This document shows, piece by piece, positions 1 to 27,269 of a DNA stretch of 27,269 nt. Numbering within the stretch: position 1 is the first letter of the stretch; every line of letters starts with the position of its first letter. Source of the DNA: a virus. Both the position numbers and the translations under genes were made by a program. Location: positions 1 through 27,269 of IMG/VR virus record IMGVR_UViG_3300037963_000897, one strand, 5' to 3'. The notes under the pieces are model-generated. The model was given only the letters and a program-made list of their open reading frames with translations. It was not told the origin of the DNA and ran no database searches.

Positions 1-153
1 AGCGAAACGAATGTAAATGCATCTAATGATTTAGTAATTCCTAAGAACACATTAACCTCAATGATAGTTCCAAGAGGGTTAGGCAATACAATTTATTTTA
101 ATTATAACTCAACCTCAACAACAACTGGAGCAGTTAGGATAGTAGAATGTTAA
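1..153 (+). CDS. C-terminal end of a structural protein (partial)
   Basis: The window opens inside a reading frame that runs to a TAA at 151-153, giving the last 50 residues of a protein that starts upstream. The segment is rich in Asn, Thr, Ser and Val, ends in VRIVEC, and looks like beta-structure with no recognisable motif. Its stop overlaps the start of the large fibre gene (ATG at 147), so the two are probably translationally coupled. By position and composition it is likely a virion protein, perhaps a fibre or decoration component. The family cannot be named from 50 residues. Confidence 0.6.
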   Translation, partial: SETNVNASNDLVIPKNTLTSMIVPRGLGNTIYFNYNSTSTTTGAVRIVEC

Positions 154-3100
154 AAGGAATGGTAAGCAGTATATCTGCTGGGTTATCAAGCGGTGGAACA
201 GTTGAAGGTGATATAACAATCACAGAAGATTTAGTTGTTCAGGGCGATTTAAAAGTAGAAGGTGGAGGCTCGTTCGCTTTTGATGAAATAATCGAAGGCA
301 CTCAAGTAATAGAGAAAACAGATACTGAAGCGTTTCTAGTAAGAAAAGCATCAGATGGTGGAGATATTTTTGTTGTAGACACGACAAATGGTCAAGTAAA
401 AGTCAATGTTGCCGATACAAATGGAAGAGGTTTGTTAGTTGGTAGTAATGCGAGTGTAGTATGGGATAATCCTGAATTAAAATTTAATGTAGGTAGTGGT
501 CAAAAACATCGCTTTGATGTTAATGGTAGTACAAAATTACTTATTGATGCTAGTACAATTAGTGGTTCTGCTAATTTTACTACAACTGGATGGGCAAAGG
601 CATCATATTTTACTAACTCAACTATTAATAACAATACAGTAATTAGAGGTAACAATACTGGTGTAGATATAGATATACAAGATTCAAGTGGTAGTTCGAT
701 TGCCTTTTTTGAGGCATCAAATAAGAGGCTGGGGCTTGGAACTACATCTCCTAGTAGTCATTTAGATTTGGTTCATAGTGATACTACTACTCCATCAATA
801 AATTTAACTCGAACTGTTATTGGGAATACTTCTTATACAAATAGAGCAGTTCTTTTTGATATAAATAAAACTAGCACAATGGACTCAGGTGCAACACTTA
901 ATTATGATGCTATGCATATTGACTTTGATGATTCAGGTGCAGATAACGCTGCATCTACTGTTAATTTAACAGGATTAAAAGTTGATGTTAATTCAGACGA
1001 TGCCACAGGAACTACAAAAAATGTAGGATTAAATGTTTCTGTTGGTGGTGCAGATACTAATTATGCAGCTTTATTTGATGGAGGATATGTTGGTATTGGT
1101 GGTGACCCTACTACTACTTTAGATGTAAATGATAATGGCGTTCAGTTAGTTGGTAACCTTAATTATACTATATTAGCTAGGCATAGTAGTATGTCAAGAG
1201 GAGTAGTTTTAGGACACGATGGTGGGGCTGCCGCTGGTTTTATATCAGCTTATGGGGCTTCAAATGATTTAATTTTTGCCACTCATAATGGAACTGCCTA
1301 TGGTGAGCGTATGAGATTAGACCACGATGGTCGGCTTGGTATCGGAACAACCTCGCCTAGTGCAAATTTACACATTAAGGATGCATCTTCTTATACTCAA
1401 CTTAAAATAGAATCAGGTAGTGTTGATCAGCAAACTTATCTTACAATGGAAGCAGATAGACCAGCTGAAAATGATATAATAGCAAATATTCAATTTACAT
1501 CTGCTGGTAGTCTTGCAGGTGATATTAAATATTTTAGAGGAAGTTCAGACGCTAAAGGTTCTTTCAAATTTGGAACTGGCTCTAGTGGAGGAACAAGATT
1601 CGTACTTGATGACGACTCTCGCATTAGTCTATCTAATAATGATAGTGGTACAAGTAATACAGTATTTGGGAAAAGCATAGGAGATATAGATGCTGGTTCA
1701 AATTACAATGTTTTTATAGGAGAAGAAGTTGCTAGTGATAATACATTGTCCGATGCTACTAACAATGTCGTAATTGGGTATCAAGCTGGTGAAGATTTAA
1801 CAACTGCTGATAATTGTGTATTTATTGGATACCAAGCAGGTCAACGGCATAGTCAAAGTAGTGGATGCACAGCAGTCGGTTATAGGGCTTTCTATAGTAC
1901 TGGAGGTCTTGATAATTGGGGTAATACATTTTTTGGTTTTGGAGCAGCATCTGGTAATTGGACAACATCAGCATCTAATGGGAATGTAGGTGTTGGATAT
2001 CAAGTATTAAATGGTGCAATGAATGATGCAGATTACAATGTTGCAGTCGGGTATCACGCTGGTCATAGTATGACACAAGGAGATTACAACTCTCTACTGG
2101 GTTGGAAAGCTGGAGTAAGTCTAACTTCAGGGGGAAATAATGTAGCTATTGGGAATGGTGCATTATTATCAAACAGTACTGGATTTCAAAATGTTGCTGT
2201 TGGTGGTGATGCTTTATCTCATACAACTAGTGATAGTAATACTGCCGTTGGGGAAAAAGCAGGTAATCGAAATACAAGTGGAACATTCAATACTGCTGTT
2301 GGTAGAGCAACATTTTTTTATAATCAAACTGGCACTGGTAATACTGCAATAGGATACCAAGCACAACATGGTGTAAGTGATAATTCACATTCTAATAATA
2401 CATCTCTTGGTTATAGGTCAATGTTTGGGGTTACTACTGGAGGTGAAAATGTTGCAGTAGGAGTTAATAGTCTTTTAGATATAACAACTGGTAATTACAA
2501 TTCTATGGTGGGATTAGGCGCAGGTGAAAATAGCACAGATGGAAGTTATAATACTGCTGTCGGATATTACGCAATGCGTGGAGATGCCTCTAGTGGATTA
2601 ACTGGAGGTGGAATAAATGTAGCATTGGGTTATAAAGCATTGTATGCAATAACTACGGCTAGTAATTGTATTGCTATTGGTGGTAATGCCTTAGAGGATT
2701 TAACTACTGGAGACTCAAATATAGCTATTGGTAGAAATGCATTAAGTACGGCTGCTAGTGGAGAAAATCACAATATTGCAATAGGTCGTGATTCCATGCT
2801 TGATTCTAACAATAGTAATAACGATTATAATGTTGCTATTGGCGGAAACACTTTAAAAGGCGGAACATATACTGTTGCTTCAAATGTAGCTATTGGTTAT
2901 GGAGTGATGAGCGATGTTAATGGAACTAATACAGGAGGTACTTACAATACAGCCATAGGCTATAATACTATGAATGGCACTTGGACAACAGCCTCATCTA
3001 ACTATAATACTGCTGTTGGCTCACAATCTATGCAAGGTGCTATGAATGGTGCTACGGATAATACTGCATTAGGTTATGACTCTTTAAAAGCTTTAACAGA

Positions 3101-4631
3101 AGGCGATAAAAACACAGCTATTGGTAAAGGAAGTTTAGATAGTTTAACGACTGGCTCTCAAAATACTGCATTAGGAAGAACATCATTACCAGCTCTAACA
3201 ACTGGTGGTAATAATGTTGGGCTTGGAATGGATGCAGGATTACTAACAACTGAAGGTAATCACAATATTTTTATTGGAACAGAATCAGGAGCAAATAACA
3301 CGACTGGTGATGAGTTAATATGTATTGGATATCGTGCTGGTTATGCTATAAATCACGCTAGTAATGCAGATGGAACAATCTCAATCGGTTATGAAGCAAA
3401 TAAGGCATTAACCTCGGGAGCAAATCAAATTTCGATAGGATACCAAGCAGGAAAAGCTTTAACTACCGCTGGAAATTCAACTTTTATAGGATACCAAGCA
3501 GGTTTAACACATACTGGAGCAAACAATGTTGCGATAGGAGACAGAGCTTTTTATAATACAGATGCAGATGCTAATTCTTTAGCCTCTACTAAGAATGTCG
3601 CAATAGGCAATTTAGCAATGGGTGGAGCAATAAATAATACAGTAACTGGAGCAGTCGCTATTGGTTATTATGCTTTAGGTACTGCTACTTGTGGAACATC
3701 TGCAAGTTATGGAGTTTATATTGGTCATCATGCTAATAAAAATAATGGTGGTGGACAAAATATAGCTATTGGTGGAAATTCATTAGAGGATGCTGATGGA
3801 ACAGAGACTGGAAATGTTGCTATTGGTGTTTCTTGTATGGATAATGTAAACAATGATGGTTCTGATTTTAATACAGTTATAGGAAATTATGCTGTTAGAG
3901 GTGGAACTGGAGTTTATACAGAAAATACTGCAGTAGGATATGAAGTTCACAAAGGTATAGGCAATCAGGATGTTTCAAGAGAGGTAGCGATTGGAGATGG
4001 AGCAGGAGGAGGAACTATTGCTGGAAGTTGTATTGGGAATGTTGCTATTGGATTTAGTGCATTAAACGCAAATAATAGGGATGGTAATTATAATGTTGCC
4101 ATTGGGCAGTTTGCAGGAAATAGCATAACAACTGGGGGCAATAATATCTGTATTGGTGTTGATGCCGATCCATCTGCCGCTGATGCAACTAATCAAATAG
4201 TTATAGGTTCATCAACAACTGGATTAGGCGATAATTATGCAGTTATTGGAAATGCTAATGTAACAAGACTATATGTTGCTAGTGATGGAGCTGGTGTTTT
4301 ATACGCCGATGGAACAATTCAGAGTTCAGATAAAAGATTAAAAGAAAATATTGAAGATACCGATTTAGGATTGGACTTTATAAATAAGCTAAGACCAGTT
4401 AAATATAATTACATCAAAGATAAACATGATGGAAAAACAAAATATGGTATTATCGCTCAAGAAGTACAAGAAGTATTAAAAGAAAGCAATAATGAAGATT
4501 TTGCTGGTATTAAAGATAGTGATGAATATTTAGGAGCTGACTATGTACAATTTGTTGCACCATTAATTAAAGCAGTTCAAGAGCTATCTGCTGAAGTAAA
4601 ATTGCTCAAACAACAATTAAAGGACAAATAA
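147..4631 (+). CDS. Large tail/receptor fibre with YadA-like head repeats and S74 intramolecular chaperone
   Basis: A 1494-residue host-attachment fibre. Residues about 15-45 form a bactofilin-like beta repeat (GTVEGDITI, LVVQGDLKV). Around 193-200 and 400-410 are the GxGTTSP motifs common in phage fibres. From about 500 to 1355 there is a long array of short repeats built on N-x-A-(I/V)-G-Y-x-A, the left-handed trimeric roll seen in YadA-type adhesin heads, which predicts a long trimeric stalk. The last 100 residues are a Peptidase_S74 domain with the motif SDKRLKENI: Ser1394-Asp1395 is the predicted self-cleavage bond and Lys1399 the assisting lysine. In the family this domain folds the trimer and then cuts itself off. 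A C-terminal coiled coil follows (LIKAVQELSAEVKLLKQQL). The binding target is unknown. Confidence 0.88.
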   Translation: MLKGMVSSISAGLSSGGTVEGDITITEDLVVQGDLKVEGGGSFAFDEIIEGTQVIEKTDTEAFLVRKASDGGDIFVVDTTNGQVKVNVADTNGRGLLVGSNASVVWDNPELKFNVGSGQKHRFDVNGSTKLLIDASTISGSANFTTTGWAKASYFTNSTINNNTVIRGNNTGVDIDIQDSSGSSIAFFEASNKRLGLGTTSPSSHLDLVHSDTTTPSINLTRTVIGNTSYTNRAVLFDINKTSTMDSGATLNYDAMHIDFDDSGADNAASTVNLTGLKVDVNSDDATGTTKNVGLNVSVGGADTNYAALFDGGYVGIGGDPTTTLDVNDNGVQLVGNLNYTILARHSSMSRGVVLGHDGGAAAGFISAYGASNDLIFATHNGTAYGERMRLDHDGRLGIGTTSPSANLHIKDASSYTQLKIESGSVDQQTYLTMEADRPAENDIIANIQFTSAGSLAGDIKYFRGSSDAKGSFKFGTGSSGGTRFVLDDDSRISLSNNDSGTSNTVFGKSIGDIDAGSNYNVFIGEEVASDNTLSDATNNVVIGYQAGEDLTTADNCVFIGYQAGQRHSQSSGCTAVGYRAFYSTGGLDNWGNTFFGFGAASGNWTTSASNGNVGVGYQVLNGAMNDADYNVAVGYHAGHSMTQGDYNSLLGWKAGVSLTSGGNNVAIGNGALLSNSTGFQNVAVGGDALSHTTSDSNTAVGEKAGNRNTSGTFNTAVGRATFFYNQTGTGNTAIGYQAQHGVSDNSHSNNTSLGYRSMFGVTTGGENVAVGVNSLLDITTGNYNSMVGLGAGENSTDGSYNTAVGYYAMRGDASSGLTGGGINVALGYKALYAITTASNCIAIGGNALEDLTTGDSNIAIGRNALSTAASGENHNIAIGRDSMLDSNNSNNDYNVAIGGNTLKGGTYTVASNVAIGYGVMSDVNGTNTGGTYNTAIGYNTMNGTWTTASSNYNTAVGSQSMQGAMNGATDNTALGYDSLKALTEGDKNTAIGKGSLDSLTTGSQNTALGRTSLPALTTGGNNVGLGMDAGLLTTEGNHNIFIGTESGANNTTGDELICIGYRAGYAINHASNADGTISIGYEANKALTSGANQISIGYQAGKALTTAGNSTFIGYQAGLTHTGANNVAIGDRAFYNTDADANSLASTKNVAIGNLAMGGAINNTVTGAVAIGYYALGTATCGTSASYGVYIGHHANKNNGGGQNIAIGGNSLEDADGTETGNVAIGVSCMDNVNNDGSDFNTVIGNYAVRGGTGVYTENTAVGYEVHKGIGNQDVSREVAIGDGAGGGTIAGSCIGNVAIGFSALNANNRDGNYNVAIGQFAGNSITTGGNNICIGVDADPSAADATNQIVIGSSTTGLGDNYAVIGNANVTRLYVASDGAGVLYADGTIQSSDKRLKENIEDTDLGLDFINKLRPVKYNYIKDKHDGKTKYGIIAQEVQEVLKESNNEDFAGIKDSDEYLGADYVQFVAPLIKAVQELSAEVKLLKQQLKDK

Positions 4632-4954
4632 TGAAAAACTATAAAGCAATGAAGTCTGCTAAAAGCTGGTCTGTAAAGAAAGCTAAAGTTGTTGACTCTC
4701 CAGCAGTTTCTGAAGTCAAAGATGACGATGGAAATGTTATAAGAGAAGCACAAGCTGAAAAATCTCACGAAGAATTACAGCTAGTTAAAAAGCAGTTTGA
4801 CCCAAATAGTGGTAAAGCACTAGATGATTCAGTTGAATCTTGTGATTTAAATAATCTTGCTTATGATATTAAGCGCATTAAGGACGATATATCAAGATTA
4901 CAAGATGAACAAGCTGATCTGGAGCAACTAGAAAAAGACCTAAAAGCACTTTAA
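4631..4954 (+). CDS. Small coiled-coil protein downstream of the fibre
   Basis: 107 residues, unrecognised. The N-terminal third is basic (Lys-rich), the middle acidic, and the C-terminal 35 residues form a heptad-rich coiled coil (IKRIKDDISRLQDEQADLE). Its ATG overlaps the fibre stop (TAATG), so translation is coupled to the fibre. Small proteins in this position are often fibre assembly chaperones or fibre-associated virion proteins; here that rests on position only. There is no membrane segment or signal peptide. Confidence 0.6.
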   Translation: MKNYKAMKSAKSWSVKKAKVVDSPAVSEVKDDDGNVIREAQAEKSHEELQLVKKQFDPNSGKALDDSVESCDLNNLAYDIKRIKDDISRLQDEQADLEQLEKDLKAL

Positions 4955-4977
4955 ACAATAACCCATAGGAGATACTA

Positions 4978-5208
4978 ATGGCTAAAGAACAAAAAAAAGA
5001 GCCTCAAAAGTTAACTCTATTTGATAAAGAATATCTAATGGATGACCTAACGGATGAGCAAAAAGTTATGCTAAATCATATTTCTGACTTAGAGAATAAA
5101 ATGAATAGCATGGCATTTAACCTTGACCAACTAGCAGTTGGGAAAGAGTCTTTTATCAATAAGTTGAAAGATTCATTGGAATCTAAAAACGAGGTAGAAG
5201 AAAAATAA
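4978..5208 (+). CDS. Small helical protein, DUF6447-like
   Basis: 76 residues preceded by a clear ribosome binding site (AGGAG, 4967-4971). The pattern LTLFDKEYLMDDLTDEQKVM followed by a long helix ending in a Lys/Glu tail resembles the small DUF6447 proteins common in marine phages: a short beta hairpin, a DLTDE turn, then a coiled coil. No enzymatic motif is visible and no function is established. The family match is from memory of the pattern and needs a profile search. Confidence 0.6.
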   Translation: MAKEQKKEPQKLTLFDKEYLMDDLTDEQKVMLNHISDLENKMNSMAFNLDQLAVGKESFINKLKDSLESKNEVEEK

Positions 5209-5210
5209 TA

Positions 5211-5480
5211 ATGCTTGTTCGTAAATGTGCAGAAGGTAAAAAAGTGTATATCTTTAAACCAAAAACAAAAGAAAACTCAACATATAAAATTAATGATGAA
5301 ACTATTTCTTTTGATGCACAGAACAAGTCATATATTGTAGTAAGTGATGGGGCAGTAATTAAAAGAACTAATTCTTTTGTTACTGCTCAATCCTCATTTC
5401 TTGAAAAAGCTGGGGATAAAATAAAAGAATTAAAAATTGGAAAACACATTTTGAAAGATGGAATAGCAACAGAGGTTTAA
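5211..5480 (+). CDS. Hypothetical protein, 89 aa
   Basis: Not recognised. It starts 2 bases after the preceding stop and its TAA overlaps the next ATG (TAATG). The protein is basic and looks mainly beta-structured (alternating hydrophobics such as KVYIFKP and SYIVVSDGAVI) with a short C-terminal helix. There is no transmembrane segment and only one Cys, so a metal site is unlikely. It sits between the fibre accessory genes and the lysis region; a small virion protein is possible. Confidence 0.55.
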   Translation: MLVRKCAEGKKVYIFKPKTKENSTYKINDETISFDAQNKSYIVVSDGAVIKRTNSFVTAQSSFLEKAGDKIKELKIGKHILKDGIATEV

Positions 5481-5803
5481 TGAGTGAAAAACCTAAGACA
5501 GCAAGGAGTTATCGAGCAACTGTCGTTGGTGACAATACTGTCGTTAGCATTAATCTTAAATGGGCTGGGCAGGTGCTTATACTTGTCGCTGGACTTGTTT
5601 ATTCGTACTTACAAATTGAAAACAGAATTGGAGAACTTGAGCGAAGAGTGGAACTTGCTGATACCGAAATTGAAGAGCTTGTCAATAAACATATAGCAGA
5701 AGAAGAAGCAAAGATTTCAAAAATGGAACAAGAAATAGAATGGTACTCAAAAGAATTAAATTTAAACCCTCTAAGTTGGGGAAGGAAAAAAAGGAAAAAA
5801 TAA
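5480..5803 (+). CDS. Single-pass membrane protein with coiled coil (holin- or spanin-like candidate)
   Basis: 107 residues. A cytoplasmic-looking N-terminus is followed by one membrane segment at about residues 28-45 (WAGQVLILVAGLVYSYL), then a charged coiled coil (about 47-92, ENRIGELERRVELADTEIEE) and a very basic tail (GRKKRKK). It is the first of a series of short proteins with the same layout just upstream of the endolysin, which suggests a lysis role such as holin, antiholin or inner-membrane spanin subunit. No lipobox partner was found. The gene ends in A-rich runs that could allow slippage into the overlapping -1 frame. Confidence 0.6.
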   Translation: MSEKPKTARSYRATVVGDNTVVSINLKWAGQVLILVAGLVYSYLQIENRIGELERRVELADTEIEELVNKHIAEEEAKISKMEQEIEWYSKELNLNPLSWGRKKRKK

Positions 5804-5898
5804 AACTATTTAAATGGTGGCAGGAAGATATGAAAATAGAATTAGATCACATTGAACATAACTACTTTATTAACAAAGAGTTACGAAGAGTTAAATAA
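5740..5898 (+). CDS. Small basic ORF overlapping the upstream gene
   Basis: A 52-codon frame starting at ATG 5740 inside the previous gene, in its -1 frame. It encodes a Lys-rich peptide that continues past the upstream stop (LFKWWQEDMKIELDHIEHN). The TAA at 5896-5898 overlaps the next ATG, the same coupling used by neighbouring real genes, and the frame fills an otherwise empty stretch. An internal ATG at 5830 would give a 22-residue product. No family is recognised. It is either a small gene or a C-terminal extension of the upstream membrane protein made by frameshifting. Confidence 0.35.
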   Translation: MVLKRIKFKPSKLGKEKKEKIKLFKWWQEDMKIELDHIEHNYFINKELRRVK

Positions 5899-5999
5899 TG
5901 CCAGTTTTTCCTTTTAGATGTATAGGTTGTAGTAAACCAATTAAAACATTTAGTGGTTATTGCGAAAAATGTAAAAAAGAAAAGGATGAAGAAGAATGA
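5898..5999 (+). CDS. 33-aa zinc-ribbon miniprotein
   Basis: A very short gene joined to its neighbours by a TAATG overlap upstream and an ATGA overlap downstream. It encodes two CxxC knuckles (Cys8-x2-Cys11 and Cys22-x2-Cys25) followed by an acidic Lys/Glu tail. Four cysteines in 33 residues at zinc-ribbon spacing strongly suggest a folded metal-binding peptide, not chance. Its function is unknown. A similar 35-residue CxxC/CxxC peptide occurs at 25821. Confidence 0.6.
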   Translation: MPVFPFRCIGCSKPIKTFSGYCEKCKKEKDEEE

Positions 6000-6289
6000 C
6001 TGAACTAGCAGATTTATATTTGCAACTAGGCAGCGCAGGATTTATTGCACTTTTATTTGGGTTTATGATATATAACCTTATACAAAGTCAAAAAGAACAA
6101 TCAGACGACTTAGAAGAAATAAAACAAAGTATTAGAAAAATGGAATCAGTTTTAGATAATAATCAAAATATATCAGTTAAGTTAATTGATAGAATTAATT
6201 CTAGCGATAAAGACAGAGAAATTTTTTGGCGCGAATTATCTGACGATTTAGCATTTATTAAAGGTAGAATTAATGGAGGTTCTAAATGA
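5996..6289 (+). CDS. Small membrane protein, BhlA/UviB holin-like candidate
   Basis: 97 residues. One hydrophobic helix at about residues 10-29 (LGSAGFIALLFGFMIYNLI) is followed by a long charged coiled coil (about 30-90). This N-in short-helix plus amphipathic-tail plan matches the BhlA/UviB-type holin-like proteins of phages and bacteriocin regions. It is second in the series of single-pass proteins leading to the endolysin. The call rests on topology and place, as no diagnostic motif exists for holins. Confidence 0.55.
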   Translation: MTELADLYLQLGSAGFIALLFGFMIYNLIQSQKEQSDDLEEIKQSIRKMESVLDNNQNISVKLIDRINSSDKDREIFWRELSDDLAFIKGRINGGSK

Positions 6290-6567
6290 ACCCTGATAAA
6301 CCAATATCAGATAATAGCAGCTTAAGTATATCGCTGCCTATGATTATACAAGCAGTAACATTTGTTGTAATGTTAGTATGGGGTTATAGTCAATTAAATG
6401 CTCGTATATCTTTTTTAGAATATCAAGTAGCTATGAATGAAGAACATATTATAGATATAGAAGAAGACGCTGAAGCAAATCAAGACGCAGAAATACCTGC
6501 GGACATAAAACAAAATCAAAGAATTGAATATCTTGAGCGCGAAGTAGAAAGATTGCGAGATAAATGA
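6286..6567 (+). CDS. Small membrane protein with coiled coil
   Basis: 93 residues. A Ser-rich N-terminus is followed by one membrane helix (about 17-37, PMIIQAVTFVVMLVWGYSQL) and an acidic helical tail ending in a short coiled coil (IEYLEREVERLRDK). The layout is much like the protein at 5480 (membrane segment, then an N-R-I-x-x-L-E-like turn into the coil), so the two may be diverged paralogues. ATGA overlaps link it to both neighbours. It is probably part of the lysis or membrane module; a specific role cannot be assigned. Confidence 0.58.
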   Translation: MNPDKPISDNSSLSISLPMIIQAVTFVVMLVWGYSQLNARISFLEYQVAMNEEHIIDIEEDAEANQDAEIPADIKQNQRIEYLEREVERLRDK

Positions 6568-6800
6568 AATTAAATACAAACATATCAGTTGAAAACATAA
6601 TAACTATAATGACTCTTATTTGCTCCATAGTGTTAGCTTTTGGTTTTATGCAATACGATGTTAAGGCTATACAAAAAGAGCTCGATTTTAAAGCAAATAA
6701 GCGCGATATAATAGCTGATAGGCAATTAATAGCATATAAACTAGATGTTATAATGCAAGATATTGAAGAAATTAAACTAACTTTAAAAGAAAGGAAATAA
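6564..6800 (+). CDS. Small membrane protein with helical tail
   Basis: 78 residues. One membrane segment at about residues 10-30 (NIITIMTLICSIVLAFGFM) precedes a charged helix (KAIQKELDFKANKRDIIAD). It is fourth in the run of one-helix proteins before the endolysin and overlaps its upstream neighbour by four bases. Size and topology fit a holin, antiholin or other small inner-membrane protein. The family was not recognised. Confidence 0.55.
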   Translation: MKLNTNISVENIITIMTLICSIVLAFGFMQYDVKAIQKELDFKANKRDIIADRQLIAYKLDVIMQDIEEIKLTLKERK

Positions 6801-6801
6801 A

Positions 6802-7035
6802 ATGGAGTGGATGAATTGGTCTAATTTCGCTTACTTAATGATAATAATATTAGGAGCTGTAGGTACTATGGTTGCTACAAAATATAGAATTATTATTAAA
6901 GAAATGAAAGAGGTTGCAGCTAAATATCACGAAGCTGCAAAAGATGGTAAAATTACAAAAGAAGAACAACAGGCTATTGCAAAAGAGTGTATGGACGTGT
7001 TAATGGCCACAGTAAAATTGGTTTGGAAGTTTTAA
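6802..7035 (+). CDS. Putative holin
   Basis: 77 residues, directly abutting the endolysin gene. A membrane helix spans about residues 8-27 (FAYLMIIILGAVGTMVATKY); a second amphipathic, weakly hydrophobic helix lies at the C-terminus (MDVLMATVKLVWKF) after a stretch resembling an EF-hand-like loop (DGKITKEEQQAI). Its position immediately before the endolysin makes it the best holin candidate of the five small membrane proteins here, but the assignment is by context. Confidence 0.55.
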   Translation: MEWMNWSNFAYLMIIILGAVGTMVATKYRIIIKEMKEVAAKYHEAAKDGKITKEEQQAIAKECMDVLMATVKLVWKF

Positions 7036-7470
7036 GTGCCTAAACTTGGTAAAAGAAGCATGAAAAGGTTGGAGGGTGTTGATCCTAGACTTGTATCTGT
7101 ATTACAAAAAGTGGTTAAGTATTACGATATTACAGTCATAGAGGGTTTGCGCACACAAGAAAGACAAAATGAATTACTTAAGGTTGGCAAATCAAAAACT
7201 AAGTTTGGAAAACATGTTCTTGGTAAGGCTGTGGACATTGCACCATATAATTTCCAAACCAAAAAAATAGACTGGGAAAATAGAGATGACTGGCATTATC
7301 TAGGAGGGTTTGTTTTAGGTGTTGCTGCTATGATGGGTGTAAATCTTAGATGGGGAGGTGACTGGTCATCACCTAGTCTTGATAAAAAAGTTATGATGGG
7401 TAAAGAAGTTAGAACTACATCTGATAATTCTTTTGACGATTTATTGCATTATGAGATTGTAGATGATTAA
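7036..7470 (+). CDS. Endolysin, peptidase M15 (L-alanyl-D-glutamate / D,D-peptidase type)
   Basis: 144 residues starting at GTG 7036, with GGAAG eight bases upstream and no gap from the putative holin. The M15 zinc site is intact: His60 and Asp67 in the GKHVLGKAVDI motif, and Asp135/His138 in FDDLLHYEI (catalytic acid and third ligand). The conserved GLRTQERQNEL helix (about 37-47) and the WGGDW strand are present. Family members cut peptide bonds in peptidoglycan stem peptides, and many phages use them for host lysis. There is no signal peptide, so export through a holin is expected. A free-standing tail-associated peptidase is less likely given the gene context. Confidence 0.82.
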   Translation: MPKLGKRSMKRLEGVDPRLVSVLQKVVKYYDITVIEGLRTQERQNELLKVGKSKTKFGKHVLGKAVDIAPYNFQTKKIDWENRDDWHYLGGFVLGVAAMMGVNLRWGGDWSSPSLDKKVMMGKEVRTTSDNSFDDLLHYEIVDD

Positions 7471-7486
7471 AAATGAGGAGTTATAA

Positions 7487-8563
7487 ATGTCAAAGCAACC
7501 TAATGGAGTCACAAAAAAACCTTCTAGGGATATTGAGGGTAATTTGGTCGCTTGCCCTAAGTGTCGATCTCCTATTAGAAAAGATGGATTTCAATATTGG
7601 TCAAATAATAAAAAAAGACAACGCTGGAGATGCAGCGATAATTCTTGTAGGGCGTCAACTTTGAATCCTTTAATCATAGAAAAAAGTGAATTTGCTGTTC
7701 AGGATTTACCTATTGAGGAAATGAATATTGAAGATATTATTAAATATCGTAAAAAAAGATATATTCAGAAATATGATGCATATAAACAAAGACAATTAAT
7801 TGATATTAAAATTCATATCGATGGTGTTATTGGTATATGTCATTTTGGAGACCCTCATGTTGATGATGATGGAACAGATTTAGCAGAAATATATTCATTA
7901 TGTGATTTAGTAAGTGAAACAGAAGGAATGTTTGCTGGTAATTTAGGAGATGTGCAAAATAATTGGGTTGGTAGGTTAAAAGCATTGCATGGACAACAAT
8001 CTACGACTGCGAAAGAATCTTGGCTCATATCGGAGCATTTCTTAAACAGTGTAGATTGGTTATATTTAATAGCAGGAAACCATGATGTTTGGAGTGGAGA
8101 CGGAGACCCTTTAGATTTTATTATGAGAGGTAAAAAAGCGTTGTATAAGCAACATGGAGCAAGAATGAATCTTAAATTTCCTAATGGAAAATGTGTTAGG
8201 ATTAATGCTAGGCATCAGTTCAAAGGAAACTCAATGTGGAATACTGCTCACGCAATTAGTAGAGCGGTGCAAACTGGATGGAGAGACCATATATTAACTG
8301 CGGGTCATACTCATGTTAGTGGTTATCAAGTGTTAAAAGATCCAGCATCGGGATTAATAAGTCATGCAATACAAGTCGCATCATTTAAAAATATGGATGA
8401 ATACGCTAATAAACTTGGATTAGATGATAAAAATATATTTAATGCTCCAGTTACTATTATTGACCCAAAATACGATGATAACGACAATAGATTAATTACA
8501 ATGTTTTTTAATCCTTATGAAGCTGCAGATTATTTAAAATTTAAAAGGAAAAGAAAATCATGA
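7487..8563 (+). CDS. Zinc-ribbon metallophosphoesterase
   Basis: 358 residues with ribosome binding site GAGGAG. The N-terminus holds a zinc ribbon (Cys23, Cys26, Cys49, Cys54; CPKCRSP and RWRCSDNSC) resembling the ribbon of IS1 InsA and related DNA-binding proteins. After a basic helical linker comes a calcineurin-like phosphoesterase with all metal motifs: Asp122-x-His124, Gly-Asp155, Gly-Asn198-His199-Asp200, His243, and GHTH at 273-276. This fold cleaves phosphomonoesters or phosphodiesters using two metal ions. The fused ribbon suggests a nucleic-acid substrate (inference). It lies between the lysis and head-tail connector genes and overlaps the next gene by ATGA, so it is expressed with virion genes. 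Confidence 0.8.
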   Translation: MSKQPNGVTKKPSRDIEGNLVACPKCRSPIRKDGFQYWSNNKKRQRWRCSDNSCRASTLNPLIIEKSEFAVQDLPIEEMNIEDIIKYRKKRYIQKYDAYKQRQLIDIKIHIDGVIGICHFGDPHVDDDGTDLAEIYSLCDLVSETEGMFAGNLGDVQNNWVGRLKALHGQQSTTAKESWLISEHFLNSVDWLYLIAGNHDVWSGDGDPLDFIMRGKKALYKQHGARMNLKFPNGKCVRINARHQFKGNSMWNTAHAISRAVQTGWRDHILTAGHTHVSGYQVLKDPASGLISHAIQVASFKNMDEYANKLGLDDKNIFNAPVTIIDPKYDDNDNRLITMFFNPYEAADYLKFKRKRKS

Positions 8564-9549
8564 GTACATACGAAACAACATATTGTAATACTACTACTGA
8601 TTTGCTATTTGTAGAGCCAAATATAGGGCAATACGATGGGAAAAGAGTTTTAGCTAGTAACTGGGTAGCTAGTGGAACAACGCACTTATTTTACTTATAT
8701 AATAGTGGCGATGTAAGTGGGCAATTATATTTAGATGGGCAAGAAATGACATCTACCTCTAGCCAACCTAGTTCAAATAATGAATATCGTTATACTGCAT
8801 CAACAGATTTATTGGAACTATATCAAAGTGGAGGAAGTGCTAACACTTTAAATTCAAGCATGGTTGAGAGTTCAAGTGATTGGGCAACATTAAAAAGCGA
8901 TGCAGTTAAAAGAGCTAGTGATTTTATTCGTGGATATTTACCATTTCCGATTTATCCAAATAAAGGAATAGGAACGCAAGATGTTTCTGAATCAGATTTT
9001 CCCGAAATTATTGTAAGAAGTTGTGCAATTTTGGCTTGTGAATCATTAATAAGACCTTATGATGTAGAAAAAGCAGACCAGATATTAAGCCAAGTTATAA
9101 ATGAACAAGGCACTGGCTATTTAGATATGTTAAGAACTGGACAAGTTCATATCTATTCTAGCGAAAGTGAATATAAAAAGCGTGGCATATTAAGAACAAT
9201 CACTCAACACACTAATTCAACTGGTGGAATAGTAGATATAAAAGGCACTCCATCTTATTCGTGGGATAAAATAAAAATTATAATTAGTAATGGTGGTACG
9301 ATAACAGAGGGCGTAGCCAATAGTAGTGTGAAGTTTAATTCTTTTATAGGGAATGAAAATGGACTAAAATTAGAGCAAATGGCAAATGATGAGGTTATAG
9401 ATTGCTACTGGCAATTAGTCGGTCATAATATGTATGTTAGGTTTTCCGCAGGATTATATACAACTAATGATGAGTTCGAGCTAGAAATCAGTGGCACAAC
9501 AGACCAAATGTTTACACCAATTAAACGAGTACAAATGACTAGAAGATAA
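8560..9549 (+). CDS. Putative head-tail connector protein
   Basis: 329 residues in three parts: a beta-rich N-terminus (1-100); a helical middle (about 103-200) with the pattern DWATLKSDAVKRASDFIRGYL, then EIIVRSCAILACESLI, which resembles gp6-like/DUF1320-type head-tail connectors; and a beta C-terminal domain (220-329). In connectors the helical part docks on the portal ring. The location, just before the tail-terminator-like gene and the tube gene, is the usual one for a connector. The extra flanking beta domains make it much longer than a minimal connector. The call is by pattern and gene order. Confidence 0.5.
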   Translation: MSTYETTYCNTTTDLLFVEPNIGQYDGKRVLASNWVASGTTHLFYLYNSGDVSGQLYLDGQEMTSTSSQPSSNNEYRYTASTDLLELYQSGGSANTLNSSMVESSSDWATLKSDAVKRASDFIRGYLPFPIYPNKGIGTQDVSESDFPEIIVRSCAILACESLIRPYDVEKADQILSQVINEQGTGYLDMLRTGQVHIYSSESEYKKRGILRTITQHTNSTGGIVDIKGTPSYSWDKIKIIISNGGTITEGVANSSVKFNSFIGNENGLKLEQMANDEVIDCYWQLVGHNMYVRFSAGLYTTNDEFELEISGTTDQMFTPIKRVQMTRR

Positions 9550-9971
9550 TGCCAATAGATTTCACAAATATATTATTCACTAAAATTATTGAACCATTAA
9601 CAACATTAATTAATGCAGAATTTAATGTTCCAGTTCACTATGATGAGCATCGTGGAAATACTAGCTTTTTAATCTTGCCTCAATCAGATGATTTAGTAAG
9701 TCAATTATCCTACGGAACTCAAAGAGAATATAATATCGAAATAAATTACCAAGTAAAATTTGGAGGCAATTACAATAAAAATAGTATAAAGCAAGTTAGT
9801 GGTATAATGGAAAGATTAAAAAAATTAATAAATAATAATCCAACCTCTAGTAATGGAGCAGATTTTTTTGATGCTAATATTTCTAGCATAGAATATGAGC
9901 AAGATGAAGATGACAAATCTCTATTAAGAGGTATAGCAGTTTTTAATTGTCAAAACATAGAGGCATTATAA
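9549..9971 (+). CDS. Putative tail terminator / tail completion protein
   Basis: 140 residues with an alpha-beta pattern: a helical start (FTKIIEPLTTLINAEFNVPV), then strands (TSFLILPQ, YNIEINYQVKFGG), a helix (IKQVSGIMERLKKLI) and a final strand pair. This layout and size fit the tail terminator/minor tail proteins that cap the tube end and join it to the connector. It lies between the connector candidate and the tube protein, exactly where such a protein is expected. Sequence motifs are not diagnostic. It overlaps both neighbours (TAATG). Confidence 0.5.
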   Translation: MPIDFTNILFTKIIEPLTTLINAEFNVPVHYDEHRGNTSFLILPQSDDLVSQLSYGTQREYNIEINYQVKFGGNYNKNSIKQVSGIMERLKKLINNNPTSSNGADFFDANISSIEYEQDEDDKSLLRGIAVFNCQNIEAL

Positions 9972-10165
9972 TGAAAGTAAAAGCAAGACTAAATAAATTT
10001 CACAGAGTAAATCCAAATGGAGTTGCTTGTGATAAATCCTCACTAAAGAAACTTCGGAGCGGTGAGGTCGTAGAATTATCCGAAGATGTAGCCAATGAAC
10101 TTTTGAATATGGGGTTTGTTGAGCCAAGTAAACAAAAAACAAATAAAAAAAAGGAGAGTAAATAA
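9971..10165 (+). CDS. Small basic protein upstream of the tail tube gene
   Basis: 64 residues from ATG 9971, which overlaps the previous stop (TAATG) and has AGAGG nearby; a longer frame from TTG 9947 is less likely. The sequence has a short beta/helix core (GEVVELSEDVANELLNMGFV) and a Lys-rich tail. The core resembles the small domain in which a residue is placed 'at or above' a threshold in phage tail accessory proteins, but I cannot name the family. It is probably a minor structural or assembly protein. Confidence 0.5.
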   Translation: MKVKARLNKFHRVNPNGVACDKSSLKKLRSGEVVELSEDVANELLNMGFVEPSKQKTNKKKESK

Positions 10166-11241
10166 TGGCAGATACTCGCGTACTCCCTGTAAGTAGTGTT
10201 AAATATGGCTTAAAGGCAGAAACATCTTTCGGGGTAGGATTAGATTCAAGTGGTAACGACGGCACTGCGTATTACACGCAACCAGTTGTTCAAGCAGAAA
10301 AACCAACATTTAATATTTTGAGAGAATCAAGATTATTAAGTGGCAGAGGAAGTATAAAAAATGCTTCTGATACAATAACAAATACAAGGGGTGGTACAGT
10401 TACAATGCCTTTTGATATGTTGGCGACACCAAGAACATTAGCACAGCATTTACTTTTAGTTGGGCAAGAAAGTGGATATTCTAGTGGTGTTCACGAAACA
10501 GAATTTGACGGCTCAAGCAATTCAAATTCTATTGGTGGCTCAATATCAAGTGGTATGCCACATAGTGCTAATCTAGCTTATTATCCAGCAGCTGGAGAAG
10601 GCATTAAGGTTTGTGGTGTAGTTTGCTCAGACCTAAGTATTACTGGAGATGTTGGTGCAAACAATGGTTTAGTTTCTATGAGTGGAAATTATTTTAGTGG
10701 TTTTTCAAACCCTCTTAGCACATCATCTGTTTTAGAGCAAACATTTGATGGCACTTGGGCTGCTGCTGAAACAACTCACTTTAATGTAATGGATGCAGAC
10801 ACAAGAACATTAGATGTTGAAGGAAACGCAACTCAGACATTTATTATGAAATCATTTTCATTTAATATTGCAAATGGTGTTAATAGGGTTGGGTTTGATA
10901 CAAATGGTAATGCAGAACTATATGTTTTTCCTGAATATGCAATAACTGGAAATCTAGTAATTAAATACGATGACGAATTTGATTATGGAGCTGGAAACAA
11001 TGTGATACAGGATTTTCTTGATGGAAATACTATGAGTTTAGCAATTAAGATTGGTGACGGCACTATAAGCTCGGAAGGTGAATTGAATATTTTAGCAGAA
11101 TTACAATACACAGGAGATCCAAGCCAAGACCTTAGTGAGAACGGTGTTTTTCATTCATTAGAATTTGAATGTGTACAAAATGCGTCTACTGAAGCATTGA
11201 AAATATCAACATACAAAAATGAAGCACCAGATGCTTTTTAA
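10165..11241 (+). CDS. Putative major tail tube protein
   Basis: 358 residues, GGAGAG ribosome binding site, ATG overlapping the upstream TAA. It is rich in beta strands, Gly, Ser, Thr and Asn, with no enzymatic motifs. An opening segment (SVKYGLKAETSFGVG) precedes a Gly-rich loop (LLSGRGSIKNASDT) typical of siphophage tube subunits, and the C-terminus has a second beta half. Position is the main support: directly upstream of the G/GT chaperones and the tape measure, the canonical site of the tube gene. Abundant expression would be expected. Confidence 0.7.
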   Translation: MADTRVLPVSSVKYGLKAETSFGVGLDSSGNDGTAYYTQPVVQAEKPTFNILRESRLLSGRGSIKNASDTITNTRGGTVTMPFDMLATPRTLAQHLLLVGQESGYSSGVHETEFDGSSNSNSIGGSISSGMPHSANLAYYPAAGEGIKVCGVVCSDLSITGDVGANNGLVSMSGNYFSGFSNPLSTSSVLEQTFDGTWAAAETTHFNVMDADTRTLDVEGNATQTFIMKSFSFNIANGVNRVGFDTNGNAELYVFPEYAITGNLVIKYDDEFDYGAGNNVIQDFLDGNTMSLAIKIGDGTISSEGELNILAELQYTGDPSQDLSENGVFHSLEFECVQNASTEALKISTYKNEAPDAF

Positions 11242-11265
11242 TTAGTAACTAAAGAGGAGTAAAAA

Positions 11266-11541
11266 ATGATAGTTGATACAAAACATGGTCAATTTGAATG
11301 TAAAGACATAACTAGAAAACAACGCAGAACTTTGTATAAGAAAGTAAAGCAAATTAGTACAGAGAATGATGTTTCTAAATTACATGACTTAGCAGATGAG
11401 TTCGCTATTCTTGCTTTTGGGGATGAAAAAAAAGCAGAAGAACATTTAGGAAAATTATCAGCAGTTGAAGAAGATGAAGTGCTAAATGAAATTATTGGTT
11501 CTTATATGGGGTTTGACTTGGGAAACGATATTGGCGATTGA
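11266..11541 (+). CDS. Tail assembly chaperone, gpG-like
   Basis: 91 residues with a strong ribosome binding site (GAGGAG). It is an all-helical, highly charged protein (KQRRTLYKKVKQI, KLHDLADEFAILAFGDEKKA). It lies between the tube and tape measure genes, as lambda gpG does. In that system the chaperone coats the tape measure while the tube assembles around it. Its last codons contain a -1 slippery site (GGGAAAC), so a fraction of ribosomes should continue into the next frame and make a longer fusion, with most stopping at TGA 11539-11541. Confidence 0.75.
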   Translation: MIVDTKHGQFECKDITRKQRRTLYKKVKQISTENDVSKLHDLADEFAILAFGDEKKAEEHLGKLSAVEEDEVLNEIIGSYMGFDLGNDIGD

Positions 11542-11616
11542 GAACTGCACTTTGGTTTTCCTCTTTTGGAATCCCAAGAACTGGTCTACTCCTCCCATAT
11601 ACCGCTCAGTCGCCAA
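11520..11616 (+). promoter_or_regulatory. Programmed -1 frameshift element (slippery site plus stem)
   Basis: Bases 11520-11526 are GGGAAAC, in the correct phase for a -1 slip (TT[G GGA AAC]). The -1 frame is blocked by a TGA at 11514-11516 and is open from 11517 onward, so the slip must occur within about 25 bases, and this heptamer is in that window. Four bases later a 12-bp stem begins: 11531-11542 (TTGGCGATTGAG) pairs with 11605-11616 (CTCAGTCGCCAA), fully complementary with a single G-U pair. The zero-frame stop lies inside the 5' arm. Lambda G/GT uses GGGAAAG at the equivalent place. Confidence 0.85.
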
Positions 11617-11933
11617 CCCTTTTCAAGCGTATAGAGTTTAAAAACGAAAAGGATATTGAAAATGAGATTGATAGGATACTATCTGAACCAAACATTAAAA
11701 AACATGGAATTGGTCAAAGTCTTTATTTTCAATTACCTTTTTTTTGTAATCCTGATGAACAGATTCCGAATTGGTGTTGGCAAATGATAGATGATTATTA
11801 TGTTGTTACTGAATACAATATTCCATTATCTAATACATTAGATGATGCAAATGCTTGGGTTTTGGATTGTTTTAATATCATAAAAGATGAAGTAAATAAA
11901 ATAAATATTTATAAGGCAAAAAATGGCAATTAA
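11538..11933 (+). CDS. T-domain of the tail chaperone GT fusion (made by -1 frameshift)
   Basis: This -1 frame has no credible start of its own (the first possible codon is TTG 11538, with no ribosome binding site). It is most likely translated as a fusion: residues 1-87 of the upstream protein, then from base 11526 onward RYWRLRTALWF and about 135 residues in all, for a predicted 222-residue GT protein. The T part has a conserved-looking aromatic, proline-rich start, a helix (NEKDIENEIDRILSE) and a C-terminal helix. In lambda the T domain recruits tube subunits to the tape measure-chaperone complex. It overlaps the tape measure start by 11 bases. Confidence 0.8.
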   Translation: MRTALWFSSFGIPRTGLLLPYTAQSPTLFKRIEFKNEKDIENEIDRILSEPNIKKHGIGQSLYFQLPFFCNPDEQIPNWCWQMIDDYYVVTEYNIPLSNTLDDANAWVLDCFNIIKDEVNKINIYKAKNGN

Positions 11934-13824
11934 AAATCTATTAATAAAATTAGGCGTCGCTGGAGACAAAAAAGCAAAAAACAAAATAAAAGGTGTTGAA
12001 AGTGGTTTAACCAATTTAGGTAAATCTGCTTTGAAGGCTGGAGCTGCCTTTTTTGGTGCAAGGGCTTTAATCAATGGAATGAAACAAAGCGTTGAATTAG
12101 CAGGGATTCAAGAACAAGCAGAAAAAAGATTAGAGGTTGCATTAGGTAAACGCTCACAGGCATTATTAGATCAAGCATCTGCATTACAACAACAAACAAC
12201 TTTTGGTGATGAATCAATTTTAGGAGTTCAAGCATCTATTAGTGCCTTTGTAAAATCAGAAGAGCAAATTAAAAAAGCAACAACTGCTACGCTAGATATG
12301 GCAGTTGCTATGGGAATGGATTTAAAAGCATCGGGAGATTTAATTGCTAAAACTCTAGGTTCTTCAACTAACGCTTTATCTAGGTATGGAATTGAAGTAA
12401 AAGGAGCGGTTGGAAGCCAAGAAAGACTAGAATCATTAACAAATAATATTGCAAAATTATTTGGTGGACAAGCAACTGCTCAAGCACAAACCTTTGCAGG
12501 TTCAATCGAGCAAATGAAAAATGCTATTGGTGATACTGGCGAAGTATTAGGCGTTATGCTACAACCTGCAGTAGAATCATCTGCAAAAGCATTAAAAACA
12601 TTTGCAGAAAATTTTGGTGGAACATTAACAAAATTATCAAAAATAGATTTAGCAAAAACTGGTAAAAACTTTTTAAAAAGCACAGATGCATTAATGACTG
12701 CTATAAAAAAATTAATTGCTGTTACATTTGATTTTTTACCCGATTATTTTAAATTTGCACTTAGTAAGGTATTGCCAGTAGCAAAAACAATATTTTTATC
12801 ATTTGTTGATGGGGTAAAACAAGTTGCATTGGTTGTTTTTGAACCTCTTGTAATAGCTATAAATCATGTAGGACAAAGAATAAAACAAGGATTTACAGTT
12901 ATTATTAATGGTTTAATTGGGGGATTAAATACATTAGTAGATAAGGTAAATTTAGTAGGTACTAAATTAGGTTTTGATGAAATACCTAGAATTAATTTAT
13001 TAGATAATATACAAGTAGACCCATTATTAGATAAACTAAAAGAAGCTAAAATATCAAAGTTTTTAGTGCCTGAAGGTGGAGACATAGATACAACTCAAGA
13101 GTTTTTGGATGCTAGTGCTGAAATTATGACCACTTATTTTGAGCAAATAAAAGCAATGAAAGAAGAGGAAAAAGCTAAAGACTTAAAAGATACTATTGAT
13201 AATGAAAATGAAAAAGATAAGGTAAGAAAAAACTCATTAATGAAATTTAGCGAAGATGAAAAAAAGAAAATTAATCTATTGCATCAAAGATTGAAACTAG
13301 CAATAGGCTTTGCAGATGCTCAACATGCTCATAGAAAAAAATTAAGAGATAATGAAATGAACGCAGAAATACAAGCAATATTACAATCTCGCATGACTGA
13401 AGAACAAAAAGAATCTGCTATTGCAAACATTAAAGAAAAGTTTAGACAAAAAGATATTGCCGATGCTAGAAGAATGAAATCAGTAAGAAAAGCAGAAGCA
13501 ATTATGAATACCGCTGTCGCAGTTACAAAGGTGATGCCTGATTTAATTTCGATGGCATTGGTAGCCGCTAAGGGAGCAGTTGAAATTGCAACAATAGACG
13601 CTCAACAGTTCGCAAAGGGGGGAATCGTACAAGGCGCTGGGAATCAGGATACAGTTCCAGCAATGCTTACACCAGGAGAATTAATTTTAAATCAAGCACA
13701 ACAAAATAATTTAGCTCAAGGAATGGGGGTAACTGTAAACATTGGTGGCAATATAATTGGAAACGAAGAGTTCGTTAGAGATACTTTAATTCCTGAAATA
13801 GAAAAGGCTCAAGTTCTAGCATGA
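11923..13824 (+). CDS. Tape measure protein
   Basis: 633 residues. It is mostly helical, with an Ala/Lys-rich N-terminal half (KKAKNKIKGVESGLTNLG), a phage-tail-measure-like segment (about 75-200, with GMDLKASGDLIAKTLGSS and a TFAGSIEQMKNAIGD turn), hydrophobic helices around 275-330 (IFLSFVDGVKQVALVVF, VIINGLIGGLNTLV), a charged coiled coil (about 395-500), and the common C-terminal signature FAKGGIVQGAGNQDTVPAML followed by TPGELILN. Tape measures set tail length at roughly 1.5 angstroms per residue, so a tail of about 90-100 nm is predicted. It follows the frameshifted chaperone as expected. Confidence 0.85.
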   Translation: MAIKNLLIKLGVAGDKKAKNKIKGVESGLTNLGKSALKAGAAFFGARALINGMKQSVELAGIQEQAEKRLEVALGKRSQALLDQASALQQQTTFGDESILGVQASISAFVKSEEQIKKATTATLDMAVAMGMDLKASGDLIAKTLGSSTNALSRYGIEVKGAVGSQERLESLTNNIAKLFGGQATAQAQTFAGSIEQMKNAIGDTGEVLGVMLQPAVESSAKALKTFAENFGGTLTKLSKIDLAKTGKNFLKSTDALMTAIKKLIAVTFDFLPDYFKFALSKVLPVAKTIFLSFVDGVKQVALVVFEPLVIAINHVGQRIKQGFTVIINGLIGGLNTLVDKVNLVGTKLGFDEIPRINLLDNIQVDPLLDKLKEAKISKFLVPEGGDIDTTQEFLDASAEIMTTYFEQIKAMKEEEKAKDLKDTIDNENEKDKVRKNSLMKFSEDEKKKINLLHQRLKLAIGFADAQHAHRKKLRDNEMNAEIQAILQSRMTEEQKESAIANIKEKFRQKDIADARRMKSVRKAEAIMNTAVAVTKVMPDLISMALVAAKGAVEIATIDAQQFAKGGIVQGAGNQDTVPAMLTPGELILNQAQQNNLAQGMGVTVNIGGNIIGNEEFVRDTLIPEIEKAQVLA

Positions 13825-16808
13825 GTTTAAACCCATCATCAAACTACATTGGAGCATCTTATTTAACTAATGTAAAAGAAAATTGGGTAGCTCAATTATT
13901 TAATCAAGATTCTTATTTACAATTTGACGGCACGAATGACTCCATAGATTTAGGAGCAACGACTAGTAGTAGCCCATTGAGTTTTACCAGCTCTACAAAA
14001 ATGTCTGCTTGTGGATGGGTAAAGTTTCCAACGCTAGGTAGTACCGAATATATATTCGCTAATAACTCAATAGTAAATTGGGCAGGTATAGTTATCCTAA
14101 AAGATTCTAGTAATAGATTAGCTATTTTGTGGGGTGATACAAGCGGTGCGGGTAGTACCGATTATGAATTAATGAAAACCAATGGAACTTTTAGTGCAGA
14201 TACTTGGACTTTTTTTGCAATTACTACGGATTTTTCTTTAACGGCATCTGATACAAAAATATGGTTAGGTACTGGTACTACACTTACCGCTCAAACAGTT
14301 TCTAATTCAGGAACAGCAGGTATTACAACACCAACTTACACAAGTGGCAATGCTTATATCGGTAGATATTTTTCTACATATTCAGAACTTGATATAAGAA
14401 ATCTAGGGTTTTGGACTGGTGAATTAGATTCTGATAGCGTTACCGCATTATTTAATAGTGGTGAATTTTTATCTTTTGAAGAAGACTCTGGCAACTATGA
14501 CCAATCATCAAATCTTAAAGGATATTTTGAATTTAATAATGGAGAAAATTTTGCCCAAGATATAACAGGCAATATATCAACTGGAACAATTACTGGTGCT
14601 AAATATAAAGGATTTTTGCCTATTGCTATGAGAGATACAAAAATAGATGATGTTTTTTATCATGGTGTAATTAAATCTGCTCCTAGTATTAGACAAAGTA
14701 TTAACCTAGCTAAATCAACATCTAAAACAAGTAATATGAGTTTAGATTTAGTTAATTTTAAATATCAAGGCAGTGATGTATCTGCTGAATTGTTTTTAGG
14801 TTCAAATTCTTATTACAATAGAACTGTAAAGGTTTATTCACAATTAAATGAAACAAGCGACATTGCAGATTGTTTGCAGTTGTACCATGGAAGACTAACA
14901 GATATAACTCATGATGATAATTTTGTTAAGCTATCATTAGTAACAAAATCACCTTGGGATGACAAATTTATTCCCGATGTAAAATCACCTACTGGTAGAT
15001 TTTTTCCTGTTGTTTATGGTGCTTATACACCTAATTCTAGTGGCTATGGTAGCGAGGCTTACGCAGAAGCATTGGGGCAATCAGTTTTTCCAGTTGAAGT
15101 TGATGTTTGGGGATATAATTATAAATGTTTATTTCATAAAGATATAGGCTCAACTGATACAACTTTACATTACTATGAAGAAAGTTTAGATTCGTTTTTA
15201 CCATTAGCAAATTCAAATAATGCAGAAGAATATAGCGAAGAATTTAGCAGTGGTTATATTGTAAAAACTAAATTTGATTTATTAAGGCATTTTAAATTTA
15301 AGCCAATAGATACAGTATTAAGAGCTAGTGGTTGGGATAGTACTTATCAAGTAAAATATGCTTTTGATGGAGCAGCAGATGAAGATAGCACAACAACACC
15401 CTCAACATTTGCTCAATTTGATTTTGAAGATACAGTAGCAGAAACGCAATCATCAACGACTGTAAATAGATGGAGGGCAGATACTCAATTTGATATACCA
15501 GCATTTGACGATTTGTTTTATTCTTCTGGTAGTGGTTCAAATAATTTAACTTGCGAATTAAGATGGTTAATGACTGATTTTTATGGGATTCATAATAACG
15601 ATACAGGTTTAGATACTAACACTTTTAAGATATATGATAATGGTCGGTATGGGGGTAGTGCAAGTAGAGGAACTGCTGAAGGCATTTCTAATGGAACTGA
15701 ATTTTCTACAAATGGAAGTTTTAGCGATGCAAGTGCAAATTCAAGTGCAACAAAGGTAAACATATCGGAAAGAACTGCAAGTCACAATATGCTTACTGGG
15801 TTAAATACTTATGGTTACGAAGATGGGTTTTGGATAAGATTTGAAAGGTCTGCATCAAGACCAGGAGACGCAAGTGGTGGACAAAACATAGGTATACACG
15901 GGGTTTTAAAAGTTTATGACGTAAGGTTTAAGACAAGTTTAAAAGTGCCGACATTTAACACATCTGCTGAAGGAATGAAAAGATTAAGAGATGTTAAAAA
16001 ATTATATAGTGGAGCAGATGGCTTGACTGCTAGTTGGGACGATTCAGCTATTACTCTAGGACATCAAGCACATAGAGATGCTTTAATAAGGTTTTCAGGA
16101 ATGCCAACTATTGAGCCTGAAAATTATTCAACCTTGCATGGCGATAGAGGTTCTTGGACTATTAGACATTGGCAAAATAAAGAAATTTCATTAATTAAAT
16201 ATTTAGAAAAATTGCAATACGAATTTGGTTTTGTGCATATTATTGATGCATCGGGAAAATCAAAATATATATGGGTGCATGGAACGGCTGCAAATAATGT
16301 ATTGCAAGATAGTGATATCACAGTAACTTTAAATAAAAATGATATAGACAAACTTTCAATGAAAACAACTTCAGTTAAGGATATTGTTACTAAAGCAAAA
16401 ATAAATTCTAATAGACACCCTGCAAAAGAAAATTATTTAACAGAAACAACAGTTATAAATTCATCACCTAGAACAAAATACAATATAAAATCAAGAGAAA
16501 ACACAACAACAATTAATTTAGATGCTTTAACATTAGCACCTGCAACAACACCAGCAGCAGACAAGCAATCAGATTTCTTTTCATATTATAGTCAAATCAA
16601 TGCAGATGTAAAAAAAATAATTGAGTGCGATGTAGTTAATCATGGCAAAGGTTACATATTAGAGGTTGGTGATGTAGTTAAATTTGACAACACAACAGGA
16701 GAAATGCACATTAACCCTTATGCAGATAATTGGAATGATTATTATATGGTAATTGCTTTAACAAGATCATTAAATAAAGTAAAAATTAAATTAGTAGAAA
16801 TAGGATAA
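13821..16808 (+). CDS. Distal tail/tail-tip protein with LamG-like domain
   Basis: 995 residues, overlapping the tape measure stop (ATGA). Residues about 30-215 form a LamG/concanavalin A-like jelly roll: LQFDGTNDSIDLG, ACGWVKF, WTFFAITTDFS, AYIGRY, IRNLGFWTGELDSDSVTALF. Such domains bind sugars. The rest is a large tail-hub-like body with no named domain; the C-terminal 200 residues (VVNHGKGYILEVGDVVKF) have the strand-turn pattern of baseplate hub proteins. Its place just after the tape measure is where distal tail and tail-associated proteins lie. It probably forms the tail tip and may contact host surface glycans; ligand unknown. Confidence 0.65.
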   Translation: MSLNPSSNYIGASYLTNVKENWVAQLFNQDSYLQFDGTNDSIDLGATTSSSPLSFTSSTKMSACGWVKFPTLGSTEYIFANNSIVNWAGIVILKDSSNRLAILWGDTSGAGSTDYELMKTNGTFSADTWTFFAITTDFSLTASDTKIWLGTGTTLTAQTVSNSGTAGITTPTYTSGNAYIGRYFSTYSELDIRNLGFWTGELDSDSVTALFNSGEFLSFEEDSGNYDQSSNLKGYFEFNNGENFAQDITGNISTGTITGAKYKGFLPIAMRDTKIDDVFYHGVIKSAPSIRQSINLAKSTSKTSNMSLDLVNFKYQGSDVSAELFLGSNSYYNRTVKVYSQLNETSDIADCLQLYHGRLTDITHDDNFVKLSLVTKSPWDDKFIPDVKSPTGRFFPVVYGAYTPNSSGYGSEAYAEALGQSVFPVEVDVWGYNYKCLFHKDIGSTDTTLHYYEESLDSFLPLANSNNAEEYSEEFSSGYIVKTKFDLLRHFKFKPIDTVLRASGWDSTYQVKYAFDGAADEDSTTTPSTFAQFDFEDTVAETQSSTTVNRWRADTQFDIPAFDDLFYSSGSGSNNLTCELRWLMTDFYGIHNNDTGLDTNTFKIYDNGRYGGSASRGTAEGISNGTEFSTNGSFSDASANSSATKVNISERTASHNMLTGLNTYGYEDGFWIRFERSASRPGDASGGQNIGIHGVLKVYDVRFKTSLKVPTFNTSAEGMKRLRDVKKLYSGADGLTASWDDSAITLGHQAHRDALIRFSGMPTIEPENYSTLHGDRGSWTIRHWQNKEISLIKYLEKLQYEFGFVHIIDASGKSKYIWVHGTAANNVLQDSDITVTLNKNDIDKLSMKTTSVKDIVTKAKINSNRHPAKENYLTETTVINSSPRTKYNIKSRENTTTINLDALTLAPATTPAADKQSDFFSYYSQINADVKKIIECDVVNHGKGYILEVGDVVKFDNTTGEMHINPYADNWNDYYMVIALTRSLNKVKIKLVEIG

Positions 16809-16812
16809 GATT

Positions 16813-17811
16813 ATGAGTTATCAAAGAGTAGCAAAGCCGAGAGCATACATAGATATTATACAACCATCATTAGTAAATGGGCAAATAAGTGCAACAAGTG
16901 AAATTACTGGTTCAGGATTGGTAAGTGATGCAAATACTATTATTCAATTATTTGACAACAAACCCACGAATACAGTCAATTTGGGAGGTAAAACAACGAC
17001 AACAACTCAATACATTACAGTTGATTTTGGCATAGACGAAAATGCTACATTATTAGGCGAAACAATGTTTGTGGCTATTCTAGGTCATAATTTAAAAAGT
17101 GCAGATGCTAAATTTAAAATTGAAACAGATGATGCATCAGATTTTGGTTCTGCTCAAACTCCTACAATGACAGAGATTTTAAATGCAGATGTTGCTGGTG
17201 GATTTGCTACACCTGAAGAAAATGGATGGAGTTTGATTACTTACTCACAAACATCTGACAATAGATACCAAAGAATTGTAATAGATGATGTAAGCACTTA
17301 TGATGTAAATATTGAAATAGGGTGCATATTGTGGGGAATGGTATATAATTTTCCAGTAAGTGCAGACTTAAATGTAAAACAAAGCTTTGATTATGATGGA
17401 TTAAAAATAAATGAATCTTTAGGTGGTCAGAAATATGGACATGCTACACACTTAACAAATGGTAGCTGGACTTCTTACACAGAGCCATGGAATAATACAA
17501 CAACAGCAGGATTAACAAGTTGGAAAAGTGGAAGAAAAAAAATAAATATGAGTTTTAGTTTTATGTCTGAATCTGAAACTTTTCACGAAAAATTATATGG
17601 CGTAAATGAAACAACAGATGACGATGCTTTATTAAATAGAATTGTGATGATGACAAACGGAGGAATGCACCCGTTATTATTACAAATGGACACAAATAAC
17701 GGTGATGCATCTGATGGGTTTTTATGGTGTAGATTAGACAAATCGCCAACTTTTGACCAAGTCGCTCACAGACAATATTCTACTAATTTATCTTTCGTAG
17801 AAGAGTTTTAG
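16813..17811 (+). CDS. Putative minor tail / tail-tip protein
   Basis: 332 residues, last gene of the tail block. It starts 4 bases after the previous stop. It is beta-rich throughout: a discoidin/F5-8-like first half (TTQYITVDFGIDENATLLGE, FVAILGHNLK, YQRIVIDDVS) suggests a jelly-roll binding module, and the second half (KKINMSFSFMSESETFHEKL, FLWCRLD) resembles distal tail proteins. The discoidin reading is tentative. It is likely a tail-tip component acting with the LamG protein. A 250-base noncoding region follows. Confidence 0.5.
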   Translation: MSYQRVAKPRAYIDIIQPSLVNGQISATSEITGSGLVSDANTIIQLFDNKPTNTVNLGGKTTTTTQYITVDFGIDENATLLGETMFVAILGHNLKSADAKFKIETDDASDFGSAQTPTMTEILNADVAGGFATPEENGWSLITYSQTSDNRYQRIVIDDVSTYDVNIEIGCILWGMVYNFPVSADLNVKQSFDYDGLKINESLGGQKYGHATHLTNGSWTSYTEPWNNTTTAGLTSWKSGRKKINMSFSFMSESETFHEKLYGVNETTDDDALLNRIVMMTNGGMHPLLLQMDTNNGDASDGFLWCRLDKSPTFDQVAHRQYSTNLSFVEEF

Positions 17812-17849
17812 TTTTAAAAATAATTAATTATAATTATATTTTAGGTATT

Positions 17850-17948
17850 CTCAAAACAGAGATTCCTTAGTTTGAGGGGTGGTTTATCTACACTCGCTAT
17901 ATTCCTATAGCACCTTCTTGTTTAGTATAATCATCAAACCCACCCCTC
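17850..17948 (+). ncRNA. Structured noncoding region with nested and competing stems
   Basis: In the 250-base gap after the tail genes, GAGGGGTGG (17874-17882) pairs perfectly with CCACCCCTC (17940-17948), enclosing a second perfect hairpin GCTATA-TTCC-TATAGC (17896-17911). A third pairing, CTCAAA (17850-17855) with TTTGAG (17871-17876), shares bases with the outer stem, so the two are mutually exclusive. There is no U-tract after the outer stem, so this is not a standard terminator. It may be a processed 3' end, a regulatory RNA or a leader for the early operon. No small ORF of note was found here. Confidence 0.45.
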
Positions 17949-17956
17949 GATGATTT

Positions 17957-18037
17957 AACCCTTTATAAACCCTTATGAATATAAATAAAAGTGTTTTACT
18001 TTTATAAGAAAGTGTTTATATTCGCTGTGATGATTAA
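17957..18037 (+). promoter_or_regulatory. Early-operon promoter module with paired AACCCTT boxes
   Basis: AACCCTT occurs at 17957 and 17968 (11 bp apart), followed by ATATAAATAAA (17979-17989), a -10-like TATATT (18017-18022) and GATGATTAA (18029-18037). The same elements, in the same order and nearly the same spacing, precede the gene at 23306. Here a -35-like TTTACT lies 16 bp from the -10. An inverted repeat ATAAAAGT/ACTTTTAT (17985-17992, 17998-18005) and a direct repeat AAAGTGTTT (17988 and 18009, 21 bp apart) overlap the promoter and could be operator sites. Confidence 0.5.
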
Positions 18038-18059
18038 TTAAAATAACAAGGAGTTAAAC

Positions 18060-18227
18060 ATGAAACATTTTAAAAATAATACTTGGGTATGGTCCAAAAA
18101 AACTGGTAAAGGCGGCACAGTAGAAGATTTTGATGGGGTTGATAAGTTTTTTGTAAATTTTCACGATAATACTAGTAGTTGGGTAAAGGGTGAAAATCTT
18201 AAAGATACTTTGGCTGGGGGTAAGTAA
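18060..18227 (+). CDS. Small hypothetical protein, first gene of the early operon
   Basis: 55 residues from ATG 18060, with a strong AAGGAG ribosome binding site. The sequence is rich in Trp, Lys, Gly and Asp (TWVWSKKTGKGGT, FDGVDKFFVNFHDN) and looks like a small beta fold ending in a short helix. The family was not recognised. Being the first gene after the promoter with a good translation signal suggests high early expression, as for small host-takeover proteins, but that is inference. Confidence 0.6.
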   Translation: MKHFKNNTWVWSKKTGKGGTVEDFDGVDKFFVNFHDNTSSWVKGENLKDTLAGGK

Positions 18228-18228
18228 G

Positions 18229-18666
18229 ATGGATAAAAGAAGTTGCACAGAATGTTTGTCAGTTTTACCAATAACAGATTTTCCTAAATCAGGTGGTGGC
18301 GGTGGTAGAGGTGGTATTGATGCAAGTGGAAATCCATATCGTAGACATCAATGTAAACCATGTCATTGGGAAAGAAAAAAGAAACTTCCTAGTGGTAGAT
18401 ACGGCAAAGCAAAACTACTTAGAGAATATAAAGAAAAATGTTCATGTTCTGTTTGTGGGTATTCTAAAAAATCAAGAGGCAAGAAGTTTAGCACATGGGT
18501 ATTAAACTTTCATCATCATAATTCTAATAAATTTGCAAATGTTGGAAATATGATTAAACAATATGGTTGGAAAAGAATATTAAAAGAAATAAACAAATGC
18601 ATTGTAATTTGTTTTAATTGCCACATGGAGCTACATGGTCATGCTGTACACGAAATAGAGGTTTAA
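18229..18666 (+). CDS. HNH endonuclease-like zinc protein
   Basis: 145 residues from ATG 18229, one base after the previous stop; a longer frame from GTG 18190 would overlap that gene and is less likely. The N-terminal part has two CxxC pairs (Cys6/Cys9, Cys42/Cys45). The C-terminal part is an HNH/treble-clef fold: Cys73-x2-Cys76, NFHHHN (His95-97), KEINKC, Cys128-x2-Cys131-His132 and His136. HNH enzymes cut or nick DNA using one metal ion. It may be a free-standing homing-type nuclease or a phage DNA-processing enzyme. It is not inserted in a gene, which makes a homing role uncertain. Confidence 0.7.
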   Translation: MDKRSCTECLSVLPITDFPKSGGGGGRGGIDASGNPYRRHQCKPCHWERKKKLPSGRYGKAKLLREYKEKCSCSVCGYSKKSRGKKFSTWVLNFHHHNSNKFANVGNMIKQYGWKRILKEINKCIVICFNCHMELHGHAVHEIEV

Positions 18667-18882
18667 ATGATAGCACCAACTAATTTATTTGAGCTGCAAA
18701 AACTAAAAAAAGAATATAATAAATTAAGTAGCTTTATAAGAAGTTTAGATGTTCACTTTGCATTTAATGCCAATATGAATTTGGCTAAATTATTAACTGA
18801 ATTAGCGTTAATGCAAAAACGAATTGATCAAATAATTATAGAAATGGACGCTTTTGAACAAAATGAATTGGGGATGAAATGA
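18667..18882 (+). CDS. Hypothetical helical protein, 71 aa
   Basis: The gene directly abuts the HNH gene and overlaps the next one by ATGA. It encodes two amphipathic helices (LFELQKLKKEYNKLSSFIRS, LLTELALMQKRIDQIIIEMD), a likely helical hairpin or coiled coil. There is no metal site, membrane segment or known motif. Function unknown. Confidence 0.55.
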   Translation: MIAPTNLFELQKLKKEYNKLSSFIRSLDVHFAFNANMNLAKLLTELALMQKRIDQIIIEMDAFEQNELGMK

Positions 18883-19043
18883 TAGGAGAAATGAAACCAA
18901 TGGTAACTGATGACGATTTTACACCATTTTTAAGATGGTTAGTTTGGAAATACAATTATAGCGAAGAGCAAATAATTCACGTTGTAGAAAAACCATATAA
19001 ATATAAATTAAAATACGAGGAATTTGTTAATGAAGAAAACTAA
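18879..19043 (+). CDS. Hypothetical protein, 54 aa
   Basis: A short gene overlapping its upstream neighbour (ATGA) and its downstream neighbour by 14 bases. It encodes an acidic start (TDDDFTPFLRWLVWKYNYSE) followed by a Lys/Tyr-rich stretch (KPYKYKLKYEEF). The pattern of aromatic and acidic residues looks like a small folded domain. No family is recognised; support comes from the unbroken overlap chain. Confidence 0.45.
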   Translation: MIGEMKPMVTDDDFTPFLRWLVWKYNYSEEQIIHVVEKPYKYKLKYEEFVNEEN

Positions 19044-19347
19044 ACATCAAAAAATAAAAGAGCATTTAGAATCAGGTAAGTCTATTACAAGTTGGCAAGC
19101 TATACAAGAATATAATGTTACAAGACTTGCATCTGTTATTTATTATTTAAAAAAAGAAGGTTTATTAATTGAGACTAAGAACATAACAGAAAAAAATAGC
19201 AGCGGTGAAACAGTTAAATATGCAAAATATAAATTATTAAGTGTTGATAAAGATAATGATCAAATAGGTATGTTCAGCAGCAAACCTGTAGAATTTAAAA
19301 GGTGGTTAGACACTCCACCTAAGTTAAAAAAAGGTGATATAAGATAG
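19030..19347 (+). CDS. Helix-turn-helix protein (HTH_39-like)
   Basis: 105 residues from ATG 19030 (an upstream TTG is less likely). Residues about 5-50 match the small winged-helix family HTH_39: KIKEHLESGKSITSWQAI, then a recognition helix TRLASVIYYLKKEGLLIET. Proteins of this type appear in phage early regions and may bind DNA or act as replication or transcription accessory factors. The C-terminal half is a basic tail (FKRWLDTPPKLKKGD). It could act on the AACCCTT or palindromic sites near 17960-18020, but nothing in the sequence ties them together. Confidence 0.65.
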   Translation: MKKTKHQKIKEHLESGKSITSWQAIQEYNVTRLASVIYYLKKEGLLIETKNITEKNSSGETVKYAKYKLLSVDKDNDQIGMFSSKPVEFKRWLDTPPKLKKGDIR

Positions 19348-19355
19348 TTAATCAT

Positions 19356-19418
19356 AGGGGCATGGGGTTTCCATATAATACGTCATGTTATGTAGGACTT
19401 CGCTTTTCCTCATGCCCT
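19356..19418 (+). other. Intergenic RNA hairpin
   Basis: In the 94-base gap, AGGGGCATGGGG (19356-19367) pairs with CCTCATGCCCT (19408-19418): 11 pairs with one bulged G and one G-U, loop 40 bases. It sits just upstream of the AGGAGGG ribosome binding site (19431-19437) of the next gene and has no U-tract, so a role in RNA processing or stability or translation control is more likely than termination. The architecture (G-rich arm, 40-60 base loop, C-rich arm) resembles the structure at 17874-17948. Confidence 0.45.
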
Positions 19419-19441
19419 AAAAATTAAATAAGGAGGGTATA

Positions 19442-19561
19442 ATGAATTTTATAGAAAAGTTTTTAGATGGATTTGAAAAATTTGCAATAATTTATATGGT
19501 TATTGCTGGTATTTGGATTTTTATTAGTTTTATTTATAATATAATAATAAGGAGTATATAA
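19442..19561 (+). CDS. Single-pass membrane peptide, 39 aa
   Basis: A short gene with a near-perfect ribosome binding site (AGGAGGG) and a stop overlapping the next ATG (TAATG). After a short amphipathic start it is almost entirely hydrophobic (FAIIYMVIAGIWIFISFIYN), one transmembrane helix with an Arg near the end. It could be a small host-membrane effector or superinfection-exclusion-type protein; function unknown. Confidence 0.6.
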   Translation: MNFIEKFLDGFEKFAIIYMVIAGIWIFISFIYNIIIRSI

Positions 19562-20067
19562 TGGAAAACAAAAAACCTAAACTAGAGTTTCAAAAAGAAG
19601 CTACATATAAAGTTGAATTACTTTTTGATGCACCAAGACAAGGTAAAAATAACAAAGGCCATAATTGGTATTTATATGGAGTAAAACATGATGAAGTTGA
19701 AAAGAATTTTTTCGCTGATTATGCTTTATCTGATGAATTAAAAAAATATAGTCGAGGAGATGTTTTAGAGATAACTGATATGGATTTATCAGATAACCCT
19801 TGGAAACATGATTGGAAAGTTGTTTCTGTAGGCAGCAATAAACCACTAGATGAACTAATGAAGTCGCGAAATAATAAAACAGAAGCAAAAATAGAAGTTT
19901 TTGCAGCTATGAAAATTGCAGTATCTTTATCAAATAATATTGATGAGTTGCAATCAAATACTTATGATATTATGCGATTACATAAAAAAATGGTTGAAGA
20001 AGTGATTAATGACGGCACACAATCAAATGTCGAAGAAGTAAAAGATAAAATTGAGGAACTATTCTAA
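19561..20067 (+). CDS. Putative single-stranded-DNA-binding-like (OB-fold) protein
   Basis: 168 residues, ribosome binding site AAGGAG. Residues 10-90 show strands and loops in the order expected of an OB fold (TYKVELLFDAPRQG, HNWYLYGVK, FFADYALSDEL, GDVLEITDMDLSD, WKVVSV) with several aromatic and basic residues. The C-terminal half is helical and acidic at its end (EEVKDKIEELF), reminiscent of the acidic tails of single-strand-binding proteins. It is followed directly by a nuclease gene, fitting a recombination/replication pair. The family was not confirmed. Confidence 0.5.
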   Translation: MENKKPKLEFQKEATYKVELLFDAPRQGKNNKGHNWYLYGVKHDEVEKNFFADYALSDELKKYSRGDVLEITDMDLSDNPWKHDWKVVSVGSNKPLDELMKSRNNKTEAKIEVFAAMKIAVSLSNNIDELQSNTYDIMRLHKKMVEEVINDGTQSNVEEVKDKIEELF

Positions 20068-20441
20068 TGATAAATAGTCAAAAAAAAGGAAAACGCGGTG
20101 AGTTACAAGTTGTTAAAATTATCAATAAATATCTTTCTACGAATTTTAGGCGCACTCCTAATAGTGGCGGCCTTAGTTTTAAAGGAGATATTATTGACAT
20201 TGATAGTTCCAACCCCCTTTATGATTTTCACATTGAAATCAAGAATACAAACAGTTTGCAGATTCCTAAGTGGATGGAACAAATAGAAAGAGATATGCCA
20301 TTAGGTAAAACTGGATTGTTAATTGCAAAACTAAAGGGCAGCTGGTATTCTTGGCTTGGCTTAGAAGATTTTTTATATTTAATATCCCAAATAATGGAAC
20401 TTCAAGAAAAGGTGCGGACTTATGAAGAAAAACATCATTAG
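20067..20441 (+). CDS. PD-(D/E)XK nuclease, Holliday-junction-resolvase-like
   Basis: 124 residues, ATG overlapping the previous stop. The active-site pattern is visible: KGKRGE (Glu12) at the N-terminus, Asp41 in KGDIIDI, and Glu57-Ile-Lys59 in FHIEIKNT, followed by QIPKWMEQIERD, a conserved helix of phage resolvase-like nucleases. Such enzymes cut branched or recombining DNA. Together with the OB-fold-like gene upstream it fits genome processing before packaging. A VRR-NUC-like general nuclease is the alternative. Confidence 0.7.
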   Translation: MINSQKKGKRGELQVVKIINKYLSTNFRRTPNSGGLSFKGDIIDIDSSNPLYDFHIEIKNTNSLQIPKWMEQIERDMPLGKTGLLIAKLKGSWYSWLGLEDFLYLISQIMELQEKVRTYEEKHH

Positions 20442-20688
20442 CTGGATATTGGATAGTACAACAGATAGATTAACAGAGCAAAGAAAAAGAAATCAACAAA
20501 AAGCAAATAAGTTTGAGCGGTTACATCACAGAATTGATGATATTATAAAATATTGTGATTCTTGTAAAATGTCTTGGCAAAAAAATAGAAAGATGATGAG
20601 TAGAGAATACGAATATTATCCAAAAAATCACATACCAATAATAGGAAAACAAAAGAAAAAATGTCCAAATTGTAAGGAGAAAAAATAA
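20422..20688 (+). CDS. Small basic protein with zinc-finger-like cysteines
   Basis: 88 residues, overlapping the nuclease gene by 20 bases and abutting the next ATG. The N-terminal helix is basic; a Cys pair CDSC (about 45-48) and a second CPNC (about 81-84) flank a basic, aromatic segment, forming a probable four-Cys zinc site. Function unknown; a nucleic-acid-binding accessory to the nuclease or the replication protein is plausible. Confidence 0.55.
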   Translation: MKKNIISWILDSTTDRLTEQRKRNQQKANKFERLHHRIDDIIKYCDSCKMSWQKNRKMMSREYEYYPKNHIPIIGKQKKKCPNCKEKK

Positions 20689-21332
20689 TGGCTAAACGAT
20701 TTATAGATACAAATATATGGAATAAAGCATGGTTTAGGAAGTTAGATACAAAATCAAAATTAATATGGATTTATATTTTGACTAAATGTGATCACGCAGG
20801 AATATTTGATGCAGATTATGAGGCAATGAATTTTTATATTGGAACAGATTTAGAAGATTTTAAAGACATTCCAATAGCTATAAGGGAAAAAATGCAACCA
20901 ATAGAAGATAATCAATTTTTTATTCCATCATTTATTGAATATCAATATGGTACTTTAAGAATTAATTCTAAGCCACATTTAAGCGTAATAAAACGATTAG
21001 AAGATAAAGGTTTAAATAACTATTTACAAAGGGTTATGCTAACCCCTAAAGATAAAGATAAAGAAGAAGTTATAGATAAAAGGCAAGATAAGTTTATAGA
21101 TAAAGTAAACAAAGTTATAAAAGAAAAAAAATATTCTAATGAAGAAACAGATAACTTTGTAGGGTTTTGGACGGAACGCAATACTTCTAATACTAAAATG
21201 AGATTTGAATTACAACAAACTTTTGATATTGCTAGGAGATTAGCAACTTGGGTGAGAAATAATAAAGAGTGGAAAATAAAAAATAAGAAGGAAACAAATG
21301 AAAGAACAAAAATGCAGTTCGAAGCAAGCTGA
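20688..21332 (+). CDS. Replisome organiser / replication initiation-like protein
   Basis: 214 residues, with GGAG seven bases upstream. The N-terminal 110 residues match the winged-helix domain of phage replisome organisers (NIWNKAWFRKLDTKSKLIWI, KCDHAGIFDADYEAMNFYI). A highly charged linker (about 120-150) is followed by a C-terminal helical region (FVGFWTERNTS, DIARRLATWVRNN). Such proteins bind the origin and recruit the helicase loader and host helicase. No DNA polymerase, primase or helicase gene is visible here, so the phage may depend on the host replisome. The family call is by pattern. Confidence 0.6.
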   Translation: MAKRFIDTNIWNKAWFRKLDTKSKLIWIYILTKCDHAGIFDADYEAMNFYIGTDLEDFKDIPIAIREKMQPIEDNQFFIPSFIEYQYGTLRINSKPHLSVIKRLEDKGLNNYLQRVMLTPKDKDKEEVIDKRQDKFIDKVNKVIKEKKYSNEETDNFVGFWTERNTSNTKMRFELQQTFDIARRLATWVRNNKEWKIKNKKETNERTKMQFEAS

Positions 21333-21714
21333 ATTTTATGTTAATGATTTATTTGAAACATTAGATATAAAAGGCAATAACCAATTGTTATTTAACCAAT
21401 TATGCAGTTTATTAATGAAACACAATTTAGAAACTATCAAAAGATCGTGGAGAGAGATTGTATTTTCATGTGAGCTGCCTAATGGTCAAATGGCTGGAAG
21501 AATACCAAAAATGCAAATTATAGATAGAATATTATTTAATAATGTGTATAATGAATCAATAACAAAACATAATGCTATAAAAAAACAAGAAATTCCTGAA
21601 GGATTAATTAGTAATCTTTGGAAATGGGGCATACAATTAAGAGATGGTGAAATAACAGAAAAAGAATTAGAACAAAAAATAGAAGGGTTTGATTATGAAA
21701 AAACAAGAAGATAA
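21298..21714 (+). CDS. Hypothetical protein, possible replication partner
   Basis: 138 residues, starting 35 bases inside the upstream gene. It is mostly helical with a Cys near the N-terminus, a central helix (LLFNQLCSLLMKHNLETIKR) and a short conserved-looking block (GQMAGRIPKMQIIDRILFNN). The long overlap suggests tight coupling to the replisome organiser, so a helicase loader or inhibitor role is possible. There is no P-loop, which rules out a DnaC-type ATPase. Confidence 0.5.
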   Translation: MKEQKCSSKQAEFYVNDLFETLDIKGNNQLLFNQLCSLLMKHNLETIKRSWREIVFSCELPNGQMAGRIPKMQIIDRILFNNVYNESITKHNAIKKQEIPEGLISNLWKWGIQLRDGEITEKELEQKIEGFDYEKTRR

Positions 21715-22159
21715 TTTACATATTGCATTTACAAAAGTAAGAGATGTAAAAACACCAGAAAGAACAGGTTTAAACGCTGGTATTGATTTTTTTGTGCCAA
21801 ATGATTATAATAAAAGAATTTTACATGGAAAATCTCAAATATTAATTCCTAGCGGTATAAAAATAAAACTACCACATAACTATGCTTTAATAGCTTTTAA
21901 TAAAAGTGGTGTTGCTACAAAATATAATTTAATAACTGGAGCCTGTGTTGTAGATGAAAATTATACTGGTGAAATACACCTACACTTAATAAACTTACAA
22001 AGTGATTATTTCAAGATAAAACCAGGTATGAAAATTTTACAATTTATACCAATAAAAATGAATTATATGCCTTTACTAGAACTACCTGAAAAAGAACTAA
22101 TAAAAATTCAAGATTTTTCAGAAAGAGGTGATAAAGGTTTTGGGAGTACTGGAATATGA
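21695..22159 (+). CDS. dut: dUTPase
   Basis: 154 residues from ATG 21695, with AGAAGGG just upstream; a TTG two codons earlier is less likely. The five trimeric dUTPase motifs are present: I AGIDFFVP (28-35), II NKSGVA (69-74), III GACVVDENYTGEI (82-94, catalytic Asp87, uracil-stacking Tyr90), IV QFI (116-118), V RGDKGFGSTG (144-153). It hydrolyses dUTP to dUMP and pyrophosphate, limiting uracil in DNA. Motif II has Lys for the usual Arg, a conservative change. With the ThyA-family and DUF6378 genes downstream it forms a nucleotide-metabolism group. Confidence 0.88.
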   Translation: MKKQEDNLHIAFTKVRDVKTPERTGLNAGIDFFVPNDYNKRILHGKSQILIPSGIKIKLPHNYALIAFNKSGVATKYNLITGACVVDENYTGEIHLHLINLQSDYFKIKPGMKILQFIPIKMNYMPLLELPEKELIKIQDFSERGDKGFGSTGI

Positions 22160-22473
22160 AAAAATCAATATTTTTAGAAGCTGAAGAAATAGTAAATAAT
22201 AGATCTGAGGAAAAAGAAAGAGAATATGGGCCCTTTTCAGAAGGTATGGAGAGAGCTGCTAAAATAGCAAGTGCAGCAACAGGTAAAAACATTGCAACTT
22301 CTGATATGTATATAATTCTTGTTGCTTTAAAACTTTCAAGGCAAAGCTACAATCATAAAAAAGATAACTTATTAGATGCTATTGCATATTTAGGAGCTTT
22401 AGATAATTATTATAATGAAAAAGAACAGTTAACAGAAAGTCGAGGCACAATTAATAAACCTTGGCATGTTTAA
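22156..22473 (+). CDS. DUF6378 protein, MazG-like candidate
   Basis: 105 residues, ATGA overlap with the dUTPase. The whole length matches the DUF6378 pattern: helix EAEEIVNNRSEEKEREYGPF, a central ALKLSRQSYNHKKDNLLDAI and a final helix ending YLGALDNYY. The helical layout and the DNLLDAIAY motif recall the acidic metal-binding helix of MazG-like nucleotide pyrophosphohydrolases, but the full ExxE/ExxD set is not complete, so enzymatic activity is only inferred. Placement between dUTPase and a ThyA homologue supports a nucleotide role. Confidence 0.65.
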   Translation: MKKSIFLEAEEIVNNRSEEKEREYGPFSEGMERAAKIASAATGKNIATSDMYIILVALKLSRQSYNHKKDNLLDAIAYLGALDNYYNEKEQLTESRGTINKPWHV

Positions 22474-22489
22474 ACAAGAGGGGTAAAAC

Positions 22490-23194
22490 ATGATTTATTA
22501 TAGTTCAGACAATATAGATGATTTGTTTTTAGAAACATCAAAAGCACTTATTGAAAAAGGAGAAACAATTTCTCCGCGAGGTATGAAAACAGTAGAGCTG
22601 CAGCACGTTTGGCTTGAATTAACAAATATGCAGAAATGTATAGTTAATTTAAAACATAGAAAAATAAATAAAACATATTTAAAAAATGAGCTTAAATGGT
22701 ATTTATCAGGGTCATTAAAAATAGATTATATAAAAAAATATTCTTCTTTTTGGGAAAAACTTGTAGATAGTAATGGTACAATAAATAGTAATTATGGAAA
22801 CATAGCATTTATTCAAAAACAAAATGGCAAAAGTCAGTTTGAGTGGTGCGTAGATGCTATTAAGAAAGATATTAATACTAGACAAGCTATTATAAACTAT
22901 AATCAACCTTTACATAAATATGAAAATAATAAAGATTTTGTATGCACTATAGCGCAGCATTTTATGGTTAGGAATGGGAAATTAGATACAACAGTATTTA
23001 TGAGAAGTAATGATTTGATATATGGATTTACATACGATGCACCATGGTTTTGCTTAATATCAAAAAAAATAGCTAAAGCGGTAGGTTTAAAGTTAGGAAC
23101 ATATAGGCATTATGCTGCTAGCTTACATGTCTACGAAAGACATTTTAATATGTTACACAAAATATGTAAAAATACAACTCATTATATATTATAA
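22490..23194 (+). CDS. ThyA-family enzyme, probable dCMP (hydroxy)methylase
   Basis: 234 residues, ribosome binding site AGAGGGG. Family landmarks: Arg30, Glu67 in NELKWYLSG, NYG (101-103), Arg131, nucleophile Cys152, Arg172-Ser-Asn-Asp175 (phosphate site) and Gly179. In thymidylate synthase the next block is PFN, whose Asn selects dUMP; here it is TYDAPWF with Asp183 at that place. Asp there is the signature of dCMP hydroxymethylase (T4 gp42) and shifts TS to dCMP in known mutants. The usual PPCH around the nucleophile is FVCT. The likely product is 5-hydroxymethyl- or 5-methyl-dCMP; plain TS activity is the alternative. Confidence 0.72.
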   Translation: MIYYSSDNIDDLFLETSKALIEKGETISPRGMKTVELQHVWLELTNMQKCIVNLKHRKINKTYLKNELKWYLSGSLKIDYIKKYSSFWEKLVDSNGTINSNYGNIAFIQKQNGKSQFEWCVDAIKKDINTRQAIINYNQPLHKYENNKDFVCTIAQHFMVRNGKLDTTVFMRSNDLIYGFTYDAPWFCLISKKIAKAVGLKLGTYRHYAASLHVYERHFNMLHKICKNTTHYIL

Positions 23195-23275
23195 ACCCTT
23201 AAATAACCCTTAAAATTATATAAATAAAGGGTGTGCAGGTATGCTTTTTTTTAGTATATTTATAACGATGATTAA
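23194..23275 (+). promoter_or_regulatory. Second promoter module with paired AACCCTT boxes
   Basis: AACCCTT at 23194 and 23205 (11 bp apart, the first touching the stop codon of the ThyA-family gene), ATATAAATAAA (23218-23228), TATATT (23255-23260) and GATGATTAA (23267-23275). From the first box to TATATT is 61 bases here and 60 in the module at 17957; from TATATT to GATGATTAA is 12 in both. This points to the same control on both operons. The -35 region is poor (TGTGCA at 17-bp spacing), consistent with need for an activator bound at the boxes. Confidence 0.5.
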
Positions 23276-23305
23276 CTTAAATACTAACAAAAAGGAAAAC
23301 ATAAC

Positions 23306-24340
23306 ATGAATATAAAAGGACAATTTAATAATAATAGAGGTTTTGGTGTTGAGGTTGAATTTATTAGACCTAATAATGTATCAAAGCAAGATATATGTGA
23401 TGCTCTTACAGTTAATTGTAGAGTAGAAGGGTACAATCATATTACTAGACCACATTGGAAGATAGTAAGTGACTCTTCTGTTAGTGCTAACGGCCGCAGA
23501 GGTTATGTTGGTGATAATGAAATTGTTTCGCCTATATTATATGGTGAAAACGGTTTTGTGCAATTAAAATCTATGCTTGATACTCTTAAACAATTAGAGT
23601 GTGAAGTTAATTATACTTGCGGTATACATGTTCATCACGATGTTACTAATATGATGGTTCAAGGTAAAGAAAAAAGCCAAAAATTCTTAGCTAACCTTGT
23701 AAAATTTGTTGCTAAGTATGAGCATTTAATTTACAAGCTAGTTTCACCTTCAAGATTAGATAATAGACAATACAGTACACCTGTAAGAAGAGAGTATTTT
23801 AGTTACGATCTTGATGTTACTAAAAATGACGTTAAAAAAATGATTAATAAAGTAAAAAATGATTGTAACAGAAAATATAACAGAGGCGGCAACGTTATTG
23901 ATAGAGATCAACCAAGTCCAAATGTTCAACACAATAGAGCTTGTGGGCTTAATTTTCGCAACGTTTGGACAAGAGGTTCTGTTGAGTTTAGGTATCACAA
24001 TGGTTCATTAAATTTTGAAAAAATAGTTTCATGGATTGTATTTACTCAAGCTATTGTTAATGCTGTTGAAGATACTAAAAGCGTTTCTATGTCTTTTGTA
24101 CCAAATAATATAAAAGGTTTAGCAAGTTTAAGAGGTGCTATAGGTTTTATAAGAAGAAGCGGTATGGAGCCAACTGAAAGAACAGTGTTTTCAAGAGATG
24201 AATATGTTAACTTGTCTAATAAATATGTACAGAAAAGATACAAAGAGTTAAGTAGAAGAGAAGCTGACTATGAAGTAAATATGCAATATAGATATGTAAA
24301 AGACGGTTTAACAACTAATCAACAAGGAGGTTTAGCATAA
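23306..24340 (+). CDS. Amidoligase (COOH-NH2 ligase, glutamine-synthetase-like fold)
   Basis: 344 residues, ribosome binding site AAAGGA. Motifs of the putative amidoligase family (PF12224): RGFGVEVEF (Glu16, Glu18), WKIVSDSSV, NEIVSP (Glu72), CGIHVHHD (His108, His110), and TRGSVEFRYHNGSL (Glu227-x-Arg229), followed by the conserved helix EKIVSWIVFTQAIVNA. Members are predicted to use ATP to join an amine to a carboxyl group, forming amide or isopeptide bonds on peptides, cell-wall or other metabolites. It is first in a promoter-led unit; one base separates it from a glutamine amidotransferase gene. Its substrate is unknown. Confidence 0.82.
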   Translation: MNIKGQFNNNRGFGVEVEFIRPNNVSKQDICDALTVNCRVEGYNHITRPHWKIVSDSSVSANGRRGYVGDNEIVSPILYGENGFVQLKSMLDTLKQLECEVNYTCGIHVHHDVTNMMVQGKEKSQKFLANLVKFVAKYEHLIYKLVSPSRLDNRQYSTPVRREYFSYDLDVTKNDVKKMINKVKNDCNRKYNRGGNVIDRDQPSPNVQHNRACGLNFRNVWTRGSVEFRYHNGSLNFEKIVSWIVFTQAIVNAVEDTKSVSMSFVPNNIKGLASLRGAIGFIRRSGMEPTERTVFSRDEYVNLSNKYVQKRYKELSRREADYEVNMQYRYVKDGLTTNQQGGLA

Positions 24341-24341
24341 T

Positions 24342-25232
24342 ATGTGTGGGCTAGCAGGAGTTATTTTAAAACAAAAAAACAGAGATACGGAGGCGCTTAA
24401 AAGCGTCTCTGTTTCTTTTTCTAAAATGTTAACAGCAGCTAATATAAGAGGAGGCCATGCAACTGGTTTTGCATTAATTGATAAATATGGCGATTATGTA
24501 ATATGTAAAAAACCTAAAGAAGCTTATGATTTTTTTGATGATGAAGAAGTTAAAGATAATATTGATTTAGTATACGATGGTATTACAATAATAATGGGTC
24601 ATACAAGATACGCAACATTAGGTTCACCCTCTATTAATAAAAATAATCACCCGATTAGAACTGGTCAAACTATAGGTACTCACAATGGCTCTATATCTAA
24701 TCATAAAGAGCTTTTTTATAAATATGATATGCAAAGGTATGCACAAGTAGATAGTGAAGCTATATTTAGACTATATGAAACTTCTAATAATATTAGTGAT
24801 TTTATTACTAATAGATTACCAAAAGTAAAAGGCAGAGTTGCTATTGTTTGGGCCGATTTAGAGCTGCCAGATTATGTATATATGGTAAAAGCTAATAACC
24901 CAATTCAAATGGTTTATATTCCGGAATATGAGTGTTATGCTTATGGTAGTACTGATTCTATTATTAACGCTGGTTTTTGGGGTAATTATAAACATATTAC
25001 AATAAAACCTAATACAATGGTTCGAATTAATACTAAAACGCTTGAAATTGAAACACAGGAAGTTAAAATTGCAAAACCTAAAGTTAATAAATGGTCGTTT
25101 TATGATTCAAAGATTGGAGCATATAAAAACAAAAAAGAGACTGTACCAAGGTTTGTTCCTAGATTTTCATATAGTGACCAATTAAAAATGTTCGCAGCAA
25201 GTGATGGTTCAAAAATAAGAAAGGTAAAATAA
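24342..25232 (+). CDS. Class II glutamine amidotransferase
   Basis: 296 residues, with ideal AAGGAGG at 24324-24330. All Ntn-type glutaminase features are present: Cys2 nucleophile exposed after Met removal (MCGLAGV), RGGHATG (36-42), GHTRYATLG (Arg89), NNHP (101-104), THNGSISN (Asn115, Gly116 oxyanion) and VDSE (Asp137). It releases ammonia from glutamine. It lacks the SIS or PRTase domain of GlmS/PurF; about 70 residues at the C-terminus are basic and unassigned. The ammonia is likely used with the amidoligase encoded next to it. A strong terminator-like hairpin lies within codons 16-26. Confidence 0.87.
   Translation: MCGLAGVILKQKNRDTEALKSVSVSFSKMLTAANIRGGHATGFALIDKYGDYVICKKPKEAYDFFDDEEVKDNIDLVYDGITIIMGHTRYATLGSPSINKNNHPIRTGQTIGTHNGSISNHKELFYKYDMQRYAQVDSEAIFRLYETSNNISDFITNRLPKVKGRVAIVWADLELPDYVYMVKANNPIQMVYIPEYECYAYGSTDSIINAGFWGNYKHITIKPNTMVRINTKTLEIETQEVKIAKPKVNKWSFYDSKIGAYKNKKETVPRFVPRFSYSDQLKMFAASDGSKIRKVK
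24387..24420 (+). terminator. Intragenic terminator-like hairpin in the amidotransferase gene
   Basis: ACGGAGGCGCTT (24387-24398) pairs with AAGCGTCTCTGT (24401-24412): 12 pairs with two G-U, in practice a 10-bp stem with a TTAA or slightly larger loop, followed by TTCTTTTT (24413-24420). An alternative pairing, AAACAGAGA (24377-24385) with TCTCTGTTT (24406-24414), competes for the 3' arm. The codons used (ACG, GCG, AGC, GTC) are unusually GC-rich for this genome, which suggests that the structure is kept. It could attenuate transcription of the downstream genes. Confidence 0.45.
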
Positions 25233-25840
25233 TGTACGATTTATTTGTATATGGCACATTAAAAAAAGGTGGTTCAAATCACGAGTTTATAAAAGACTCT
25301 AAATTTCTAAGACACGAAATATTAAATCATCATGCCATTTATAAACCTAATGGTTTTAATTTTCCAATAATGTTACCTAATAAAGATAGCAAAGTATATG
25401 GAGAAGTATATAGAGTTGATAGTGATACGTTAGATAGATTAGATATGCTAGAACAAGAGGGTACATTTTATAATCGCTTAGATAATAGTATATTAGGCTA
25501 TCAATATTACTTATGGAAATATCAAGATGGTTTAGTTTTTAGCGAAGAAGACAAAATAAAAAATGGTTATTGGGTAACAAAAGGGGAGGTTGATTTAAAT
25601 TTAATAATTGACAATAGGGAATACACAGATAAAGCAGATAAACTAGTGTTTCACATGAGGTTTTTTGATGGGCAGCGAGCGCCAACAAACAAAATCTATA
25701 TGGATTTAGTAAGAAAAAGAAGTCATTTAGATTTAAACATTGATAGTGAAGAAATATTTTTAAGAGATTGCATTATAAAAGGAGTAGTTAGTGAATTTAA
25801 AGAACCAGAACACTCGTTTAATGTCTTGCAGCATCTGTGA
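25232..25840 (+). CDS. Gamma-glutamylcyclotransferase-like protein (AIG2/GGCT fold)
   Basis: 202 residues, TAATG overlap with the amidotransferase. The N-terminal domain has the family signature LFVYGTLKKGG (residues 4-14), VYGEVYRVD (55-63) and the LDMLEQEGTFYNR block (70-82) with the catalytic Glu (Glu74 or Glu76). The family releases 5-oxoproline from gamma-glutamyl amines, as BtrG does to remove a protecting group in butirosin synthesis. Residues about 125-202 are an extra domain of unknown type. In this cassette it probably trims a gamma-glutamyl product of the amidoligase (inference). Confidence 0.8.
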   Translation: MYDLFVYGTLKKGGSNHEFIKDSKFLRHEILNHHAIYKPNGFNFPIMLPNKDSKVYGEVYRVDSDTLDRLDMLEQEGTFYNRLDNSILGYQYYLWKYQDGLVFSEEDKIKNGYWVTKGEVDLNLIIDNREYTDKADKLVFHMRFFDGQRAPTNKIYMDLVRKRSHLDLNIDSEEIFLRDCIIKGVVSEFKEPEHSFNVLQHL

Positions 25841-25928
25841 TAGTGAGGTAACAATTGTCTTTAAAAAAAATAATAATTGGGCTTGTAAAAAATGCCTTGA
25901 AAACTATCCAACATGGAAAAATGGCTAA
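25821..25928 (+). CDS. 35-aa zinc-ribbon miniprotein
   Basis: A short frame overlapping the end of the cyclotransferase gene by 20 bases and the next gene by 8. It encodes Cys3-x2-Cys6 and Cys22-x2-Cys25 with a short basic loop between, a compact zinc ribbon. The same plan occurs in the 33-residue peptide at 5898, although the sequences differ. Function unknown. Confidence 0.5.
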   Translation: MSCSICDSEVTIVFKKNNNWACKKCLENYPTWKNG

Positions 25929-26085
25929 AAAAGAAAACATTGTTACAATAATATCTTATGAAGAATTTAATGAATTGATATTAAAAACAGGTAATGATGA
26001 GTTAACAACAATGGAATTAATTGATGCTATTGCTCAGATTAATGCTATGATTTATGAATCAAAAGATTATCATGAATCAACTTAA
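25921..26085 (+). CDS. Hypothetical acidic protein, 54 aa
   Basis: Taken from ATG 25921 (MAKKENIVT), since a longer frame from TTG 25855 would overlap the zinc-ribbon peptide fully. After a short strand the protein is mainly helical and acidic (ISYEEFNELILKTGNDELTT, LIDAIAQINAMIYE). The ribosome binding site is weak (GGAAAA). Family not recognised. Confidence 0.5.
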   Translation: MAKKENIVTIISYEEFNELILKTGNDELTTMELIDAIAQINAMIYESKDYHEST

Positions 26086-26320
26086 AGTAAATCACGATTT
26101 CATGTATCATGCAGAAATAGAATACGAGCATGAAAATACTTATTTATCGTTAACAAATGCAAAGGGCGACAAATTAAAAGACTTTTTAGAAGACATTAAA
26201 TACGCTCTAAATAAATACAAAGGAAGAAATCCTCAAGTTGTATTAGCTTTATATGATCCGAATAATGAGTGTATAAACATTACCCCTAAGATTACCTCTA
26301 TTTTAAAAATAAAGCCATAA
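26072..26320 (+). CDS. Hypothetical protein, 82 aa
   Basis: The frame has two possible starts: ATG 26072 (14-base overlap with the upstream gene, chosen here) or ATG 26054 (six residues longer, 32-base overlap). The protein begins with strands (FMYHAEIEYEHENTYLSL), then a helix (GDKLKDFLEDIKYALNKY) and further strands (QVVLALYD, INITPKI). It is a small alpha-beta fold of unknown family, and the last gene before a terminator-like hairpin. Confidence 0.5.
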   Translation: MNQLKVNHDFMYHAEIEYEHENTYLSLTNAKGDKLKDFLEDIKYALNKYKGRNPQVVLALYDPNNECINITPKITSILKIKP

Positions 26321-26335
26321 ATACACGCTATTATC

Positions 26336-26370
26336 ACCCTTAAATGGTTATTTTCTTAGGGGTTTATTAT
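26336..26370 (+). terminator. Terminator-like hairpin closing the early operon
   Basis: ACCCTTAA (26336-26343) pairs with TTAGGGGT (26356-26363) with one G-U pair, 12-base loop, then TTATTAT. It lies 16 bases after the last gene of the second early unit and in the 119-base gap before the packaging genes. The stem is modest and the U-tract is broken, so it may be weak or bidirectional. The arm repeats the ACCCTTAA core found in the promoter boxes at 23194-23213, so a regulator site is an alternative reading. An ATATAAAATAAG at 26369-26380 also recalls the promoter modules. Confidence 0.4.
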
Positions 26371-26439
26371 ATAAAATAAGCACTTTCATTAATTTTAAAA
26401 GCATTTTTAAATTATTAGATAAAAAATATGAGGTGTTTT

Positions 26440-26544
26440 ATGCCTAAAGGCAGAGGAACTTATGGTTCAAAGCGTGGGAGACCACCTAAAAAATCTAAAT
26501 CAATGAAATCTAAAAAAACTAAATTTGGCAAAAAAAGAAAATAA
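26440..26544 (+). CDS. Small very basic AT-hook-like protein
   Basis: 34 residues from ATG 26440, with GAGG nearby. About 40 percent Lys plus Arg, with KRGRPPKK, close to the AT-hook core GRP flanked by basic residues, and a GTYGSKRGRP start seen in small marine phage peptides. Expected to bind the minor groove of AT-rich DNA. It leads the packaging block, so a role in DNA condensation or terminase recruitment is possible; by position only. Confidence 0.6.
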   Translation: MPKGRGTYGSKRGRPPKKSKSMKSKKTKFGKKRK

Positions 26545-26707
26545 AACAGCTTTAAATGTCGAGTTAGTTGGTATTAAAAATTTAAAGATGACTCACAACT
26601 GGCGAATTGAGTTTGATGTTTTTGAGATGGACAATGATAAAGTTAAAGATTTAATGGATATGTTAAACAAACCTATCTCAATGGGATTAGTACAATTAGA
26701 TGAGTAA
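26525..26707 (+). CDS. Hypothetical protein, 60 aa
   Basis: Starts at TTG 26525 (MAKKENKTALN), overlapping the upstream peptide by 20 bases. The next in-frame ATG, at 26588, would give only 39 residues and break the first strand. Strands (LNVELVGIKNL, WRIEFDVFEM) and a helix (DKVKDLMDMLNK) suggest a small alpha-beta fold. It overlaps the small-terminase candidate by 8 bases. Unknown family. Confidence 0.45.
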   Translation: MAKKENKTALNVELVGIKNLKMTHNWRIEFDVFEMDNDKVKDLMDMLNKPISMGLVQLDE

Positions 26708-27026
26708 ACAAACGCAGAACAAACGCAAAGATGGTAAGTTTGCAAAAGGTAATAAGTTAGGTAATAGATGGAAAAAAGGGGAGTCAGGAAACCCTAATGG
26801 TAGGCGAAATGCTTATACTGATTTAATTAAACAATTTAGTTTTCAAGAAGTAAATGGCAGAGAGAGAAGAGAGATAATATTAAGTAAGCTGTTTCAATTA
26901 GCAGAGCGTGGAGATTTAAGAGCAATACAGTTTATTGTTGAGCGGTTAGAAGGAAAAGCTAAAGAGACTAAGGAAGTAACTAATAAAAACGAACCAATAC
27001 AAGTAATGGTTATAGGAGAAGATTAA
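26700..27026 (+). CDS. Small terminase subunit candidate (DUF5681-like)
   Basis: 108 residues. The first 40 residues match the DUF5681 pattern found in many phage and transposon-adjacent DNA-packaging proteins: DGKFAKGNKLGNRWKKGESG, then NPNGRRNAYTD. A helical remainder (RRIEIILSKLFQLAERGDLR-like) resembles small-terminase helical regions, with AIQFIVERLEGK near the end. Its place two genes before the large terminase supports a packaging role: recognition of phage DNA at the packaging site. The call rests on family resemblance and synteny. Confidence 0.68.
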   Translation: MSKQTQNKRKDGKFAKGNKLGNRWKKGESGNPNGRRNAYTDLIKQFSFQEVNGRERREIILSKLFQLAERGDLRAIQFIVERLEGKAKETKEVTNKNEPIQVMVIGED

Positions 27027-27149
27027 ATGGCTAAAAAAGTAAGTTGGAAGTGGGGAAACAAAAGATATACTGGAACTTTAATAAGAGAAACTAAAACACA
27101 TAAGTTTGCTAGAACAAAAAGTGGTCAGATTAAAAAAATAAAAAAATGA
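27027..27149 (+). CDS. Small basic protein between the terminase genes, 40 aa
   Basis: The ATG follows the preceding stop with no gap, and its TGA overlaps the large terminase ATG (ATGA). The peptide is basic (VSWKWGNKRYTGTLIRE, then a Lys-rich end IKKIKK) with a beta-hairpin-like core. Small basic peptides between terminase genes are common in phages; function unknown, possibly DNA binding. Confidence 0.5.
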   Translation: MAKKVSWKWGNKRYTGTLIRETKTHKFARTKSGQIKKIKK

Positions 27150-27269
27150 TTCAATGGAAAATAAATCAAATAAGAAAAAATATATTAAACGACCCGAGCA
27201 GATTCAAAGTTCTAGTATGTGGTCGGAGATGGGGCAAAACTGTGCTATCACTTATGTATTTAATGAAAG
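27146..27269 (+). CDS. Terminase large subunit, N-terminus (partial)
   Basis: The first 41 residues are visible before the window ends. The motif VCGRRWGKT (about 26-34) is the deviant Walker A loop typical of large terminase ATPases, which drive DNA into the capsid and cut it with a C-terminal nuclease. The nuclease domain and Walker B are outside the window. Its presence here and structural genes at the left edge indicate that the genome continues beyond both ends. Confidence 0.78.
   Translation, partial: MIQWKINQIRKNILNDPSRFKVLVCGRRWGKTVLSLMYLMK

Follow-up and report, generated by a model that had tools for sequence, protein, structure and literature searches.

A lambda G/GT-type -1 frameshift signal in a family of uncultured viruses, with a loop segment complementary to the ribosome-binding site of its own gene

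Comparison with relatives indicates that the putative tail assembly chaperone gene of virus record IMGVR_UViG_3300037963_000897 (IMG/VR) almost certainly undergoes a -1 programmed frameshift of the lambda G/GT type. We analyzed positions 1 to 27,269 of that record, and this whole stretch of 27,269 nt is referred to here as the window. The best overall explanation of the data, with a probability of about 0.9, is that the frameshift is combined with a second layer, a pairing between the leader of the chaperone gene and the loop of the frameshift stem-loop. The frameshift itself is of a known kind. What is new here is the probable tie between its loop and the ribosome-binding site, together with the exchange of whole heptamers over a fixed stem.

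The chaperone gene and its neighbors contain the following features.
10165..11241, + strand: tail tube protein gene, upstream of the chaperone gene (Pfam Phage_tube_2, PF18906; E = 1.2e-6, 28.8 bits against a cut-off of 27)
11266..11541, + strand: zero-frame ORF, a putative G-like tail assembly chaperone of 91 aa (ATG at 11266, stop TGA at 11539-11541)
11520..11526, + strand: slippery heptamer G_GGA_AAC, in phase
11526..11933, + strand: -1 frame continuation, a T-like domain of 135 aa (junction LGN followed by RYWRLR)
11533..11542, + strand: 5' arm of the conserved stem, GGCGATTGAG, which holds the zero-frame stop UGA (11539-11541)
11605..11614, + strand: 3' arm of the conserved stem, CUCAGUCGCC, with a Ser codon that is TCG in 55/58 sequences and TCC in 3/58
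11923..13824, + strand: tape measure protein gene (PHROG 27166, tail length tape measure protein; E = 3.3e-9)

Reading frames, slippery heptamer, and stem

Two overlapping ORFs in a -1 relation sit between the tail tube and tape measure genes, and the tape measure gene overlaps the end of the -1 ORF. A first-pass annotation, made from the letters of the window, had compared this position to that of lambda G/GT, and the Phage_tube_2 match above its cut-off upstream and the PHROG 27166 match downstream bear this out. The -1 frame is closed by a TGA at 11514-11516 and is open from 11517 to 11933. Therefore, it opens only at 11517, as the annotation had it. All of the coordinates given in the annotation proved correct, and they reproduce its predicted fusion of 222 residues (87 + 135 aa). 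The zero-frame ORF encodes 88 to 96 aa in all of the protein-selected relatives and 91 aa in most of them.

The G protein had no Pfam match and only a weak PHROG match. An AlphaFold2 model of the G domain (26 relatives) had a pLDDT of 84, and a Foldseek structure search with it found no significant PDB match. A second look gave modest fits to YqbN (3klu, Z 3.9) and a PICI protein (5ir0, Z 6.7). In the BFVD, the model matched proteins named tail assembly chaperone with probabilities of 0.89 and 0.72 and E values above 0.1. For the putative identification of G as a chaperone, position and architecture weigh more than these fold fits. The model of the T domain (42 relatives) was of good quality (pLDDT 91) and had no PDB match. 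BFVD entry A0A516L3G7 is a UniProt viral protein that is 81% identical to the G protein of the window, and it is probably from an uncultured-virus record.

Relatives came from IMG/VR and were chosen by protein only. The fusion protein retrieved 6, an alignment of those retrieved 28, and a wider alignment retrieved 70 loci, 63 of them distinct. Elsewhere, GenBank phages contained no near match to the whole 27,269-base window, no relatives of the chaperone or tube protein, and only short weak matches to the tape measure. The annotated phage families gave no sequence match above cut-off, scans of the GTDB genome collection found zero relatives, and an Rfam scan of the window found no family at gathering scores.

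The heptamer at 11520-11526 reads G_GGA_AAC in the right phase, exactly where the annotation had placed it. In this genome an in-phase heptamer occurs at approximately 1% of codons, which translates into a chance of approximately 7% within the ORF overlap. However, in 62/63 distinct relatives this codon position is occupied by a canonical X_XXY_YYZ heptamer: GGGAAAC in 45, CCCTTTA in 8, GGGAAAA in 3, GGGAAAT in 3, CCCAAAT in 2, and AAAAAAG in 1. A tree inferred with the heptamer codons left out requires at least nine changes of heptamer, and CCCTTTA alone needs two changes even when only strongly supported branches are counted. Each exchange replaces six or all seven bases and keeps the slippery pattern, while the encoded amino acids differ (GN, PL, GK, KK, and PN). 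Whole-heptamer swaps with altered amino acids are hard to explain by protein constraint. The annotation had also set GGGAAAC beside the GGGAAAG of lambda. In this family, GGGAAAC is one of several interchangeable heptamers. We found no account of whole-heptamer swapping over a fixed stem in the open-licence literature, and it is new here. In effect, evolution has mutagenized these slippery sites in a setting other than E. coli. The second codon counts against frameshifting. A_AAC is "mammalian-like" and, compared with the A_AAG of lambda, performs poorly in E. coli, in which A_AAG is the shifty one (PMC5009743). E. coli may not be the host.

The annotation described a 12-bp stem that begins four bases past the heptamer and holds the zero-frame stop. 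This stem is present (11531-11542 with 11605-11616, one G-U pair, and a 62-nt loop), but its conserved core is 10 bp (11533-11542 with 11605-11614) and starts six bases after the heptamer. The outer two pairs are not conserved, and we rejected them as part of the signal. RNA folding, a check that the annotation had proposed, favored the element: its 86 nt fold at -28 kcal/mol with a z of -4.8, and 0/200 dinucleotide shuffles were as good. When codons were resampled synonymously, all 10 core pairs were kept in 33/2000 trials and the fold was equally stable in 57/2000. By itself, the window sequence is modest evidence, suggestive only, and it is conservation that settles the frameshift reading.

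The stem is found in 63/63 distinct relatives, each with 9 or 10 of the 10 core pairs, and in 63/63 the zero frame ends in a UGA inside it. The loop is 62 nt long in 60/63 and 65 nt long in 3/63. Among 57 aligned sequences, the core pairs failed in six cells, all at one pair near the loop (A-C). The second proposed check, covariation, was also favorable. Pair 40/117 is C-G in 54 sequences and G-C in three (L211 to L213), where the protein changes from WRLR to WGLS, and pair 43/114 occurs as U-G, U-A, and C-G. The 3' arm is coded in the -1 frame only. Its Ser codons TCG and TCC each make up approximately 3% of Ser codons elsewhere in the ORF, and TCC occurs exactly in the three sequences with the changed partner base. 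For a stimulatory stem, a structure approximately 5 to 9 nt 3' of the heptamer is expected; here the spacer is 6 nt and the stem shows compensatory changes. In an unbiased helix scan of the region, no other helix of comparable length approached the 10-bp stem. Down to approximately 38% identity, no relative keeps both frames and lacks the stem, a case that the annotation had named as refuting, and the only heptamer departures are L212, L220, and L221.

As an independent check, IMG/VR was scanned for the stem motif alone. Matches with the family reading frame carry a heptamer six bases upstream, whereas none was present in the 52 matches that differed in loop length and had no family ORF. Most matches with a 62-nt loop and no heptamer were these sites read on the antisense strand, and the remainder were without the family ORF. 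The family comprises no fewer than 60 uncultured viruses, and in it covariation alone suffices to read a phage frameshift signal.

A loop segment complementary to the leader of gene G

Three more features concern the inside of the loop and the leader of gene G.
11254..11261, + strand: leader segment GAGGAGTA in the Shine-Dalgarno region of gene G, an 8-bp perfect complement of the loop, with covariation in the family
11550..11579, + strand: inner hairpin in the 62-nt loop (11550-11555 with 11574-11579), moderate support
11587..11594, + strand: anti-Shine-Dalgarno segment UACUCCUC in the loop, the proposed partner of leader 11254-11261

The annotation had suggested a further pairing or pseudoknot within the long loop. 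It seems to have been correct, though the form was not expected: the loop has an inner hairpin and a segment complementary to the ribosome-binding site. The inner hairpin was paired in 83.9% of cells, against at most 55.6% when its arms were slid, and 15 cells were changed on both sides. Support for it is only moderate because its Trp and Pro codons contribute to the pairing. We rejected a local pseudoknot in which AUGGG, upstream of the heptamer, would pair with CCCAU of the loop. It was paired in 87% of cells in 26 sequences, but there were zero changes on both sides, it is broken in a distant clade, and it is explained by Met-Gly and Pro-Tyr codons. No helix of at least 5 bp joining the loop to the 40 nt that follow the stem passed the unbiased scan.

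In the window, GAGGAGUA (11254-11261) can pair with UACUCCUC over 8 bp at a distance of approximately 330 nt. The longest perfect complement of the 20-nt G leader within the next 670 nt falls in the loop in 13/16, 13/19, and 6/6 sequences of three clades. Outside clade B this is 32/41, whereas in clade B it is 0/18. Pairings in relatives include AGGGGAGGUCA with UGACCUCCCCU in L172 (11 bp), GAGGAGUAAA with UUUACUCCUC in L149 (10 bp), GGGAGGUUAU with AUAACCUCCC in L213 (10 bp), and GGGGAAUCG with CGAUUCCCC in L217 (9 bp, in a different part of the loop). A covarying helix between the ribosome-binding site and the coding region is found in clades A, C, and E only and is absent from clade B.

Swapping leaders between relatives weakened the pairing overall. 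Within clades, the effect was strong in two (0/1000 and 12/1000 swaps), slight in the clade of the window (30/1000), and missing in clade B. When pairing energies were compared between sequences that share no tree branch, the own combination was better than the crossed one in 12/13 informative non-B pairs (p = 0.0017). Among all Shine-Dalgarno leaders of a contig, that of G was the best partner of the loop at 23/54 sites, with 7.1 expected. In the window, 2/16 other Shine-Dalgarno leaders pair with the loop as well as the G leader does. Also, in a nested fold of the window leader region the leader prefers other partners, so kinetics would matter. The pairing was found post hoc, once the data had been inspected. 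There were few fresh loci, most of them sisters of loci already known: L220, L221 (both sisters of L212), and L071 agree, and L120 disagrees. On this comparative evidence, the pairing is very probably real and selected in the family, and it is probably so in the window itself.

The leader-loop helix crosses the stem, so the two would form a pseudoknot spanning approximately 360 nt. We propose the following sequence of events. Most ribosomes would translate gene G and terminate at the UGA at 11539. A minority would slip back on G_GGA_AAC as they encounter the 10-bp stem six bases further on. They would produce the 222-aa G-T fusion, and by analogy with lambda this fusion would link the tape measure and the tube subunits during tail assembly. 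The loop segment would pair with the Shine-Dalgarno leader of gene G and, together with the stem, make a long-range pseudoknot. In the paired state the ribosome-binding site of gene G would be closed. Zero-frame ribosomes end at 11541, approximately 45 nt short of the loop segment, and would leave the helix paired. Only frameshifted ribosomes would cross the segment and reopen the ribosome-binding site. Initiation on G would thereby be tied to frameshifting and hence to the G:GT ratio. Our tentative suggestion, which we put at somewhat below even odds, is that the loop acts in cis as an anti-Shine-Dalgarno switch, so that frameshifting feeds back on initiation and helps to set the G:GT ratio. 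If so, a phage could hold the chaperone ratio independent of ribosome supply, with synthesis of the long product licensing the start of the short one. In lambda, the chaperone ratio needed for tail assembly is approximately 30:1 (PMC5009743).

Alternative explanations

The leader-loop pairing might be real and yet serve frameshifting, with the pseudoknot stiffening the stimulator. Frameshifting would then be a sensor of initiation, more efficient when the ribosome-binding site is free and less efficient when initiating ribosomes occupy it. The crossing of stem and helix fits this idea. There is also precedent in barley yellow dwarf virus, in which a frameshift stem-loop pairs at a distance with the 3' end and the distant pairing tunes frameshifting (PMC7618472). 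The partner there lies approximately 4 kb 3', whereas the partner proposed here is on the 5' side, within the ribosome-binding site. However, in clade B (18 sequences) the heptamer and stem are the same although the pairing is absent. Because clade B keeps the frameshift signal, the pairing appears to be dispensable for frameshifting, which favors a role in initiation, and a blocked Shine-Dalgarno sequence is the more direct consequence of the pairing. We regard a stimulatory role as doubtful and prefer the switch acting on initiation.

The complementarity might instead be a by-product of coding. The loop has to code for Leu-Pro-Tyr, every CTC-CCN looks like an anti-Shine-Dalgarno sequence, and shared ancestry inflates swap tests. 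The GGAG/CTCC core is indeed common to most sequences, one clade has no match, and the feature was noticed after inspection of the data. However, several observations are not accounted for in this way. In the window the anti-Shine-Dalgarno-like segment reads CUCCUCCC and includes the Leu codon at 11592. That codon is CTC in 31/40 relatives with Leu at the site, although CTC makes up only approximately 2% of Leu codons. The flanks outside the GGAG/CTCC core covary as well: own combinations scored 5.17 against 2.96 for swapped ones, with 0/5000 swaps as good, and all 9/9 informative tree-independent pairs favored the own combination (9 versus 0, p = 0.002). Flanking columns exchange G-C with A-U, G-C with U-A, A-U with U-A, G-C, and C-G, and C-G with A-U and U-A; the inner-flank exchanges are partly due to two alternative registers in the clade of the window. 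Sister sequences compensate, with C-G in L188 against U-A in L189 and C-G in L212, L220, and L221 against U-A in L211 and L213. Finally, L214, L215, and L217 match their leaders through another part of the loop. A by-product is therefore unlikely, and we continue to read the complementarity as a selected pairing.

It is also conceivable that there is no frameshift and that the -1 ORF is made by termination-reinitiation at the overlapping UUGA (UUG at 11538, UGA at 11539). This start/stop overlap does exist in the window, but the codon is CTG in 11/58 sequences, and no Shine-Dalgarno sequence is evident before the UUG in the window. Reinitiation would also leave the conserved, interchangeable heptamer and its exact spacing unexplained, and we consider it highly improbable. 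That a single gene was split by a sequencing or assembly error in this metagenomic virus record, or is joined by transcriptional slippage, is already refuted because the architecture is conserved (63 distinct records show the same architecture, stop, and spacing), and GGGAAAC and CCCTTTA are not long homopolymers, so that it has a negligible chance of being right.

Known systems, departures, and other genes

The -1 frameshifts of lambda G/GT and other tail assembly chaperones were reportedly described by Levin (1993) and Xu (2004, 2013, and 2014). The lambda type is widely conserved (reviewed in PMC5009743). Like lambda G/GT, the signal described here lies between the tail tube and tape measure genes and consists of a short, putative zero-frame chaperone, a -1 extension, and an X_XXY_YYZ heptamer near the end of G. 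It differs in using mostly G_GGA_AAC or C_CCU_UUA, as opposed to the G_GGA_AAG of lambda, in its invariant 10-bp stem, 62-nt loop, and zero-frame stop inside the element, and in a loop segment complementary to its own ribosome-binding site in most lineages. The g-t frameshift site of the haloarchaeal virus HCTV-1 is G_GGA_AAC (cited in PMC5009743), the same heptamer in the same kind of gene; the comparison covers these two features.

We found no description in the open-licence literature of a frameshift stem-loop paired to the ribosome-binding site of its own gene. A parallel for the proposed switch is the Min Jou helix of MS2, in which 7 bp (nt 1427-1433 with 1738-1744, approximately 310 nt apart) close a ribosome-binding site, and ribosomes on the coat gene disrupt the helix so that the replicase site opens (PMC11339067). 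Both are short distant helices over a ribosome-binding site, and opening by ribosome passage is proposed here by analogy. However, the closed site in MS2 is that of the downstream gene, whereas here it is that of the same gene, with opening proposed for frameshifted ribosomes only. A further difference from MS2 is that here the loop of a frameshift stimulator carries the segment.

Some loci depart from the family pattern. The clade of L191 to L209 with L081, L179, L200, and L201 (18 sequences) keeps heptamer and stem, and its leader-loop complementarity was either lost or never present. The sole exception to the heptamer among the 63 distinct relatives is CCCTTCT (C_CCU_UCU) in L212. It is not a read error because the same sequence occurs in its sisters L220 and L221, found later. 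The site is at 2255-2261 in L212 and at 2755-2761 in L220 and L221, and the stem and both frames are retained. Full re-pairing is possible for the P-site tRNA only, and these loci may work by P-site slippage of tRNA-Pro alone. This subclade is a natural test of one-tRNA slippage. In L233 and L234 (28% identity; positions approximately 2740-2765), the stem is absent and the zero frame ends in PPKKKH and a stop. An in-phase dnaX-type A_AAA_AAG lies just before this early stop, and the -1 frame continues as ALKVRVALW...FPYRAKSPTLKK. To judge from these frames, L233 and L234 seem to make the same fusion from a dnaX-type site.

The window also contains other genes. At 23306-25840, adjacent Amidoligase_2, class II glutamine amidotransferase (GATase_6), and gamma-glutamyl cyclotransferase (GGACT) genes form a three-gene cassette. 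The 1494-aa protein encoded at 147-4631 has numerous repeats and, at its C terminus, a Peptidase_S74 chaperone domain; it is probably a self-cleaving tail fibre or spike. Before an M15-type peptidase gene (7036-7470), a run of short ORFs at 5480-7035, each with one hydrophobic segment by eye, includes candidates for a holin or spanin.

Follow-up and report, generated by a model that had tools for sequence, protein, structure and literature searches.

Genes at the amidoligase locus

Three coupled open reading frames, encoding an amidoligase, a class-II glutamine amidotransferase-fold protein (GAT) and a gamma-glutamylcyclotransferase (GGCT), lie at 23306-25840 of the window, i.e. the whole 27,269-bp stretch analyzed here, which is a fragment of an IMG/VR viral record, so that absence of further genes from it is not conclusive. 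The coordinates and coupling given in a preliminary description of this DNA were exact; all three frames are on the + strand, with a 1-nt gap between amidoligase and GAT and a 1-nt overlap (TAATG) between GAT and GGCT. The features of the locus are as follows.

23195..23305, + strand: intergenic block before the amidoligase, a possible promoter or operator (from conservation among relatives)
23306..24340, + strand: Amidoligase_2 (344 aa), predicted glutamine-synthetase/GCS2-like carboxylate-amine ligase (PF12224, AlphaFold2, Foldseek, residue conservation)
24342..25232, + strand: class-II (Ntn) glutamine amidotransferase-fold protein, GAT, 296 aa, nucleophile Cys2 (PF13522, GlmS match, residue conservation)
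24387..24422, + strand: terminator-like RNA hairpin and U-rich tract within GAT codons 13-30 (terminator scan, compensatory pairs, synonymous recoding)
25232..25840, + strand: GGCT open reading frame, 202 aa, two domains
25232..25573, + strand: GGACT/AIG2 core of GGCT, residues ~1-114, with YGTL motif and catalytic Glu74 (PF06094, PDB matches)
25586..25822, + strand: S domain of GGCT, residues ~119-197 (HMM of stand-alone S, hhalign, AlphaFold2)

Neighbors in the window include tail genes, a dUTPase, a thymidylate-synthase-like gene and a DUF5681 (terminase small-subunit-like) gene, and a small M15-type D-alanyl-D-alanine carboxypeptidase-like gene at 7036-7470 is likely the endolysin. An Rfam search of the window returned no match, and PADLOC returned a single weak one, to the GGCT (E 0.003).

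Each enzyme matched its family above the Pfam cut-off: the amidoligase PF12224 (E 4.5e-31, 109 bits, cut-off 22), the GAT GATase_6 (PF13522; E 3e-14, 53.6 bits, cut-off 27) and the GGCT GGACT (PF06094; E 1.6e-19, 71 bits, cut-off 22.8, residues 4-114). All three active sites had been described as intact, and the residues named are correct and conserved across relatives. In the amidoligase, Glu16 and Glu18 are kept in 114 of 116 relatives, Glu72 in 115, and His108, His110, Arg150, Glu227 and Arg229 in all 116; Cys2, Arg89, Asn115-Gly116 and Asp137 of the GAT are invariant (39/39), and among YGTL-type GGCTs the YG[TS] motif is present in 38/38 and Glu74 in 37/38. Inactivated copies in related phages, which had been suggested as evidence against a working cassette, were not seen among these 116 amidoligases, 39 GATs and 38 GGCTs, and given this conservation there is no sign of decay.

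The AlphaFold2 model of the amidoligase (pLDDT 91.8) had as its best PDB neighbors in Foldseek YbdK (prob 0.99, E 7e-4), bifunctional glutathione synthetase, glutamine synthetase and PafA/Dop, and the modelled fold together with the catalytic residues supports an ATP-dependent carboxylate-amine ligase. The window ligase shares its predicted fold and Glu/His/Arg motifs with the GCS2/YbdK, glutamine synthetase and PafA/Dop superfamily, but identities are 8-14%, TM-scores are about 0.3-0.4 and it belongs to a distinct Pfam family. The GAT matches the GlmS glutaminase domain (E 6e-6), and may be an ammonia donor; it could instead be a gamma-glutamyl hydrolase like EgtC, to which the match is weak (E 1e-4, under the cut-off). 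In ergothioneine (EgtA/EgtC) and butirosin (BtrJ/BtrG) biosynthesis a gamma-glutamyl group is added by a ligase and removed by a GAT-fold or AIG2-fold enzyme; neither core enzymes of those pathways nor a carrier protein was seen in the window, and the resemblance is one of analogy.

The GGCT core matches AIG2/UPF0131 structures in the PDB. Two GGCT subtypes occur beside amidoligases, YGTL (n=38) and YGSN (n=24), the latter taking the place of the former in 24 amidoligase loci (L047-L089), which is consistent with one activity having been replaced by a distant relative. A class-II GAT-like domain and GGCT are fused in a single open reading frame in Phage C75C1 (L005:6729-7625).

The S family and its linkage to amidoligases

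Fold and active site of the GGCT were borne out, but treating it as a one-domain protein had missed its C-terminus: the last ~80 of the 202 residues belong to a small-protein family, here called S, that otherwise has a gene of its own. In many loci a separate open reading frame of 74-95 aa, usually directly 3' of the amidoligase, matches the GGCT profile over its C-terminal portion alone, and since the joint GGCT profile took in S, the core and S were modelled by separate profiles. An HMM of stand-alone S alone finds the fused GGCT C-termini (window E 5e-4, best fused E 2e-11), and profile-profile comparison of S with the GGCT C-terminus (hhalign) gave a probability of 96.8% and E 2.1e-10. Arthrobacter phages carry a divergent S (E 1.5e-9), whose distribution over Arthrobacter records, 14 in all, coincides exactly with that of the amidoligase. 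No fitting model for S was found in Pfam or NCBIfam; in PHROG, 2 of 36 members match phrog_16392 (function unknown), with otherwise scattered weak matches. The predicted fold, two strands and three helices (AlphaFold2 pLDDT 86.6), has no credible solved match in the PDB (best E 2.5), and a few uncharacterised phage proteins match it in BFVD. One Arg is nearly invariant, with otherwise no invariant surface residue, and neither a conserved acceptor Lys, Asp or Glu nor a conserved C-terminus was found in S, the C-termini being variable overall with a few ending GGE, EGE or RGQ. The cassette kind and its enzymes were already known; no prior description of the S family, the GGCT-S fusion or the two-gene core was found in the literature and databases searched, a search outside which the founding cassette papers fall, and these three appear new, though priority is not established.

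A profile scan yielded 79 viral amidoligase loci, with partners recovered by profile searches of the open reading frames at each locus, and 47 representatives at 90% clustering each had at least 2.5 kb downstream. A GGCT lies near the amidoligase in 37 of these 47 and a GAT in 24, and in five close viral relatives (68-90% identity) gene order is identical wherever the contig spans the cassette. A random, unlinked distribution, put forward earlier as an argument against a unit, is thus not what relatives show; the proposed three-gene unit stands as far as linkage goes, but GAT and GGCT are optional, with many loci, including most prophage ones, lacking both. As an independent test, the S model from viral and phage loci was applied to 30 loci from bacterial assemblies, mostly prophage-like and outside the training set. 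S was the next gene after the amidoligase in 26 (E 7e-8 to 4e-19); of the other four, one is on a contig that stops short of the site, and S went undetected in three. The 30 loci showed neither a GAT nor a GGCT core. Because many prophages carry amidoligase and S alone, the core unit would be ligase plus S, with GAT and GGCT as add-ons.

When amidoligases were pooled at 70% identity, S accompanied 50 of the 63 independent groups eligible for the count and went undetected in about 13; it is the ligase's most frequent companion. The 64 non-redundant loci with amidoligase and S have one S each, fused loci never carrying a second. In 39 of 45 cases stand-alone S lies no more than 190 bp from the stop codon of the ligase, and S and amidoligase share a strand in 85/85. 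Their distance matrices are correlated (r=0.65; 0.68 for stand-alone S only) to a degree reached in 0 of 2000 permutations, although shared phage inheritance predicts likewise. In 12 amidoligase-bearing genomes the S profile found the linked site only, plus one extra match in one genome, and a search starting from S in 395 genomes of one phylum gave 4 matches, all adjoining an amidoligase. Partnership with the ligase is not exclusive, because S also occurs as a conserved chromosomal gene without amidoligase, in 9 of the 10 Flavobacteriales genomes that have S and in 5 of the 6 such cyanobacterial genomes, and a strictly amidoligase-specific family was rejected on these stand-alone homologues. 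The chromosomal copies lie mostly beside a 2-oxoacid dehydrogenase gene in Flavobacteriales (L132-L140) and beside a pirin-like gene in cyanobacteria (L148-L152).

Possible roles of the module

We tentatively favor reading the locus as a phage amidoligase module with a core of amidoligase and a small non-catalytic partner, S, to which GAT and GGCT are accessory. The amidoligase, judging from its modelled fold and conserved residues, would activate a carboxylate with ATP and couple it to an amine, the carboxylate most likely being the gamma-carboxyl of glutamate or of a glutamyl residue. S may bind the ligase or its target and set specificity, as its linkage, fusion and co-divergence suggest. 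The GAT-fold protein, with its conserved active site, may hydrolyse glutamine or a gamma-glutamyl amide, for ammonia or glutamate supply or for editing, and the GGCT would release gamma-glutamyl groups as 5-oxoproline, an activity that fusion to S would bring to the same target. A targeting or accessory subunit is preferred over a substrate role for S, with modest confidence, because of the missing acceptor residues and C-terminal conservation and the single near-invariant Arg. No signal-like N-termini were seen in the cassette proteins and the GAT can work only with its N-terminal Cys free, so all parts appear cytoplasmic; the target would then be a peptidoglycan precursor in the cytoplasm or a protein of host or phage, as opposed to the finished wall. 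Precursors of peptidoglycan and a cytoplasmic protein lead the target options, with a DNA base unlikely. Amidoligases have long been annotated in phages, and no established product or target was found for them in the literature searched.

That phage cassettes of this type make amide or gamma-glutamyl linkages, a comparative-genomics prediction mentioned in the preliminary description, is indeed published (PMC5498523, PMC11945000; resting on Iyer 2009 and Hardies 2013). An alternative explanation could be an ordinary “peptidoglycan modification cassette” that alters peptide cross-bridges of the infected cell and blocks superinfection, with S an incidental passenger, as predicted for phiEco32, RIO-1, LUZ24, PSA-HP1 and others having GGCT, GAT and amidoligase (PMC5498523, PMC11945000, PMC10580990). 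Apparently cytoplasmic enzymes would be compatible with precursor modification, and the cassettes of RIO-1, PSA-HP1, phiEco32, LUZ24, PaP3 and tf cluster GGCT, class-II GAT and Amidoligase_2 among early/DNA-metabolism genes as the window does; gene order was checked for LUZ24 and RIO-1. The window differs in that the two other ligases of the cassette, the COOH-NH2 ligase (PF14395) and a RimK-type ATP-grasp, are absent from the available fragment; among 22 related records none had PF14395 above the cut-off and none a RimK-profile ATP-grasp ligase (controls positive 13/14; the window being a fragment). Moreover, S was not detected in the LUZ24 and RIO-1 cassettes, whose ligases are only distantly similar, and its linkage, fusion and one-copy pattern conflict with passenger status. 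Neither an experimental product of the published cassette nor experimental support for its target was found in the literature searched, and overall we consider this explanation rather unlikely. Another known arrangement is that of the Arthrobacter Laroyevirus-type module (Salgado, Laroye, Ottawa), in which amidoligase, GAT and an AIG2/GGCT gene are adjacent as in the window, but S is a separate gene 3' of GAT and GGCT lies upstream of the ligase, whereas in the window S is fused to GGCT.

Auxiliary nitrogen metabolism has been suggested for a Planctomycete phage encoding GAT, amidoligase, ATP-grasp and GGCT (PMC10945688); under this reading the enzymes would serve the infected cell by recycling its glutamine, glutamate and ammonia. 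Small metabolites are GAT and GGCT substrates in known pathways, but a dedicated non-enzymatic partner would be unexpected for bulk metabolism and in many loci amidoligase and S have neither GAT nor GGCT in their vicinity, making this role improbable. Similarly doubtful is that S is itself the substrate, glutamylated by the ligase or conjugated by it to other proteins as phage tagging, with GGCT undoing the reaction. The ligase fold is common to PafA/Dop, whose partner Pup is a small protein, and S is near-obligate and single-copy, with the few endings noted above; its C-termini and candidate acceptor residues are nevertheless not conserved while one Arg nearly is, it is predicted to be a folded domain, and it also occurs on chromosomes without ligase. 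A Pup-like tag was rejected, S having no conserved C-terminal Gly-Gly-Glu/Gln. We give an equally low probability to the broader idea that amidoligase and S form a minimal protein-tagging or glutamylation system with GGCT-S as its eraser, distinct from pupylation and ubiquitin and carried by phages and prophages across many bacterial phyla.

Modified DNA bases had also been listed as a possible target. The protein encoded just upstream at 22490-23194 (234 aa) is thymidylate-synthase-like and most resembles dCMP hydroxymethylases; its Asp183 aligns with the corresponding residue of gp42, and the phage may make hydroxymethylated cytosine; the cassette could then attach amino acids to hydroxymethylated pyrimidines. 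This is countered by a relative, L010, in which amidoligase and GAT are retained (the GGCT position lies beyond the contig end) but an N4/N6 DNA methyltransferase (L010:6988-7887) stands where the window has its dUTPase-DUF6378-thymidylate synthase block, with no thymidylate synthase in the whole 33.8-kb record. Among ~90 loci such a gene accompanies the cassette only in the closest relatives of the window and in L039/L061, and the link to a pyrimidine hydroxymethylase that hypermodification would entail was not found. DNA-base modification as the main role was rejected on the L010 gene swap, and we regard it as very improbable. A homologue of the thymidylate-synthase-like protein precedes a beta-glucosyltransferase in Lactobacillus phage ATCCB.

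The favored module of amidoligase plus S has two implications. First is that a small near-obligate ligase partner, fusable to an enzyme that removes gamma-glutamyl groups, makes a vague prediction testable biochemically, for which cultured Bacillus and Arthrobacter phages carrying the module, such as Bacillus subtilis phage 031MP004 and Arthrobacter phage Laroye, are usable. Secondly, the minimal unit would be two genes, as opposed to a three-enzyme or seven-gene cassette.

Upstream block and GAT hairpin

The 23195-23305 block contains ACCCTTAAATAACCCTTAA..., with GATGATTA ahead of the amidoligase start codon; the ACCCTTAAATAACCCTTAA motif occurs once in the window, and the AACCCTTAAATAACCCTTAA block plus a GTGATTA-like element (23195-23300) is conserved in 8 aligned relatives. 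The cassette had been credited with its own promoter module, of which conservation of this block survives but a sigma-70 assignment does not: none was among the matches listed for the 111-bp gap before the amidoligase, a region with fewer matches than shuffles, leaving the promoter module weakly supported. A sigma-70 promoter of its own was accordingly rejected and the feature kept as a conserved block only. A TTGACT-17-TATTTT arrangement can be seen by eye in some relatives and is absent from the window.

The hairpin at the start of GAT is more stable in the window than in synonymous recodings (z -3.7, 0/1000) and similarly so in 7 relatives (L010, L017, L018, L020, L022, L025, L033); it is weaker or shifted in L011 and L036-L038 and absent from L024 and L029-L031. 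Its terminator-like form may keep output of GAT and GGCT-S below that of the ligase. Two pairs show compensatory change across 9 sequences, and the hairpin has been kept by selection at synonymous sites in several relatives.
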